From: Acidibrevibacterium fodinaquatile
GTDB taxonomy: Bacteria; Pseudomonadota; Alphaproteobacteria; Acetobacterales; Acetobacteraceae
Reading direction: 5' to 3'
Length of the DNA: 64,000 nucleotides
NCBI RefSeq assembly: GCF_003352165.1
Contig: NZ_CP029176.1
Location: forward strand, 744,001 to 808,000
Each line of letters starts with the position of its first letter. Within the stretch, counting starts at the first letter, position 1. Both the position numbers and the translations under genes were made by a program. Below, piece by piece: positions 1 through 64,000 of the stretch. Below the pieces are notes generated by a model. That model worked only from the letters and a program-made list of their open reading frames with translations, was not told the DNA's origin and did not search any database.

Positions 1-633
1 ATGCATCGGCGCGTAGGCGCTGCCTTTGCGCGCGGTCTCGGCGCGCGGCGCCGGGGTGCTCGGCGCGGTGGGCGGTGAGGGCGTCAGCGGCCGTGCGTTG
101 GGCGGCGGCATGACCATCGCCTGTTCGATCGGTTTTTGCGTATTTGGTGCGGCGGTTTGGGCTGCCGGCGGCGGTGGGACGGATTCGGCGAGCGGCGATG
201 GCGATGCGATCAGAGGTGGCGCCGGGGAAGCGGCGGTCGCTTGCGACGGCGGCGGCGGGCTCGCGGTGGCTGCCGGCGCCGCCTCCTGCGCCGCCTCCTG
301 CGGTGGCACGGGTGGCACCGGCAAGGCCGGCGCGTTGCGCGCCGCGGCGGACGGCGGCGGTGACGGCGCGAGAGCTTCGGGGACCGCGGCCGGGCGCGGC
401 GGCAAATCGGCCTCTTTGCTCGGGTTGGGCAGCTTCGGCCCCGCCGAACTGCCCGACTCGAACACCATCGCGATGCCCGGCGGCGGCAGCGGCTCGATGG
501 TGGTGCGGTGATAGACGCCAAGGGTCAGCAGCACCAAAATGGCGAGATGCGCGGCTCCTGACCAGATCAGCGGCGGCGCGATCCGGGCCTTGCGGCGGCT
601 TTGCCGGCGCGCCGGAAGATCGAGCCCAGCCAT
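1..633 (-). CDS. TonB-like energy-transducing protein, N-terminal part (runs off the left edge)
   Basis: The frame is open from the left edge with no stop. The likely start ATG (631-633) gives MAGLDLPARRQ, then a basic stretch and one membrane segment (APPLIWSGAAHLAILVLL), then a long Pro/Ala-rich linker of about 170 residues. This is the layout of TonB: an N-terminal anchor in the inner membrane and a stiff proline-rich periplasmic spacer. The C-terminal domain that contacts TonB-dependent receptors lies outside the window. An in-frame ATG at 706-708 is an alternative start; neither has a strong ribosome binding site. The linker is low-complexity, so the call rests on architecture rather than on a conserved motif. 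TonB-dependent siderophore or metal uptake is the usual role. Confidence 0.7.
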   Translation of the reverse strand, partial: MAGLDLPARRQSRRKARIAPPLIWSGAAHLAILVLLTLGVYHRTTIEPLPPPGIAMVFESGSSAGPKLPNPSKEADLPPRPAAVPEALAPSPPPSAAARNAPALPVPPVPPQEAAQEAAPAATASPPPPSQATAASPAPPLIASPSPLAESVPPPPAAQTAAPNTQKPIEQAMVMPPPNARPLTPSPPTAPSTPAPRAETARKGSAYAPMH

Positions 634-835
634 CGTCGTCGCGTCCCACACGCGCGAACGCCAAGGCATGCGTTGGGTTACCGGAAAGGCACGAAATTCA
701 CGCGGCATGGCGAACAACCGGGCACAAAGCTAAAGGGTCGTGCGCTGAGCGCCGTCCGCGACCCGTCCTTTCAGCATGCGATATAAGCGATCGCCCGGAA
801 AAAAGCGAACCCGCCGCGCGCCGGATGTGCGTTGC

Positions 836-1531
836 TCAGTGAATTTCCCCCGAGCGGCGCAGCGCCTCGCGCAGCTTCGCCGGCGAAAAATCCGCGGTCC
901 GGCAGACATCGAGGATCACCTTCTCGCGGCGGGAGACGAGGTCGATCGCGGCGGGCAATTGGGTCACCGCCGCCGCCGGGATCACCACCGCGCCGTGGCG
1001 ATCGGCGTGGATCACGTCGTCATGGCCGGCCTGCATGCCGAAAATATTCACCGGCCCGCCGAAATCGACGAGATGGACATGCGCATGGCTCGGCCCGACG
1101 CGGCCGCCGATGATCTGAAATCCCGGCGCCAGCGCATCGAGGTCACGAAACGACCCGTTGGTGACGCAGCCGAGAACCCCGAGCGCCTTGTGAATGGTGG
1201 AATTGACCTCGCCCCAAAAGGCGCCATAGCCCGGCCGATCGTCGAGATCCTGCAAGAGCGCGATGGTCGGCAAATCCCCGGCCGCGACATACTCATACCA
1301 CGCCGCCCGTTCGGCAACCCGCCCGCGCGGCGGCTCCTTGGCGCGCAGCGTGCCGGTGCGGGCAAGGCCAACGATCGGCGGCAGTTTCTCATCGGCGACG
1401 GCCATCGGCTCGACCGTGAAACCAATCGCGCGGCGCTCGGGGACGATCAATTCGAGACCATTGCAGATCGTCGGCGTGTCCCATTGCGCCAATTTTTCGA
1501 GATCGGCGCGGGTGAACGGAAAATCGGCCAT
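836..1531 (-). CDS. RraA-like family protein (aldolase/decarboxylase or RNase E regulator fold)
   Basis: A 231-residue protein starting MADFPFTRADLEKLAQWDT. The start was chosen because GGGAG lies 7 nt upstream; the frame stays open further upstream into a repeat. Features of the RraA/HMG-aldolase family are visible: NGSFRD (the GGxxRD-type active-site loop) and, later, DDVIHADRHGAVVIP, which matches the conserved D-x-V-x-x-D-x-x-G-V-V-V-P region. Family members include RNase E inhibitors and class II 4-hydroxy-4-methyl-2-oxoglutarate/oxaloacetate aldolases; most enzymes are metal-dependent. Residues alone cannot decide between them. It lies downstream of the coxSLM-like operon on the same strand but is separated from it by a 222-bp palindromic element, so it is probably transcribed separately. 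Confidence 0.8.
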   Translation of the reverse strand: MADFPFTRADLEKLAQWDTPTICNGLELIVPERRAIGFTVEPMAVADEKLPPIVGLARTGTLRAKEPPRGRVAERAAWYEYVAAGDLPTIALLQDLDDRPGYGAFWGEVNSTIHKALGVLGCVTNGSFRDLDALAPGFQIIGGRVGPSHAHVHLVDFGGPVNIFGMQAGHDDVIHADRHGAVVIPAAAVTQLPAAIDLVSRREKVILDVCRTADFSPAKLREALRRSGEIH

Positions 1532-1548
1532 GCGAGGCTCCCATGTGT

Positions 1549-1770
1549 GACGGGGAAGAAGGGGAAGGCCAGGGCGCTGCCCTGGACCCGCTGGGGGCAG
1601 TGCCCCCAGACCCACATCCCGGGAGGATTTTTCTGGAGGGGCGCAACGGAGGGCCAGCCAGCGCCTTGTCGCGCCCCTCCAGAAAAATCCTTAAGGAATC
1701 GGGTCCAGGGACTCTGTCCCTGGTGGGGTCCAGGGGCAAAGCCCCTGGCCTTCTCCCCTTCTTCCCCGTC
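1549..1770. repeat. 222-bp nested palindromic intergenic element
   Basis: The ends are near-perfect inverted repeats (1549-1570 against 1747-1770; one copy carries 2 extra bases). Inside, symmetric hairpins follow: CCAGGGCGCTGCCCTGG, then TGGGGGCAGTGCCCCCA, then a central stem of about 20 bp (near 1625-1644 paired with 1671-1690) closing a loop, then CCAGGGACTCTGTCCCTGG and CCAGGGGCAAAGCCCCTGG. It fills the space between the coxM-like stop and the rraA-like start. No open reading frame in it looks like a gene. It resembles non-autonomous palindromic repeats found in some high-GC alphaproteobacteria. Mobility is inferred from the terminal inverted repeats only. Confidence 0.75.
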
Positions 1771-1778
1771 GTTGACGT

Positions 1779-2576
1779 TCAGGCGGCGGCGGACACGGCG
1801 CGGCGTGCCATCACGGTGATCAGATGGGCGCGATAAGCGGCGCTGCCGTGAATATCGCTGTTCAGCCCGTCCGGTGAGACCTTGATCGCGGCGATTGCGT
1901 CCGGCGACCAGGATTTGGCGAGCGCCGCTTCCATCTCCGGCACCCGGAACACGCCGCCCTGCCCCGCGCCGGTGACGGCGACACGCACCCCGGCCGGCCC
2001 CTTGGCAACGAACACGCCGACCATGGCGTAACGCGAGGCGGGCTGGCGGAATTTCTCATAGGCCGATTTCTCGACCGGCAGCGGGAACTCGACGGCGGTG
2101 ATCAGTTCGTCGGGTTCGAGCGCGGTCGTGAACATGCCCTGGAAGAAATCATCGGCCTTGATCGCCCGCTTATTGGTTTTGATGACGGCGCCCAGCGCCA
2201 AGACCGCCGCCGGATAGCAGGCGGAAGGGTCGTTATTGGCGAGCGAGCCGCCGATGGTGCCGCGATGGCGAACCTGATTGTCGCCGATCCAGGAGGCGAG
2301 ATTGGCAAGGCCCGGGATCGCCTTCCTCACCTCCGCCGAGCGGGCGACGGTCGCGTGCGTCGTCATCGCGCCGATGGTCAGCGCCTGGCCGGTAACGCTG
2401 ATGCCGCTCAAGCCGAGGCCGGCGAGATCGATCACCGATGTGGGCTTGTTGAGCCGCTGCTTGAGCACCGGGATGAAGGTCTGGCCGCCGGCGATCGCCT
2501 TGGCCTCCGGCTCGGTGGCGAGGAGCTTCACCGCCTCGGCGACGCTGGCCGGTTTCTGATAAGCGAAATCGTACAT
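1779..2576 (-). CDS. coxM: FAD-binding (medium) subunit of a form II CO dehydrogenase-like molybdenum hydroxylase
   Basis: 265 residues, the normal length for CoxM/CutM-type flavoprotein subunits. FAD-binding signatures are present: AGGQT at residues 29-33 and TIGGSLANND from about 107. In the enzyme this subunit passes electrons from the iron-sulphur subunit to FAD and on to the electron acceptor. It starts 9 nt after the large-subunit stop, so the two are co-transcribed, giving the order S-L-M. That order is typical of form II (putative) CO dehydrogenases rather than form I (M-S-L). The substrate cannot be read from this subunit. Confidence 0.9.
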   Translation of the reverse strand: MYDFAYQKPASVAEAVKLLATEPEAKAIAGGQTFIPVLKQRLNKPTSVIDLAGLGLSGISVTGQALTIGAMTTHATVARSAEVRKAIPGLANLASWIGDNQVRHRGTIGGSLANNDPSACYPAAVLALGAVIKTNKRAIKADDFFQGMFTTALEPDELITAVEFPLPVEKSAYEKFRQPASRYAMVGVFVAKGPAGVRVAVTGAGQGGVFRVPEMEAALAKSWSPDAIAAIKVSPDGLNSDIHGSAAYRAHLITVMARRAVSAAA

Positions 2577-2585
2577 GTTTGGCTC

Positions 2586-4964
2586 CTATTCCGCGGCCAT
2601 CTTCGGCCGGTTGGCCGCTATGATCGACCAGATCTTTTCCGCCGTCGCCGGCATGTCGATATGCCTGACGCCGTAATCCTTGAGGGCATCGACGACGGCG
2701 TTGATCACCGCCGGCGGGCTGCCGATGGCGCCGACCTCGCCGCATCCTTTCGAGCCCAGCGGGTTGTGGGTGCAGAGCGTGATTTCGGTGCCGACGGTGA
2801 TGTTAGGGAGATTGTCTGCGCGCGGCATGGTGTAGTCCATGAACGAGCCGGAGAGAAGCTGGCCGCTCGCGTCATAAGCGGCGCCCTCGAGCAGCGCCTG
2901 GCCAATCCCTTGCGCGACCCCGCCTTGCACCTGCCCTTCGACGATCATCGGGTTGATCACCCGCCCGACATCATCGACGGCGGCGAAATTGACCACCGTG
3001 GTGACGCCGGTTTCGGGGTCGATCTCGACTTCGCAAACATGGCAGCCGCCGGGATAGGTGAAGTTCTTCGGGTCGTAAAACGCGGTTTCCTCGAGCCCCG
3101 GCTCCAATTCCTCGATCGGATAATTATGCGGGACATAGGCCGCGAGCGAAATTTCGGCCAACGCCTTCGCCTTGTCGGTGCCGGCGACGCGAAAGACGCC
3201 GTCCTTGAACTCGATATCCTCGACGGAGGCTTCCAGCAAATGGGCGGCGATGCGCTTGCCCTTGGCGATGATCTTGTCCATTGCCTTGACCATCGCCGAG
3301 CCGCCGACGGCGAGCGAACGGCTGCCATAGGTGCCCATGCCGAAGGGGATTTCCCCGGTATCGCCATGCACCACGTCGACCTGATCGAGCGGCACACCGA
3401 GCTGGTCGGCGACCAATTGCGCCATCGTCGTCTCGTGGCCCTGGCCGTGGCTATGGGCGCCGGTGAAGACGGTGACGCTGCCGGTCGGGTGGACGCGGAT
3501 ATTGGCGACCTCGTAAAGCCCGGCGCGGGCGCCGAGGGCGCCGGCGACTTGGCTCGGCGCGATGCCGCAGGCTTCGAGATAGGTGGAAATCCCGATGCCG
3601 CGCAGCTTGCCGCGCCGCGCCGCCTCTGCCCGGCGCGCCGGAAAGCCCGCATAATCGGCGGCTTTCAGCGCCTCGGCGAGCGTCATTTCGTGATTGCCGC
3701 TGTCATATTGCAGGGCGACCGGGGTTTGATAGGGATAGGCGTCGGCGGGGATGAAATTCTTCCGCCGCAGCTCGACCCGGTCGATCCCGGTCTCCTGCGC
3801 GACGACATCGACCAGGCGTTCGAGCAGGAACGCCGCCTCCGGCCTTCCTGCGCCACGATAGGCATCGACCGGGACGGTGTTGGTGAAGATCGCCTTGACC
3901 TCGGCATAGATCGCCGGGGTTTTATAGACGCCGGCGAGCAGCGTCGCATAGAGATAGGTCGGGACGGAGGGCGCGAAGGTCGAGAGATAAGCGCCCATAT
4001 TGGCCAGCGTCGCGACCCGCAGCGCAAGGAAATGGCCTTCCGCATCGACCGCCATTTCGGCGTGGGTGACATGGTCGCGGCCATGCGCGTCCGACATGAA
4101 GCTTTCCGAGCGCTCGGCGGTCCATTTCACCGGCCGGCGCAATTTGCCCGCGGCCCAGGTGACGATCGCCTCCTCGGCGTAGTGATAGATTTTTGACCCG
4201 AACCCGCCGCCGACATCGGGGGCGATGACGCGGAGCTTGTGTTCGGGGATGTGCAGCACGAAGGCGCCCATCAGGAGGCGGATGACATGCGGGTTCTGGC
4301 TGGTGGTGGAGAGCGTGTAATGGCCCGCGACATCGCATTCGCCGAGGGCCGCGCGTGGCTCCATCGCGTTCGGGATCAGCCGGTTATTGACGAGGTCGAG
4401 TTTGACCACGTGCTTGGCGCGCGCGAACGCGGCATCGACGGCGTCTTTGTCGCCGATATGCCAGTCATAGCAGACATTGCCGGCGACCTCGTCATGCACC
4501 AAGGGGGCGCCAGGGGCGCTGGCCGCGCGGATATCGGCAACGCCGGGCAAATCCTCGAAATCGATCACCAGCAATTCCGCCGCGTCCTTGGCCTGCGCCT
4601 TGGTTTCGGCGATCACCACGGCGATCGGGTCGCCGACATGCCGCACCTTGCCGATGGCGAGCACCGGGTGCGGCGGCTCGGCCATCGGGCTGCCATCCTT
4701 GCTGTGGATCTGCCAGCCGCAGGGCAGCCCGCCGATGCCATCGGCCGCCATGTCGGCGCCGGTATAGATCGCGATCACCCCGGGCGCGGCGGCGGCGGCG
4801 CTGGTATCGATGCCGCGGATGCGCGCATGCGGCCGATCAGAGCGGCGGATCGCGGCGTAAACCTGGCCGGGGCGGTTCATGTCATCGACATAGCGGCCCC
4901 GCCCGGCCAGGAACCGGCCATCTTCACGGCGCTTGACGGAAGCGCCAATCCCTTCGAAAGCCAT
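2586..4964 (-). CDS. coxL: Molybdopterin-binding large subunit, form II CO dehydrogenase / aldehyde oxidase-like
   Basis: 792 residues, full length for the xanthine dehydrogenase superfamily large subunit. The active-site loop reads AYRGAGR at about residues 366-372. This is the form II signature; true form I CO dehydrogenase has AYxCSFR with the Cys that carries the Cu-Mo cluster. The C-terminal GSKGCGEVG supplies the catalytic Glu common to molybdenum hydroxylases. It binds Mo-molybdopterin cytosine dinucleotide and hydroxylates the substrate in the cytoplasm with subunits S and M, encoded on either side. Some form II enzymes have been linked to CO, but others act on unrelated aldehydes or heterocycles. 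No coxD/E/F/G maturation genes are in the window. The name therefore describes the family, not a proven substrate. Confidence 0.88.
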
Positions 4965-5065
4965 GCAACCCTCCCTCGGGGTGTGTCGCGCGGATTAATC
5001 TTGTCTTTGCCGCGTCGCGTTACAAAAATCCCAGTTGCTGATTGATCTCTGTCGCGAACGTCGCG

Positions 5066-5551
<486 letters not shown>

Positions 5552-5843
5552 CCTGTTTCCCCTTCGCGCCCTCTGGCGCCCGCTGCTGGCGGGCGATCTT
5601 AACGATGAGTGTGCCGGCGAGGCCACGCAGGGTCAAGGGGAGCCACAAATCGGCCAATCGCGTGTCCGACGGGGTCCCGATCCCGCGTTGCGCAAGCCGT
5701 CTGGTCGCGGCGGAAGGGACGCGCCCATCGTCATCTTGACATGAATCATCGATGGCGGCGGCCCGCTGGCGCATACGTCTTGGGCCGTGGGCGGACGGGG
5801 ACGGATTTCCCGCTCGGATCGGTGTTGGCAGGAGAGAAGACGC
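5552..5843. promoter_or_regulatory. Divergent intergenic region between coxS and the flavoprotein gene
   Basis: 292 bases without a gene, separating two divergent transcription units, so at least two promoters are expected. TTGACA occurs at 5736-5741 on the plus strand, but nothing resembling a good -10 box follows at normal spacing. No clear operator dyad was found. The rightward gene has AGGAGA about 9 nt before its ATG; the leftward coxS has AGGGG. Confidence 0.35.
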
Positions 5844-7232
5844 ATGGAAAAAGCCGCAAGCATTGACGTCATGGTGCTCGGCGCTGGCGGCGGCGGCTAT
5901 CCCGCCGCCTTCCGCCTTGCCGGCGCGGGACGCGCGGTCGTCATGGTCGATCCGTTCGGCAATCTCGGCGGCGATTGCCTGGCCGAAGGCTGCGTGCCCT
6001 CGAAGGCGGTGCGCGAGGCGGCGCTCGTGCGCACCTGGCCGGCGAAATACCCGCTATTCGGGTTGCGTGGTGAGACGCCAGAGGTCGATTGGCGTGGCGT
6101 GTTGGCGCACAAGGACCGTGTGCAGTCCCTCCGCTATGCCCAGCATCGTGAGGAGATCGCGGCCTCGACGCTTACGCTGCTCAAGGGCAGCGGCCGGATC
6201 GTCGATGACCACACCGTCGAGGTCACGACCGAGGGCGGCGACATTCTGCGCTATCACGCCCAGCACCTGATCATTGCGACCGGATCGCGTCCGCATCGGC
6301 TGCCGATCCCGGGCGCCGAACTCGCCGTGACTTCGCATGATATTTTCCGCCTCGGCGCCGATCTGCCGTTCCCGCGCCGGCTGGTTGCGATCGGCGGCGG
6401 CTATATCGGGCTCGAAACCGCCTCGATGCTGCAAAATCTCGGCGCTGAGGTGACGGTTTTGGAAGCGACCGAGGCGATTTTGCCAGGCGTCGATCCCGCT
6501 CTTGCGGGCTATCTGCACCGGGCACTGGCGCGGCGGTTGACCCTGGTCACCGGCGCCAAGGTGACGGCGATTGCGCAAGGCGCCAACGGCGGTCTTCAGG
6601 TTCGCTATGAGAGCGCGGGCGAGATGCGCGACTTGGCCGCGGATTGCGTGCTGATGGCGACCGGGCGCGAGCCGGTTGTGCCGGAGGGGATCGCGGCGCT
6701 CGGCCTGCCGGCGGGGCGGATCGGCGTTGATGATCGGCTGCGCACCGCGCTCGCGCATGTCTATGCGCCGGGTGACGTGAATGGGCGCAGCATGCTGTTT
6801 CACTCTGCCGTCTGCCAAAGCGTGATCGTTGCGGAGGCTATTTTGAGCGAGGGCCAGGCGCCGGCGCGGATGAATTTCGCGTCCGTCCCCTTCACCGTCT
6901 TTACCGAACCGGAAGTCGCCTGGGTGGGTGTGACGGAGGCGCAAGCGGCGCGGCAGGGGATCGCGGTGGTAACCTCGACCTACGATTTCCGCACCGATTC
7001 GCGGGCGCAAATTTTCGACGAGCGAGAGGGTTTTCTGACGCTCGTCTTCGCCAAGCGCACCGGCAGTCTCATCGGCGCCCAGGTCGCCGGGCTCGACGCG
7101 GCCCATGTCATCGCGCCGCTCGCGCTCGCCGTCCACACCGGCACGACCGCCTCGACCCTGAGCGTTATGGCCTTCCCGCACCCGATGGTCACAGAGGGTA
7201 TCAACAAGGCGGCGCGGGCGGTGCGGCTCTGA
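5844..7232 (+). CDS. Dihydrolipoyl dehydrogenase-like FAD-dependent disulfide oxidoreductase
   Basis: 462 residues, starting MEKAASIDVM with AGGAGA upstream. It has the class I pyridine nucleotide-disulfide reductase layout: FAD-binding GAGGGG (13-18), redox cysteines C45 and C50 in GDCLAEGCVPSK, an NAD(P)-binding GGGYIGLE motif, the second FAD motif APGDVNG, and a C-terminal HPMVTE that keeps the His/Glu dyad. No E1 or E2 2-oxoacid dehydrogenase genes are nearby, so a role in such a complex is not supported by context. It may act on another disulfide. The next gene, an amidotransferase, follows after 12 nt and is probably co-transcribed. A merA gene encoding a related reductase lies 2.5 kb downstream. 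Confidence 0.8.
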   Translation: MEKAASIDVMVLGAGGGGYPAAFRLAGAGRAVVMVDPFGNLGGDCLAEGCVPSKAVREAALVRTWPAKYPLFGLRGETPEVDWRGVLAHKDRVQSLRYAQHREEIAASTLTLLKGSGRIVDDHTVEVTTEGGDILRYHAQHLIIATGSRPHRLPIPGAELAVTSHDIFRLGADLPFPRRLVAIGGGYIGLETASMLQNLGAEVTVLEATEAILPGVDPALAGYLHRALARRLTLVTGAKVTAIAQGANGGLQVRYESAGEMRDLAADCVLMATGREPVVPEGIAALGLPAGRIGVDDRLRTALAHVYAPGDVNGRSMLFHSAVCQSVIVAEAILSEGQAPARMNFASVPFTVFTEPEVAWVGVTEAQAARQGIAVVTSTYDFRTDSRAQIFDEREGFLTLVFAKRTGSLIGAQVAGLDAAHVIAPLALAVHTGTTASTLSVMAFPHPMVTEGINKAARAVRL

Positions 7233-7244
7233 GCGGGCGGCGCC

Positions 7245-8066
7245 ATGTGTGAGTTGCTCGGCATCGCTGCCTCGGTTCCGATCAGCGCCCGCTTCTCGCT
7301 GCGGCGGCTGGCGCGGCATGGCCGGGGGGCGGGCGCGCCGATCGATGGCTGGGGCGTCGTTTTTCATGACGGCACCGATGCGCGTTGCTATCGCGAGCCA
7401 GAGCCCGCCGGGAAAAGCGCTTGGCTCCGCTTTCTCGAACGCCATCAGCCGCCGGCGCGCATCGTGATTTCCCATATCCGGCTGGCAACCGCCGGGACGG
7501 TTGCGCTGCGGAACACCCATCCTTTCGTGCGCGAACTCGGCGGGCGCATGCATAGTTTTGCCCATAACGGCCGTCTGCCCGGGATCGAGACGCTCGCCGG
7601 CGGCGAGACGAGCTGTTTCCATCCCGTGGGAGAGTCAGATTCCGAGCGCGCGTTTTGCCTTCTCCTTGACCGGCTTGCGGCGTTATGGCGCGGCGCGGTG
7701 CCGTCTGCCGCGGCGCGGCTTGCGGTGATCCAGCGTTTCGCGTCTGATCTCCGCGCGTTGGGGCCGGCCAATTTCCTCTATTCCGACGGCGACTATCTCT
7801 TCGCGCACGCGCATCGCCGGCATCAGCGGAGCGGGCGGATCGAGCCGCCGGGCCTCTGGCATCTCGCCTGCCCCTGTGCTGATGCCGGAATGGCGGTGCG
7901 CGAGGCCGGCGTCGCCCTGGTCGCGGGCGCGACGCCAGCACCCGTCGATGTCTTTGCGAGTGTGCCGCTCTCGCCCGCGCCCTGGCGCCCGCTCGCCGAA
8001 GGCGACGTGGTGATGGTGCCGGCCGAGGCGCCGGCCAACGTCTCGATCAGCGGGCAGCCCGGCTGA
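7245..8066 (+). CDS. Class II glutamine amidotransferase (YafJ/EgtC-like)
   Basis: 273 residues beginning MCELLGIAAS. Cys2 becomes the N-terminal nucleophile after Met removal. The motifs SHIRLAT and FAHNGRL match the glutamine-binding and oxyanion residues of the class II (Ntn) glutaminase domain. No synthetase domain is fused, so the ammonia acceptor is unknown. Stand-alone members include EgtC, which removes glutamate in ergothioneine synthesis, and YafJ of unknown role; no other ergothioneine genes are here. It lies 12 nt after the flavoprotein gene. Its last 244 nt overlap the opposite-strand merR reading frame (see findings). Confidence 0.8.
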   Translation: MCELLGIAASVPISARFSLRRLARHGRGAGAPIDGWGVVFHDGTDARCYREPEPAGKSAWLRFLERHQPPARIVISHIRLATAGTVALRNTHPFVRELGGRMHSFAHNGRLPGIETLAGGETSCFHPVGESDSERAFCLLLDRLAALWRGAVPSAAARLAVIQRFASDLRALGPANFLYSDGDYLFAHAHRRHQRSGRIEPPGLWHLACPCADAGMAVREAGVALVAGATPAPVDVFASVPLSPAPWRPLAEGDVVMVPAEAPANVSISGQPG

Positions 8067-8467
8067 CCGTCGGCCGCGCCGCGGGCGTCACATTGCCCGA
8101 TCAAGGCGCTCAGCGCCGTCTGCATTGCTCGCAGCGCGGCGATCTTGCGCCTGACCGCGGCGAGATGGGTGCTCGCGAGCGCTTTCGCCTCGGCGCAGGG
8201 CATGGCGCTGGCCTCGGCGAGGCCGAGCAGCGCGCGCACCTCATCGAGGGTGAAGCCGAGGTCACGACCACGCAGGATGAAACGCAGGCGTTGTTCATGC
8301 GCGGGGCCATAGAGGCGGTAGCCATTGGCGGCGCGCGGCGGCGCGGCCAGCAGACCGGCTTTCTCGTAATAGCGGACGGTTTCGAGATGGCAGCCGGTGC
8401 GCTCGGCGAGTTCGCCGCGTGTCAGGAGCGGCGCCAGGGTCATCACCGGCGCGTGATTTCGCGGCAT
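7823..8467 (-). CDS. merR: MerR-type mercury-responsive transcriptional regulator
   Basis: Start MPRNHAPVMTLAPLL has AGAGG about 7 nt upstream. The DNA-binding winged helix reads HLETVRYYEKAGLL (27-40), followed by the long dimerisation helix. C91, C126 and C138 match the three Hg(II)-binding cysteines of MerR; the C91-C126 distance of 35 equals that of C82-C117 in Tn501 MerR. The terminal CPLIETL also matches. It is divergent from the predicted mer genes and reads away from a MerR-type promoter. In known systems MerR represses without metal and untwists the promoter with Hg(II). The frame runs about 70 residues past the usual MerR end, giving 214 residues, antisense to the amidotransferase. 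The tail is low-complexity and may be an artefact or a true extension. Confidence 0.85.
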   Translation of the reverse strand: MPRNHAPVMTLAPLLTRGELAERTGCHLETVRYYEKAGLLAAPPRAANGYRLYGPAHEQRLRFILRGRDLGFTLDEVRALLGLAEASAMPCAEAKALASTHLAAVRRKIAALRAMQTALSALIGQCDARGAADGQPGCPLIETLAGASAGTITTSPSASGRQGAGESGTLAKTSTGAGVAPATRATPASRTAIPASAQGQARCQRPGGSIRPLR

Positions 8468-8478
8468 GAAAAAACCTC

Positions 8479-8509
8479 TTGAGCCTGTAGTCACTACAAG
8501 GACTAGGGT
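8479..8509 (+). promoter_or_regulatory. MerR-type promoter/operator with 19-bp spacer
   Basis: The -35 TTGAGC (8479-8484) and -10-like TAGGGT (8504-8509) are separated by 19 bp instead of 17, the hallmark of promoters activated by MerR-family proteins. The spacer holds a perfect dyad, TGTAGT-C-ACTACA (8486-8498). It sits between divergent merR and the thioredoxin-like gene and should drive the rightward genes. The match of -10 to consensus is modest. Confidence 0.75.
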
Positions 8510-8579
8510 ACCGCCCGAGCAGACGCGCGGCAAGCGATCAAACCGGCTTTGCGCTCGCCGCGCCCATCGGGAGAGTGTG

Positions 8580-9164
8580 ATGAAGACAGCAAAGCGTGCG
8601 ACGATGGCCCTTGGTGTTGGCGCGATCATGGCGAGCGTGGCCGCCGCCTTTTCGCCCGCTTGGGCGCAACCGGCCCAGCCCAAGGGCACGATGGCGCCGA
8701 TGAATGGCGCGGCGCCGGCGAACGCGCGCGCCGTGGACGCGCCGCTCCTCGTCGCTGGCAAAACCGTCCCGCTCGCGACGTTCAAGGGCCAGCCGGTCAT
8801 GGTCTGGCAGGTCGCGACCTGGTGCGGAAGCTGCGCCGTCGGTCTCAAGACGATGGCGCAAAACCTCGCCCTGATCGACGCCTCTCATCTCAAAATCATT
8901 ATCCTCAGAGATTACCAGAATGGCGGCTATCCCGGCGAGACCATGGAAAAATTCGTCGCGGCCAACGCCCCGGCGCTGCTTCACGATCCCCATATCGTCA
9001 TCGGCGAGGACACGGAGGCATTCTTCAACCAATACAACCCGCATCATTACGTCGATGTCTATCATCTGATCGGCGCGAACGGCGAAATCGTCGCCATCTC
9101 CTCAGCACCCTCGATGACCTTCGACAAGATCAAGCAGTTCATCACCGCCGAGGGAAACTCATGA
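8580..9164 (+). CDS. Secreted thioredoxin-fold protein (CGSC) of the mer-like locus
   Basis: 194 residues. The start ATG (8580) has GGGAGAG upstream. Residues 1-30 form a signal peptide (hydrophobic core GVGAIMASVAAAF, cleavage near AWAQ). A thioredoxin-like segment follows: TFKGQPVMVWQVATWCGSC with C82 and C85, then a beta strand HLKIIILRD and DVYHLIGANGEIV. It is most likely periplasmic. In a mer setting the CGSC pair could bind Hg(II) or keep a partner's thiols reduced, a role that MerP (an unrelated HMA fold) plays elsewhere; this is inference. It is first after the MerR-type promoter and overlaps the next gene's start by ATGA (9161-9164), so translation is coupled. Confidence 0.75.
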   Translation: MKTAKRATMALGVGAIMASVAAAFSPAWAQPAQPKGTMAPMNGAAPANARAVDAPLLVAGKTVPLATFKGQPVMVWQVATWCGSCAVGLKTMAQNLALIDASHLKIIILRDYQNGGYPGETMEKFVAANAPALLHDPHIVIGEDTEAFFNQYNPHHYVDVYHLIGANGEIVAISSAPSMTFDKIKQFITAEGNS

Positions 9165-9736
9165 GTGCGGCGCTGTCTGAGCGGGCGCTCAGCGTGCCGC
9201 GCGCGCTCGCGATCGTGCTCGCCTCCCGGCGCGCCAAGATCGCAACCGGCGCCGTGTTCGTGCTCTTCTCCGTCTTTTACGCGATGCTGTTGCCGGCGAC
9301 CTATACCAGCGGCGTCATCGGGCTGGTTTCGCTCCGCTATCTGACGCCGGGGATGCTCGAGCTTGCGCTCGTGATGGCAGCGCTCTTGGCGCTCACCCTC
9401 AGTCTCGGGGTCTATGGGTTTCAGCAGGGGGCGGGTGCGAAGCCAGCGGGGAGCGTGGTGGGCGCCATTCTCGCGGCGCTGCCGCCGTTGCTGTGCTGCT
9501 CGCCGGTCTTGCCGCTCGCGATCGCCATGGTCGCCGCGGTATTGCCGGCCGCCGGCGCCTTCGGTGTGCCGATCCAGGGCTTCATCGCAACCCACGAAGG
9601 GATGCTCTACGCCATCGCGACGGGCCTGATGGCCTGGGGCCTCTATGGCAACGCGCGGCGCGTGCTCGCTTGCCCGCATTGCCTGCTCCCCCGCGGCACA
9701 GCCGATGCCGGCTGCGCCATTCCGACGACAAAATAA
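9161..9736 (+). CDS. Polytopic membrane protein with Cys-Cys pair, putative mercury transporter
   Basis: 191 residues with hydrophobic segments at about 27-49, 62-88, 98-132 (long enough for two passes or a re-entrant pair) and 146-163. C112-C113 sit inside the third segment (LLCCSPVLPLA). A vicinal cysteine pair within a membrane helix is also seen in MerT, MerC and MerF. The C-terminal tail carries CPHC (C171, C174) and C185. No overall match to MerT, MerC, MerE or MerF was recognised, so this may be an unrelated or very divergent Hg(II) importer feeding MerA. It is translationally coupled to the thioredoxin-like gene by ATGA and ends 13 nt before merA. Confidence 0.7.
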   Translation: MSAALSERALSVPRALAIVLASRRAKIATGAVFVLFSVFYAMLLPATYTSGVIGLVSLRYLTPGMLELALVMAALLALTLSLGVYGFQQGAGAKPAGSVVGAILAALPPLLCCSPVLPLAIAMVAAVLPAAGAFGVPIQGFIATHEGMLYAIATGLMAWGLYGNARRVLACPHCLLPRGTADAGCAIPTTK

Positions 9737-9749
9737 GGAAACAAATCCG

Positions 9750-11180
9750 ATGTCTAACTGTTGTGCGGCGCCCGGCGCGGGCGCATCGACCCCTGACCTC
9801 GTGGTGGTTGGCGCCGGCTCGGCGGGATTTTCGGCGGCGATCCGGGCGAGCGAACTCGGCGCGCGCGTCGCCTTGATCGGGTCGGGGACGATCGGCGGCA
9901 CCTGCGTCAATATCGGCTGCGTGCCGTCCAAAACGCTGATCCGCGCCGCCGAGACGCTGCACCAGGCGAAGGCGGCGGCGCGTTTCGCCGGGATCGCGGC
10001 GGAGGCGCGGCTTGCCGATTGGTCGGCGCTGCTCGCCCAGAAAGACGCCTTGGTCGCCGACATGCGCGACGCGAAATATGCCGCCCTGCTGCCCGACTAT
10101 GAGGGGATCCGCTACGTCGCGGGCGCTGCCCGCTTCACCGCGGGCGGCCTCGTCGCCGGCGATGAGCACTTTCCCGCCGCGCGCGTCGTCATCGCGACCG
10201 GCGCCGCACCGGCGATCCCAGCGATTCCGGGCATCAACGAGGTGCCCTATCTCACCAGCACCTCGGCGCTCGCGCTCGCGCGGCTGCCGCGCTCGCTGCT
10301 GGTGATTGGTGGCGGCGTGATCGGCTGCGAATTGGGCCAGATGTTCGCGCGCTTCGGCGTTGCCGTCACCCTCGTCTGCCGCTCGCATCTCCTGCCCGGC
10401 TTCGCGCCGGAGGTGGTCGCGGCGCTGACCGGCTATTTGCGCGAGGAAGGGATCACCGTCCGCTGCGGCGTTGCTTATCAGCGCATCGCGCGCGATGCGG
10501 CCGGCATCGCGCTCGCCGTGACGGCCGATGGCCGACCGGAAACGATCCGCGCCGAGCAGGTTCTGGTCGCGACCGGGCGGGCGCCGAACAGCGCTGGGCT
10601 CGACCTCGCTTCCGCCGGCATCGCGACCGACGCGCGCGGCGCCATCACCGTCGATGACTTCCTCGCAACCTCCCGCCCCGGCGTTTATGCCGCCGGCGAC
10701 GTCACCGGCCGTGACCAGTTCGTCTATATGGCGGCCTATGGCGCGAAGCTCGCGGCCGAGAATGCGCTGAACGGCAATGCCCGCCGCTACGATGCCCGCG
10801 CCATGCCAGAGGTGGTGTTCACCGACCCGCAAGCGGCGCGCGTCGGCCTCACCGAAGAGCAAGCCCGCGCCGAGGGGCACGCGGTGCGCACGGTGACGCT
10901 CGCGCTCGATCAGGTGCCGCGGGCGCTCGCCGCGCGCGATACGCGCGGGCTGATCACGCTGGTCGCCGAAGAGGGCAGCCTGCGCTTGCTCGGGGCGCAG
11001 ATCCTGGCGCCGGAAGGGGCGGATGCGATCCAGACGGCGGTGCTCGCGATCAAGCACCGGCTGACCGTCACCGATCTCGCCGAAACCCTGTTCCCCTATC
11101 TCACCACCGTCGAGGGGCTGAAACTCGCGGCGCTCGGGTTCCAGAAGGACATCGCCAAACTCTCCTGCTGCGCCGGATAG
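9750..11180 (+). CDS. merA: Mercuric reductase
   Basis: 476 residues, with AAGGAA 9 nt before the ATG. It reduces Hg(II) to volatile Hg(0) with NADPH in the cytoplasm. Visible features: FAD-binding GAGSAG, redox pair C52/C57 in GGTCVNIGCVPSK, NAD(P) site GGGVIGCE, FAD motif AAGDVTG, and the C-terminal pair C473-C474 in LSCCAG, which accepts Hg(II) in MerA and is absent from lipoamide dehydrogenases. It lacks the N-terminal HMA (NmerA) domain but has a short C4-C5 pair at the N-terminus (MSNCC). The length fits a core-only MerA. It is the last gene of the predicted operon. Confidence 0.95.
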   Translation: MSNCCAAPGAGASTPDLVVVGAGSAGFSAAIRASELGARVALIGSGTIGGTCVNIGCVPSKTLIRAAETLHQAKAAARFAGIAAEARLADWSALLAQKDALVADMRDAKYAALLPDYEGIRYVAGAARFTAGGLVAGDEHFPAARVVIATGAAPAIPAIPGINEVPYLTSTSALALARLPRSLLVIGGGVIGCELGQMFARFGVAVTLVCRSHLLPGFAPEVVAALTGYLREEGITVRCGVAYQRIARDAAGIALAVTADGRPETIRAEQVLVATGRAPNSAGLDLASAGIATDARGAITVDDFLATSRPGVYAAGDVTGRDQFVYMAAYGAKLAAENALNGNARRYDARAMPEVVFTDPQAARVGLTEEQARAEGHAVRTVTLALDQVPRALAARDTRGLITLVAEEGSLRLLGAQILAPEGADAIQTAVLAIKHRLTVTDLAETLFPYLTTVEGLKLAALGFQKDIAKLSCCAG

Positions 11181-11384
11181 GGTTTTTCCCCCGCGCGGGT
11201 CGCTATCGGGCAGCGGCGGGAGCAGGTGGCGGCGAATTCGCTATTCCATGGCCGCGCACCGCGTGACGGTGGCGCCGGCGACCCAGCGGATCGGCCGCGC
11301 AAACGGGAACAGGAACGGGCCGAACCGATACCCAATAGCGCACGAAAAGGGAGAAATTCGATGATTTTTCGGGGATAAGAAAGC

Positions 11385-11418
11385 GTTCTTTTTTGAAAAA
11401 AAGAACCAAAAAACTTTT
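11385..11418. terminator. A/T-rich hairpin, family A copy 1
   Basis: GTTCTTTTTT and AAAAAAGAAC form the stem, followed by CCAAAAAACTTTT. It is one of seven related hairpins in this window, each between gene ends. Here it lies between the merA end and the 3' end of the opposite-strand DUF2442 gene, so a bidirectional terminator role is plausible. The 11181-11384 stretch before it shows no supportable gene. Confidence 0.6.
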
Positions 11419-11425
11419 GCTGGTT

Positions 11426-11689
11426 TTACGCCGCGTCCGGCAGGGGATGCGCGGGGTGGGTTTGGTCTCCGAGGCCGGCGAGGAGGCCGGCGATGGAAAT
11501 ATCCTCGTCGAGCTGATCCCAATGCAGGCCGCGCGGGCTGATCTCGAAGGCCATGCGTTCTTCCGGGCGGGCGCGGAGCAGCCGGGGAAACCATGCCAGC
11601 GGCACGCCGAGAACGCGCCCGTCCCGCAAGGTGACCCAGAGGGAACAGTCATCGAACCGGACGGCAACGGCCTCAGGCGAAGAATTCAT
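11426..11689 (-). CDS. DUF2442 domain protein
   Basis: 87 residues. The pattern AVAVRFDDCSLWVTLRDGR, then VPLAWFPRLLRARPEER and WDQLDEDISIAGLLAG is characteristic of DUF2442 proteins, which have a small beta-rich domain of unknown function. Its first 17 nt overlap the end of the DUF4160 gene, so the two are translated together. The pair recurs in many bacteria, sometimes described as toxin-antitoxin-like, without proof. Confidence 0.85.
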   Translation of the reverse strand: MNSSPEAVAVRFDDCSLWVTLRDGRVLGVPLAWFPRLLRARPEERMAFEISPRGLHWDQLDEDISIAGLLAGLGDQTHPAHPLPDAA

Positions 11690-11915
11690 CCCACTTCCTC
11701 ATGATCAGGTTCCTGTTGGCCTCGATCATCGCCACTAGCACACGCTGAGTTCGGGCGTCGAAACCATCACTATACGCGATCCTGATCTCGGGCGTGAGCC
11801 AAAATTTTGCTTCCCTGCCACCCGCGCGGACGTGAACATGCACGGATTCCCGCGGATTGCCTTCATTGGCATAGAAGAAAAACTTGAACCCATCCTGGTG
11901 GAAAATCACCGGCAT
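11673..11915 (-). CDS. DUF4160 domain protein
   Basis: 80 residues starting MPVIFHQDGFKFFFYANEG. The pattern FFFYANEGNPRESVHVHVRAG and AKFWLTPEIRIAYSDGF is diagnostic of DUF4160. Function is unknown. It is the first gene of a two-gene unit with the DUF2442 gene. No paired antitoxin DNA-binding domain is visible in either protein. Confidence 0.85.
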   Translation of the reverse strand: MPVIFHQDGFKFFFYANEGNPRESVHVHVRAGGREAKFWLTPEIRIAYSDGFDARTQRVLVAMIEANRNLIMRKWDEFFA

Positions 11916-12146
11916 TGAGGCCCCCTTGGCTGCGGAAGCCGCCTTTATCGCTCACGCCCTTGCCCCCTGCATCCATTCATTTTCAGAGAAGCGTAACTAA
12001 GATTGCGGCGGCGCGAGAAGGCGGGCCATTTTGTGCTTGCGCGGGGCGGCGATACCGGCCTTAAGCTTGCGCCCGGCGCCGTCGAATGGCGGCCCCGTCG
12101 CGGGCGCCTCGACGGGCGGGAAATTTCAGCACAAGGACCAAGCGAC

Positions 12147-12287
12147 ATGGGCAAGGGCGACAAACAACGCGGCAACCGCGAGGCCAAGAAGCCGAAGGCG
12201 AACAAGAAGGTCGCGCCGGTGAGTTCGACGTTCCTGAAACCGCGGCCGGAGGCTCCGAAGCCGGGCGCCAAGCCGGCGCCAAAATAG
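12147..12287 (+). CDS. Small basic conserved protein (MGKGDKQRGN family)
   Basis: 46 residues. The ATG has AAGGA 9 nt upstream. Lys/Arg/Gln-rich start MGKGDKQRGNREAKKPKANK, then a Pro/Lys-rich tail ending KPAPK. Very similar short proteins beginning MGKGDKxRGNRE occur across alphaproteobacteria and have no assigned function. High charge and lack of hydrophobic residues suggest a disordered protein that may bind nucleic acid; this is inference. The upstream 11916-12146 interval holds no other recognisable feature. Confidence 0.75.
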   Translation: MGKGDKQRGNREAKKPKANKKVAPVSSTFLKPRPEAPKPGAKPAPK

Positions 12288-12352
12288 GCGGGGCGGCGAA
12301 GCCGGGAAGGATTGGCTATTCAGTGGCCGTTAACCGCGTGTAGAGTGACGCG

Positions 12353-13573
12353 GTGCGCGCATTATTGATCTGCCCCGATACCCCGCCAGATGCGGTAAAC
12401 CAAGCCGGCGGGACGCGGCGGCTTGGCCTTTTCGTGGAGGCCATCGGCCGGATCGCCGATGAGATCGAGATGCTCTTTCTCGTCCCGGAAAATTTCATTC
12501 GGGAGGCACCGGACGAGGCAACGCTGTCCCGCCAGCAATCGGCCTTCTGGGGGCGTGCCATCCGGGCGATGCTCGCGCCGCTCGAACGGCGGCAGGAAAA
12601 TAACCTCAACCATTATGTGCTGCCGACCATTTCGATCCGCCACCATCCGTTTTTCCATGCCTATTCCGGCGATCGTCAGGTTGCGGCGGTGGCCGAGCGG
12701 CTGAGACAAAAATACGATCTCGTCTTCGTGCAGCGGCTCGCTGCCATGTCTCCGGTCTTGCGGACAAACATGGCGCTACCGCCGACTTTCCTCGATCTTG
12801 ACGACGTCGAACACAAGGCGCGGCTGCGCGCGGCGCTGGCGCCACCGCGCTATCCCGGGAAATATGCCCATGTTGCGCAGATTCCGGCGATCCATCTGGC
12901 GGAACGGCGCGCGGCGCGGTTGGCGCGGGCGACATTCGTGTGTTCGGAGCTGGATGATCGCTATCTCACCCGGCTTGGCCTCAGACGGCTGCATGTGGTG
13001 CCAAACGCCGTGCCGCTTCCCGAGCGAAAATACCGCGCCGTTGTCGAGAAAACGATCCTCTATCTCGGCAATTACGGCCATGCGCCGAATATCGGCGCCG
13101 CCGAGCGGCTGATCCGCCGCATTTTCCCGGCGGTGCGCGACGCGGTGCCGGACGCGCGGCTGCTGATTGCGGGGAGCCCGCCGGCGGCGTTGCCGTCTTC
13201 AAAAAATCCGCCGGACGGAGTCGATTTTCTCGGCTTCGTCCACGATCTCGACGCACTTTACGCCGCCGCGCGCGTCGTGTGCTGCCCGATCACCGAAGGC
13301 GGCGGCACGCGGGTCAAGATCATCGAAGCCGGCGCCTATGGCCGGCCGGTGGCCTCAACGCGCGTCGGCGCCGAGGGGCTGAATTTCGTTGCCGGCCGAG
13401 AAATCATCCTGGCCGACAGCGACGAAGACCTCAGCCGCGCCTGCGTCGCGCTGTTGAACGATGCGGAACGCTGCGAGCGGATCGGCGCGGCTATCCAAGA
13501 AAAAGTGTATCAGGCATACAACCCTGAGCGGGTCGTCGAGTCGATCACGAACTTAATTAAGCGCGACCTATAG
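12353..13573 (+). CDS. Glycosyltransferase family 4-like protein
   Basis: 406 residues with a GTG start (MRALLICPDTPPD). The GT-B fold is recognisable. The C-terminal half has LYLGNYGHAPNIGAAERLI, LLIAGSPP, and the donor-binding CPITEGGGTRVKIIEAGAYG with the E-x7-E-like glutamates, followed by RPVASTRVGAEGL. It likely transfers a sugar from a nucleotide donor to a surface polysaccharide or lipid carrier at the cytoplasmic face. It is the first gene of the polysaccharide region and its stop overlaps the convergent FkbM gene end. Donor and acceptor are unknown. Confidence 0.85.
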   Translation: MRALLICPDTPPDAVNQAGGTRRLGLFVEAIGRIADEIEMLFLVPENFIREAPDEATLSRQQSAFWGRAIRAMLAPLERRQENNLNHYVLPTISIRHHPFFHAYSGDRQVAAVAERLRQKYDLVFVQRLAAMSPVLRTNMALPPTFLDLDDVEHKARLRAALAPPRYPGKYAHVAQIPAIHLAERRAARLARATFVCSELDDRYLTRLGLRRLHVVPNAVPLPERKYRAVVEKTILYLGNYGHAPNIGAAERLIRRIFPAVRDAVPDARLLIAGSPPAALPSSKNPPDGVDFLGFVHDLDALYAAARVVCCPITEGGGTRVKIIEAGAYGRPVASTRVGAEGLNFVAGREIILADSDEDLSRACVALLNDAERCERIGAAIQEKVYQAYNPERVVESITNLIKRDL

Positions 13574-14347
13574 CCTGCTCTTGTTGATCATATAGAGATC
13601 GAATTCGATCAGGCGTGGAAAATGCCCTTCGTTGTTCGGAAAAATCCCGCTCATGACAAAATCTCTGGCTTCGAGATAGTCGATAATGTCTTTGTAGACG
13701 GGCGCATTTTGATATATCGGCACCACAGACACCTCCACTTGCAAGGCGGGAATGGCGGCAAGGCTGCGGGAGGCGCCTTTCAGAACTTCTAGATCAAATC
13801 CTTGAGTATCTATCTTTAGGTAGGCGTTCTTCTTATGGTATTTCCGGGTGATCTCATCATAAACTTCGTCAACAGTGCGGGTTTTCACCATAACTTTTTC
13901 TCGCACGACGTTGAGATCGACAAACAGTTTGGTGTCGTCGTGTTTTGGATCTCGAAATGAATTGAGTTCTGTGTTCTCCATCACGTTGAATTCGAATTCG
14001 CCGTTTTCCGAGCCCAACGCGATGTCTTCGATTACCCAGGATTTTTCACGTGAGGCCTTTTCCTTCAACACGCGAGCGAGATTGGGAGTTGGCTCAAAAG
14101 AAACAACCAGCCCCTCGTAGCCGACTTCGTTGCGCAGGAACTGATAGTATTGTCCGACATTCGCGCCGACGTCGAAGACCACATCGACGTCCAGAAATTT
14201 GAAAAGTTTCTGGAGATATTCCGATGCCGTATAGGAGTGCAGGCGCCAATTTGGTATGATTGTATAACCAAATTTCTTGGCGGCTCCAAAGACTCGTTTC
14301 TTCAATCCGCTGGCGCTGCTCATGGTCTCTGTTGGTCCTTCGATCAT
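13568..14347 (-). CDS. FkbM family methyltransferase
   Basis: 259 residues. The SAM-binding motif is FDVGANVGQ at about 58-66, with downstream VSFEPTPN and YLKIDTQGFDLEVLKG, diagnostic of FkbM-type O-methyltransferases that often decorate glycans. The start at 14347 was chosen because its ATG overlaps the stop of the upstream glycosyltransferase as ATGA; an internal ATG at 14323 with AAGGA upstream is an alternative. The stretch has visibly more A/T than its neighbours (many AAA, TTT, GAT codons), which suggests acquisition from elsewhere. Confidence 0.9.
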   Translation of the reverse strand: MIEGPTETMSSASGLKKRVFGAAKKFGYTIIPNWRLHSYTASEYLQKLFKFLDVDVVFDVGANVGQYYQFLRNEVGYEGLVVSFEPTPNLARVLKEKASREKSWVIEDIALGSENGEFEFNVMENTELNSFRDPKHDDTKLFVDLNVVREKVMVKTRTVDEVYDEITRKYHKKNAYLKIDTQGFDLEVLKGASRSLAAIPALQVEVSVVPIYQNAPVYKDIIDYLEARDFVMSGIFPNNEGHFPRLIEFDLYMINKSRL

Positions 14348-15321
14348 GCCTGGGCGGCAGGAAAAAATCTTTTTGCGGCGGCGACGATGGCGCTGCCGCT
14401 CAAGCGCGTCATTCCGCTGGGCGCCTGGTAAGCCCCGCCTTTCCCCCGCAGCCCGTCCCAGAGGCCGGCGCGCACCGCGTCCACATGGGCTTGGCTGTCG
14501 CGCATGCGGTCGATCTGGCGCGCCTGGCGCAGAATCGTCCAGAGCAGGGCGCGCAGATATTTTTTCGTCGGGCAGAATTTCCGCCACATCAGAATTTCGT
14601 TGCGGGTCATGAAGTAGAAATAATACGGTTTCACATCCCGAGGCGAGAGGATCGTCGGCTTGGCTGCGTGAAAAATCACCGCATCGAACACCATGACATT
14701 GCGGAAGCCGGCCAGAGCACTGCGGATCGAATAGTCGATATCCTCCCAATAGGCGAAAATCCGCTCATCGAGCAGCCCGATTTTTTCGACCAGTGCGCGC
14801 CGCGCCAGCATCGCCGTGCCCCAGAGCGCCATGTGGCCGGGCTCGGCCGCTTGCCAGAGGCGGGCTTTTTCCAGATCTTCGGTCGGCTCATAGGTGGGCG
14901 CCGCGAGGTCGAAGCGGCCGCCGGCGAAGTGGATGGTGGCGTGGTCCTGATCGTCGCAGACCAGCGGGCTTGCGAGGCCGATGGCGGGATCCGCCTCGCA
15001 GGTGGCGATCAGCCGGGCCAGGGTGTCGGGCGCGGCGGTGGCGTCGTTGTTGAACAGCCAGAGATAATCCGCCCCGTCCGCCAGCGCGCGCCGCATGCCG
15101 AGATTGTTGCCGCCGGTGTAGCCGAGATTTTCGGGGCTCTCGATCAGCGTGATGCGCTCGCCGAGGGCGCGCAACGCCGCAAGCGAGCCATCGGTCGAGC
15201 CATTATCGACGACCAGGAGGCGGACATTTGGATAGGTCTGCCGCTCCAGTGACTCAAGACAGCGCAGCGTGTCCTCCGCGCCATTCCAGTTGAGGACAAT
15301 GATGGCGACAGCCGGCGGCAT
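14344..15321 (-). CDS. Glycosyltransferase family 2 (rhamnosyltransferase-like)
   Basis: 325 residues. The GT-A fold is clear: VAIIVLNWNGAED at the N-terminus, VVDNGSTDGS for nucleotide binding, NNLGMRRAL, and WLFNNDA as the DxD-equivalent. WEDIDYSIRSALAGFR follows as the acceptor-side motif typical of WbbL/RfbF-like enzymes. It probably adds a sugar to an O-antigen or exopolysaccharide repeat. The start has AGGAACG upstream. Its stop is coupled with the FkbM gene by ATGA. Confidence 0.9.
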   Translation of the reverse strand: MPPAVAIIVLNWNGAEDTLRCLESLERQTYPNVRLLVVDNGSTDGSLAALRALGERITLIESPENLGYTGGNNLGMRRALADGADYLWLFNNDATAAPDTLARLIATCEADPAIGLASPLVCDDQDHATIHFAGGRFDLAAPTYEPTEDLEKARLWQAAEPGHMALWGTAMLARRALVEKIGLLDERIFAYWEDIDYSIRSALAGFRNVMVFDAVIFHAAKPTILSPRDVKPYYFYFMTRNEILMWRKFCPTKKYLRALLWTILRQARQIDRMRDSQAHVDAVRAGLWDGLRGKGGAYQAPSGMTRLSGSAIVAAAKRFFPAAQA

Positions 15322-15351
15322 GGGGCGTTCCTGGTGTCTAAGAAAAAAACT

Positions 15352-16524
15352 TTACTGGCCCGCCATCGCCGCCGCAAGCCGCGCCCGGCGGGCGTTGATC
15401 AGGCGGCGGCCGAGGGCGATCATCGGCCGCTCGATCACGTGATAGGTGCAGAAGGCGCAGAGACAGGTCGCGCCGGTGACCGCAAGCCAGCCGGCGGCAT
15501 AGGCCAGGATCGCCGCGAGACCGCTGGCCCCGGTGTGGAACAGAAGCGGGAAGCGCCCAGGGAGAAGCTCGATCGCGGCATAGTGGATCAGATAGGCGCT
15601 GAAGCTGATTTTCCCGACCCAGGCGACGAGCGGATTGACGAAGAGGCCGCCCGGCGCGGCGCGCGAGAGGGCCAGGACGAAGAGCGCAAGCGGCAGGCTG
15701 GCGGCTTGCGCGTGTCCGATCGGCCAGCCCGCCTCGCCCGCCCATTGCGGCACCGCGGCCCAGGCGAGCGCGAAAAATCCCACCAGCGCGAGGCCGGCGA
15801 TGGCGCCGGCAAAGCGCTGCGGGATGATCGCCGCCGGCCGCAAGAGGAAGAACACCATTGTGCCGAGCGCGAAGACCGGCAATTGGTTGGGAAACCAGAA
15901 ATAGAGAATGTCCTCGACGGCGCGCGTCGAATAGCGCTCGCCCCACAGGGCGAAACCCACCCGGTTGGCGAGAATGGCAAAGAGCAAGGCCGCGAGCGTG
16001 AAGACGATGGCGCGCCGGAGCGAGGTAATGAATGAGGCGATGAGCGGGAACAGGGCGTAGAAGGTGAATTCCACGCTGACGCTCCAGCCGCCCGGGATCA
16101 CCGACCATTGGCCCATCACGGTCGGCGCGGTCAGCGGGTGCCAGAGATTGACGAAACCATAGGCGGTGAGGAATTGCGCGAGGTCGAACCCATGCGCCGG
16201 CGGGTCGAGCCACCAATAAAACAGGCCGCCGAGATAATAGGCCGGCAGAATGCGAAAGACGCGGCGGAGGAAAAACGCGCCGATATCGGCGCGCCCGCGC
16301 CGCGCGACTTCGCCATGCCAGGAAAGCAGAAGCGTGACACAGCTCGCGAGAAAGAACAGCTGCACCCCGTGCCAGCCGAGGACGGTCAGGCGATGGACGG
16401 GATAGGGCAGTTCGGGATAGCTGAACGTGAGATGGCAGGTGATGACGAGCAGGATGGCATAGCCACGAACCGCGTCGATATAGGCGAAAACCGGATGCTC
16501 GGCCCCGCCCGTTTCCTCCGCCAT
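15352..16524 (-). CDS. Acyltransferase 3 family membrane protein
   Basis: 390 residues with about ten hydrophobic segments. The N-terminal YIDAVRGYAILLVITCHLTF contains the R and H residues conserved in acyltransferase 3 (OafA/NodX/ExoZ) proteins. GGWSVSVEFTFYALFP is the second signature region. These inner-membrane enzymes O-acetylate lipopolysaccharide or exopolysaccharide sugars. It lies 30 nt upstream of the GT2 gene on the same strand, so the three genes (acyltransferase, GT2, FkbM) are likely one operon modifying the same glycan. Confidence 0.9.
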   Translation of the reverse strand: MAEETGGAEHPVFAYIDAVRGYAILLVITCHLTFSYPELPYPVHRLTVLGWHGVQLFFLASCVTLLLSWHGEVARRGRADIGAFFLRRVFRILPAYYLGGLFYWWLDPPAHGFDLAQFLTAYGFVNLWHPLTAPTVMGQWSVIPGGWSVSVEFTFYALFPLIASFITSLRRAIVFTLAALLFAILANRVGFALWGERYSTRAVEDILYFWFPNQLPVFALGTMVFFLLRPAAIIPQRFAGAIAGLALVGFFALAWAAVPQWAGEAGWPIGHAQAASLPLALFVLALSRAAPGGLFVNPLVAWVGKISFSAYLIHYAAIELLPGRFPLLFHTGASGLAAILAYAAGWLAVTGATCLCAFCTYHVIERPMIALGRRLINARRARLAAAMAGQ

Positions 16525-16580
16525 GCGTTCATTCCCCCTTCACGTTGCGCGAGGATAAGCGATAAACCGACTGTCTTCCA

Positions 16581-17786
16581 ATGTCGCGCGAGTGTTTCGT
16601 GATCCTGATTTTCGAGATGACCTGGCGCGCGCGCGCGCATGTCCCCGGCAACGCCGCGACCATCGACACCATCGCCCGGGCTTTTCCAGAGCAGGAGATC
16701 CGGGTTTTCGCCGAGGCCGAGCATCTCAGCGGGCTCAGGGCGCTGCTCGGGGGGGGTGCGAAAAAAATCGCGTTCTTTCCCGCCGCCGACCCCGCCTATC
16801 TTCAGGGCAAGACGCATATCGTCTCCGCCCGCCGTTTCGCGCGGGAGTTCGCAACATTGCGCCAGGCGCTGGCCGGCGCGCCGGCGGGGGAAAACCTGTT
16901 CCTGTTTCTGCTTTCCGCGACCTCGACCGCGATTTTCGCCGTCGCGCTGCTGGTCCGGCGCGCGCGCCGGATCAAGGGCGTTCATATCGGGCTGCACGGC
17001 AATCTCAACGAAATCACCGGCTGGCGCTCACGCAACCCGCTCGTCCGCGCCTTCGATCTCCGCGCGGCGCTGGCGGCGCCGCTGGGGAAAAAGCTCCGCT
17101 TTCTGGTCCTCGAAGAGGCGATCCGGCGGGAACTCGCGCGGATTTTGCCGCGTGCCGGGGCGCGCGCCGATGTTTTGTCGCTCCCGGTCAATCTCGGCGA
17201 GGTGGCAAGTGCGCCGCCGCCCTTTGCCCCGCCTTGGCGCTTCGGCCTGATCGGCCAGGCGACGCGCGACAAGGGGATCGAGGTGTTTCTCGAAATCGCG
17301 CGGCGGATGAAGGCGCGGTTTGGCGAGCGCGTCGAATTCTACGTCATCGGCATGATCCGCCATGACGCCGATCAGGCGCCGTTCGCGGTGCTGGCCCATC
17401 CGCCCGATCATGGCGGTCTCTCGCGCGCCGATTTCACCGCCCGGCTGGCCGCGATGCATTACATTCTGATGCCGCTCGCGCCGAGCTATTACGCGCTTTC
17501 GGCGAGCGGCGCGGTGATCGATGCCGTCACCTGGCGCAAACCGATGATCGGCTTTCGCCTGCCCATCCTCGCCGATCTCTTCGCCCGCTTCGGCGATCTC
17601 GGCAGGCTGGTGGACAGCACCGATGCGATGGCGGACGCGGTTGCGGATCTCGTCGAAACCCCCGATCAGGCAGGCTATGCCGCATGGCAAGCCGCCCTCA
17701 GTGAGGCGCGCGCAAGCCGCGATCCCGCCGCCCTCGCCGCCGGCTACGCCGCATTGGTCGCGGAAAAATTCCCTGACTTCGGGTAG
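16581..17786 (+). CDS. Glycosyltransferase-like protein (GT-B)
   Basis: 401 residues starting MSRECFVILIFEMTWRARAH. WRFGLIGQATRDKGIEVFLEIARRM matches the start of a GT-B C-terminal domain; HYILMPLAPSYYALSASGAVIDAV and WRKPMIGFRLPILADLF fit its donor-binding part. The family signature is weaker than in the other glycosyltransferases here. It is divergent from the acyltransferase gene with 56 nt between starts and ends just before a double hairpin. Confidence 0.65.
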   Translation: MSRECFVILIFEMTWRARAHVPGNAATIDTIARAFPEQEIRVFAEAEHLSGLRALLGGGAKKIAFFPAADPAYLQGKTHIVSARRFAREFATLRQALAGAPAGENLFLFLLSATSTAIFAVALLVRRARRIKGVHIGLHGNLNEITGWRSRNPLVRAFDLRAALAAPLGKKLRFLVLEEAIRRELARILPRAGARADVLSLPVNLGEVASAPPPFAPPWRFGLIGQATRDKGIEVFLEIARRMKARFGERVEFYVIGMIRHDADQAPFAVLAHPPDHGGLSRADFTARLAAMHYILMPLAPSYYALSASGAVIDAVTWRKPMIGFRLPILADLFARFGDLGRLVDSTDAMADAVADLVETPDQAGYAAWQAALSEARASRDPAALAAGYAALVAEKFPDFG

Positions 17787-17796
17787 AAAATTTTTT

Positions 17797-17857
17797 GCTT
17801 CTTTTTTATAAAAAAGAAGCGCTTTCTTGTTCTTTTTTGAAAAAAAACCAAAAAACG
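17797..17857. terminator. Double A/T-rich hairpin (family B then family A)
   Basis: GCTTCTTTTTT-AT-AAAAAAGAAGC (17797-17820) is a perfect 11-bp stem. A family A copy (GTTCTTTTTTG then AAAAAAAACC and AAAAAACGTTT) follows from 17829. It lies between convergent gene ends (the glycosyltransferase and hddA), fitting bidirectional termination. Confidence 0.7.
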
Positions 17858-17864
17858 TTTCCCC

Positions 17865-18920
17865 CTACGCGATCCAGGATTCGGCGCCGCCCTGCGTGAA
17901 ATGCACGCCGCCCGCCTCGCCGCCGGCGGCGCGGAGGGCGCGCAGCACCGCCATGCGGCGCGCCGGCGGCACGATGAACATCATGAACCCGCCACCGCCG
18001 GCGCCGGAAACCTTGCCACCGATGGCGCCGGCGGCGAAGGCTTCATCCAGCAGACGGTCGATCGCGCCGGTGCTGACCCCGGCGGCGGTGGCCTTTTTCG
18101 CGCGCCAGGAGCGGTTCAGAATCTCCGCCATGTGCGCAATCTCGCCGCGCAGCAGGGCGAGCTTCATCTCGATCGCATCGCGCTTGAGACGATGCAGGTT
18201 TTCGAGCGCGGCGCCATCGGGCAGGGCCATGTTGCGCTGCTGCTCGGCGATGATTTTTTCCGACGCGCGCGAGACGCCGGTGAAACAGACCACCATCGAG
18301 GTCTCAAGCTCGTTCAGCATCGCCGGCGTCACCCGCAGCGGGTTGACGATCACCCGGTCACCGGGAAGAAATTCGATGAAATTGGCGCCGCCGAAGGTCG
18401 CCGCGTATTGATCCTGCTTGCCGCCGGCAAGACCGAGATCGATCCGCTCGATCTCATAGGCGAGATGGGCGATGTCATAGGGCCCGAGCGGGGCGGCAAG
18501 CCGCGCAACGAACGCCTCGACCAGGGCGACGACCAGCGCCGAGGAGGAACCAAGGCCCGAGCCTGGCGGCGCATCGACGAAGGAGGTGAGGCGGAACGGC
18601 GCCATCCGCCCGCCGGCGTGCTCTGCGATCATCCGCCGCGCGACCCCGGCATGGAGGGCGAGACGGGCGCCGGCGAAGGTCACGTCATCGGCCGCGAAAT
18701 CCTCCTCGATGCCGAGATCGGGGGCGATGAAATGGCTGCGCCCGTCCGTCGAGGGTTCGATGAAGGCATAGGCAAAGCGATTGATGGTGACGTTGAGCAC
18801 GGCGCCGCCATGCGCCTCGCTATACGGGTTGAGATCGGTGCCGCCGCCGGCAAGCCCGAGGCGAAGCGGGACGCGCGCGCGCACCGTGGCGCCGGGGGCG
18901 GGTTGCGAGGTCGCGAGCAT
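17865..18920 (-). CDS. hddA: D-glycero-alpha-D-manno-heptose 7-phosphate kinase (GHMP family)
   Basis: 351 residues. The start ATG (18918-18920) lies 2 nt after the upstream stop with GGAG 8 nt away; an overlapping TTG is a weaker option. RVPLRLGLAGGGTDL at the N-terminus and PPGSGLGSSSA (ATP-binding GHMP motif) identify the HddA kinase group, with GKVSGAGGGGFMM near the C-terminus. HddA makes heptose 1,7-bisphosphate for GDP-heptose synthesis. The gene just upstream encodes the phosphatase and nucleotidyltransferase that act next, so the pathway context is strong. No gmhA isomerase gene is in the window. Confidence 0.88.
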   Translation of the reverse strand: MLATSQPAPGATVRARVPLRLGLAGGGTDLNPYSEAHGGAVLNVTINRFAYAFIEPSTDGRSHFIAPDLGIEEDFAADDVTFAGARLALHAGVARRMIAEHAGGRMAPFRLTSFVDAPPGSGLGSSSALVVALVEAFVARLAAPLGPYDIAHLAYEIERIDLGLAGGKQDQYAATFGGANFIEFLPGDRVIVNPLRVTPAMLNELETSMVVCFTGVSRASEKIIAEQQRNMALPDGAALENLHRLKRDAIEMKLALLRGEIAHMAEILNRSWRAKKATAAGVSTGAIDRLLDEAFAAGAIGGKVSGAGGGGFMMFIVPPARRMAVLRALRAAGGEAGGVHFTQGGAESWIA

Positions 18921-18922
18921 GG

Positions 18923-20152
18923 TCAAAACTCCGCGATGGGGGTGAGAGAGGCAAGATGGGGGGCAAGGAAGGCGAACAGATCGCCGCCCGGAAACAAAAG
19001 CCCGCGCACGCCGGCCGCGGCGGCCGCCGCGAGATCGCTTTCCTTGTCGCCGACGAGAAGCGCCCGGGCGGGATCGACCTCCCAGGCGCGCATCAGATCG
19101 AGGATCATCCCCGGCCCGGGCTTGCGCCAGTCGCTTTCGCGGCGATAGGCGGCAACAGACCCCTCCGGGTGGGTCGGGCAGAAGCGGATATCGTCGATCG
19201 TGCCGCCGGCGCGCCGCACCTCCGCGACCATCCAGGCGTGCAGATCAGTGACCGCCGCCTCGTCATAGAATCCGCGCGCAACGCCGGCCTGATTGGTGAC
19301 GACGAAAACGTGCAAGCCGGCCTCGGTCGCCGCCCGGATCGCCGCCTTCGCGCCCGGCATCCATTCGAACCGCGCGCGCGTGCCGACATAGCCGTGATCG
19401 ACATTGATCACCCCGTCGCGGTCGAGAAAGAGGGCAGGGCGGTGCAATTGGCGCGGGATTTCGGCGGCGGCGCGGGCGAGATCGGCGGGGATGCCGATAT
19501 CGCGGAAATAGCCGCTCGCGACCATCCCGCGCACCGCGCCGCGCGCCGCGAGCGCCGGCAGCACGTCGCGCTCCAGCGAACAACGCGGCGCGAGATGCGC
19601 AACGATCTCGCGTGACATCAGATAGAGGCCGGCATTGATCAGCCCCGGACCCGCCTGCGCCGGCCGCTCGGCGAAGGCGATGACGCGCTCGCCCTCCAAG
19701 GTCACGACGCCATAGCGGCTGGCATCGGGGATGGCGCGCAGCACCATGCGCGCGAGCCCCGCCGGCGGTGCGCCGAGCAGGGGGGCGAGGTTGCAGTCAA
19801 ACAAAGAATCGCCGTTGCACAGCAGAAACCGCGGCGCCAGCAGGTCGCGCGCGTGAAACACCGCGCCGCCGGTGCCGGCGCGCTCGGGCTCTTCCGAGAC
19901 CGTGATGCCGACCGCGGCGGGGAGGGTGCGGCGGATCGCCGGGATGGCGTCGCGCAGCCGCTCGGCGAGATGGCCGGCGAGGAGAACGAAATCATCGATG
20001 CCGAAGCGGATCATCTCGCGCATCAGCCAGGCGAGGAACGGCCGGTCGCCGATCGGAAGGATCGGCTTCGGGGTGGTTTCGGCGAGCGCGCCAAGACGGC
20101 TCGCCATCCCGCCGGCGAGGATCACGCATTGCCGGATCGCGGGTTCGCCCAC
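18923..20152 (-). CDS. Fused heptose-1-phosphate nucleotidyltransferase (HddC-like) and heptose bisphosphate phosphatase (GmhB-like)
   Basis: 409 residues from a GTG start; the start is uncertain because no strong ribosome binding site is visible. Residues about 1-230 form a sugar nucleotidyltransferase: QCVILAGGMASRLG, then TPKPILPIGDRP and LLCNGDSLFD. Residues about 235-400 form a HAD phosphatase of the GmhB/HisB type: LFLDRDGVINVDHGYVG, VVTNQAGVARG, CPTHPEG and LLVGDKESDL. These are steps 3 and 4 of ADP/GDP-heptose synthesis, joined in one chain. HddA is encoded 2 nt downstream. The first domain could use another NTP or sugar; the heptose assignment comes from the partner domain and neighbour. 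Confidence 0.85.
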   Translation of the reverse strand: MGEPAIRQCVILAGGMASRLGALAETTPKPILPIGDRPFLAWLMREMIRFGIDDFVLLAGHLAERLRDAIPAIRRTLPAAVGITVSEEPERAGTGGAVFHARDLLAPRFLLCNGDSLFDCNLAPLLGAPPAGLARMVLRAIPDASRYGVVTLEGERVIAFAERPAQAGPGLINAGLYLMSREIVAHLAPRCSLERDVLPALAARGAVRGMVASGYFRDIGIPADLARAAAEIPRQLHRPALFLDRDGVINVDHGYVGTRARFEWMPGAKAAIRAATEAGLHVFVVTNQAGVARGFYDEAAVTDLHAWMVAEVRRAGGTIDDIRFCPTHPEGSVAAYRRESDWRKPGPGMILDLMRAWEVDPARALLVGDKESDLAAAAAAGVRGLLFPGGDLFAFLAPHLASLTPIAEF

Positions 20153-20448
20153 GGCGCGGCCTAGCGGCTGATGGCGGCGCGAAAAAGCCGCGCGGGAAAG
20201 AAATAATTGATTGAGATCAAGACGCAGTCGTTTCCGGGCGGTATAAGGGCGCGTGCCGATATTTTTCCAGACGAGCCTGCTTTGTCGCAAGTATTTGAAG
20301 GGGACATCGCGGCGTTGGGCGTTGGCATTACCTTGATTTGCCTTCTCATGGTATTACGTCTCTTGTCGAGAGAATGCGAAATCCACGGTCCACGCGGGGC
20401 GCGGACCGCAAGCGGGGGGTGATCGTAACCGGAGATTAACCATTGACC

Positions 20449-20682
20449 ATGTATACACGCTTGCACATGTTCAAATTCCCTTCGCTGTCTGGGGTGTTCA
20501 TGCCGTTTGCCGCCCGCGGCGAGCCGGGCCGGAAGCGGGAACGGCGCGCCCTCAGCGAAATGGGTCGGCGCGAGGCGCCGCTGCCGTGGAAATTCGCTCT
20601 GCCGCTGATCGTCGCGCTCTCGCTCGTTCTTTGGGCGGTGATCATCGTCGCCGCCGAACGGCTGCTGAGCGCGATCATCTGA
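20449..20682 (+). CDS. Small protein with one C-terminal membrane segment, unknown
   Basis: 77 residues from ATG 20449 (or from a TTG at 20443 with GGAG 8 nt upstream, or ATG 20500 for a 60-residue form). An Arg-rich middle (GEPGRKRERRALSEMGRREA) is followed by one hydrophobic helix (FALPLIVALSLVLWAVIIVAA). The end overlaps the convergent SDR gene by 8 nt. It was not recognised. Basic-then-hydrophobic order fits a tail-anchored inner-membrane peptide. The 20153-20448 interval upstream shows nothing else that could be supported. Confidence 0.4.
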   Translation: MYTRLHMFKFPSLSGVFMPFAARGEPGRKRERRALSEMGRREAPLPWKFALPLIVALSLVLWAVIIVAAERLLSAII

Positions 20683-21625
20683 CCGCAACCGTCTCCAGCC
20701 AGTTCAGCGTCGCGGCGAGCCCCTGGCGCAGCGGCACCGGCTCGCCGAGCCCGAGCGCCGTCCGCAATGCCTCCGGCGCGCCGAGGGAGTGGCGGATTTC
20801 GCCCTTACGCGCCGGCGCGGGACGAATGTCGGCCGCGCGCCCGCAGAGACCGGCGATACTCTCGGCGAGATCGCGCACCGAGGTCGCGCACCCGGTGCAG
20901 ACATTGAAGACCGCGCCTGGCGCGACCCGTTCGCCCCGCAATTGCCGCATCGCGGCGGCAAGGGCGGCGACGACATCGGCGACATAGACGAAATCGCGCG
21001 TCTGCCCGCCATCGCCGAACACCGCCACCGGTTGCCCGGCGCGGAGGCGATCGCAAAAAATCGAAATTACCCCCGAATAGGGCGAGCGCGGATCCTGGCG
21101 CGGGCCATAGACGTTGAAAAAGCGCAGGCCAAGGGTCGGGATACCGTGCACGTGGCTCGCCACCCGCGCATGGTGCTCGCACCCGAGCTTGTCGGCGCCA
21201 TAGGCCGAAAGCGGCCGCGTCGCGGTCTGCTCGGTGATCGGCAAGGCCGCCGCATCGCCATAAACCGCGGCCGAGGAGGCATAAACCACCGGCACCGGCG
21301 CCGGCAGGGTGCGGAGCACCTCAAACAGCGTGATCAAGCCACCGAGATTGACCTGATGCGTCGCAAGCCAGGCCTCGATCCCGCGCTCGACGGAGGCGAT
21401 GGCGGCGAGATGAAAGCAGCCGGCGATGCCCTGGGCGGCGCTTCGCATCAGCGCGGGGTCGGTGATCGAGCCTTCGATGAAGGTGACCCCCTCGGGCACA
21501 TTCTCACGCCGCCCGGTGGAAAGATCATCGACCACCCGCACCCGGTGCCCGTCGGCGAGCAGGGCGGCGACGAGGTGCGAGCCGATGAACCCGGCGCCGC
21601 CGGTAACCAGATAGGTCTCGCTCAT
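20675..21625 (-). CDS. NAD-dependent sugar epimerase/dehydratase (extended SDR, UDP-glucose 4-epimerase-like)
   Basis: 316 residues. NAD-binding TGGAGFIGSHL at 8-18, catalytic YGADK (YxxxK) with VVYASSAAVYG supplying the Ser, and RFFNVYGPRQDP are the hallmarks of GalE/WbiI-like extended SDRs. It likely interconverts a nucleotide sugar for the glycan built by this cluster. The ATG overlaps the stop of the upstream glycosyltransferase as ATGA. Substrate is not determined by the motifs. Confidence 0.88.
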   Translation of the reverse strand: MSETYLVTGGAGFIGSHLVAALLADGHRVRVVDDLSTGRRENVPEGVTFIEGSITDPALMRSAAQGIAGCFHLAAIASVERGIEAWLATHQVNLGGLITLFEVLRTLPAPVPVVYASSAAVYGDAAALPITEQTATRPLSAYGADKLGCEHHARVASHVHGIPTLGLRFFNVYGPRQDPRSPYSGVISIFCDRLRAGQPVAVFGDGGQTRDFVYVADVVAALAAAMRQLRGERVAPGAVFNVCTGCATSVRDLAESIAGLCGRAADIRPAPARKGEIRHSLGAPEALRTALGLGEPVPLRQGLAATLNWLETVAVR

Positions 21626-22728
21626 ATCCCCTCCTTTACCGCGCGCGCCGCGGCACCGCCGAATAAATCGTCATAGGCGGAAAACATCGCCTGTTGGTCG
21701 AAAACCTGCTCGGCCCGCGCCCGGTTCGCCGCCCCGATCGCCGCCCGCGCCGCCGGCTCGGCAAGCAAGCGCGCGATCGCCCCGGCCAGCGCGTCCGCGG
21801 CCAGCGGCACGACATAGGGCGCGTTCTCCGGCGCCAGCATCGTCCGCACATCGCCGACATCGGTCGCCGCGACCGCCAGCCCGCTCGCCATCGCCTCCAG
21901 AACCGAAAGCGGCATCTGCTCGGTATCCGATGACAACGCAAAAACATCAAAAAACCGATAAAGTGCTGCGGGTTCGGCGACCGCGCCGGTGAAATGGGCG
22001 CGCACGCCGCGCCGTGCCGCCTCCGCTTCCAAGGCTGCCCGCGCCGGCCCGTCGCCGACGATGACGAGCAGCGGCATCGGCGCCGGCAAAGCGGCGCAGG
22101 CGGCGATCAGGCGGGAGAGATTTTTCTCCGCCCGCAACGCCGCGACGGTGCCGACCACCGGCGCGCCATGCGCCTCCCAGGGCGGCATCCCGCGCGGGCC
22201 GGGCGCGAAGCGGGCGAGATCGACCCCGTTCGGCACATAGCGCAGCCGCCGCCGCGGCAGCCGCCAAATGTCGGTCGCGATGCGATAAAGATTTTCCGAG
22301 GGCAGCATCACCGTCGCACGGCGGAGAACGAGGCGCCGCAGCCAAACCCTGCGCCGGAGCTGCCGCGCCCGCTCCTCGGGGCCAAACCCGTCCTCCATGT
22401 GGAGATGCGCAACGCCCGCGAAGAGATTGGCCATCGCCCACTCGATCGTGCCCCAGTTGCTGGTGACCAGAAGATCGGGGCGGAGCGCGCCGAGCAGCGC
22501 CCGGATGCGGCGGAGATTGGCGAGCGTTTCGCCCTTTTGCAGCGGATTGTCGACGAACGTGACGTCGAGCCCGGGCGCCAGCCGGGCGCGGCACTCGGTA
22601 TTGCCGTCCATCGCGAAGATCATATGGCGATAGCGGGTGCCGAAATGATTGGCGAGCATCGCAAAGCGCATCTGCGGCCCACCGACCGCGAAGGTCGAGA
22701 ACACATGCAAAAGACGCGGCGGCGTCAT
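21622..22728 (-). CDS. Glycosyltransferase family 4
   Basis: 368 residues. LHVFSTFAVGGPQMRF at the N-terminus carries the GG acceptor loop. VVGTVAALRAEKNLSRLIAA, LVIVGDGPARAAL and SSDTEQMPLSVLEAMASGL (E-x7-E motif) form the donor-binding half. It probably transfers a hexose or heptose in surface glycan assembly. It is joined by ATGA overlaps on both sides: with the upstream oxidoreductase-epimerase fusion and with the downstream SDR, so all three are one operon. Confidence 0.92.
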   Translation of the reverse strand: MTPPRLLHVFSTFAVGGPQMRFAMLANHFGTRYRHMIFAMDGNTECRARLAPGLDVTFVDNPLQKGETLANLRRIRALLGALRPDLLVTSNWGTIEWAMANLFAGVAHLHMEDGFGPEERARQLRRRVWLRRLVLRRATVMLPSENLYRIATDIWRLPRRRLRYVPNGVDLARFAPGPRGMPPWEAHGAPVVGTVAALRAEKNLSRLIAACAALPAPMPLLVIVGDGPARAALEAEAARRGVRAHFTGAVAEPAALYRFFDVFALSSDTEQMPLSVLEAMASGLAVAATDVGDVRTMLAPENAPYVVPLAADALAGAIARLLAEPAARAAIGAANRARAEQVFDQQAMFSAYDDLFGGAAARAVKEGI

Positions 22729-24815
22729 CGCGCCGCCGCGCCAAACGCCTCGGCGAGGAAGGTCGCGCGATCGGCGACCGGCTGCCAGCCGAGCGCTTCC
22801 TTCGCATCCGTGCAGTCAAACCGCGCGCGCAGGCCGCGGGAAAGCAGATCATGAAAGCTCGGCGCCGCAGCCTTGCGCCCGCCGAGCCGCTTGATCAGCC
22901 ATTTCCCCCGCTCGATGAGCAGGAGGCGAAGCGGCGATTGCGGATGAAAGCGAAGCGGCCGGCCGAGCGCGGCGGCGAGGGCTTCGGTATAGTCGCGGGC
23001 GCTGAGCCGAACATCGCCGACCAGGTTGAAAGCGCGCCCGCCGATCCCCGGCGCCGCGCAGGCGCTGGCGATCGCCGCCGCGACGTCGCCGGCGAGCACG
23101 AAAGGGAGCGGGTTGCGCCCGTCATTCCAGCCGAGACAGTGCTGTTCGTTGTTATAGACGCCGAGCCCGCTATGAAACGGCGAGGTGCCGGCCCCGACCA
23201 CGAGGCCGGGGCGGAGAATGACGATCTCCAACCCTTGGCGCCCGTTTTCGGCGAGCAAAGCGCGATCGCAGATCGCCTTGGCGCGGGCGTAATCGGCGCG
23301 CTTCTCGGCCTTGGGGTCGGGCGGGGTCGCGCCGGTGACTGGCGCTGCTTGCGGGCCGAGATAGAGCCCGGCGATCGAGCCGATATGAATGAGCCGCCGC
23401 ACGCCATGGGCACGGCAGACCGCGGCCACCGTCTCGGCGCCGCCGACCATTGCCTGGCGGATCTCCGCGAAACTGCCGCCGCCGCCGCCATGGGCGAGAT
23501 TGACGACCACCGGCGCCGCGCCGATCGCTTCTGCCACCGCCGCGGCGTCATTGATGTCGCCGCCATGAAGCGACACCGCCGGGTCGTGAAAAATCGCCGG
23601 CAGATTGCGGATCGAGCGCGCCATGACGGCGACCCGCTTGCCGTCTGCGACCAAGCGCGCGACCAGATGCCGGCCAATGAACCCGGTGCCGCCGAGCACC
23701 GCGACGTCAGCCCCGCCGTCACCCGCGGGCTCGAGCGCCGGCGCCGGCGAAGCCGGCGGGAAAACCGCCGCGATCCGCTCGCAGGTCGCAACCAGCGCGG
23801 CACCGAAAGCGCCATCCAGCGGCGGTTGCGCGCCACTCGCCAGCGCCGCGTGAAAGGCGGCGATGCTGCCTTGCATGCTGAGAAAGAACGGGTCGCTCGG
23901 CGGGCGGAGCCGCAGCATCGCAAGCCCATAGGCCGCGAGATTGCCGAGACTGTCGCGGGCGGTCTCTGCCGCGAGATGCGTCCCCGACAGCGCATGATCG
24001 AGCGCGTCGAGCCAGCGCGTCCGCCCCTCGCGGGTGTAGCGATTGGTGAGGATATCGGCGGTGAGCACGCCATCATCGCCAACGACGCTGATCCGCCATA
24101 CCGGATAGGACTGCCCGACCGCGAAATGGAGCTGCGCCGGAAGCCGCGCGCCGGCGAGCGAGACCTCGAGGGTGGGGAAGAAATCCACCCCCGGCGCGAG
24201 TTCGAGGCTGGCCCCGGCGAGCGCCCGCACCTCACCGATCGGGCCGGCGAGCGTGGCGATCTGCGAAAGCGGATGCACTGCCTGCTCGAGCAGGATGTTG
24301 CCCGGCGCCTGGAACATCCAATGGCCGAATTGTCCCGCCGCGAGTTGGCGGAGCGGCACATGATAAAGGCAGCTCAGGAAGCGCGGCCGCCCGATCGCGC
24401 CGGCGGAAAGCGCCTGGCGGAGACGAACAAAGGCGGGGTGGTGGACGAAATTCTGATTGACGCCGAGCACGACCCCGCACGCCGCCGCGCGTTCGACCAA
24501 GCGCTGCGCGTCAGACGCCGTGGTGGCGAGCGGCTTTTCGAGCAGCACCGGAATGCCGGCCGCGATCAGCGGTTCCGCGACCACGTGATGAAGCGGCGGC
24601 GGCACCAGGACATGGGCGGCATCGATCCCACCCGCCGCCAGCGCTGCCTCGACCGAGGGAAACACCGCCTCGGTCGCGCAGGCGCGCGCAAGCCGCCGCG
24701 CCGCCGCCTCGTTCGGATCGATGACGGCGGCAATCGTGAAACCTTGGAGGGATTTCAGGGCATCCGCATGGACGCGGGCGATATAGCCGGCGCCAACCAG
24801 GGCAATGCGTTTCAC
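22725..24815 (-). CDS. Fusion of Gfo/Idh/MocA-type oxidoreductase and NAD-dependent epimerase
   Basis: 696 residues from a GTG start. Residues about 1-350 are a Gfo/Idh/MocA dehydrogenase: IALVGAGYIARVHADAL (NAD site), then VLLEKPLATT with the EKP motif. Residues about 370-696 are an extended SDR: VAVLGGTGFIGRHLVARL, then HIGSIAG and YARAK (YxxxK). Each domain is close to full size. The two would act on the same nucleotide sugar in sequence, for example oxidation at C3 and then epimerisation or dehydration; this is inference. It is the first gene of a three-gene ATGA-coupled operon with GT4 and SDR. Confidence 0.88.
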   Translation of the reverse strand: MKRIALVGAGYIARVHADALKSLQGFTIAAVIDPNEAAARRLARACATEAVFPSVEAALAAGGIDAAHVLVPPPLHHVVAEPLIAAGIPVLLEKPLATTASDAQRLVERAAACGVVLGVNQNFVHHPAFVRLRQALSAGAIGRPRFLSCLYHVPLRQLAAGQFGHWMFQAPGNILLEQAVHPLSQIATLAGPIGEVRALAGASLELAPGVDFFPTLEVSLAGARLPAQLHFAVGQSYPVWRISVVGDDGVLTADILTNRYTREGRTRWLDALDHALSGTHLAAETARDSLGNLAAYGLAMLRLRPPSDPFFLSMQGSIAAFHAALASGAQPPLDGAFGAALVATCERIAAVFPPASPAPALEPAGDGGADVAVLGGTGFIGRHLVARLVADGKRVAVMARSIRNLPAIFHDPAVSLHGGDINDAAAVAEAIGAAPVVVNLAHGGGGGSFAEIRQAMVGGAETVAAVCRAHGVRRLIHIGSIAGLYLGPQAAPVTGATPPDPKAEKRADYARAKAICDRALLAENGRQGLEIVILRPGLVVGAGTSPFHSGLGVYNNEQHCLGWNDGRNPLPFVLAGDVAAAIASACAAPGIGGRAFNLVGDVRLSARDYTEALAAALGRPLRFHPQSPLRLLLIERGKWLIKRLGGRKAAAPSFHDLLSRGLRARFDCTDAKEALGWQPVADRATFLAEAFGAAAR

Positions 24816-24979
24816 CGTTTGCGGGCTCGTTTCATGTCGTTACGTCGGTTCGTCGCGTCGGTTACCGCGCCGCGCCGGGCGGCGCGACGGTGAGACCATT
24901 ATTCCATGCCGATAGCAAATTCGGCATTAATGGCATCAGGCGGCCGGCGCAATCGCGGCCAAATGGCGGAGGCATGACG

Positions 24980-25915
24980 ATGCGGGGCGAAACCGGCTGG
25001 CGGGGGGCGTTCATTGTCGGGATTTTCTGTCTCATCGCCTCGGGCGCGGCCCAAGCGCGCACGCTCCTCGTCGGGCCGGGGCGTCTCCTGCATCTCCCAA
25101 GCGGGGCCGCCGCCATCGCCGCGCCCGGCGACCGGATCGAAATCGACCCCGGGGTTTACGAGGATTGCGCCGTCTGGCGCGCCGATCACCTCACCATCAC
25201 CGGCGCCGGGCCGGGCGTCGTCATCGAGAACCGCATCTGTCAGGGCAAGGCGATTTTCGTGACCGAAGGCGCCTCGATCACCATCGCCCGCCTCACCCTC
25301 CGCCACGCCCGCGCGCCCGAACATAATGGCGCCGGCATCCGCGCCGAGGGCGGCGATCTCACCCTCCGCGCCGTCCGTTTCCTCGATAACGAGGACGGCA
25401 TCCTCGCCGCCGCCGCCCCGCGCGCGACGATCCGCATCGAGGACAGCGTGTTCGAGGGCAACGGCGTCTGCGCCCCGGTCTGCGCGCATGGCATCTATGT
25501 CAACGACCTCGCCAAACTTTCCGTCATCCGCTCGCGCTTTTTCGAAACCCATGACGGCCATCACATCAAATCGCGCGCCCGCGTGACCGAATTGATTGGC
25601 AATACCCTCACCGACGGGCCACGCGGCACATCGAGCTACCTCGTCGATCTGCCCAATGGCGGGGCGCTCCTGATGCAGGACAACACGCTGGAAAAAGGCC
25701 CGAAAACCGAAAACACCGGCACCGCGATCGCGATCGGCGAAGAAGGCGTGACCCACCCCAACGGCACCATCACCCTCACCGCCAACCACTTCACCAATGA
25801 CGGCCCGACGGAGACGGTGTTCGTACGCAATCTCTCCCCGATCCCGGCCCGGCTTCGGGGCAATGTCTTCGCCGGCAAGGTCATCCCCCTGATCGGGCCC
25901 GGGGAAAGCGAATAA
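24980..25915 (+). CDS. Secreted right-handed parallel beta-helix protein
   Basis: 311 residues. The second of two close ATGs was chosen because GGAGG lies 7 nt before it. A signal peptide (AFIVGIFCLIASGAAQA) is followed by short repeated turns such as LTITGAGPGVVIENR, ITIARLTLRH, LTLRAVRFLDN, IRIEDSVFEGNG and LSVIRSRFFE, typical of parallel beta-helix folds used by polysaccharide lyases and epimerases. No catalytic signature was recognised. Being beside the glycan cluster, it may bind or modify the exported polymer in the periplasm. Confidence 0.8.
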   Translation: MRGETGWRGAFIVGIFCLIASGAAQARTLLVGPGRLLHLPSGAAAIAAPGDRIEIDPGVYEDCAVWRADHLTITGAGPGVVIENRICQGKAIFVTEGASITIARLTLRHARAPEHNGAGIRAEGGDLTLRAVRFLDNEDGILAAAAPRATIRIEDSVFEGNGVCAPVCAHGIYVNDLAKLSVIRSRFFETHDGHHIKSRARVTELIGNTLTDGPRGTSSYLVDLPNGGALLMQDNTLEKGPKTENTGTAIAIGEEGVTHPNGTITLTANHFTNDGPTETVFVRNLSPIPARLRGNVFAGKVIPLIGPGESE

Positions 25916-25966
25916 CGGGGAAAAAAGTTCTTTTTTGAAAAAAAGAACCAAAAAACTTTCCCCGTT
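25914..25966. terminator. Long A/T-rich hairpin with GC clamp, family A copy
   Basis: The outer stem AACGGGG...CCCCGTT encloses the family A core (GTTCTTTTTTG, AAAAAAAGAACC, AAAAAACTTT). It begins within the stop codon of the beta-helix gene and ends 9 nt from the stop of the convergent SMP-30 gene, so it can terminate both. Confidence 0.8.
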
Positions 25967-25975
25967 GGGCGGTGC

Positions 25976-26953
25976 CTACGGCGTCGCCGCGCCCTGGGTT
26001 TCGACATAGAGGCTATAGACCGAGGTGCTGGCGCAAATGAACAGCCGGTTCCGCTTGGCGCCGCCGAAGGTGAGGTTGGCGGCGGATTCGGGGAGGTGGA
26101 TCTTGCCGATCAGATCGCCGTTCGGGGCATAGCAGCGCACGCCGTGCTCGCTCGCCGCCGCCCACCCCATGCTGCACCAGACATTGCCGTCGCAATCGGT
26201 GCGCAGGCCATCGGTGAAGCCGGGGGCGAAATCCTCGGCGAAAACCCGGCTCTTGCGGAGCTTGCCGCTGGCTGCGTCGGCGTCGAAGACGCGGATATGG
26301 GCGGGGCCGCCCTCGGTCGCGCCGCTATCGACGATGTAGAGCCGCTTTTCATCGGGCGAAAAGGCGAGGCCGTTCGGCTGCACGAAATCATCGGCGACCA
26401 CTTTGGCGCGCCCGGTCGCGGGGTCGAGGCGATAGACATTGTGCGGCAGTTCGTCTTCCCCCTTATTGCCCTCGTAATGGCCTTTGATGCCGTAATTGGG
26501 ATCGGTGAACCAGATGCCGCCGTCGGACGCGACGATGACATCGTTCGGGGAATTGAGCCGCTTGCCCTCGAACCGGTCGATGAGCACGGTGATCGAGCCG
26601 TCATGCTCGGTGCGGGTCACGCGCCGTGTGCCATGCTCGCAGGAAATCAGACGCCCCTCGCGATCGACGGTGTTGCCGTTGCTGTTGTTCGAGGGGGCGC
26701 GAAAGACGCTGACATGGCCGTCGTCTTCCAGCCAGCGGAGTTGGCGGTTATTGGGGATGTCGCTCCACACGAGATAGCGCCCGGCGCGGAAATAGGCCGG
26801 CCCTTCGGCCCAGCGGCAGCCGGTCGCGATGCGCTCGATATAGCCATTGCCGATGAGCGCCGAAAAACGCCGCTCCAGCCGTTCCACGCGGGGGTCGGGA
26901 TAGACCCAGTCCGCAAGCGGGCCGAGCGGGGCGAAGCCGCGTGTATCGATCAT
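25976..26953 (-). CDS. SMP-30/gluconolactonase family protein
   Basis: 325 residues forming a six-bladed beta-propeller. Metal-ligand residues sit in CRWAEGPAYF (Glu), LNSPNDVIVA (Asn) and LYIVDSGA (Asp). IWFTDPNYGI is the typical blade motif. Members hydrolyse sugar lactones such as gluconolactone or xylonolactone. No sugar dehydrogenase gene is adjacent, so the actual lactone is unknown. No signal peptide is visible, so it is probably cytoplasmic. Confidence 0.9.
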   Translation of the reverse strand: MIDTRGFAPLGPLADWVYPDPRVERLERRFSALIGNGYIERIATGCRWAEGPAYFRAGRYLVWSDIPNNRQLRWLEDDGHVSVFRAPSNNSNGNTVDREGRLISCEHGTRRVTRTEHDGSITVLIDRFEGKRLNSPNDVIVASDGGIWFTDPNYGIKGHYEGNKGEDELPHNVYRLDPATGRAKVVADDFVQPNGLAFSPDEKRLYIVDSGATEGGPAHIRVFDADAASGKLRKSRVFAEDFAPGFTDGLRTDCDGNVWCSMGWAAASEHGVRCYAPNGDLIGKIHLPESAANLTFGGAKRNRLFICASTSVYSLYVETQGAATP

Positions 26954-27046
26954 GTTTTCCTCCCAGGTTTGACGAGATCATGGCAGAACTATACCGGAAT
27001 GGTGCCTGAAGTCAGGATCGCGGCAAAGCCCGGAAGGAAAGCAACC

Positions 27047-27520
27047 ATGACGCCGACACAACCGACACTGGAAGCCGTTTTCACCGCCGAGGTCACGGTC
27101 GGCGCCGCGATCGATGTCGGCGCCGGGAGTGTCCCCGGCACGCGGCGGCGCATCGTCCCGATCCTCGGCGGCACGGTGCGTGGGCCGCGCATGGTCGGCG
27201 AGATATTGACGATGGGGGCGGATTGGCAGCTGATCGAGGAAGAAGGCGCCATCACGCGGCTGGTCGCGCGCTACGCCATGCGGGCGAGCGACGGCACGAT
27301 CATCACCATCGTCAACCGCGCCATCCGGCGCGCCCCGGCGGCGATCATCGCGCGGCTCGCGGCGGGGGACGCGGTCGATCCGGCGCATTATTATTTCCGC
27401 GGCGCGCCGAGCTTTGAGGCGCCACCGGGGCCGCATCGCTGGCTCAGCGAAAGCCTCTTCGTCTGCTCTGGCGCCCGCGCGCCGCGCGCGGTGGTGATCG
27501 ATGTCTACCGCGTCGCTTAA
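27047..27520 (+). CDS. DUF3237 family protein
   Basis: 157 residues starting MTPTQPTLEAVFTAEV, with GGAAGGAAA upstream. PTLEAVFTAEVTVG, GTRRRIVPILGGTVRGPRM and GADWQLIEEEG match DUF3237, a small beta-barrel family of unknown function (UPF0311). The Tyr-rich HYYFRGAPSFEAP near the C-terminus is also conserved. It is divergent from the SMP-30 gene, with 93 nt between starts. Confidence 0.85.
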   Translation: MTPTQPTLEAVFTAEVTVGAAIDVGAGSVPGTRRRIVPILGGTVRGPRMVGEILTMGADWQLIEEEGAITRLVARYAMRASDGTIITIVNRAIRRAPAAIIARLAAGDAVDPAHYYFRGAPSFEAPPGPHRWLSESLFVCSGARAPRAVVIDVYRVA

Positions 27521-27547
27521 AGCGGGGGCAGGCGAGGGAGAAAATTT

Positions 27548-27655
27548 CTAGAGCAAGGTAGGTTTTGATTGAACCATCCTGTTCAATCAAAACCGGCCAA
27601 CGTGCTCGCCAAAATAGGGCTAGAGCGCGATCGACTTAAACCGATCGCGCTCTAG
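27548..27655. repeat. 108-bp dispersed repeat, copy 1 (two palindromes)
   Basis: Contains GGTTTTGATTGAA-CCATCCTG-TTCAATCAAAACC-type hairpin and a second palindrome around GAGCGCGATCG...CGATCGCGCTC. The reverse complement matches 63661-63768 with four mismatches over 108 bp. Its CTAG edge supplies the TAG stop codon of yraN. It also lies 28 nt after the DUF3237 stop. Confidence 0.9.
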
Positions 27656-28038
27656 TCTTCGGCGCGAAACGCATCGCTGATCCGCCGCAGGCGCCCGGCG
27701 CGGTCAACCACGATCACATCGAAGCGCACCCCGGCGCGGCCCCAGCCGGGCTGCGCTGCGAGCACGATTTCGGCCGCGGCGAGCAGGCGGCGGCGCTGGC
27801 GGAGCGAAAGCGAGGCCGCGGCCTCGGCAAGGCTCGCGCGGGTCTTGACCTCGACGAAGGCGAGCACGCCGGCGCGCTCGGCGATCAGGTCGATTTCGCC
27901 GGCGTCGGTCCGCAGCCGGCGCGCGAGCAACGTCCAGCCTTCGGCGAGGAGGGCCGCCGACGCGGCGTCCTCGGCGGCGCGGCCGCGGCGCTCGGCGCGC
28001 GCGCCGCGCTCAGCCCGCGGTGACGCGGGGGGGTTCAT
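27652..28038 (-). CDS. yraN: YraN family endonuclease-like protein (UPF0102)
   Basis: 128 residues starting MNPPASPRAERG. The nuclease-like core is present: AGEIDLIAER and FVEVKTR supply the D-(x)n-ExK residues of the restriction-endonuclease-like fold. QRRRLLAAAEIVLA follows as the conserved helix. Its cellular role is not established. It overlaps the 3' end of the AI-2E-type permease gene by 29 nt, so the two are co-translated. The stop codon lies in the 108-bp repeat. Confidence 0.88.
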   Translation of the reverse strand: MNPPASPRAERGARAERRGRAAEDAASAALLAEGWTLLARRLRTDAGEIDLIAERAGVLAFVEVKTRASLAEAAASLSLRQRRRLLAAAEIVLAAQPGWGRAGVRFDVIVVDRAGRLRRISDAFRAED

Positions 28039-29101
28039 GGACCGGCGGCGGCGGCACCGGCATGGCATTCGGATAGGGCTTGCCGCCTTTGGCGAATTCC
28101 TTGAGCAGGGAAAGCCCGACGCCGAGCAGCACCGGTCCGAGGAAAACCCCGAGCAGGCCAAACCCGATGGCGCCGCCAAGCACCCCGAGCACGGTCGGCA
28201 AGAACGGCAGCTGCGCGCCGCGGGCGATGAAATAAGGGCGGATGACGTGATCCAGCCCAGCCACCACGATCACCCCATAAAGCCCAAGAAAAATTGCATG
28301 CCCGGTCTCGCCGATACCGATCTGCCAAAGCATCACCGGGATCCAGACTAGCGGCGCGCCGATCGGCAAGGTCGCGAGAAAGCCGGCGATCAGGCCGAGC
28401 AGCGGCGCCCGCGGCACCGCGGTAAGCCAGAGGCCGCAAAATACCAACAACCCCTGCACGATGGCGTTGCCGAGAATGCCATAGACGGTGCCGCGCACGG
28501 TCTTGCCGATGACGGCGCGCAGCCGCGCCGCTTGCGGCCCGAACACCCGCTCCAGCGCCGCGACCAGCCAGACCCCGATCTTCTCGCCATGCAGATAGAA
28601 GAAAAAGCTGATGAAAAGCGCGAAACCGAAGCCCGCGACGCCATTGGCGATGCCGAGCAGAAGCCGCAAGCCCTCCTCGATGATGGTGCCGAAATAAGGG
28701 CGGAAAAACGCCACCATGACGTTGATGTCATCCGCCCAGCTATTCCAGAGATCGCGAAGCAGCGTCCCCGCGATGGGCAGCCGCGCGACCCAGGGCGGCG
28801 CCGCCGGCAATCCGTTTTGGAGCCCGGCCTGGATCGCAAGACGCAAATGCATGACGTCCTTGCCGCCGCCCGGCAAGGCGATGGCGAGCGGCAGTAACAC
28901 CAGCACCGTCGCCGCCAACACCATGGTCAGCGCGGCGAGCCACGGCGGCAGCCCGAAACGGCGCAGGCGCAGATGGACCGGCCAGCTCGCGAACACCAGG
29001 ATCGCCGCCCAAAGAATGGCCGAAAAAAACGGCGAGAGCACATAAAGGCAGCCCAACAGCAGGATGCCGAGCAGCGCCACCATCAAAATTCGTTCGGCCA
29101 C
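28010..29101 (-). CDS. AI-2E family (PerM-like) membrane transporter
   Basis: 363 residues with a GTG start (VAERILMVALLG), chosen because AGGAG lies about 8 nt upstream. About eight hydrophobic segments are visible. PIGAPLVWIPVMLW and GLDHVIRPYFIARGAQLPFLPTVLGVLGG is the conserved C-terminal signature of the AI-2E exporter/PerM family. Members export small molecules or exchange Na+/H+. It ends in a Pro-rich tail. The hemA stop lies only 28 nt downstream of this start on the same strand. Confidence 0.88.
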   Translation of the reverse strand: MAERILMVALLGILLLGCLYVLSPFFSAILWAAILVFASWPVHLRLRRFGLPPWLAALTMVLAATVLVLLPLAIALPGGGKDVMHLRLAIQAGLQNGLPAAPPWVARLPIAGTLLRDLWNSWADDINVMVAFFRPYFGTIIEEGLRLLLGIANGVAGFGFALFISFFFYLHGEKIGVWLVAALERVFGPQAARLRAVIGKTVRGTVYGILGNAIVQGLLVFCGLWLTAVPRAPLLGLIAGFLATLPIGAPLVWIPVMLWQIGIGETGHAIFLGLYGVIVVAGLDHVIRPYFIARGAQLPFLPTVLGVLGGAIGFGLLGVFLGPVLLGVGLSLLKEFAKGGKPYPNAMPVPPPPVHEPPRVTAG

Positions 29102-29129
29102 CCTGCCTCTCCTTTCGGGGCGCCTTGGC

Positions 29130-30341
29130 TTATGCCGCCTGCGACGTCCCGATCGCGAGCACGGCGCGGAGTGCGGCGATGAGATCATCCATCATCGCAT
29201 CGGTATGGAACGGGCCGGGGGTGAAGCGAAGGCGCTCGGTGCCGCGCGGCACCGTCGGATAGTTGATCGGCGTCACGTAAATGCCGAATTCGTCGAGCAG
29301 CCGCCGGCTCACCGCCTTGCAGCGCGCGGCATCGCCGATTTCCACCGGCACGATATGGCTCACCGAGGGGAGGCGCGGGATCCCGGCCTCATCGAAACGG
29401 CGTTTCAGGGTCTCGGCGCGCTCGAAAAGCTTTGCCCGCCGCTCGGGATGGGCGCGGACATAGCGGATCGAAGCGAGGGCAGCGGCGGCGATGACCGGCG
29501 GCAGCGAGGTCGTGAAAATGAACCCGGCGGCGGTCGAGCGGATGAAATCGATCACCTCGGCGCGGCCGGTGATATAGCCGCCATGGGTGCCGAACCCCTT
29601 GGCCAACGTCCCTTCGATGATGTCGATCTCACCGGCGACGCCGTCGCGCTCGGCAACCCCGCCGCCTTGCGGGCCATAGAGGCCGACGGCGTGGACCTCG
29701 TCGAGATAGGTCATGGCGCCGTATTTGCGCGCCAGCGCCGCGATCGCGCCGATCGGCGCGATATCGGCGTCCATCGAATAGACGCTCTCGAAGGCGATCA
29801 GCTTCGGCGCCGCCGCCGGCGCGGCGCGCAACAGATCCTCGAGATGGTCGAGATCATTGTGGCGGAAAATATGCCGCTTGGCCGGGCTGTGGCGCATGCC
29901 GGCGATCATCGAGGCGTGGTTTTTCGCGTCCGAAAACACTTCCCAGCCCGGCAGGCTGCCGAGAATGGTGGTCAGCGCGGCGTCGTTCGAGACGTAGCCT
30001 GAGGTGAACAAAAGCGCCGCCTCCTTGCCGTGGAGATCGGCGAGTTCGGCCTCGAGCGCGTCGTGCAGCGGGCTGGTGCCGGCGATGTTGCGGGTGCCAC
30101 CCGCGCCGACGCCGTGGCTCCGCGCCGCAGCGCACGCGGCTTCCATCGTGACTTCGGCAATGCCCATCCCGAGATAATCGTTGGCGGACCAGACCGTGAC
30201 ATCGCGCTTGCGCCCATCCTGCTCCCATTCATAGACCGGGAAGCGTTCGGCGTTGCGGCCGAGCGGGGTGAAGCTGCGATAGCGGCCCTGGGCGCGGATA
30301 TCGGCGAGGGCCTGATGGCAAAGCGCGTGAAAAGCGTGCAT
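29130..30341 (-). CDS. hemA: 5-aminolevulinate synthase
   Basis: 403 residues, the usual length. It condenses glycine and succinyl-CoA to 5-aminolevulinate, first step of the C4 heme route used by alphaproteobacteria. [46 protein letters not shown] and [15 protein letters not shown] (PLP lysine) are all diagnostic. hemB, for the next step, is encoded 11 kb away in the window. The upstream 30342-30598 interval likely contains its promoter, but no convincing box was found. Confidence 0.97.
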
Positions 30342-30598
30342 GATGTTCGTCGGTTACCCCGATTTGCCCCCCGGCCCTGGTCCTCTGGCCCATCCTCACC
30401 GAACGCATTTCTCAGCGAACCGATTTCCGGCGGGCGGGCCTTGCGCCCTTCGGCCCCGCGCGGCGGGGCCCTGGCGTCTCGCCCCTATATTCCCTTGCGG
30501 CCAGCGGGGGCAAGAGCGGCGCGGGATCGAGGGGCGGGATTAATCGGGTCTTTACCTTGCGGTGATGAAATCGCCTTCCCGCAAGCCGCAGGTGGCCC

Positions 30599-32518
30599 AT
30601 GACCCTTGATGAGATGCTCGAAAACGCCTCCACGCTGCAGCAATCCGGCGCCGTGGAGGCGGCGGAGCGGGCCTATCTCCTCGCCATCAGCCATTTTCCC
30701 GATAGCGCCGAGGCGCGTTATCGGCGGGGGCTTTTGCATCTCGCAGAGAGCCGCGCGGCAACCGCGGCGATCCTGTTCCGCCAGGCGCTGGCTTTGGCCC
30801 CGTCGCCGCGGTTTTATCTTTCCCTCGGCGCCGCCCTTGAGCTCGATGGGCAGGCCCAGGCCGCTGCCGCCGCGTATCGCGTGGCGGTCACCGCCACCCC
30901 TGATTTCGTCGAGGCCAAATTCGGCCTTGGCCGCTGCCAGCAGATGATGGGCCAGATCGAGGCCGCCATCGTCACCTATCAGGACGTGTTGGCGGCGCGG
31001 CCAGATTCGTCGGCGGTCTGGTTCAATCTCGGCATGGCGCTTTATGCGCTCCATCGCCCGGCCGACGCCGCCCGCGCTTTCCGCGCCGCCGTCACCAGCG
31101 CGCCCGACAATGCCGAAGCCTGGGTCAATCTCGCTTTCATGCTCGAACGCGCCGATCAGCCGGAGGCGGCGCTGGCCGCCTGCGAGGAGGCCCGCGCCGC
31201 CGGCGTCAATCGCCCCACGCTCCTCGTCAATCAGGCGAGCGCGCTCCGCGCGCTTGGGCGTTTCGAGGCGGCGCTCGCGGTCTGCAGCGAGGCTTTGCGC
31301 GAAGCCCCGGGCGAGGCCGCTGCCTACGCGACCTTGACCGCGACGCTCAGCGACATGGGTCACCATGACCGCGCGATCGCCGCCGCCGATCTCGCCCTCG
31401 AACACCATCCCGACCCTGCCCCCGCCGATCGCGCCGGCCTGGCCCGCATCGTCGGCAACAAGGGCCTTGCCCTGCTCTATCTCGGCCGGCTCGAAGAGGC
31501 GATCGTGACGCTGCGCGAGGCCGTTGCCGCCAATCCGGCGGACGCCGATATCGCGGTCAATCTCGGCCTCGCCCTCCTTTCCAGCGGCACCCACATGCGG
31601 GAGGGCTTCGCCCTGTTCGAGCGCCGCCGCGAGCAGGGGGCGACGGCGCCGCGCGGATTTTCCGAAGCCTTCTGGCAGGGCGAGGATATCGCCGGGCGCA
31701 CGATCCTCCTCCATGCCGAGGAGGGGTTCGGCGACACGCTGCAATTCGTCCGTTATGCGCCGCTGGTCGCGGCCCGCGGGGCGCGCGTCATCCTCGAAGT
31801 GCCGCCGCCGCTGGTCCGGCTCTGCGCCGGGCTGCCGGGGGTAACACAGGTGGTCGCGACCGGTGCGGCGTTGCCGGCGTTTGACTGCCATTGCCCGCTG
31901 CTCAGCCTGCCGCATGTTTTTGGGACCACGCTCGAAACCATTCCCGCCGCCATTCCCTATCTCGCCGCCGATCCCGCCCTCGTCAGGGAGTGGGCGACCC
32001 GTCTGCCACCCGGCCCGGGCTTGCGCGTCGGCCTGGTTTGGGCCGGGCATGCGCAAGCGCAGCGCGCCTATGCCCACCGGGTCGATCCGCGTCGCTCGCT
32101 GCCGCTCGCCGCTCTCGCCCCGCTCGGCGCGGTGCCGGGGATTGCTTTCGTCAGCCTCCAGAAGGGGCCACCGGCGAACGAGCTTGCCCATCCGCCCTTC
32201 ACGATCAACGACCCGATGGCGGAGGTGCGGGATTTCGCCGATACCGCCGCCCTCATCGCCGGGCTCGATCTGGTGATCTCGGTCGACACCGCGGTCGCGC
32301 ATCTCGCCGGCGCGCTCGGCAAGCCGGTCTGGATGCTGTCGCGCTTTGACGCCTGTTGGCGCTGGCTCCGCGCGCGGAGCGACAGCCCGTGGTATCCGAC
32401 GCTCCGCGTCTATCGCCAGCCGAGCCCCGGCGAGTGGGCACCGGCGATCGCCACCCTCACCGCCGATCTCGCGCGGCTCGCCCGCCAGAGCGCGGATGCC
32501 ACCGCGCGCGCCGCCTGA
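30599..32518 (+). CDS. TPR protein with C-terminal glycosyltransferase-9-like domain
   Basis: 639 residues. AGGTGG precedes the ATG. Residues about 1-320 are at least seven tetratricopeptide repeats (e.g. SSAVWFNLGMALYALHRPAD, NAEAWVNLAFMLERADQPE). Residues about 335-639 resemble heptosyltransferase (GT9) cores: ILLHAEEGFGDTLQFVRYA near the start and SVDTAVAHLAGALGKPVWML, the donor-binding motif. Proteins of this layout are common in alphaproteobacteria and may glycosylate or count substrates like eukaryotic O-GlcNAc transferase; that role is unproven here. Confidence 0.8.
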   Translation: MTLDEMLENASTLQQSGAVEAAERAYLLAISHFPDSAEARYRRGLLHLAESRAATAAILFRQALALAPSPRFYLSLGAALELDGQAQAAAAAYRVAVTATPDFVEAKFGLGRCQQMMGQIEAAIVTYQDVLAARPDSSAVWFNLGMALYALHRPADAARAFRAAVTSAPDNAEAWVNLAFMLERADQPEAALAACEEARAAGVNRPTLLVNQASALRALGRFEAALAVCSEALREAPGEAAAYATLTATLSDMGHHDRAIAAADLALEHHPDPAPADRAGLARIVGNKGLALLYLGRLEEAIVTLREAVAANPADADIAVNLGLALLSSGTHMREGFALFERRREQGATAPRGFSEAFWQGEDIAGRTILLHAEEGFGDTLQFVRYAPLVAARGARVILEVPPPLVRLCAGLPGVTQVVATGAALPAFDCHCPLLSLPHVFGTTLETIPAAIPYLAADPALVREWATRLPPGPGLRVGLVWAGHAQAQRAYAHRVDPRRSLPLAALAPLGAVPGIAFVSLQKGPPANELAHPPFTINDPMAEVRDFADTAALIAGLDLVISVDTAVAHLAGALGKPVWMLSRFDACWRWLRARSDSPWYPTLRVYRQPSPGEWAPAIATLTADLARLARQSADATARAA

Positions 32519-32563
32519 CCCCGCGCCCCCTGATCTCGCGCTCCCTGATCTCTGCCGTTGTGA

Positions 32564-33823
32564 CTATCCCAGCGCCTGCCTGACCCACTCCGCCCAGGTG
32601 AGCGTCGCCGCGTCGTCATCGAAGCGGCCGACGATCTGCGCGCCGAGCGGCATGCCGTTCGGCCCCTTGCCGGCAGGGACGGTGACGCACGGAACATGGA
32701 GGCTGGTCCAAAGATAATTGAACGCCGGATCGCCGGTGAAATCGAGGCCGAGCGGCGCCTCGCCGGGGGCGGCGGGGGTGACGAGAATGTCGAGCCCCTC
32801 GATCGCCGCCGGGAAGGCGGCACGGCAGCGGCGCAGCGTCGCCCGCGCGGCAAACAGGCTCTCGGGCGCCGCCGCCATGCCGGCGGTGAGCCGCTCGGTG
32901 AGCGCGCGGCTGAGTTTCGCGGGATGGGTGAACAACTCCCAGGCCAGCGCCCGCGCCGCCTCGGCGTTCATCACCAAAGGATGCGCCTCCGCCAATGCTG
33001 CGAACTCGGCCGGCAATTCACGCGCTTCGACGTGGGCTCCGGCACGCCGGAGGCGGGTTTCGGCCTCGGCGAGGAGGGCGACGGTCTCGGGCGCCGCGAG
33101 CGGCCAGGAGGGCGAGCGGCAGATCCCGATGCGCGGCGCGCGCTCCGGCTTGCGCTCGGGATCGCCAAGGGCGCGCCCGCCCAGCGTTCCCGCGAGCAGC
33201 GCGCCATCGGCGACGCTGCGGGCAAAGACGCCGATCGTATCGAGGCTTTCGGCGAGCGGCTTGAGCCCGGCGCGGTTGATGGTGCCGAAGCTCGGCTTGA
33301 AGCCGACGACGCCGCAATAGGCCGCCGGGCGGATGACGCTGCCGGCGGTTTGCGTCCCGAGCGCGAAGGGGAAATACCCGGCCGCAACCCCGGCCGCCGA
33401 GCCGCTGCTCGAGCCGCCGGGGGTGCGCGCCGGGTCATGCGGGTTGGCGGTGGGGCCGGGATGGCGATAGGCAAATTCGGTCGTCACGGTTTTGCCGATC
33501 ACCACAGCGCCACTCGCCCGCGCCCAAGCGATGGCGGCGGCATCGGCGCGCGGGCGATGGCCGTGCCAAATCGGCGAGCCATAGGCGCTTGGCATGTCGG
33601 CGGTGTCGAAGACATCCTTGACCCCGAGCGGCAGGCCATGGAGCGGCCCCGGCATTGGCCGCCGGGAGGGTAGCGCGGGGTCGAGATAGGCATAGATGTG
33701 CAGCCGCGCCTCGTGCTGCGCCGCGCGCGCGAGGCAGGCATCAAGCAGCGCCGCCGGGGTCAGGCTTCCGGCATTGATGCGGTGGCGCGCTTGGCTTGCG
33801 GTGAGATCGGCGGGATCGGACAT
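32564..33823 (-). CDS. Amidase signature family enzyme
   Basis: 419 residues. The Ser-cisSer-Lys triad is visible: K69 in GVKDVFD, the cis-Ser in PGGSSSGSA (near 138-140) and the nucleophile S162 in GTQTAGSVIRP. It hydrolyses a C-N bond of an amide; the substrate is not evident. The signature and length do not favour GatA (no gatB/C nearby, and GatA is longer). Transcribed alone. Confidence 0.9.
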   Translation of the reverse strand: MSDPADLTASQARHRINAGSLTPAALLDACLARAAQHEARLHIYAYLDPALPSRRPMPGPLHGLPLGVKDVFDTADMPSAYGSPIWHGHRPRADAAAIAWARASGAVVIGKTVTTEFAYRHPGPTANPHDPARTPGGSSSGSAAGVAAGYFPFALGTQTAGSVIRPAAYCGVVGFKPSFGTINRAGLKPLAESLDTIGVFARSVADGALLAGTLGGRALGDPERKPERAPRIGICRSPSWPLAAPETVALLAEAETRLRRAGAHVEARELPAEFAALAEAHPLVMNAEAARALAWELFTHPAKLSRALTERLTAGMAAAPESLFAARATLRRCRAAFPAAIEGLDILVTPAAPGEAPLGLDFTGDPAFNYLWTSLHVPCVTVPAGKGPNGMPLGAQIVGRFDDDAATLTWAEWVRQALG

Positions 33824-33954
33824 CGGGGACTCCTTCCGCGGCGAGGCGTGCGCCGCATTCTTGGGGACACGGCATCATCGGGCTGGCGGAACGACGCGCC
33901 AAGGTCCATTTTGCACGCATGGGCAGGGGCGTATCCCTCGGAGATCTTCACATC

Positions 33955-34299
33955 ATGGTCACTTCGCTGCGCGTGATGGCGCCTTTTCTTCTCCTACTCG
34001 GGCTCGGCGGCTGCGCCACCCAGAAGCAAAGTCCCGCCGAGCAGGCGGCGATCGAGGAATGTCGCCAGCAGGTCGATAAGGCCTATATGCAGCAAAATCC
34101 CGATGCTCTTTACAAACAGGACATGTATGCCAACAGCACGCGGGATGCGCCGAACGCGACCTATGGCCTGATGGGGGTTTCCGGTGCTGGTCTCGGCGCG
34201 GTTTATGACCGCAATCAGGCGCTGGAGAATTGCTTGATCCAGAAAGGCGTGCCGCCGCAGGCGCCGAGCGTCCAGCCCTGGCTGCCGGTGGCGCCGTAA
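33955..34299 (+). CDS. Small predicted lipoprotein
   Basis: 114 residues with GGAGAT about 10 nt upstream. MVTSLRVMAPFLLLLGLGGCATQ is a type II signal peptide with lipobox LGGC. The mature part has two further cysteines (EECRQQ and ENCLIQ) and NATYGLMGVSGAGLG. It is likely an outer-membrane or inner-membrane anchored lipoprotein. It was not assigned to a family. A hairpin follows its stop. Confidence 0.7.
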   Translation: MVTSLRVMAPFLLLLGLGGCATQKQSPAEQAAIEECRQQVDKAYMQQNPDALYKQDMYANSTRDAPNATYGLMGVSGAGLGAVYDRNQALENCLIQKGVPPQAPSVQPWLPVAP

Positions 34300-34310
34300 C
34301 GCGAACAGAC

Positions 34311-34355
34311 AAAAGTCTTTTTGCTTCTTTTTCTTCAGAAAAAGAAGTCTTTTCT
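34311..34355. terminator. A/T-rich hairpin, family B copy
   Basis: CTTCTTTTTCT-TC-AGAAAAAGAAG (34324-34347) is a perfect 11-bp stem flanked by AAAAGTCTTTTTG. It is an inverted-orientation relative of the copy at 36737. It lies between the convergent lipoprotein and penicillin acylase gene ends. Confidence 0.75.
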
Positions 34356-34374
34356 AACGCCCCCTCTGTCTCCC

Positions 34375-36699
34375 TCACGGCGTGAGGGTAAGGCGCGCGG
34401 TGACGCTGTCTGGCGTCGCGGGCAGGGTGATCGCGGCACCGTCGCGCCAAAGCGTGAGCAGATCGGCGGCATGGCGGCTGAGGAGATTGCCGCTCTCGCC
34501 GGGGGCGATGATGAAGCGGCTATTGTCCGGGTTCGCGAGGTCATAGACGCCGCGATAGGAGGGGCCGTGGACGGCATCGAGACTCTCCGGCGCCATCGCC
34601 GCGCGGTCGATGGTTGCATCATCGCCGCCATCGGCGATGCGAAAGGTCGCAAGCCGCCCGAGCCCGGGCATGCGCGAGAGCAGCGGGTGGGCGAAAACCG
34701 CCTGATGCGCGACCCCCCAGCGCCAGGCGCGCGGATCGGGCCCATAGGCGCGGGCGAGATCGCCGGTCGCGTCTTCGAGAGCGCGCAGCAGGAGCGGCGT
34801 GCAATCGCCGTCGCACCAGGTCGCAGCCCCTGCCGGCGTGAACAAGGAGGCGGTGAATTCGAGGAAAGGCGCCGCCGGATCGCCTTGCCTGACGCCCGCC
34901 GCGCTGAGCACCAAGGCGGCGAAGCGCCGCATCCAGGCGTTGAAGATCAGGGGCTCCGGCCGCGCCAGGTCCATCTGCCCCTGCCAGCCGGCAAGCAGCC
35001 CAAGCGCGGTTGCGGCAAGGCCCGGCGGCGGTGCCAGCGCCCGCAGCGCCGGCAGAATTTCGGCGGCGAAAGCGCTGGTGGTGTCAGCCTGGATTGCCGA
35101 GACGTCGGCGACCGACAGCGTTCCCTTGGCGGCGAGCAGGGCGCGGATGCGCCGGGCCCGCCAATCGCCTGGCCAATCCTCGCCGAGGAAAGCGCCACCG
35201 GGCAGTGGCGCGATCTCCTCATTGGCATTGACGAGGTGCCCGCTCGGGGGCGCGATGCTATGCGGCAGTGCCGCGCCCGAAGCCCAGCCGATCCAGTCAT
35301 GGGCGGTATCGGCGCCGTTTTGCGGCGGGAAATCCTCGGGGTGGCGGCGGATCGGGACGCGGCCGGTGACGAAAAGGGCGATCCGGGTGCGATCGGCGAC
35401 CATCAAATTCTGCACCGGGGCACTGATTTGCGGCGCCGCTTCGCCCGCTTCCTCGACTGATTGCGCGTGATCGAGGGCGTAGAGCCCGCTGGCTGCGGTC
35501 CCGAGGCCGGCGAGATTGGCCATCGCGACGGCGAGAAGGCGGGTCTCGCCGGGAATAAGATCGCTGATCACCGGGCCGTGGCGGGTCGCGCGCACCGTCA
35601 GCACCACGTCTGGCGCGCCGCGCACCTTGATCCGCTCCTCGCGCAGGCCGAACGCGAGCGGGCCGGTCGGGCCGAGATAATGGCCGGGATCGATCGGGGT
35701 TTCGACGAACACATCCTCGGTATCGGCGCTGTTGGAGGTGAAGCTCCAGGCGATATGGCCGTTCTGGCCGAGGACGAGGAACGGCACGCCGGGAACCGTC
35801 GCCCCCGTCCAGACACCTGCCGGGGTTGCGATGCGCGCGAGATACCAGAGGCCCGGGAAACTGAACCCGAGATGCGGATCGCCGGCGAGCAGCGGCGCCC
35901 CGGTCGCGCTATGGGCGCCATCGACCGCCCAGGCGTTCGATTCTTCGGCCGGCGCATTGAACGGCGCTGGAAGCAGCGGCATCGCCGCGAGCAGCCGGCC
36001 GGCAAGCGCGGCGAAACGCACGTCGCGCGCGGCCGCATCGGGTCTCCCGGCGGTCGCTTGCGCCGGCCATAGCGCCCGGATGCGCGCGGGCGTCAGCTTG
36101 GGATTGGCGGCGAGCGCGATCCGGGCCAGCTCCACCCGCTCATTGGCGGCGAGATACCAGCCCATGAGATGGCCCCACAGCAGCGAATCGACCGGGGTCC
36201 AGGGATCGAGATGGCGGAAGAAAATACATTCGAGACAGGCATAGCGCCCGCGCGCATCGAGCCAGGCATTGACGCCGGCGGCATAGGCGTCGAGATCGGC
36301 GCGCACCGCCGGCGGCAGCGTGCGATATTCCACCTCCGCGTCCTGACGCAGACCAAGGGTGCGCATCAGGCGATCGCTGCCGAGGCCGGCGGGGCCGACC
36401 CATTCCGCAAGCCGCCCGGAAACCGTGCGCCGCATCAGCTCCATCTGAAACAGCCGGTCACGGGCATGGGCATAGCCGAGGGCGAGCGCGGCGTCGGCCT
36501 CGCTCGCGGCCTCGATGCGCGCGATACCGTGGCTGTCGAAGCTCACCGCGACCGGCGCGCTGAGTGCCGGGATGCGCAGCGTTTCGCGCGCCGGCGGCAA
36601 GGTATGCCACGCCATCCCGCCGGCGATGACGAGCGCGAAAAGCAGCACGCTCGCGCCCCCGCCGATCAGCCGCCGCGTCAGCCGCAGTGCCTTCTTCAT
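34375..36699 (-). CDS. Penicillin acylase family protein
   Basis: 774 residues. GAGGGAC precedes the start MKKALRLTRRLIGG; this drops a 45-residue extension made of hairpin DNA. An N-terminal membrane segment or signal (ASVLLFALVIAGGMAW) targets it to the periplasm. The precursor is cut before the nucleophile Ser in EESNAWAVDGAHS to give alpha and beta chains, as in Ntn hydrolases. NADPxLGF-like AGDPHLGFSFPGLWY and FTSNSADTEDVF follow. Substrates of such enzymes include penicillin side-chain amides, cephalosporins and acyl-homoserine lactones; the sequence does not tell which. Confidence 0.92.
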   Translation of the reverse strand: MKKALRLTRRLIGGGASVLLFALVIAGGMAWHTLPPARETLRIPALSAPVAVSFDSHGIARIEAASEADAALALGYAHARDRLFQMELMRRTVSGRLAEWVGPAGLGSDRLMRTLGLRQDAEVEYRTLPPAVRADLDAYAAGVNAWLDARGRYACLECIFFRHLDPWTPVDSLLWGHLMGWYLAANERVELARIALAANPKLTPARIRALWPAQATAGRPDAAARDVRFAALAGRLLAAMPLLPAPFNAPAEESNAWAVDGAHSATGAPLLAGDPHLGFSFPGLWYLARIATPAGVWTGATVPGVPFLVLGQNGHIAWSFTSNSADTEDVFVETPIDPGHYLGPTGPLAFGLREERIKVRGAPDVVLTVRATRHGPVISDLIPGETRLLAVAMANLAGLGTAASGLYALDHAQSVEEAGEAAPQISAPVQNLMVADRTRIALFVTGRVPIRRHPEDFPPQNGADTAHDWIGWASGAALPHSIAPPSGHLVNANEEIAPLPGGAFLGEDWPGDWRARRIRALLAAKGTLSVADVSAIQADTTSAFAAEILPALRALAPPPGLAATALGLLAGWQGQMDLARPEPLIFNAWMRRFAALVLSAAGVRQGDPAAPFLEFTASLFTPAGAATWCDGDCTPLLLRALEDATGDLARAYGPDPRAWRWGVAHQAVFAHPLLSRMPGLGRLATFRIADGGDDATIDRAAMAPESLDAVHGPSYRGVYDLANPDNSRFIIAPGESGNLLSRHAADLLTLWRDGAAITLPATPDSVTARLTLTP

Positions 36700-36736
36700 C
36701 GTCCCTCGCGCAGCGGTTTCAAATAAAGATAAAAAA

Positions 36737-36761
36737 CTTCTTTTTCTGGAAGAAAAAGAAG
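36737..36761. terminator. A/T-rich hairpin, family B copy
   Basis: CTTCTTTTTCT-GGA-AGAAAAAGAAG is a perfect 11-bp stem, followed by CAAAAAGACTT. It lies upstream of the penicillin acylase gene and downstream of the aldehyde dehydrogenase gene (both leftward), next to another hairpin at 36810. Confidence 0.7.
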
Positions 36762-36809
36762 CAAAAAGACTTCTGTCCCGGTTTCTCGGAGCGGCCAATA
36801 CCCCAGAAA

Positions 36810-36873
36810 GGGCAGTGCCTACGGCACTGCCCAACAGGTAAAAGTTTTTTGGTTCTTTTTTTCAAAAAAGAAC
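36810..36873. terminator. GC hairpin plus family A A/T-rich hairpin
   Basis: GGGCAGTGCC-TAC-GGCACTGCCC (36810-36832) is a perfect 10-bp stem. AAAAGTTTTTTG and GGTTCTTTTTTTCAAAAAAGAAC follow (to 36873). The reverse complement closely matches the copy at 43959, including the CTGTTGGGCAGTGCC flank. It starts 23 nt after the aldehyde dehydrogenase stop, so it probably terminates that gene. Confidence 0.7.
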
Positions 36874-36895
36874 GATTTTTGTCTTAATGCTGAGA

Positions 36896-38407
36896 TTATC
36901 CGTAATTCACCATGATCGTCTTCTTGTGGGTGAAGTGTTCTTGCATCGCTTCCAGCGACGCTTCCTTGCCCAACCCCGAGCTTTTCACCCCGCCATAGGA
37001 AAGATTGGCCTGGACGACGAGGTTCTGGTTGATTTGCACGAGGCCGGCCTCCAGCCGATGGGCGAGATCGAGGCCGCGTTTGAGGTTATTGGTCCAAAGC
37101 GAGGCGGCGAGGCCGTATTCGCTGTCATTGGCCTCGGCGAGCACCGCTTCCGCGTCATCGAAGGGAAACACGCAGGTGACCGGGCCGAAAATCTCCTCGC
37201 GCACCAGGCGGCTCTCGCGGGTGAGACCGGTGAAGATATGCGGCTGCAGGAAAAGCCCTTTTTTCAGCGCGGGGTCGGTGGGCAGGGCGCTGCAGACCAG
37301 CGCCTTGGCGCCCGGCGTTGCCGCCCCCTCGGCGACGAAGCCCTTGACCTTCTCGAACTGCCCCTCGCTGATGATGGTGCCGATATCGGTTTTCTCATCG
37401 AGCGGATCGCCCATCACCATGGCGTTCACCTTCTCGGCGAGTGCGGCGACGAAGCGGTCGAAGATCGGCCGCTCGACATAGATCCGGCTCGCCGCGGTGC
37501 AGCTCTGGCCCTGGCGGGTGAAGCGCATCGAGGTGATCGCGCCCATCACGGTCTTCTCGAAATCGCAGTCGGCGAAGACCAGCATCGGGCTTTTGCCGCC
37601 GAGTTCGAGCGTCACCGGGATCAGCTTCTCGGCGGCGGCGACGGCGACGATGCGCCCGACCTCGACACTGCCGGTGAAGGTGACTTTCCGCACCTTGGGA
37701 TGGGCGACCAGCGGCGCGCCGCATTCCGGGCCGAAGCCCGAGAGCATGTTAAAGCAGCCCGGCGGCAGGATGCGGTTCATGAGTTCACAAATGCGCAAGA
37801 CGGCGAGCGGCGCTTCCTCCGCCGATTTCACCACCACCGTGTTCCCGGCGACCAGGGCCGGGGCGATCTTGAGCGCCATCAGGAGCATCGGCACGTTCCA
37901 CGGAATGATCGCGCCGACCACGCCGAGCGGCTCACGCACCGTGACCGAAAGCACATCCGGCGCGAACGGCACGCTCTCGCCCTTCAGCTCGCTGCCGAGG
38001 CCGCCGAAGAAGCTGAAAATATCGGCGACCACATTCGCCTCGACCCGGCTTTCGGTGCGGAGCGCCTTGCCGGTCTCGAGCGCGATCAGGCGCGCGAGTT
38101 CCTCCGCATGCGCGCCGATCAAGGCGGCGCATTGGCTGACGAGCGCGCCGCGTTTGCGCGCCGGCAGTTTCGCCCAGTCCTTTTGCGCGGCCGCCGCGTT
38201 CACCACCGCGGCGTCGACATCGGCGGCATCGCCCTCGGCGGCGCGGGCGATCTCGGCTCCGGTCGCGGGATTGTGCACCGCGAAACTGCGCCCGGAGCGG
38301 GCCGGGACGAACCGCCCGCCGATGAAATGATGGCCCGAAAGGGCGCGCGCCAACGCGTTCTGGTCGAGCGTCGGGGCCGACGGGGTGGGCATGGGCTGGT
38401 CGAGCAT
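36896..38407 (-). CDS. NAD(P)+-dependent aldehyde dehydrogenase
   Basis: 503 residues with GGAGG 9 nt upstream of MLDQPMPTPS. It oxidises an aldehyde to the acid. PWNVPMLLMALKIAPALVAGN binds the cofactor; LELGGKSP holds the general-base Glu; RQGQSCTAASRIYV holds the catalytic Cys; EEIFGPVTCVFPFDD is the downstream signature. The substrate is not specified by the motifs. It is divergent from the CoA transferase gene, with 116 nt between starts. Confidence 0.93.
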   Translation of the reverse strand: MLDQPMPTPSAPTLDQNALARALSGHHFIGGRFVPARSGRSFAVHNPATGAEIARAAEGDAADVDAAVVNAAAAQKDWAKLPARKRGALVSQCAALIGAHAEELARLIALETGKALRTESRVEANVVADIFSFFGGLGSELKGESVPFAPDVLSVTVREPLGVVGAIIPWNVPMLLMALKIAPALVAGNTVVVKSAEEAPLAVLRICELMNRILPPGCFNMLSGFGPECGAPLVAHPKVRKVTFTGSVEVGRIVAVAAAEKLIPVTLELGGKSPMLVFADCDFEKTVMGAITSMRFTRQGQSCTAASRIYVERPIFDRFVAALAEKVNAMVMGDPLDEKTDIGTIISEGQFEKVKGFVAEGAATPGAKALVCSALPTDPALKKGLFLQPHIFTGLTRESRLVREEIFGPVTCVFPFDDAEAVLAEANDSEYGLAASLWTNNLKRGLDLAHRLEAGLVQINQNLVVQANLSYGGVKSSGLGKEASLEAMQEHFTHKKTIMVNYG

Positions 38408-38523
38408 CGGGTTTTCCTCCCGTGATTGGGTCTCTATAAACGGTGGCCGAAGATGAACCGAGTGCCGGCGCCCTGCAAGGGCGAGCGCCACGGGGCGGCC
38501 GGTTTGCAGGCGGAGAAACGAGG

Positions 38524-39741
38524 ATGGCGACCATGGCGGCGAGCGGTCCCTTGGCGGGTTTGCGCGTGTTCGATTTGACCCGGGTCCTCGCCGGGCCGAC
38601 GGCAACGCAAATGCTCGGTGATCTCGGCGCCGAGGTCATCAAGATCGAAAAACCCGGGAGCGGGGATGATACGCGCGGCTTCGCCCCGCCCTTCATGCCC
38701 GGCAGTCGCGAAAGCGCCTATTTCACCGGCGTCAACCGCAACAAGCGCTCCGTCACCCTCGATATCGCGACCCCGAAAGGCCAGGAACTGGCGCTCGCCC
38801 TGATCGCGCGCTGCGATATTCTGGTGGAGAACTTCAAGGTCGGCGCGCTCGCCAAATATGGCCTCGGCTATGCCCAGCTCCACGAGCGATTCCCCCGCCT
38901 GATCTATTGCTCGATCACCGGCTTCGGCCAGACCGGCCCCTACGCGCCGCGCCCCGGGTATGACAGCCTGATCCAGGCGATGGGCGGGGTCATGAGCCTG
39001 ACCGGCGAGCCCGAGGGGTTGCCGCAGAAGGTCGGCGTGCCGGTTGCCGATCTTTTCGCCGGGCTCTATGGCTGCATCGGCATCCTCGCCGCGCTTCGCC
39101 ATCGCGAGCAGACCGGGATCGGCCAGCAGATCGATATCGGCATGCTCGACACCCATGTCGCCTGGCTCGCCAATCAGGGCATGAACTATCTCGCGACCGG
39201 CGAGAACCCGCCGCGCCTCGGCAACCAGCATCCCAACATCGTCCCCTACCAGGTGTTCGCGACCGAGGATGGCCACATCGTCCTCTCGATCGGCAATGAC
39301 CCGACCTTCCAGCGCTTTTGCCAGGCGTTCGGGCTCGCGCCGCTGCTGGCCGATCCGCGTTTCGCAACCAACGCCGCGCGGGTCGAAAACCGCGCTTTGG
39401 TTACGGAGACTCTCGCCCCGGTGCTCGCCGCGCACCCGACCGCGTGGTGGGTTGAGAAGCTGGAAGCGCTCAAGATCGGCTGCGGGCCGATCAACCGGCT
39501 TTCCGAGGTGTTCGCCGACCCGCAGGTGATCGCGCGCGGCGCCGTCGTCGAAATGGCGCGTCCGGGCGCCGAAAACGATCGCGTCAAGGTGATCGCCAAC
39601 CCGGTGCGGCTTGACGTCACACCGGTCGATTACCGCTTACCGCCGCCGCTGCTCGGCGAGCATACCACGGCGGTGCTCGGCGAACTGCTCGGCCTCGATG
39701 ACGCGGCGATCGCCGGGCTGCGCGCCGAAGGGGTGGTTTAA
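38524..39741 (+). CDS. CaiB/BaiF family (class III) CoA transferase
   Basis: 405 residues. GLRVFDLTRVLAGPTATQMLGDLGAEVIKIE is the highly typical family start; the catalytic Asp is expected in IDIGMLDTHV. It moves CoA between carboxylic acids through an aspartyl-CoA intermediate. Its stop shares bases with the start of the next hydrolase gene (TAATG), so both are translated together. The pair may handle an acyl-CoA and its ester or lactone, but no pathway can be named. Confidence 0.93.
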   Translation: MATMAASGPLAGLRVFDLTRVLAGPTATQMLGDLGAEVIKIEKPGSGDDTRGFAPPFMPGSRESAYFTGVNRNKRSVTLDIATPKGQELALALIARCDILVENFKVGALAKYGLGYAQLHERFPRLIYCSITGFGQTGPYAPRPGYDSLIQAMGGVMSLTGEPEGLPQKVGVPVADLFAGLYGCIGILAALRHREQTGIGQQIDIGMLDTHVAWLANQGMNYLATGENPPRLGNQHPNIVPYQVFATEDGHIVLSIGNDPTFQRFCQAFGLAPLLADPRFATNAARVENRALVTETLAPVLAAHPTAWWVEKLEALKIGCGPINRLSEVFADPQVIARGAVVEMARPGAENDRVKVIANPVRLDVTPVDYRLPPPLLGEHTTAVLGELLGLDDAAIAGLRAEGVV

Positions 39742-40589
39742 TGCGGCCCCTTTTGGGGGAAATCCGCTATTTTCTCGCCGGCAGCTTTTATCGCATGCGC
39801 TATCACGAGCTTGGCAGCCGCAAGCACCCGACAGTGGTCTGTGTCCATGGTCTGACCCGCAGCGGGCGCGATTTCGATGCGCTGGCCGCCGGCCTTGCCG
39901 ACCGGTTTCATGTGCTCAGCCCCGACCTTCCCGGCCGCGGCGCTTCCGACTGGCTGCCGGATGCGAGCCTTTATCAGCCGCAATCCTATGTCATCGCGCT
40001 CACCCATCTGCTCGCAACGCTTGGCGAGCGGGTGATGTGGGTCGGAACCTCTCTGGGCGGCATTTGCGGCATGATGATCGCGTCCTCGCCGGGGGCGCCG
40101 ATCTCGCGCATGGTGCTCAATGACGTCGGGCCGATGGTGCCGGGACGCGCGATCGCGCGCATTCGTGATTACATGAGCGTGCGCCCGGAATTCCCCGATC
40201 TGCTCGCGCTCGAGGCCCATCTCCGTCATGTCCATGCCGGCTTCGGCCCGCTTTCGGACGCGCACTGGGAGCATTTGACCAAGACCTCAGCTCGGCATTT
40301 GCCGGATGGGCGGGTCGCGCTGCACTATGATCCCGGCATCGCCAAACCGATCCGCACCTCGCTTGCGATCGATACCGAGCTCTGGCCATGGTGGGAGAAG
40401 ATTAACATCCCGGTGCTTGCCATACGCGGCGAAAACAGCGATCTCCTGCTGCCGAAAACCTTCGAGCGGATGGTCCAATCCGGGGCCATGCCGCATGTGG
40501 TGAAAGATACCGGGCATGCGCCGGCGCTGATGGATGCCGAAACCATTGGCGTGGTGCGGTCTTTTTTGCTGGAACAGGATAAGAGCTAG
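39741..40589 (+). CDS. Alpha/beta hydrolase
   Basis: 282 residues. VVCVHGLTRSGRDFD contains the oxyanion-hole HG. The nucleophile is S104 in VGTSLGG (GxSxG); the acid and His are in RGENSDLLLP and DTGHAPAL. It has no signal peptide, so it is cytoplasmic. Translationally coupled to the upstream CoA transferase. Substrate unknown (an ester or thioester is likely). Confidence 0.88.
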   Translation: MRPLLGEIRYFLAGSFYRMRYHELGSRKHPTVVCVHGLTRSGRDFDALAAGLADRFHVLSPDLPGRGASDWLPDASLYQPQSYVIALTHLLATLGERVMWVGTSLGGICGMMIASSPGAPISRMVLNDVGPMVPGRAIARIRDYMSVRPEFPDLLALEAHLRHVHAGFGPLSDAHWEHLTKTSARHLPDGRVALHYDPGIAKPIRTSLAIDTELWPWWEKINIPVLAIRGENSDLLLPKTFERMVQSGAMPHVVKDTGHAPALMDAETIGVVRSFLLEQDKS

Positions 40590-40624
40590 ATCCAACAGGG
40601 CTTGCTTCAGGGGTTCAATCGACA

Positions 40625-41713
40625 ATGATCAAAATTTTTTCCCGCCTTCTCGGGGCCACCACGGTTCTTGGGCTGGCACTTGCCGCTCACCCGGTTTCCT
40701 CGGCGAGCCAGCCGCTGGCCCTCGAAGCGACGATTCCGCTTCCCAACACCCTCGGGCGGATTGATCATCTTGCTCTCGATTCGAAACGGCAGCTGCTCTA
40801 TATCGCCGAATTCGGCAATAACACGGTCGATGTCGTCGATTGGCAGAAGCGCCACGTCGTCCGCCGCATCAGTGGGCTCGACCGGCCGCAGGGGGTCGGA
40901 TTTTCCGCCGCCACCGATACGCTCTATGTCGCCAATGGCGGCGATGGCAGCGTGCGCCTCTATCGCGGCGACAACACCAAGGAAATCAGCCGCCTCAAGC
41001 TCGCGGGGGATGCCGACAATATCCTGATTGACCCGCGCAACGATCACGTCGTCGTCGGCTATGGCAGTGGCGGCCTGGCAATCATCGACGCGCGCACGCG
41101 AAAGCAGGTCGCCGATGTCCATCTCCCCGCCCACCCCGAGGGCTTCGCGCTCGACCCCGCCAACGGGCATATTTTCGTCAATATCCCGGATGCGCAGGAG
41201 ATCGACGTCGTCGATATCGATGGCGGCAAGATCCTCGGCCGCTGGCGCAATCTGCGCGGCGCCGATAATTATTCCCTCGCCATCGACCCCAAGGGGCCGC
41301 TGCTTGCGACGATCTTTCGCAATCCGCCGCTGATGGTGCTCTATGACCGCAACAAGGGCGAGGTGCTCGGCACCTCACCCGCCTGCCGCGACGCCGATGG
41401 CGTGTTCTTCGACCCCAACCATCAGCGCATCTATGCCTCCTGCGGCTCGGGCGAAATCTCGGTGTTCACCATCCAAGACGGCCAGCCCGGCGGCTATTTC
41501 GCGGCGCCGCCGGTCGCCTCCCTCCCTGGCGCCCGCACCGGGCTTTTCGTCCCCGACCGCGATCGCCTGTTCATCGTCGCTCCCGCCGGCACTTTTCCCG
41601 GCACGCTGCCGCATGACATCGCCGGCTACGTCCTCAGCCAGTCACTGCCTGGCCCCAACGGCATGTCCAACACCGCGACCGCCGCCCTCCTGGTCTATCG
41701 GCCGGAGAATTGA
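40625..41713 (+). CDS. Secreted YncE-like beta-propeller protein
   Basis: 362 residues. A signal peptide (LLGATTVLGLALAAHPVSSA) is followed by repeated propeller blades: GRIDHLALDSKRQLLYIAEFG, NTVDVVDWQKRHVV, DTLYVANGGDGSVRLY, DHVVVGYGSGGLAIID, NGHIFVNIPDAQEIDVVD. This matches YVTN/YncE-type seven-bladed propellers of the periplasm. Function is not established. It lies 35 nt after the hydrolase gene in the same direction and may share its transcript. Confidence 0.85.
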   Translation: MIKIFSRLLGATTVLGLALAAHPVSSASQPLALEATIPLPNTLGRIDHLALDSKRQLLYIAEFGNNTVDVVDWQKRHVVRRISGLDRPQGVGFSAATDTLYVANGGDGSVRLYRGDNTKEISRLKLAGDADNILIDPRNDHVVVGYGSGGLAIIDARTRKQVADVHLPAHPEGFALDPANGHIFVNIPDAQEIDVVDIDGGKILGRWRNLRGADNYSLAIDPKGPLLATIFRNPPLMVLYDRNKGEVLGTSPACRDADGVFFDPNHQRIYASCGSGEISVFTIQDGQPGGYFAAPPVASLPGARTGLFVPDRDRLFIVAPAGTFPGTLPHDIAGYVLSQSLPGPNGMSNTATAALLVYRPEN

Positions 41714-41716
41714 TAG

Positions 41717-42748
<1,032 letters not shown>

Positions 42749-42819
42749 GCGCCGGTCGCGGGATTGCCGCCGGCGCCGGCGGCCATTACAACGCCCCCGA
42801 ACGAACGAACGGAGCCCCG

Positions 42820-43951
42820 ATGTCCGCCGAAACCGACGCCTTGGTCCAGCAGATCCAGCAGTCGCTCGCGCTGCTGAGGAGGCATCTTTGACTGGGATGC
42901 CGCCCTCGCCCGCCTCGACGAACTAAACGCCCGCGCTGAAGACCCGGCGCTCTGGGAAAACGCCGCCGCCGCGCAAAGCCTGATGCGCGCGCGCAACCAT
43001 CTCGCCGCCGGGGTCGATAGCGTCCGCCGCATCGAGCGCGAAACCAACGACGCGCGCGAATTGCTCGAACTCGCCGAAGCGGAACAAGATGCCGCGATGA
43101 TCGCCGAGGCCGAAGGCACGCTCCGCGCCCTCGCCGAAGACGCGAAACGGCGCGAGATCGAGAGCCTGCTCTCCGGCGAAGCCGACGGCAATGACGCCTA
43201 TGTCGAGATCAATGCCGGCGCCGGCGGCACCGAGGCCCAGGACTGGGCCGAGATGCTGCTTCGCATGTATCTCCGCTGGGCGGAAAAGCGCGGCTACAAG
43301 GTGGACATCATCGATCGCAACGACGGCGAACAGGCCGGCATCAAATCGGCGACCATCCAGGTCTCCGGCGCCAATGCCTATGGCTGGCTGAAAACCGAGG
43401 CCGGCGTTCACCGCCTGGTGCGGATCAGCCCGTTCGACGCCAATGCGCGCCGCCAAACCAGCTTCGCCAGCGTCTGGGTCTATCCGGTGATCGACGACAC
43501 CATCACCGTCGAGATCAACGAGGCCGATCTCAAGGTCGATACCTATCGCTCCTCCGGCGCCGGCGGCCAGCACGTCAACAAAACCGAGAGTGCCATCCGC
43601 ATCACCCATATCCCGAGCGGCATCATCGTCGCCTGCCAGACCGACCGCAGCCAGCACCGCAACCGCGCCAAAGCGATGGATATGCTGCGCGCCCGGCTCT
43701 ACGAGGCGGAGTTGCAGAAGCGTGAGGCGCAATCGGCGCTGGTGGAGAGCGCGAAAACCGATATCGGCTGGGGCCACCAGATCCGGAGCTACGTGCTCGC
43801 GCCGTATCAGATGGTCAAAGATCTCCGCACCGGGGTCGAGAAATCGAACCCCGACGCGGTGCTCGACGGCGATCTCGATGCCTTCATGGCCGGGGCGCTC
43901 GCCGCCCGCGTCGGCGCGACACGCAGCGAGGCGAGTGCGCAGGCGTCTTAA
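42820..43951 (+). CDS. prfB: Peptide chain release factor 2, with programmed +1 frameshift
   Basis: It releases peptides at UGA and UAA. The first reading frame runs ATG 42820 through CTT 42886-42888 and hits TGA at 42889. Reading continues in +1 from GAC 42890 ([13 protein letters not shown]) to the stop at 43951. [13 protein letters not shown] holds the SPF-type codon-recognition motif and [15 protein letters not shown] the GGQ motif that triggers hydrolysis. The total is about 376 residues. The first ATG after the shift, or a conceptual start at 42983, would lack the N-terminal domain. An A/T hairpin follows the stop. Confidence 0.96.
42877..42892 (+). promoter_or_regulatory. prfB autoregulatory frameshift site
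   Basis: AGGAGG (42877-42882), 3 nt, then CTT-TGA-C (42886-42892). The internal Shine-Dalgarno sequence at this distance and the CUU UGA C slippery stop are the classic release factor 2 arrangement: low RF2 slows reading of UGA and allows the +1 shift, making more RF2. Confidence 0.95.
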
Positions 43952-43958
43952 AGGAAGT

Positions 43959-44014
43959 GGTTCTTTTTTGGAAAAAAGAACCAAAAAACTTTTATCTGTT
44001 GGGCACTGCCCGCC
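43959..44014. terminator. A/T-rich hairpin, family A copy, after prfB
   Basis: GTGGTTCTTTTTTG and GAAAAAAGAACC form the stem, followed by AAAAAACTTTTATCTGTTGGGCACTGCC. The reverse complement of 36810-36873 has the same order and flank, so the repeated unit is about 50 bp. It begins 7 nt after the prfB stop. Confidence 0.7.
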
Positions 44015-44027
44015 TCGATCACCCCTG

Positions 44028-44057
44028 ATACCGGTCAGCGAAATCGCTGACCGGTAT
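44028..44057. repeat. Perfect 13-bp inverted repeat
   Basis: ATACCGGTCAGCG-AAAT-CGCTGACCGGTAT, a perfect 13-bp stem with a 4-nt loop. A second, looser inverted repeat (ATACCAGCC at 44100-44108 against GGCTGGTAT at 44143-44151) follows and spans the stop of the next, leftward gene. It may be part of termination between convergent genes, but there is no T-run. Confidence 0.6.
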
Positions 44058-44128
44058 GCGCGCAGAGTTGGTGTGGCGGCTGCGCGCAACATCAAAAAGA
44101 TACCAGCCAACCGTCTTCAAGCGACGTG

Positions 44129-44461
44129 TCATTCTTTCGGCTGGCTGGTATGAGACGCCTTGTCAGCCCAGTCGCGGAGCCAGGTCGCGCGGGCATTGAG
44201 GCTCGAGACCCCGCCGGCGAGCTTGTCGAGTTCGCTCTGATAGGTCGTAACCCGGCCGCCAAGCCCGGCCATCGCCGCGCGCAAATCCCCGAGCGCGCCA
44301 CGCCAGGTGGAAACCGCCTGCCGCTGATCGGCCAAGGCCCGGTCGAGCGCCGCCAACGCGCGCCGCAACCGCTCGGCCTCCGCCGCCGGCCGCGCCGGGA
44401 AGGGAATGACCGCCGCCGATCCGTCTTGCCGCTGTTCGGCTTCGTTGGTTGAGAGGTCCAT
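44129..44461 (-). CDS. Small coiled-coil protein, unknown
   Basis: 110 residues, with GGAG 6 nt upstream. After a short charged start, residues about 25-100 are a long heptad-like helix (ERLRRALAALDRALADQRQA, then LGDLRAAMAGLGGRVTTYQ and SELDKLAGGVSSLNARA). No signal peptide or membrane segment. It follows smc on the same strand after 100 nt of A/T-rich DNA, likely with its own promoter. It was not assigned to a family. Confidence 0.6.
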   Translation of the reverse strand: MDLSTNEAEQRQDGSAAVIPFPARPAAEAERLRRALAALDRALADQRQAVSTWRGALGDLRAAMAGLGGRVTTYQSELDKLAGGVSSLNARATWLRDWADKASHTSQPKE

Positions 44462-44561
44462 TCCCCGCTCCTTGCGTTCGCTGATTGCCGTTTGGTTAAT
44501 TAATCAGAAATTTTTCGCGAAAACAAGAAAAATCTTATAAAATGCTAACTGGCCGCGACGC

Positions 44562-47500
44562 CTATTCTGCGGCCAGCCGCGGCGGATCGACCAACGCGCT
44601 GGCGCGCACGAGATCGACCGAAAGCAGGCGCGAGACGCCGCGCTCCTGCATGGTGACGCCAAACAGCCGGTCCATCCGCGCCATGGTGAGATGATGGTGG
44701 GTGACCACCAGGAAGCGCGTTGCGGTTTCGCGCACCATGTCCTCGAGGAGGGTGCAAAAACGCTCGACATTGGCGTCATCGAGCGGCGCATCGACCTCAT
44801 CAAGGACGCAAATCGGCGCCGGGTTGCAGCGGAAGACCGCGAAAATCAGCGACAGCGCGGTCAGCGCCTGCTCGCCGCCCGAGAGCAGTGACAGGGTCGC
44901 GAGCTTCTTGCCCGGCGGCTGCGCATAGATCTCGAGCCCGGCGAGCAGCGGATCATCCGAGCCGACCAGCGCGAGATGCGCCCGTCCGCCGCCGAACAGG
45001 CGCGCGAACAGCGCTTGGAAATGGCGATCGATCTCGGCGAACACGGCACCGAGGCGCTCGCGCCCCTCGCGGTTGAGATGGCCGATCGAGCCGCGGAGCT
45101 TGGCGATCGCCGTGGTGATTTCGTCGCATTCGCGCATGATGGTGGCGATCTGCGCTTCGATCTCGCCGGCTTCGATCTCGGCGCGGAGATTGACCGGGCC
45201 CATTTCGTCGCGCTCGCGGGTCAGGCGCTCGAAGCGCTTGCGTGCTTTCTCCTCGGCCTCCGCGTCGAGCGGGTCGGGGAGGGGGGGAAATTCGGGCGTG
45301 GCGCCGAGCCGCGTCAAAACCCGCTCGGCGATCACCCCCCAGGCGTGATCGGCGGTCGCGACCTCGCCTTCTCCGCGCACCATCGCTTCGCGGGCCTGCG
45401 CCAACGCCGCCTCGGCCTCGCGCGCGCCACGCGTGGCGGCGGCTTCCTCGCTCTCGGCGGTGGCGAGCGCGGCGGCGGCCTGGCGATGCCGCGCTTCCGC
45501 TGCCGCCAGAGCCTCGGCGAAACCGTCTCGCGTCGCGGCAAGGCGCGCCGGCTCTGCCTCCGCGGCCGCCAGCGCCGTCGCGCTTTCGGCCATACGCGCG
45601 GCATAATCGGCGCCGCGCGCCTCGGCGTCGCGTGCCCGCGCCTGCGCGTTGTCCCGTTCGGTCGCGATCGCGGCGAGGCGGCTCGTGCGCAACGCCGCCG
45701 CGCGTTCCAGCCCGTCATGCGCGCGCCGCGCCGCGTTTTCCGCCTCGCGCGCCGCGGCCAGCGTCGCCCGCGCCGCGTCACGCGCGGCGGTGGCGGCGGC
45801 GACGTCGGGAAGGGCGGCGGCGGCCTCGGCCAGGCGCGTCAGTGCCGCTTGTGCTTCCTCCGCCTCGCTGCCGGCGCGGGTCAGTTGCTCATCGAGAGCC
45901 TTGGCGCGTGCCGCCGCGGTCGCCGCCTCGGCGCTGAGCCGGGCGGCGGCGGCACGCGCTTGCTCGGCCGCCTGCTCCGCGACACGGGCCGCATCGCGGG
46001 CGGTTTTCTCAGCCTCGCGGGCGGATTTTTCCGCGGCTTCCGCTGCCATCCGGCGCGAGCGCGCCGCCTCGGCCGCCGCCGTTGCCTCGGCCAGCCGGGC
46101 GCGCAGGGCCGCGAGCCGGTTCCGCTGCGCGAGCCGCACCGCGGCCGCGGTCGGCGTGCCGGCGTGAACGCCATGGCCATCCCAGCGCCAGACCGCGCCG
46201 GCCCGCGACACCAATATCTGTCCCGGGGCGAGTTGCGGCTGCAAAGCGTCTCCCGCCGCATCCCCCTCGACCAGCCCAACCGCCGCGAGCGCGCGGGCGA
46301 GCGCCGCCGGGGCGCGGACCAGGCCAGCGAGCGGTTCGGCGCCGGCGGGCAACGGCGCGGGATCGAGCGGCGCCAATTCCCGCCAATAACGCGGCGCCTG
46401 CGGGTCGGCAGCCGAGTCGAGATCCTCGCCGAACGCCGCGCCGAGGGCTGTTTCCAGCCCCTCCGGCACCTCCAGCGCATCCTCGATGCGCGGCCAGCGC
46501 GCGTCATTCTTGACGGCGAGCAGTTCCGCCAGCGCCTCCGCCTCGGCCGCGAACTTCGCCCGCGCCACCTCGCGCTCGCTTTGCGCGTCGCGGGCGGCGG
46601 CGAAGGCGGCTTCGGCGGCCTGGCGGGCGGTCTCGCTCTCGGCGCGCTGACGTCGCGCCGCCTCCAGCGCCGCGTCCGCCGCGGCGCTCGCCGCCCGCGC
46701 CGCCGCCAGCCGCTCGGGCGCGATCTGGGGCAGGCGTGCCGCTTCCTCACGCAGCCGCGCCAGCGCTGTGCTCGCCCGCCGCGCCCGCGCCTCGGCCTCG
46801 CCGCGCGCCGCCGCCAGGGCGCGGCTCCCGGCCTCGGCCTCGGCCGCGATTTCGAGAGCGCGATTGGCCTCCGCCTCAGCCGCGCGTGCCGCGTCGGTGG
46901 CGGCGGCGAGGGCGGCGGCGGCGGCCTCGGCCTGGGCCGGGTGCGCTTGCGCCTCGGCGGTGAGCCGGGCGGTTTCCTCCTCCAGCCGGGAAAGCGCCGC
47001 TGCCGCCTCGGCGCGCGATTGCTCGGCATGCGCCCGGTCGCGCTCGAGCCGCTGGCGTGCCGCCCGCGCCTCGGCCAGCGCCGAAGCGGCACGCCGTTCC
47101 TCGGCGGCGATCTGTTCGAGCGCGACCCGCGCCCGCTCGAGCGCGGTTCGCGCCTCGCCCTCGGCGCCGCGCAGCGCCGGCAGCGCGAGCGACGCCTGCT
47201 CCGCCCGCGCCGCCGCCGCCCGCGCGTCCTCGCCCCGCGCCGCGACCAAAGCTTGCGCCGCCGCCAGCGCCGCCCCGGCCGCGTCCCGCGCGGCGCTGGC
47301 GCGCTGGTGCTGGATCGCAAGCCACTCGGCCTCGGCGGTGCGGATGGCGCCCGAGAGGTTGCGGTAGCGATGGGCCTGGCGCGCCTGGCGCTTCAACCCC
47401 TGCAACTGGGTCTCGAGGGTCGCGCGTAATTCCTCGGCGCGGCTGAGATTGGCCTCGGTTGCGCGCAGTTTCAGCTCCGCCTCGTGGCGGCGGGCATGCA

Positions 47501-48023
47501 GCCCGCTGATGCCGGCGGCTTCCTCGAGGATCGCGCGACGTTCATCGGGGCGGGCATTGACCAGGGACGCGACCCGCCCCTGGCTCACCATCGCCGAGGT
47601 GCGCGCGCCGGAGGCGAGATCGGCAAACAGGGTTTGGACGTCGCGGGCCCGCGCCTCGCGGCCGTTGATGCGATAGGAACTGCCCGCTTCGCGCTCGATG
47701 CGGCGGCTGATTTCGAGCTCCGCTTGGGCATGCCAGGGCGGCGGCGCGCGGCCGGCGGCGTCCTCCAGCATCAGCGCCACCTCGGCGAAATTGCGCGACG
47801 GGCGATGGGTCGTGCCGGCGAAGATGACATCGTCCATCTCGCCGCCGCGAAGGCTGCGGGCCGAGCTTTCGCCCATCACCCAACGCAGCGCCTCGACGAC
47901 GTTCGACTTGCCGCAGCCATTCGGCCCGACAATGCCGGTAAGGCCGGGGAGAATGTCGAGCGCGGTCGGTTCGGCGAAGCTTTTGAAGCCCGCGATCCGG
48001 AGTTTGGCAAAGCTCGCCGGCAC
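44562..48023 (-). CDS. smc: Chromosome segregation protein SMC
   Basis: 1153 residues with a GTG start (MPASFAKLRIAGFKSF). Walker A GIVGPNGCGKSNVVEALRWV lies near 31-50. Two long Ala/Glu/Arg-rich coiled coils flank the hinge at about 500-620. The C-terminal head has LSGGEQALTALSLIF (signature) and CVLDEVDAPLDDANV (Walker B). SMC forms the condensin-like ring with ScpA/ScpB and organises the chromosome; scpAB are not in the window. It lies 13 nt after the dsbA-like stop, in the order DUF721 - dsbA-like - smc that is common in alphaproteobacteria. Confidence 0.97.
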   Translation of the reverse strand: MPASFAKLRIAGFKSFAEPTALDILPGLTGIVGPNGCGKSNVVEALRWVMGESSARSLRGGEMDDVIFAGTTHRPSRNFAEVALMLEDAAGRAPPPWHAQAELEISRRIEREAGSSYRINGREARARDVQTLFADLASGARTSAMVSQGRVASLVNARPDERRAILEEAAGISGLHARRHEAELKLRATEANLSRAEELRATLETQLQGLKRQARQAHRYRNLSGAIRTAEAEWLAIQHQRASAARDAAGAALAAAQALVAARGEDARAAAARAEQASLALPALRGAEGEARTALERARVALEQIAAEERRAASALAEARAARQRLERDRAHAEQSRAEAAAALSRLEEETARLTAEAQAHPAQAEAAAAALAAATDAARAAEAEANRALEIAAEAEAGSRALAAARGEAEARARRASTALARLREEAARLPQIAPERLAAARAASAAADAALEAARRQRAESETARQAAEAAFAAARDAQSEREVARAKFAAEAEALAELLAVKNDARWPRIEDALEVPEGLETALGAAFGEDLDSAADPQAPRYWRELAPLDPAPLPAGAEPLAGLVRAPAALARALAAVGLVEGDAAGDALQPQLAPGQILVSRAGAVWRWDGHGVHAGTPTAAAVRLAQRNRLAALRARLAEATAAAEAARSRRMAAEAAEKSAREAEKTARDAARVAEQAAEQARAAAARLSAEAATAAARAKALDEQLTRAGSEAEEAQAALTRLAEAAAALPDVAAATAARDAARATLAAAREAENAARRAHDGLERAAALRTSRLAAIATERDNAQARARDAEARGADYAARMAESATALAAAEAEPARLAATRDGFAEALAAAEARHRQAAAALATAESEEAAATRGAREAEAALAQAREAMVRGEGEVATADHAWGVIAERVLTRLGATPEFPPLPDPLDAEAEEKARKRFERLTRERDEMGPVNLRAEIEAGEIEAQIATIMRECDEITTAIAKLRGSIGHLNREGRERLGAVFAEIDRHFQALFARLFGGGRAHLALVGSDDPLLAGLEIYAQPPGKKLATLSLLSGGEQALTALSLIFAVFRCNPAPICVLDEVDAPLDDANVERFCTLLEDMVRETATRFLVVTHHHLTMARMDRLFGVTMQERGVSRLLSVDLVRASALVDPPRLAAE

Positions 48024-48036
48024 GAAGCGGCCCCGC

Positions 48037-48666
48037 CTAACCGCTGGCGGCGCCGATGAAAGCGCTGAAGGCGGCGTAGGTCATTTCGCCGGCATGGGTC
48101 TGGCCATTGGCGGCGAAGGTCGGCGTCGAATCGACATGGTATTCGTCCTCCGCCTTTTGCTGGCCGGCGAGCACGAACTGCTCGAGCGCCTTATCGGCGA
48201 TCGCGGCGTCAAAGGCCGGGCGTGAGAGGCCGGCGAGCCCGGCCATTTTGGCAAGCTCCTCGCGCGGGTCGCTCTGGCGGTTGAAGGCCCAGTGATCCTG
48301 GCTCGCGAACAGCGCGGTGATGAACGGCTCATAGCGGTCGGGCGGCAGCGTGCGCGCGACCATCGCCGCCATCAGGGCGACCCGGTCGAGCGGGAAATCG
48401 CGATAGATCATCTGCACCTTGCCAGTCTCGATCAGCTTCGCCTTCACCTCCGGCATGGTCTCGCGCGAAAACGCCGCGCAATGGGTGCAGGTGAGCGAGA
48501 AGAATTCCATCACTTTGATCGGCGCCTGATCGGAGCCCAGCGTGCGCGGCGCGAAGCGGGGATCGCCACCGGCATCGGCGGCGCGCGCCGCGCGGGGGGC
48601 GAGAAAGGGCAGCGCGACTATCTGGCCGGCCACAAGAGCTAGTAGGGGGCGACGCTGGATCAGCAT
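48037..48666 (-). CDS. DsbA family thiol:disulfide interchange protein
   Basis: 209 residues. Signal peptide (LLALVAGQIVALPFLAPRAARA) then a thioredoxin fold with C60-THC-63 in FFSLTCTHCAAF and the cis-Pro loop in DSTPTFAANG. The helical insert (DHWAFNRQSDPREELAKMAG) matches DsbA-like proteins near smc in alphaproteobacteria. It oxidises or shuffles disulfides in the periplasm. Probably in one operon with the DUF721 gene and smc. Confidence 0.9.
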   Translation of the reverse strand: MLIQRRPLLALVAGQIVALPFLAPRAARAADAGGDPRFAPRTLGSDQAPIKVMEFFSLTCTHCAAFSRETMPEVKAKLIETGKVQMIYRDFPLDRVALMAAMVARTLPPDRYEPFITALFASQDHWAFNRQSDPREELAKMAGLAGLSRPAFDAAIADKALEQFVLAGQQKAEDEYHVDSTPTFAANGQTHAGEMTYAAFSAFIGAASG

Positions 48667-48724
48667 GATTTCCTCAACATGTTGTAGATTACCGTATCGG
48701 CGGGGAAAAAGTCGAGACCTTTAT

Positions 48725-49252
48725 CTACCGTTGTCCCGCGGCATGGATGGCGCGGCCAAGGGCGGCAAGCGCACTCCGTAGCTCGGAGGCGGGAAGCCCG
48801 TCGAGGCGCGCCTCGACAGCGGCCGCGATCGCCGGATCGCCGGCGGGGAGCGTGCGCGCGAGCGGCGGCAGCAGATTTTGCGCGAAACGCAGCCGCTTGA
48901 TCGCATCGCGGCCGAGATGGGTGTTGATCCGCTCGATCAGCGCCGGCCCGCTATGCTGCAATTCCAGCGCGACCGTGCCGGCGCAGGCGAGTGTCAACGT
49001 CCCCGCGGCGAGCCGGCGCGGCGTGGTCTGCGCGGCCAGGTGCGGGCCGACGATCGCCGGCCAGTCGGCCGCGAGTTGCGCAATCGCCGGGGCGCGCTTG
49101 CTGAACGCCGGGCGCAGGAGGGGGGCGAGCAGAACGCCGAGCGGGCGCGGGCCGGCGCCGCGCCGCGCCATCTCCGTGCTCGCTGGGGCGGCGGCGCTTG
49201 CCTTGCCGTCAGCGTGCCGCCCATGCATAGACGTCTTCGTGCCCGCCATCAT
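48725..49252 (-). CDS. DUF721 (DciA-like) family protein
   Basis: 175 residues from ATG 49252 (GGGAGAGG upstream); ATG 49249, 49228 and 49171 are alternatives. LGVLLAPLLRPAFSKRAPAIAQLAADWPAIVGPHLA and the later LTLACAGTVALELQHSGPALIERIN form the DUF721 domain. In many bacteria this family (DciA) loads the replicative helicase DnaB. It overlaps the divergent mutY start by 2 nt. The first part is low-complexity. Confidence 0.85.
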   Translation of the reverse strand: MMAGTKTSMHGRHADGKASAAAPASTEMARRGAGPRPLGVLLAPLLRPAFSKRAPAIAQLAADWPAIVGPHLAAQTTPRRLAAGTLTLACAGTVALELQHSGPALIERINTHLGRDAIKRLRFAQNLLPPLARTLPAGDPAIAAAVEARLDGLPASELRSALAALGRAIHAAGQR

Positions 49253-50339
49253 GCCCTCTCCCGCCGCCCTCACCCGGCTCGCTCTCGACTGGCCGGCGCT
49301 GCTCGCCTTTTACGACCGCGCGCGGCGGGTTTTGCCCTGGCGCGCGGGGGCCGGCGAGACCGCCGATCCCTATCGGGTCTGGCTCAGCGAAATCATGCTG
49401 CAACAGACCACGGTCGCGGCAGTGATACCCTATTTCGCGCGGTTTACCCAGCGCTTCCCAACCCTCGCAAGCCTCGCCGCGGCGCCCGAGAGCGAGGTTC
49501 TGCGGCTCTGGGCTGGGCTCGGCTATTATGCCCGCGCCCGCAACCTCCATCGCGCGGCGCGGATGATTGCCGCGGCGGGTGGCTTTCCGCGCACGCCGGC
49601 GGATTTACGGCAATTGCCGGGGATTGGCGCCTATAGCGCCGCCGCCATCGCCGCGATCGCCTTCGGGGTGCCGGCGCTCGCGGTCGATGGCAATGTCGCG
49701 CGGGTGCTGGCGCGGCTTCTTGCGATCACGACGCCGCTGCCGCAGGCGCTGGCGGAAATCGCCGACGCGGCCGAAACCCTCGCCGCCGCGCCGGCGTTTC
49801 GCGCAAGGCCCGGGGACGCGACGCAGGCCTTGTTTGATCTCGGCGCCGGGATCTGCGTCAAAGCCGCGCCGCGCTGCCCGGAATGCCCGCTCCGCGCCGG
49901 CTGCCGGGCCGAGCGCCTCGGCATTGCCGCGCAATTGCCGCGCCGCGCCGCGAAACCGCCACGGCCGGAGCGTTTCGGGGCGCAATTCTGGCTCACCGAC
50001 GCGAGCGGCGCGGTGCTGCTCCGCCGTCGGCCGGGGCGCGGCCTGCTCGCCGGCATGGTCGAGCTGCCCGGCACCGCTTGGCGCGAAGGGGCGCCGTGGG
50101 CGGAGGCGGAAGCGCTCGCGGCGGCGCCGATCGCGGCGGAGTGGCGCAAACTCGGCGCGGTGCGGCATGTTTTCACCCATTTCGCGCTCTCGCTCGATGT
50201 CTATGCCGGCTCTGTTGCGGCGTTTCCCGCCGCCGATCTCGGCGGTTTTGCGCGCCCGGTGGCGGCTTTGGCCGATGAGGCGCTGCCCTCGGTGATGCGC
50301 AAATGCGTCCGCCTCGCCGCCGCGGCGAGGCCGGCGTGA
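49251..50339 (+). CDS. mutY: Adenine DNA glycosylase
   Basis: 362 residues. It removes A mispaired with 8-oxoguanine. The helix-hairpin-helix LRQLPGIGAYSAAAIAAIAFG, catalytic Asp in PALAVDGNVARVLAR and QQTTVAAVIPYF are MutY hallmarks. The [4Fe-4S] cysteines are in GICVKAAPRCPECPLRAGC (C-x6-C-x2-C-x5-C). A NUDIX-like C-terminal domain (FGAQFWLTDASGAVLLRRRP) reads 8-oxoG. Its stop overlaps the start of the MFS gene (GTGA). Confidence 0.96.
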   Translation: MPSPAALTRLALDWPALLAFYDRARRVLPWRAGAGETADPYRVWLSEIMLQQTTVAAVIPYFARFTQRFPTLASLAAAPESEVLRLWAGLGYYARARNLHRAARMIAAAGGFPRTPADLRQLPGIGAYSAAAIAAIAFGVPALAVDGNVARVLARLLAITTPLPQALAEIADAAETLAAAPAFRARPGDATQALFDLGAGICVKAAPRCPECPLRAGCRAERLGIAAQLPRRAAKPPRPERFGAQFWLTDASGAVLLRRRPGRGLLAGMVELPGTAWREGAPWAEAEALAAAPIAAEWRKLGAVRHVFTHFALSLDVYAGSVAAFPAADLGGFARPVAALADEALPSVMRKCVRLAAAARPA

Positions 50340-51550
50340 GCGGCGGGCGGGCGCCGGCGATCGGCTTCGCGCTTGCCTTGCTCGCGATCGATGCGCTCGG
50401 CATCGGGCTCGTGATCCCGATCGTGCCGCAACTGGTGCTCGAACTCTCGGGCGGCGATGCGAGCCATGCCGCCGCCTGGGTCGGCCTGCTCGCCACCAGT
50501 TTCGCGGCCATGCAATTCATCTTCTCGCCGATCATCGGCGGCTTGTCGGACCGTTTCGGCCGCCGCCCGGTGATGCTGCTCTCGGTCCTCGGCCTCGGGA
50601 TCGACTATCTCATCCTCGCCGCTGCCCCCTCGCTCGGCTTCGTCTTGTTCGCGCGCCTGCTCGCCGGCGTGACCACCGCCAATATCTCGGCGGTGACCGC
50701 CTATATCTCGGACGTGACCCCGCCCGAGCGGCGCGGCCAGCGTTTCGGGCTGGTCGGGGCGATGTTCGGGCTCGGCTTCGTGCTCGGCCCGGTGGTCGGC
50801 GGCGTGCTCGGCGGGATCTGGCTGCGGCTGCCCTTTCTCGCCGCCGCCGGGCTTTCGCTCTGCAACGCGCTTTATGGTTTTTTCGTGCTGCCGGAATCTC
50901 TGGCGAAAGAACACCGGCGGAATTTTTCCTGGCGTCGGGCCAACCCGATCGCGGCCCTCTCTGCCCTGCGCGCCAATCCCCGCGCGCGCCGCCTCGCCTG
51001 CGCCTGGAGCGCCACCTGGTTCGGCCTCGGCGCGCTGCAAAGCGCTTTCGTGCTTTCGACCGGACTTCGCTTTGGCTGGCACACGACGCAAAACGGCTTC
51101 GCGCTGGCGTTGGCCGGGCTTTCCCAGGCCCTGGTGCAGAGCTTTCTCATGCGCCGCATCCTCGGCCGTTTCGGCGAGACACGAACGGCGCTGCTCGGCT
51201 GCCTGGTCGCCGCCCTCGCCCAAAGCACCTACGCCTTCGCCGCCGCCGGCTGGATGATCTATGCCGGCGTCATGATTTCGGCGCTGGGCGCGATCAACAC
51301 GCCGGCGATCCGCGCCCTGTTCGCCGCCGAGGCCGGCGCCGACCGCCAGGGCGAGGCGCAGGGGGTGCTCGCCTCGCTGCAAAGTCTCACGGCGATCTTC
51401 GCCCCGCTCCTGGGCGCGGCGCTTTTTGCGCATTTCACCGCGCCGGGTGCGGCGATCTTCTTCCCCGGCGCGCCGTTCCTGCTCGCCGCCTTCGCCTATC
51501 TGCTCGCCGGCGCCCTGCTCGCCGGGCTGGTTTATGGCGCAAGGCCGTAA
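50336..51550 (+). CDS. MFS transporter, tetracycline-resistance (TCR/Tet) type
   Basis: 404 residues with a GTG start and GAGG 6 nt upstream. Twelve hydrophobic segments are seen. Motif A GGLSDRFGRRPVMLLS and the N-terminal ALLAIDALGIGLVIPIVPQL match the TetA-like drug:H+ antiporter group. It would export drugs or metabolites across the inner membrane. Coupled to mutY by overlap (GTGA). Specificity for tetracycline cannot be assumed. Confidence 0.9.
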   Translation: MSGGRAPAIGFALALLAIDALGIGLVIPIVPQLVLELSGGDASHAAAWVGLLATSFAAMQFIFSPIIGGLSDRFGRRPVMLLSVLGLGIDYLILAAAPSLGFVLFARLLAGVTTANISAVTAYISDVTPPERRGQRFGLVGAMFGLGFVLGPVVGGVLGGIWLRLPFLAAAGLSLCNALYGFFVLPESLAKEHRRNFSWRRANPIAALSALRANPRARRLACAWSATWFGLGALQSAFVLSTGLRFGWHTTQNGFALALAGLSQALVQSFLMRRILGRFGETRTALLGCLVAALAQSTYAFAAAGWMIYAGVMISALGAINTPAIRALFAAEAGADRQGEAQGVLASLQSLTAIFAPLLGAALFAHFTAPGAAIFFPGAPFLLAAFAYLLAGALLAGLVYGARP

Positions 51551-51587
51551 AGCGCCTGCCGCTGGTGGCTGACGTGATCAGGCGGCG

Positions 51588-52775
51588 TCAGCCCAGCGCC
51601 GCGACCCCGGGCAGGGTTTTCCCCTCCAGCCATTCGAGAAAGGCGCCGCCGGCGGTCGAAAGATAGGAAAACTGCTCGGCGACCCCGGCGTGATGCAGTG
51701 CGGCGAGGGTATCGCCGCCGCCAGCGACGCTGAGGAGCTGACCCGCCGCGGTGCGCTCCGCGACGGCGCGGGCGAGCGCCGTGGTGGCGGCATCGAAAGG
51801 CGGCGTCTCGAAGGCGCCGAGTGGGCCATTCCAGACCAGCGTCTTCCAGCCGGCGAGCTTTTCGACGAGCCGCGCGACACTCGCCGGGCCGAGATCGAGA
51901 ATGAGGGTGCCGGGGGCAACGGCGTCGATCGCGACCATTTGGGTCGGCGGGTTGGCGCGGAATTCCGTCGCCGTCACCGCATCGATCGGGAGAATGATCT
52001 CGCAACCCGCTGCTTTGGCCGCCGCCGCGATCTGCCGCGCGGCATCGTGCATGCTCGGCTCCTCGAGCGAGGATCCGATGGCGATGCCGTTTGCGGCGAG
52101 AAACGTATTGGCCATGGCGCCGGCGATCACCAGCGCGTTGACCCGCGTGATGAGATTGCCGAGCAGAGCGAGCTTGGTGGACACTTTCGCGCCGCCGACG
52201 ATGGCCGCGAGCGGGCGCGCCGGATGGTCGAGGGCGGCAGCCAGCGCCTCCAACTCGCGCTGCATCAGCCGCCCGGCATAGGCGGGCAGCAGATGGGCGA
52301 CGGCCGCGGTGCTGGCATGGGCGCGGTGGGCAGCGGAAAACGCGTCATTGACGTAAAGATCGGCGAGATCGGCGAGCGCTTGCGCGAAGGCCGGATCGTT
52401 CGCCTCCTCGCCGGCGTGAAACCGGGTGTTCTCCAAAACCAGCACCCCGCCCGGCGCTAACGCCGCGACCGCCGCCTGTGCCGCGGGCCCGATGCAGTCA
52501 GCCGCGAACGCGACCGGACGACCCAGCACCTCGCCGAGCGCGGCGGCGACCGGCGCGAGGGAGAAGGCCGGATCCGGCTTGCCCTTGGGGCGGCCGAAAT
52601 GCGAACAGACGATGACCCGCGCCCCCTTCGCCGCGAGTTCACGAATGGTCGGGGTCAGGCGTTCGAGCCGGGTGCGATCGGTGATGCGCCCGTCATGCAG
52701 CGGCACGTTGAGATCGGCGCGGAGCAGCACCCGCTTTCCCGCAAGCGTCAGACCATCGAGGGTGCGAAAGGACAT
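51588..52775 (-). CDS. pgk: Phosphoglycerate kinase
   Basis: 395 residues. [20 protein letters not shown] (substrate binding), [13 protein letters not shown] and the C-terminal [12 protein letters not shown] (nucleotide binding) are diagnostic. It makes 1,3-bisphosphoglycerate from 3-phosphoglycerate, the first step after RuBisCO in the Calvin cycle. It follows the CBB operon in the same direction, 15 nt after the hydrolase gene. Confidence 0.97.
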
Positions 52776-52790
52776 CGTGCGAAACTCTCC

Positions 52791-53864
52791 TCAACGCGGC
52801 GCCGGCATATCGAGGAAATCCTGCACGACGCGGAACAATTGCAGGCGGTTTTTTTCCATGATGATCGTGTGCGTCCCCTCCCCGAGCATCGCATATTCCT
52901 TCCACGGCGCATGGGTGATCAGTGGAAACACGGTATGGGACATGTAGGGAGGTGTGTCGTGATCCCATTCCGCCTGCACCATCAGCACCGGCATGGTGAG
53001 CTTGGCCGGATCCCAGGTCGGGTGCCCCTTCTGCCAATAGCGCACGACATCGTAGATCACCCCCTCCGGGGCGCGCAGCACCGGCGGGTTTTGCGCCGCC
53101 CCCTTGGGGTCGGTCGCGAAGGTCGCGTCCGCCCATTGCGCGAACCAGCCGGGTGGGATCAGCCCCGCCTGCTGCTCGGGCGTGAGGCCCGAAAGCCAGC
53201 GTTTTTCCGCGTCCGCCCGCGTCACCTGGCGATAGGCGCCGAGATGGTCGGGGTCGATCTTGAGGGTGGTGGAGGGCTGATCCATCACCCAAAGCGTCGC
53301 ATAAAGCACCAGGCGATGCACCTTGGCCGGGTGCTCGGCGGCGAAGCCAGCGGCGATCGCCGTCCCCCACGACCAGCCCATGACGTCGAGGCTTTGGAGA
53401 CCACGCCGCTGCAGCACGTCATCGACCACGGCGCCGAGGGCCGCGACCGCCTGGTCAGTGGTCTCGAGCGGCGGATTGGCCGATGCCGGCGCATCCATCT
53501 CTGGCGGCCGCGTCGAGCGGCCATAGCCAGGAAGGTCAAGGAGATAGACGTCATAGCCATGGCGGGCGAGGTAATCCATCCAGGAAAACCCGCCGAGCGG
53601 AAGATCGAAGGCGGTGCTCGCCGGATAGGTCGCGCCATGGACGAAAACCAAGGTTTTTTCCGGCCCGAACGTCGACACCCCGGCGAGATGCTTGTTGCGG
53701 ACGTAAATCTCGAGGCCCTTTTGCGGCGCCGGCACCATGTGTTCGGAGACCGCGATCTCCCCGCCCATCGGGTCAGCCGCCTGATCCGCGAACGCGCGCA
53801 GCGGAGCCATCGCGGCGAGCAGCAAAAGCCCCGCCGCCAGACCAAGACCATGATTTCTCGTCAC
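52791..53864 (-). CDS. Secreted alpha/beta hydrolase between CBB genes
   Basis: 357 residues. A signal peptide (GLGLAAGLLLLAAMAPLRAFA) is followed by LVFVHGATYPAST (oxyanion HG), DLPGYGRST, the nucleophile in GWSWGTA (GxSxG), and GEGTHTIIMEKN with the catalytic His. It is predicted periplasmic, unlike all its CBB neighbours. It sits 74 nt after rpe and 15 nt before pgk, so it is likely on the same transcript, but no role in CO2 fixation is known. Confidence 0.88.
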   Translation of the reverse strand: MTRNHGLGLAAGLLLLAAMAPLRAFADQAADPMGGEIAVSEHMVPAPQKGLEIYVRNKHLAGVSTFGPEKTLVFVHGATYPASTAFDLPLGGFSWMDYLARHGYDVYLLDLPGYGRSTRPPEMDAPASANPPLETTDQAVAALGAVVDDVLQRRGLQSLDVMGWSWGTAIAAGFAAEHPAKVHRLVLYATLWVMDQPSTTLKIDPDHLGAYRQVTRADAEKRWLSGLTPEQQAGLIPPGWFAQWADATFATDPKGAAQNPPVLRAPEGVIYDVVRYWQKGHPTWDPAKLTMPVLMVQAEWDHDTPPYMSHTVFPLITHAPWKEYAMLGEGTHTIIMEKNRLQLFRVVQDFLDMPAPR

Positions 53865-53938
53865 CGCATCCTCCCGCTTTGCCTTATCTCACGGGCGCGA
53901 GATGACAGGCTGGGCGGCGAAAAGGCAAGCCCCGAGGC

Positions 53939-54598
53939 TCATTGCGCCGCCGCCTCGCGCAGCGCCGCGATCGCCCGCGCATAGGGCGGGGCGCGGAACA
54001 CCGCCGAGCCCGCGACCAGCACATCGGCGCCGGCGGCGAGAACCGCGGGCGCGGATTGCGTGGTGATGCCGCCATCGACCTCGATATGGATCGGCCGCGT
54101 CCCGATAAGGGCGCGCACGCGGCGGATTTTCTCGAGAACCGCGGGCAGAAATGCCTGGCCGCCGAAGCCGGGATTGACGCTCATCACCAGGATGAGATCG
54201 ACACGGTCGAGCACGTAGGCGACGGCGCTTTCCGGTGTCGCCGGGTTGAGCGCGACCCCCGCCGCTTTGCCGAGCGCGCCGATCGCGGCAAGGGTGCGTT
54301 CGAGATGCACGCCGGCCTCGGCATGGACGATGATGCGGTCCGCCCCGGCTTTGGCGAAGGCTTCGAGATAGGGATCGACCGGCGCGATCATCAGATGCGT
54401 ATCGAAGCATTTTTTGCTGAACGGGCGGATCGCGCGGATGATATCCGGGCCGAAGCTGATATTCGGCACGAAGTGCCCGTCCATGATATCGAGATGCAGC
54501 CAATCCGCCCCCGCCGCGTCGATCGCCTGCACCTCCTCGCCGAGGCGGGCGAAATCGGCGGCGAGCAGCGAGGGCGCGATCAGCGGCGTTGCGGTCAT
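53939..54598 (-). CDS. rpe: Ribulose-phosphate 3-epimerase
   Basis: 219 residues, also called cbbE in this context. It interconverts ribulose 5-phosphate and xylulose 5-phosphate. [37 protein letters not shown] (metal and catalytic residues), [13 protein letters not shown] and [11 protein letters not shown] are diagnostic. The ATG overlaps the cbbX stop as ATGA, so they are translated together. Confidence 0.97.
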
Positions 54599-55500
54599 GG
54601 CTTTTCCTCTGCTGGGCTGGTTTGGTCGAAGACTCGGCTGCGCAGAATGTCATCGGCGACGAGGGTGATCAAATCGCCGACCGCAAGCGGCCGCGCACGG
54701 TCCTCAAACAAGCGCACCGCTTGGCGCAGCCGCGCGCGATCGAGGGCGTTGCGGATCGACCGCGCATTGGCGAAATGCGGCTGGCGCCGGCGCGCTGCGA
54801 TATAGTCGCGAAACGCCGCCGCTGCCCCCGCATCGAAGCGGTCATGCTGGCTTGCCAGCATTTTCTCGGCGATCGCGAACAGTTCTTCGTCAGCGTAATC
54901 GGGAAAATCGATGTGGTGGGCGACACGCGAGCGAAATCCCGGATTGGCGGTGAAAAACCGGTCCATCCGGTCTCCGTAGCCCGCGAGAATGACGACGAGA
55001 TCGCGACGCTGCGCTTCCATTACTTGAAGCAGGATCTCGATCGCCTCCTGCCCATAATCGCGCTCGTTTTCCGGGCGATAGAGGTAATAGGCTTCGTCGA
55101 TGAACAACACGCCGCCCATCGCTTTCTTGAGGATTTCCTTGGTCTTCGGCGCGGTGTGCCCGATATATTGGCCGACGAGATCGTCACGCGTGACCGAGAC
55201 GAGCTGATTGGTGCGGATATAACCCAGCCGATGGAGAATATCCGCCATGCGCAGCGCGACCGTGGTTTTGCCGGTGCCGGGATTGCCGGTGAAAGACATG
55301 TGGAGCGTCGGCGCCTGGCCGCCCGCGCCAAATTCCTGGCGCAGCCGATCGATCAAAAGCCGCGCCGCGATCTCCCTGATCCGCCGCTTGACCGGCTGCA
55401 GGCCAACCAATTCGCGATCGAGTTCATCGAGGATTTCGCCGACCCCCGAACGCAGATAGGCCGCCTCGAGGTCGATTGTCGCATCCGCCGTCGCATCCAT
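54595..55500 (-). CDS. cbbX: Red-type RuBisCO activase CbbX
   Basis: 301 residues, an AAA+ ATPase. Walker [19 protein letters not shown] and Walker [15 protein letters not shown] are clear; [18 protein letters not shown] is the conserved pore-loop region. It forms a hexamer that pulls on the RuBisCO large-subunit C-terminus to remove inhibitory sugar phosphates. It lies 63 nt after cbbS, with a terminator-like hairpin between. Red-type RuBisCO operons typically carry this gene here. Confidence 0.97.
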
Positions 55501-55514
55501 GGCTTTTCCCTTGG

Positions 55515-55549
55515 AAAAAAATGCCGGCCCTCCTCGCGGCGGGCCGGCA
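55515..55549 (-). terminator. Rho-independent terminator/attenuator between cbbS and cbbX
   Basis: On the minus strand, TGCCGGCCC pairs with GGGCCGGCA (9-bp GC stem, 10-nt loop) and is followed at once by seven T. It begins 14 nt after the cbbS stop and ends before the cbbX ribosome binding site (AAGGG). It has all elements of an intrinsic terminator, so readthrough likely sets the cbbX level relative to cbbLS. Confidence 0.85.
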
Positions 55550-55563
55550 GTCGGGGGGAAGGG

Positions 55564-55983
55564 TCAATAACGCGCGCCGGCCGGGCGATCGGTGGCATAG
55601 GCGCGCATGGTATAGCCGATCATGCGGCCGGCCCGCTCCTCGCGCACCACCATGAAGCCGGGTTCCTCGGCCGGTCGATCGCTGATGAAGGAAAGCCGGA
55701 GCGATTCCCAACCCGGCGTCGCATCGAACGCCGAAACCCGGATATAGCCGCGCCCGGCATGGACTTTTCGACACTCGGCCAATTCATACATGAACCCCGC
55801 CGGGTCTTTGAGATCGAACATCGGCGTCCCCCACATCTCCCAATAGGTGTTGCGGGGATGCGGATCGTCGGTGAACTCGATATTGAGGGCCCAGCCTTTC
55901 GCCAGGCAATATCTCACCTGGGCGCCGATCTGCGCGTCGGTCAGAGGGGGGAGGAAGCTGAAGGTTCCCTGGGTGATAGGCAT
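55564..55983 (-). CDS. cbbS: RuBisCO small subunit, red-type form I
   Basis: 139 residues starting MPITQGTFSFLPPLTDAQI, the normal red-type start and length. The second of two adjacent ATGs was chosen (AGGAG 6 nt upstream). NTYWEMWGTPMFDLKDP is the conserved core, and the C-terminal extension (RMIGYTMRAYATDRPAGARY) is the red-type beta-hairpin. It packs against CbbL in the L8S8 enzyme. It lies 26 nt after cbbL. Confidence 0.97.
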   Translation of the reverse strand: MPITQGTFSFLPPLTDAQIGAQVRYCLAKGWALNIEFTDDPHPRNTYWEMWGTPMFDLKDPAGFMYELAECRKVHAGRGYIRVSAFDATPGWESLRLSFISDRPAEEPGFMVVREERAGRMIGYTMRAYATDRPAGARY

Positions 55984-56009
55984 CATCGTCTCCTTTCGCG
56001 CGGCGTTTC

Positions 56010-57491
<1,482 letters not shown>

Positions 57492-58574
57492 TCAGGCGGC
57501 TTGTGCGGTCTGGTTGGTCGTGTTGCGTTTGGCATCATCGGCATAACGCCGCGCCATCGCTGCCAGTGGGAGTGGTGCGATCTTCGGCGCCATGCCGGCG
57601 GCGCCGAACGCCTCGAAACGGCTGAGACAAAGCGCTTCGAGTGCGGCCATGGCCGGTTTGAGAAACGCCCTCGGGTCAAACTCCGCCGCGTGCTCGGTGG
57701 CCATTTTGCGAAACTGCCCAGCCATCGCGAGACGGCAATCGGTATCGATATTGATCTTGCGCACGCCGAAGCGAATCCCCTCGACGATCTCCGCGACCGG
57801 CACCCCCCAGGTCTGCGGCATCGCGCCACCGAAGCGGTTGAAAATGTCCTGCAGCTCCTGCGGCACCGAAGACGAGCCATGCATGACGAGATGCGTGTTC
57901 GGCAAACGCGCATGGATCGCCTTGACAATTTCCATCGCGAGAATGTCACCGCTCGGCGCGCGGTTGAATTTATAGGCGCCATGGCTGGTGCCGATCGCAA
58001 CCGCCAACGCGTCAACACCGGTGCGCGTGACGAAATCGAAGGCCTGATCAGGATCGGTGAGCAATTGCGCACGATCGAGCACACCCTCGGCGCCATGTCC
58101 GTCCTCGGCCTCGCCATGGCCGCTCTCGAGCGAGCCGAGGCAGCCGAGTTCGCCCTCGACCGAGACCCCGACGCTGTGCGCAAGTCGCACCACTTCCGCC
58201 GTCACGTTGACATTATAGGCATAGTCAGCGGGTGTTTTGCCGTCGGCAAGCAACGAACCGTCCATCATCACCGAGGTAAAACCGTTCTGGATGGCGGAAA
58301 GACACGTCGCAACCCGCTCGCCATGATCTTGGTGCAAGCAAAGCGGAATTTCGGGATAGGTCTCAACCACCGCCGCCACCATGTGGCGCAGCATCGCATC
58401 GCCGGCATAGGCGCGGGCGCCGCGGCTCGCCTGGATAATGACGGGCGCGGCGGCTTTGCGCGCCGCGTTCATGATGGCGAGCAACTGCTCCATGTTATTG
58501 ATGTTGAATGCCGGTACGCCATAACGATACTCAGCGGCGTGGTCGAGCAATTGGCGAAGAGTGATAAGAGACAT
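57492..58574 (-). CDS. fba: Fructose/sedoheptulose-bisphosphate aldolase, class II
   Basis: 360 residues, cbbA in this context. It joins triose phosphates (and erythrose 4-phosphate). CLHQDHGE, the early zinc ligands, and later [17 protein letters not shown] and [18 protein letters not shown] (phosphate binding) are diagnostic. Its stop lies 27 nt before the cbbL start. Confidence 0.96.
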
Positions 58575-58615
58575 GGGCTTTCTCTCCGAGTTTAACGGAA
58601 GGACGCGATATCCGC

Positions 58616-60637
58616 TCAGGGTGCGGCGTCAGCGAGGCCGAGCAGTGTCCGGCCGCGCGCCGCGATCGCTGCCGCCGTCAGGCCGAAATGCGCATAAAGC
58701 TCGCCCGCCGGGGCGGACGCGCCAAAACCCCGCAAGCCAACGACATTCGCCTCGCTTCCGACATAACGCGCCCAACCGAAGGGCGATGCCGCCTCGATCG
58801 CAAGACGCGGCACCCCGCCGAGCACATGGGCGCGGTAGGCTGCGCTCTGTTCATCGAACAGCGTAAAGCACGGCATCGAAATCACCGCGGTGGGAACGCC
58901 ACTTTTTTCGAGACTTTTGCGTGCATCAAGTGCGATCGCGACTTCCGAGCCGGAGGCGATCAAGGTCAGGCGCCGCGCCCCGCTCGCCTCCGCCAACACA
59001 TAGGCACCGCGCGCGGCAAGTGGCTCGGTGGCGTCGCCCTCGCGGAGCAATGGCAGCGCCTGGCGCGAGAGCGCGAGCAGCGAAGGCCGCGCCGTCTCGC
59101 GCAGCGCCGCCTCCCAGCATTCCGCCGTTTCGATCGCATCGGCGGGACGAAAGACCAAAAGATTAGGCATGGCGCGCAAGGCCGCGAGATGCTCGATGGG
59201 CTGATGTGTCGGCCCGTCCTCGCCAAGGCCGATACTGTCATGCGTCATCACGTAGATCACCCGCAATCCCATCAGCGCCGAGAGCCGGATGGCGCCGCGC
59301 GCGTAATCGGAAAAGGCGAGGAAGGTGCCGCCATACGGGATGAACCCGCGATGGAGCGCAATCCCGTTCATCGCCGCCGCCATGGCATGTTCGCGTACGC
59401 CATAATGAAGATAGCGCCCGGAAAAATCACCCGGCCGCACCGGGGTCATGCCGCGCGCGAGGGTATTGTTGGAGTGCGTGAGATCCGCCGAGCCGCCAAG
59501 CAATTCGGGCAGATGAGACGCAATCACGTCCAGCACCGCTTCACTCGCCTTGCGCGTTGCAACGTTGGGGCGCGACGCCAGCAGCGATTGCCGGTACTCT
59601 GCCAAAGCCGGCGCCAGAGTCTCAGGGAGCGCAAGGCTTTCCGCGCGGGCGAAAAATTCGCGGCAATCGGCCGGGGCCTCGGCAAAACTCTTCTCCCACG
59701 CCCGCCGGAGCGGACGCGAGCGCCGGCCGGCGGCACGCCAGGCCGCGAGAATGTCGGGCGGGATCTCGAAAGGAGGCGCCTCCCAAGGCAAGGTGGCGCG
59801 CGCCTTGGCGATTTCGTCGGCGCCGAGCGGCGCCCCATGAACGCCCGCCGTGCCCTGTTTTCCCGGCGCGCCGAAACCGATCACCGTGCGGCAGGCGATC
59901 AGCGACGGACGGGGATCACGCCGCGCGGCGGCGATCGCCCGCGCCACCGCCTCCGGATCATGCCCGTCCACCGCCTGCGCCTGCCAGCCATAAGCGGTGA
60001 AGCGAAGCAGCGTGTCATCGGACATCGCAAGCGAGGTCGGGCCGTCAATCGAGATGTGATTGTCATCATAAAGCACGATCAGGCGGCCAAGGCCGAGATG
60101 GCCAGCGAGCGAGGCCGCCTCATGCGAAATTCCCTCCATCAGACAGCCATCACCGGCGATCACGTAGGTCCAGTGATCGACGTATTGTCGCCCCCAACGC
60201 GTGGCGAGCATCGCTTCCGCGAGCGCCATGCCGACGGCGTTGGCAAAGCCTTGACCGAGCGGGCCGGTCGTCGTCTCGACGCCGGCGGTGTGGCCGTATT
60301 CGGGATGGCCCGGGGTTTTCGCGCCGAGCGTGCGAAAGCGCATCAGCTCATCGCGTGTCATCGCGGGAAAGCCGGTGAGATAAAGCAGAGCGTAGAGCAG
60401 CATCGAACCATGCCCGGCAGAGAGCACGAAGCGGTCGCGATCCGGCCAGTCCGGCGCTTGCGGGTCAAATTTCAAAAATTGCGTCCAGAGCACCGTCGCG
60501 ACATCGGCCATGCCCATCGGCATGCCGGGATGGCCCGATTGCGCGCGCTCAACGGCATCCATCGCGAGCGCGCGAATGGCGTTGGCGAGATCGCGGTCGG
60601 TTGTCGTGCCGGGCATGGCTTTTGCGGAATGGTTCAC
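58616..60637 (-). CDS. tkt: Transketolase
   Basis: 673 residues, cbbT in this context. The GTG start at 60637 was chosen because GAGG lies 8-9 nt before; an ATG at 60616 is an alternative. It moves two-carbon units between sugar phosphates. The thiamine diphosphate motif [20 protein letters not shown] and [16 protein letters not shown], then [19 protein letters not shown], are diagnostic. It starts 11 nt after the prk stop. Confidence 0.97.
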
Positions 60638-60648
60638 GTGCGGTGTCC

Positions 60649-61524
60649 TCAACGCGCGCGGCGGCGGCGTTCCATCAGTTGCAGGATGAGCGGCGTCAGA
60701 ATGAGCTGCATCGCGAGATCGAGCTTGCCGCCCGGAATGACGATGGAATTGGCGCGCGACATGAAGCTGTCATGGATCATCGAGACCAGATAAGGAAAAT
60801 CGATGCCGCGCGGATTGGCAAAGCGGATGACGACGAGCGATTCGTCGGCGGTCGGGATCCAGCGCGCGATGAACGGGTTCGAGGTATCGACCGTCGGCAC
60901 GCGCTGGAAATTGATGTCGGTGACAGCGAATTGGGGAATGATGTAATGCACGTAATCCGGCATCCGGCGGAGGATGGTGTCCATCACGGCTTCCGTCGAA
61001 TAGCCGCGTGTCGCGCGATCGCGATGGATTTTTTGGATCCATTCGAGATTGAGCACCGGCACGACGCCGATCTTGAGATCAGCGTGGCGCGCGACATTAA
61101 CCTCGTCGGTGATCACCGCGCCATGCAGGCCTTCATAGAACAGAACATCACTGCCTTCCGGCAGGTCACGCCACGCGGTGAAGGTGCCGGGTGCGGCGCC
61201 ATAACGCTCGGCTTCGATCGCGTCATGAACATAATGGCGATAGCGCCCGACGCCGCTTTCGCCATAGCGTGCGAATAAAGCCTCGAGTTCGGCAAAAAGA
61301 TTGGAGTCCGGCCCGAAATGGCTGAAATGATGGTTGCCGCGCGCGGTTTCTTCTTCCATCCGGGCCTTCATCGCGGTGCGGTCGTAGCGATGGAAGGCGT
61401 CACCCTCGATATAGGCGGCTTCGATCTTTTCACGGCGAAAAATCTGCTCGAACGTGTGCTTGACCGTCGTCGTGCCAGCGCCCGAGGAGCCGGTGACGGA
61501 AATGATCGGATGGCTCAGCGACAT
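60649..61524 (-). CDS. prk: Phosphoribulokinase
   Basis: 291 residues, cbbP. It makes ribulose 1,5-bisphosphate, the RuBisCO substrate. The P-loop GSSGAGTTT lies at 12-20. [10 protein letters not shown] and [15 protein letters not shown] (Walker B Asp/Glu region) and [17 protein letters not shown] are typical of the bacterial octameric enzyme. It overlaps the fbp end by 10 nt, so they are co-translated. Confidence 0.97.
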
Positions 61525-62573
61525 GGCGCAAGCTCCCGATCGGTGCGAAACAAGCCGCGCCGGCCGAACAGCGGCGCGCGCTCGGCGATCGCGAGTTCGC
61601 CGGCGTAATAGGCGCGCACGCGGGCGACCTTGTCGTCGGCGCCGAAAATCAGTGGTGTGCGCTGATGCAAACTGGTTGGCGTGCGCGAAAGAATGGGGGC
61701 AACCCCGTCGCTCGCCGCGCCGCCCGCCTGCTCGATCAGAAACGCGAGCGGGGCGGCTTCGTAAACCAGGCGAAGACGCCCCTCGCGATAGCCCGGGCGG
61801 GCGTCGCCGGGGTAGAGATAGATGCCGCCCCGGAGCAGAATCCGATACGCTTCCGCGACCACCGAGGCGAGCCAGCGGGTGTTGAAATCGGCCCGTCGCG
61901 GCCCCTCGGCGCCGGCCAGGCAGTCATCGATATAGGCGCGAATCGGCGGCTCCCAATGGCGATAATTGGAGGCGTTGATCGCGTATTCGTTGGTCCCACG
62001 CGGCAAGCTGAGGCCGGCGCGGGTGAGCAAGAAGGCGCCGCTCGGCCGGTGCAGCGTGAAGATGTCGGTGCCGCTGCCAAGGCTCAGCACCAGTGCAGTC
62101 TCGGGCCCGTAGATCAGAAATCCGGCGGCGAGTTGCGCGCTCCCGGGGCGCAGCCATTGCTGCGCTGGCGGGAGGGCGGGATCGATTGGCAGGATCGAGA
62201 AAATGCTGCCGAGCGGGGCATTGACGGCGATGTTGGAAGACCCGTCGAGCGGGTCTATGGCGACGGCGAGATGCCCGTCGGCGCGTAGCACAAGCGGCGC
62301 CTCGGCCTCTTCTGAGCCGAGCACCGCAACCGGGGCGTGGCGAAGGGCGGCGACGAACAGATCATGAGCGCGGCGGTCGAGTTCCTTTTGCGCATCGCCG
62401 CTCGGGCTTGCGTCAAGGCCGGCGGCGAGATCGCCGGCGAGGGGGCCGAGGGCGCAAAGCTCGGCGAGTTTCCGCCCGGCTTGCGCACAAGCGAGGACCG
62501 TCGTGGCGATGGCCTCGCGCGCCGGGTCATGCGCTGCCCAGTGGCTGAGATGGTCTTCCAGGGTCTGTTTCAT
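61515..62573 (-). CDS. fbp: Fructose-1,6-bisphosphatase, class I
   Basis: 352 residues, cbbF. The ATG has GGAGG upstream. AVAIDPLDGSSNIAVNAPLGSIFSI holds the metal-binding Asp residues; YPGDARPGYREGRLRLVYEAAPLAFLIEQAGG is the C-terminal signature. It hydrolyses fructose (and likely sedoheptulose) bisphosphate in the Calvin cycle. It is the first gene of the operon and divergent from cbbR. Confidence 0.97.
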   Translation of the reverse strand: MKQTLEDHLSHWAAHDPAREAIATTVLACAQAGRKLAELCALGPLAGDLAAGLDASPSGDAQKELDRRAHDLFVAALRHAPVAVLGSEEAEAPLVLRADGHLAVAIDPLDGSSNIAVNAPLGSIFSILPIDPALPPAQQWLRPGSAQLAAGFLIYGPETALVLSLGSGTDIFTLHRPSGAFLLTRAGLSLPRGTNEYAINASNYRHWEPPIRAYIDDCLAGAEGPRRADFNTRWLASVVAEAYRILLRGGIYLYPGDARPGYREGRLRLVYEAAPLAFLIEQAGGAASDGVAPILSRTPTSLHQRTPLIFGADDKVARVRAYYAGELAIAERAPLFGRRGLFRTDRELAPCR

Positions 62574-62704
62574 CGCTTCCTCCTCCAAGGGATCAAAATT
62601 TCCGTGATCCGGGCGGCGGCGCAATGATCGTTCGCGCTCATTCTCTTGGAAGACATGAATAGTCGCTCTTGTCGATGAAAGCGATTTTAATTAACTTTGT
62701 CGCA
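62574..62704. promoter_or_regulatory. Divergent cbbR / cbb operon control region
   Basis: 131 bp between fbp and cbbR starts, markedly A/T-rich near cbbR. A CbbR binds TNA-N7/8-TNA-type sites; TGA-N8-TTA (62676-62689) is a candidate, near TTAATTAA at 62687-62694. Other matches by chance are possible, so this is only a position for the operator. Confidence 0.5.
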
Positions 62705-63664
62705 ATGAAAAATTTATTGAATAGGGCGCGCCGACGCCTCACCCTGAAGCAGATGCGCGGCTTTGCCGCCATCGTCGAGCACGGCACCATCACCGGCGCC
62801 GCCGCCGCCATCGGGGTGAGCCCGCCGGCGATTTTGCATCAACTCCGCGAGATCGAGGACAGTCTTGGCCTGCCGCTTTTGGAGCGCAGCAACGGCAAAG
62901 CGATCCCGACCGAGGCCGGGCGCGAACTCCTCGCCACCACCGCGCGCATCGAAAGCGAAATCGCCGATTGTCTCGAAGCCATCGCCGCCCTCGCCGGCAT
63001 GCAGCGCGGCCACGTTGCGATCGGGTTGATCAGCACCGCGAAATATTTCGCGCCGAGCGCGCTCGCCGCTTTCAAACGCGTCCATCCCGAGATCGATCTT
63101 CGCCTTCTGGTCGGCAATCGCGGCGAGACGGTGGCGGCGCTCGAGCGTTTCGAAATCGATCTCGCCATCATGGGCCGCCCGCCGGAGCATTTCGAGGTTA
63201 CCGAAATCGCCATCGGCGCCCATCCCCACGTCATCATCGCCGCCCCCGATCATCCGCTCGCCGGACGCGTGGCGATTCCGCCCGCAGCCCTTCTCGATCA
63301 GCCCTTCGTGCTGCGTGAGCCGGGCTCGGGCACGCGCGCTCTCGTGCAGCGCTTCTTTGAGAGCGCCGGTCTCGCCCCCGCCGGCGGGATGGAGTTCGGC
63401 AGCAATGAGACGATCAAGCAAGCGGTGATCGCCGGCATGGGCATCGCGCTGATTTCCGCCCACACCATCGCCGCCGAATGGGCCGACCGGCGAATTGCCA
63501 TTCTCGACGTTGTCGGCTTGCCGATTTTGCGACAATGGTATCTCGTGCGGCGGCGGGAAAAGCGGCTTTTGCCGGCCGCGCGCGCCTTGTGGGAGCATCT
63601 CGTGCGGGAAGGGAGCGCGTTCCTGCCGAGGCTCGATCTCCCCGGCGAGAGCCGTGACGCCTAG
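62705..63664 (+). CDS. cbbR: LysR-type regulator of the CBB operon
   Basis: 319 residues starting MKNLLNRARRRLTLKQMRGF; an in-frame TTG/ATG further upstream (62669/62675) is possible. The HTH reads ITGAAAAIGVSPPAILHQLREIE. The C-terminal co-inducer domain has EIDLRLLVGNRGETVAALERFEIDLAIMGRPPE, typical of CbbR. It senses Calvin-cycle metabolites or NADPH in related bacteria and activates the divergent operon. The stop codon is the first TAG of the 108-bp repeat. Confidence 0.93.
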   Translation: MKNLLNRARRRLTLKQMRGFAAIVEHGTITGAAAAIGVSPPAILHQLREIEDSLGLPLLERSNGKAIPTEAGRELLATTARIESEIADCLEAIAALAGMQRGHVAIGLISTAKYFAPSALAAFKRVHPEIDLRLLVGNRGETVAALERFEIDLAIMGRPPEHFEVTEIAIGAHPHVIIAAPDHPLAGRVAIPPAALLDQPFVLREPGSGTRALVQRFFESAGLAPAGGMEFGSNETIKQAVIAGMGIALISAHTIAAEWADRRIAILDVVGLPILRQWYLVRRREKRLLPAARALWEHLVREGSAFLPRLDLPGESRDA

Positions 63665-63768
63665 AGCGCGATCGGTTTAAGTCGATCACGCTCTACCCCT
63701 ATTTTGGCGAGCAAGTTGGCCGGTTTTGATTGAACAGGATGGTTCAATCAAAACCTACCTTGCTCTAA
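63661..63768. repeat. 108-bp dispersed repeat, copy 2 (inverted relative to copy 1)
   Basis: The reverse complement matches 27548-27655 with four mismatches. It begins CTAGAGCGCGATCG, and TAG at 63662-63664 is the cbbR stop. It carries the same two palindromes and ends 18 nt before the stop of the TonB-like gene at the right edge, so it may act as a terminator for both. Confidence 0.9.
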
Positions 63769-63786
63769 GGGCGGCGCGCCCGGCGA

Positions 63787-64000
63787 TCAGTGCGAGATCG
63801 TAAAATTGAGCGGCACCTCGGCGGTTGCCGGCACCGGGGTTCCGCCACGCGTCGCCGGGACGAAGCGCCATTGCTGCACCGCGTCGATGGCGGCGCGGTC
63901 GAGGGCCGAAAATCCGCTGCTCGTTGCCACCTGCACGGTGTCGGCGCGGCCATCGGCGGTGACATTGACCAACAGCACGACCCGCCCTTGCTCGCGCCGC
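63787..64000 (-). CDS. TonB family protein, C-terminal end (runs off the right edge)
   Basis: 71 residues of the C-terminal domain are visible: RREQGRVVLLVNVTADGRAD, VQVATSSGFSALDRAAIDAV and QQWRFVPATRGGTPVPATAEVPLNF, followed by the stop. This is the TonB C-terminal domain, which contacts the TonB box of outer-membrane receptors. The N-terminal anchor and linker lie outside the window. It is not the missing end of the left-edge gene: the two frames do not join. Confidence 0.88.
   Translation of the reverse strand, partial: RREQGRVVLLVNVTADGRADTVQVATSSGFSALDRAAIDAVQQWRFVPATRGGTPVPATAEVPLNFTISH

Follow-up and report, generated by a model that had tools for sequence, protein, structure and literature searches.

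A redoxin and a polytopic Cys-Cys membrane protein encoded between merR and merA form a candidate mercury(II) relay

The mer system is a textbook metal-resistance system, and genomes are scored for it with a list of named transporters (MerT, MerC, MerE, MerF, MerG and MerH) together with MerP. In MerP–MerT operons, two genes between merR and merA encode an exported CxxC protein and an inner-membrane protein that has two groups of cysteines, one of them a Cys-Cys (CC) pair within a helix. One example is Microvirga pMVF16-3 (gene order merR / merT merP merA merB), the MerA of which was the best-scoring MerA in our plasmid search (65.8%). We analyzed a window of 64,000 nucleotides from Acidibrevibacterium fodinaquatile (NZ_CP029176.1, positions 744,001 to 808,000), in which a mercury locus at 7823–11180 follows the same plan, with merR, a MerR-type promoter, a redoxin gene, a membrane-protein gene and merA in this order (Table 1). 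Judged against the Microvirga gene order, the redoxin/membrane pair occupies the merT–merP position. However, the pair differs from MerP–MerT in having a redoxin-type protein in place of the MerP HMA fold, in its hydrophobic layout, in showing no significant sequence match and in placing the capture gene first instead of second.

Table 1. Features of the mercury locus, in window positions
Feature	Coordinates	Strand	Remarks
merR-type regulator	7823..8467	-	start ATG at 8467 or 8443; MerR HTH and DNA-binding Pfam domains
MerR-type promoter	8479..8509	+	-35 TTGAGC, N19 spacer with dyad TGTAGTCACTACA, -10 TAGGGT
TlpA/redoxin-like protein, predicted secreted	8580..9164	+	194 aa, WCGSC; putative Hg(II)-capturing partner in the periplasm
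Polytopic membrane protein	9161..9736	+	191 aa, CC and tail Cys; putative relay for Hg(II) in the membrane
merA, mercury(II) reductase core without NmerA	9750..11180	+	476 aa; TIGR02053

The first-pass annotation had placed a WCGSC redoxin and a polytopic protein with CC and a CPHC tail between merR and merA, behind a MerR-type promoter, and both the arrangement and the promoter were recovered. Its proposal that both genes are coupled by ATGA overlaps holds at the redoxin/membrane junction, but 13 nt separate the membrane-protein stop from the merA start. Both flanking genes had been called solid. For MerA this stands: the protein scores 538.6 bits against TIGR02053 (cut-off 454.45), carries the redox Cys pair in GGTCVNIGC and a C-terminal SCCAG, and begins at the catalytic core, in agreement with the proposed lack of NmerA. 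For MerR, the three expected cysteines, which we take to be the metal-binding residues, are present and TIGR02051 is the best NCBIfam match, ahead of the CadR, ZntR and CueR models, but its 119.2 bits fall below the cut-off of 150.85. MerR also has a C-terminal extension of ∼60 aa, the coding sequence of which overlaps the 3′ end of ORF 7245–8066 in antisense orientation. An FAD enzyme gene at 5787–7232 was rejected as part of the module, as it encodes dihydrolipoyl dehydrogenase (NF004943, 576.5 bits, cut-off 432); in loci L007, L008 and L010 the gene is a different one, with glutathione reductase as its best NCBIfam match, below cut-off.

The redoxin resembles the TlpA/ResA family in its redoxin-type sequence, WCxxC motif and signal-like N terminus and departs from it in an NGGYPG stretch, an invariant Asp, a cluster of its own and linkage to mer. 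Its hydrophobic N terminus, judged by eye to be a signal peptide, ends AWA-Q, and its only two cysteines are those of WCGSC. Searches with Pfam gave no HMA match that would make it a MerP. Against the Pfam AhpC-TSA model the window redoxin scores 21.8, under the threshold of 26, and relatives pass with 33.3 (L002) and 41.3 (L005); a profile search retrieves TlpA, ResA and 3ha9, the last being the sole PDB match, among the five listed, to cover most of the profile. By its sequence, the redoxin is a member of the broad TlpA/ResA (AhpC-TSA/redoxin) superfamily. Within this superfamily, 22 module hits of at least 222 bits stand apart from contig-end fragments, at no more than 80 bits, and from other genes, at no more than 49 bits, scored with a profile itself built from module members. 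In an alignment of 26 rows (the Halorussus row covering the redoxin part only), the CxxC is kept in all 26 and WCxxC is invariant, and 25 rows have no further Cys beyond residue 35. The case for a relay is weakened in that a TlpA-like thiol reductase would need the CxxC too. The residue preceding the invariant Asp159, a candidate for the cis-Pro position, is Val in 13 redoxins, Pro in 11, Ile in 1 and Ala in 1; the window redoxin is among the 15 with Val, Ile or Ala.

These features bear on a rival explanation in thiol redox or repair, which we regard as unlikely; protection of thiols was also the second option of the first-pass annotation. A TlpA-like periplasmic reductase would free Hg(II) from periplasmic thiols, those of MerP and MerT included, or re-reduce such thiols, and the membrane protein would feed it electrons or recycle it, as CcdA/DsbD do. 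The TlpA/ResA-type sequence, the invariant WCxxC and the possible cis-Pro still being Pro in 11 of the 26 redoxins are consistent with such a role. However, cis-Pro reportedly keeps metal off CxxC (PMC2757866), and if the site before Asp159 is indeed that of cis-Pro, its loss in the other 15 favors metal binding. The linkage found, moreover, is to mer.

The membrane protein has CC at residues 112–113 in its third hydrophobic segment, CPHC at 171–174 and Cys185, and the CC is kept in all 28 rows of the alignment, some of which, as in the redoxin alignment, are close kin (L003/L014); at least one tail Cys is present in 27 of the 28 and two or more in 18. Electron carriers of the CcdA/DsbD type have single cysteines in separate helices, unlike this single vicinal CC in one segment with tail cysteines, and no DsbD or CcdA match was found in Pfam. 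Hydropathy gave three segments for the window protein and L007, four for L005, L027 and L045, and five windows of overlapping type for L003, from which we infer about four transmembrane segments. The first-pass annotation had recognized neither protein as a Mer transporter. Indeed, none of the 28 membrane-protein rows matched MerT (PF02411), MerF, MerE, MerC or any other Mer family in Pfam or NCBIfam, and the window protein had no other NCBIfam match and no PDB match; the Pfam hits obtained were at chance level (TetR_C_16 in two rows and Colicin_V in one, best E 0.0026). The clear match to MerT, MerC, MerF or a non-metal family that would have refuted the first-pass reading was not found for the membrane protein; the redoxin does fall in a known superfamily.

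That the membrane protein is instead a very divergent MerT/MerF-type protein, and no new family, we consider highly improbable. Like MerF, it combines a CC-x-P helix with a second helix after it and a Cys-containing tail, and a first hhalign run placed CC on CC with scores of 26.6 for MerT and 24.4 for MerF. With the 28-row profile the scores were 24.3 and 20.7, each reached by 1 of 40 block-shuffled profiles. However, the reversed profile scored as high (25.3 for MerT and 21.2 for MerF), and homology to MerT or MerF is therefore not claimed. Unlike MerF, the protein also has two extra N-terminal hydrophobic segments, mostly a redoxin neighbor and no HMM match; in L007, a MerF-like gene and the redoxin/membrane pair occur together. 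MerH of Mycobacterium marinum pMM23 likewise has several transmembrane segments and a CC pair and lies in a mer operon, but its CC is in the first segment instead of the third and the alignment is no better than chance. Homology to MerH was rejected (hhalign 14.3; blastp E 0.055 with composition correction switched off; 13.7 with a larger profile, equaled by 10 of 40 shuffles).

A survey of gene order covered 42 membrane-gene loci, collapsed into 30 non-redundant groups by joining L003/L004/L013/L014, L005/L006/L026, L011/L016, L019–L022, L024/L025 and L045/L050/L079. These denominators retain L091, which has a truncated gene, and L083, L087, L010 and L012, which lie near contig ends; L065, with its redoxin cut by a contig end and no membrane gene seen, was left outside. 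The redoxin adjoins the membrane gene in 27 of the 30 groups. A MerA of at least 300 bits is encoded within 6.5 kb of the membrane gene in 25, and the redoxin is also present in 24 of these, a linkage that is not explained by chance; four of the five groups without merA lie at contig ends. The two proteins co-diverge (r = 0.919 over 26 loci, a value reached in 0 of 200 label shuffles), and over 14 loci the membrane–redoxin correlation is 0.945, versus 0.676 for membrane–MerA and 0.725 for redoxin–MerA. A mer-type promoter was found in 8 of 15 scanned regions, namely all seven redoxin-first regions and L008; the seven regions in which the pattern is absent are all merA-first. At least three phyla, including an archaeal one (the haloarchaeon Halorussus), have genomes with the module, and 14 PLSDB plasmid records contain the membrane family, five of them with the redoxin. 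Among viral contigs, 368 pattern matches yielded no confirmed case. Inspected records annotate the proteins as "hypothetical protein," "redoxin" or "DUF3105," and among the papers listed in literature searches we recognized none, from titles and the opening parts of abstracts, that describes the pair.

The surveyed neighborhoods also bear on whether the pair, as no replacement for Hg(II) import, handles organomercurials or other mercury species such as neutral Hg-chloride at low pH or methylmercury, which we judge quite improbable. Many hosts are, from their names, acidophiles or halophiles, and merB is close by in 7 of the 30 groups (Halorussus, L007, L080, L081, L083, L085 and L088). However, seven of 30 is a small sample to set against the 15.4% of 272 mer operons with merB given in PMC3466566, and merB is absent within 6.5 kb in the window, in the Acidiphilium/Acidithiobacillus elements and in the Thiomonas group.

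The first-pass annotation had also placed the pair "instead of" MerP and MerT. This describes the window and 16 of the 25 merA-linked groups, but the other nine also carry known mercury transporters. Specifically, MerT and MerP accompany the redoxin and membrane protein in three (L080, L081 and L082), MerT, MerP and MerC accompany a redoxin-less membrane homolog in one, and MerC, MerE or MerF occur in five more. A strict substitution of MerTP was dropped once coexistence was seen in the Gammaproteobacteria set. Coexistence in L080, L081 and L082, which would seem to have no need of a second importer, fits the thiol redox explanation, and in view of the nine groups the pair may also have an accessory role. 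The ANA-3 type, the only complete cluster type without the redoxin, does carry MerP. Its homolog in a Tn3-family mer transposon (L050) is of the same family (186 bits), likewise lies in a mer operon and has the third-segment CC; it differs in having no redoxin, in the presence of MerT, MerP and MerC, in a 131-aa membrane-type protein encoded just before it and in having no tail Cys, the last of which counts against a relay.

The window's own genome gave no MerT (PF02411), MerF or MerP over cut-off; the PF02411 search found matches in 7 of 22 genomes or records, and the MerF result is weak since the MerF search missed the MerF-like gene in the genome of L007. Two weak MerC-family hits elsewhere in the genome (31.1 and 30.4 bits, cut-off 27.6) have just one Cys in the first hydrophobic stretch, and their neighbors are Met-rich; on these features we do not count them as mercury importers, though they may be such. 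Absence of merT and merP is in any case no proof of substitution, because many mer operons lack them: in PMC3466566, merT is reported for 54.0% and merP for 49.3% of 272 operons. A MerA tree of 25 hand-chosen rows, in which the eight without the pair all come from plasmid records, has well-supported branches that force at least four gains or losses of the module, and the starred five-row set of the window mixes three module with two merTP operons. As few changes were needed in 31 of 500 label shuffles, so the module label is only mildly clustered on the tree.

Taken together, gene order, promoters, pairing and Cys conservation favor the route first proposed, an alternative way of capturing Hg(II) and importing it, although it does not always replace MerP/MerT. 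We think it probable, on sequence grounds, that the pair is a mercury-dedicated mer module that works like MerP and MerT and is built from other folds. Conservation of cysteines falls on the sites that a relay would depend on, namely the CxxC of the redoxin, the CC of the membrane protein and its tail. In such a relay, the module would be cotranscribed with merA from the MerR-type promoter, presumably under Hg(II) control. The exported redoxin would bind Hg(II) through its reduced CxxC, dock on the membrane protein and hand the ion to the CC pair within the third helix. From there, cytoplasmic-side cysteines of the tail (in the window protein, C171/C174) would take up the Hg(II) and deliver it to the C-terminal CC of MerA, here without NmerA, for reduction to Hg(0). 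The module may move between mer operons as a block, into the merT–merP position or beside other importers.

Surveys that score only the named mer genes would miss this paired, mer-linked family. If it imports Hg(II), selection would keep a CxxC to CC to CC relay and not a protein fold, and mer operons without a named transporter, one of them archaeal, would have a candidate import route. More tentatively, mercury import may have evolved twice, with a thioredoxin-fold protein and a polytopic CC protein forming a complete relay from periplasm to MerA that takes the place of MerP/MerT or adds to it in a haloarchaeon and in proteobacteria, acidophiles among them, and part of the family having given up a conserved cis-Pro. 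Archaea reportedly lack mercury transporters save for one merP homolog, as described in 2012; were this second origin true, they would have one.

The merA call of the first-pass annotation at 7823–11180 was borne out, MerA exceeding the TIGR02053 cut-off, and this MerA indeed lacks an NmerA domain; merR has TIGR02051 (MerR) as its best NCBIfam match, below that model's cut-off (119.2 against 150.85 bits). The ATGA coupling claimed for the two genes between them holds at the redoxin–membrane protein junction, but merA starts a short distance downstream. The proposed MerR-type promoter was located in the divergent region, with the spacing and dyad of a MerR-activated promoter. Such sites, each with a 19-bp spacer, occur in 8 of 15 regions scanned: those of all seven redoxin-first operons (the window and loci L007, L017, L018, L020, L023 and L024) and of L008; the remaining seven, all merA-first, were without a promoter of that pattern. 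The window merR is ∼60 codons longer than the usual merR, whose stop is seemingly lost, and runs antisense into the 3′ end of an ORF (7245–8066; overlap 7823–8066) that by eye looks like a class II amidotransferase. Adjoining the cluster at 5787–7232 is a dihydrolipoyl dehydrogenase-type FAD enzyme (NF004943, 576.5 bits). A different, MerA-like FAD oxidoreductase lies beside the L007, L008, L010 and L082 clusters; glutathione reductase was its top NCBIfam match, below cut-off, in the three tested (L007, L008 and L010).

Features of the mer locus in the window
Feature	Position	Strand or region	Basis or remark
merR	7823–8467 (or 8443)	−	divergent from redoxin-membrane-merA
promoter TTGAGC-N19-TAGGGT with 6+1+6 dyad	8479–8509	divergent region	sequence scan
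redoxin, 194 aa, exported-looking, WCGSC	8580–9164	+	sequence
polytopic membrane protein, 191 aa	9161–9736	+	ATGA overlap with redoxin gene
merA	9750–11180	+	TIGR02053 538.6 bits (cut-off 454.45); 13-nt gap after membrane gene

The first-pass annotation had proposed surveying genomes for this gene order. Using local HMMs on 42 loci with the membrane gene, collapsed to 30 non-redundant groups, we found the redoxin adjoining it in 27 groups (it is absent in the ANA-3-type transposon, L083 and L091) and a MerA of at least 300 bits within 6.5 kb in 25. Five groups have no such MerA. L010 and L012 are 3-kb contigs whose sequence starts within the redoxin; L083 has merB next to it and a contig end 1.4 kb away; in L087, 1.6 kb separate the redoxin from the start of the contig; the L091 gene is truncated, and no mer gene was found nearby. 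A 4-nt overlap joins 17 of the 25 redoxin–membrane pairs listed; the Halorussus pair has a 1-nt gap, and gene order is reversed in L027. In L023, the merA after the module is split into three open frames (7624–8984; assembly error or decay).

Distances among membrane proteins and among redoxins correlated with r = 0.919 over 26 loci, a value reached in none of 200 shuffles (largest 0.189). Shared locus ancestry alone would give some correlation; the point is the pair's excess over the MerA figures, since across the 14 loci with MerA in the set the pair gave 0.945 and the correlations with MerA were 0.676 and 0.725. On a 25-row MerA tree, in which the Halorussus branch is long and its placement unsure, the module label needs five changes, and well-supported branches force at least four of them (as few suffice in 31 of 500 shuffles): operons with the module and operons with merTP alternate inside clades of MerA. 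Thiomonas-type operons (merR/redoxin-membrane-merA) parallel that of Methylocystis (merR/merT-merP-merA), and the top-scoring MerA of the plasmid search (65.8%) lies in a Microvirga operon ordered merR/merT-merP-merA-merB.

The first membrane profile found 21 loci in the genome contigs searched. With the single window protein as query, hits came from 1 of 150 genomes of its own family (its own) and five plasmid records. Going by record titles, the hosts of these contigs and plasmids include Acidiphilium, Acidocella, Acidithiobacillus, Thiomonas, Methylacidimicrobium and Halorussus. Further genome samples gave hits in the phylum (2/398, own included), Halobacteria (2/194; the known Halorussus and a weak fragment with a stop), Gammaproteobacteria (14/369, broader profile) and the phylum of Methylacidimicrobium (3/288; one already known, two at ∼20 bits). 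Among 72,556 PLSDB records, 14 carry the membrane family (E up to 1e-3) and 5 the redoxin, these 5 being the records from the single-protein search. All seven with annotation inspected (L002–L006, L050 and L051) have merA in the same cluster; in the other seven, the membrane protein is 90.4–99.5% identical to the ANA-3-type one. Copies of one mer element (L003, L004 and L013) in Acidithiobacillus ferrooxidans YQ-N3, Acidiphilium JZ-6 and Methylacidimicrobium are 99.4–100% identical over 3.5–10 kb, a recent transfer between phyla. Directly 3′ of the module on the Acidithiobacillus/Acidiphilium element is a Met-rich 197-aa protein without a Pfam match (L003 7581–8174).

The window redoxin matched AhpC-TSA/redoxin models weakly (21.8 bits, threshold 26), its relatives exceed the threshold, and the family profile matches TlpA, ResA and the archaeal protein 3ha9. 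That the membrane protein belongs to no recognised Mer family stood up in 28 rows: none matched any NCBIfam model, neither Pfam nor NCBIfam gave a Mer-family match, and the Pfam matches in three rows were at chance level (TetR_C_16, two; Colicin_V, one; best E 0.0026). A PDB search found no relative. Hydropathy gives three segments in the window and L007 proteins, four in L005, L027 and L045, and five windows in L003; we infer four helices, with CC in the third. The passages that we read do not mention the pair; subscription papers may hold an earlier mention. For 272 operons, PMC3466566 gives a table of merT, P, C, F, E, G, H and TRASH genes; the word "thioredoxin" does not occur in it, and PMC8261052 has the word only in its reference list.

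The first-pass annotation placed the pair "instead of" MerP/MerT. This is so for 16 of the 25 merA-linked groups, which have no known transporter in the cluster (for two, L017 and L085, the sequence breaks off close to merA), but nine carry one: MerT and MerP (L080, L081 and L082), MerT, MerP and MerC (ANA-3 type), MerC (L088 and L090), MerE (L084), MerC, MerE and a MerT fragment (L008), or a MerF-like gene of 43.1 bits (L007; NCBIfam cut-off 50). We searched the window's own genome for MerT, MerF, MerP and MerC. MerT had no match (the same search was positive in 7/22 of another set), nor had MerF, a weak negative because the MerF-like gene of L007's genome was also missed. No MerP exceeded the cut-off; the best hits, HMA domains of 34.7 and 32.5 bits, look like copper genes. 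Two MerC-family matches just over cut-off lie >140 kb away; their first hydrophobic stretch holds a single Cys, and their neighbours are Met-rich. Neither MerT nor MerC exceeded cut-off in 12 of the 18 other genomes searched for both, many of them MAGs in which absence is weak. Small unnamed Cys-containing membrane proteins, which could be transporters, occur in L002, L009, the L011 group, L027 and Halorussus, all among the 16. One, Cys-rich and between merR and merA of Acidiphilium-type operons (L002 4196–4708; similar in L009, L011 and L016), is a further transporter candidate; others, of 71–79 aa with a CC pair, adjoin the module (L005 3068–3307, no Pfam match; L027 1540–1755, no NCBIfam match). 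In L081 (5964–6683) and L082 (6015–6734), the gene directly 3′ of the membrane gene encodes a 240-aa MerC-domain-like protein, which scores 25.0 and 31.6 bits, respectively, against a cut-off of 27.6. The ANA-3-type Tn3-family mer transposons also encode, between the merD-like gene and their membrane homologue without redoxin, a membrane-type protein of 131 aa that has a CGRMHC motif (L050 6169–6564; L045 7335–7730).

CxxC is present in all 26 redoxin rows, and 25 have no other Cys beyond residue 35; the Halorussus row covers just the redoxin segment of a larger fusion protein that contains Cys. This fusion (L005 3533–4984, on plasmids) has C2H2-type zinc fingers on the N-terminal side of the redoxin and a DUF3105 domain on the C-terminal side, and is a lead to DUF3105 function. 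CC, Pro115 and Pro118 are found in 28/28 membrane rows; among the final 30 residues, 27 rows have at least one Cys and 18 at least two, and 23 rows have no Cys before CC. By the positive-inside rule, judged by eye, the tail would be cytoplasmic. The established MerP–MerT pattern, which the pair would share, consists of CxxC in the exported protein, CC within a helix and Cys on the cytoplasmic side (partly PMC10433974). We favour, as probable, a relay in which Hg(II) would pass from the redoxin CxxC to the membrane CC, the tail Cys and the C-terminal CC of MerA. The main rival, periplasmic thiol repair by the pair, we consider unlikely. Just before invariant Asp159, 15 of 26 redoxins, that of the window among them, have Val, Ile or Ala, and 11 have Pro; this position may separate relay from repair. 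The alignment is uncertain by one residue, and Asp159 itself may hold the place of the cis-Pro that faces CxxC; if the preceding residue holds it, the window's clade would have lost a safeguard of CxxC against metal (PMC2757866).
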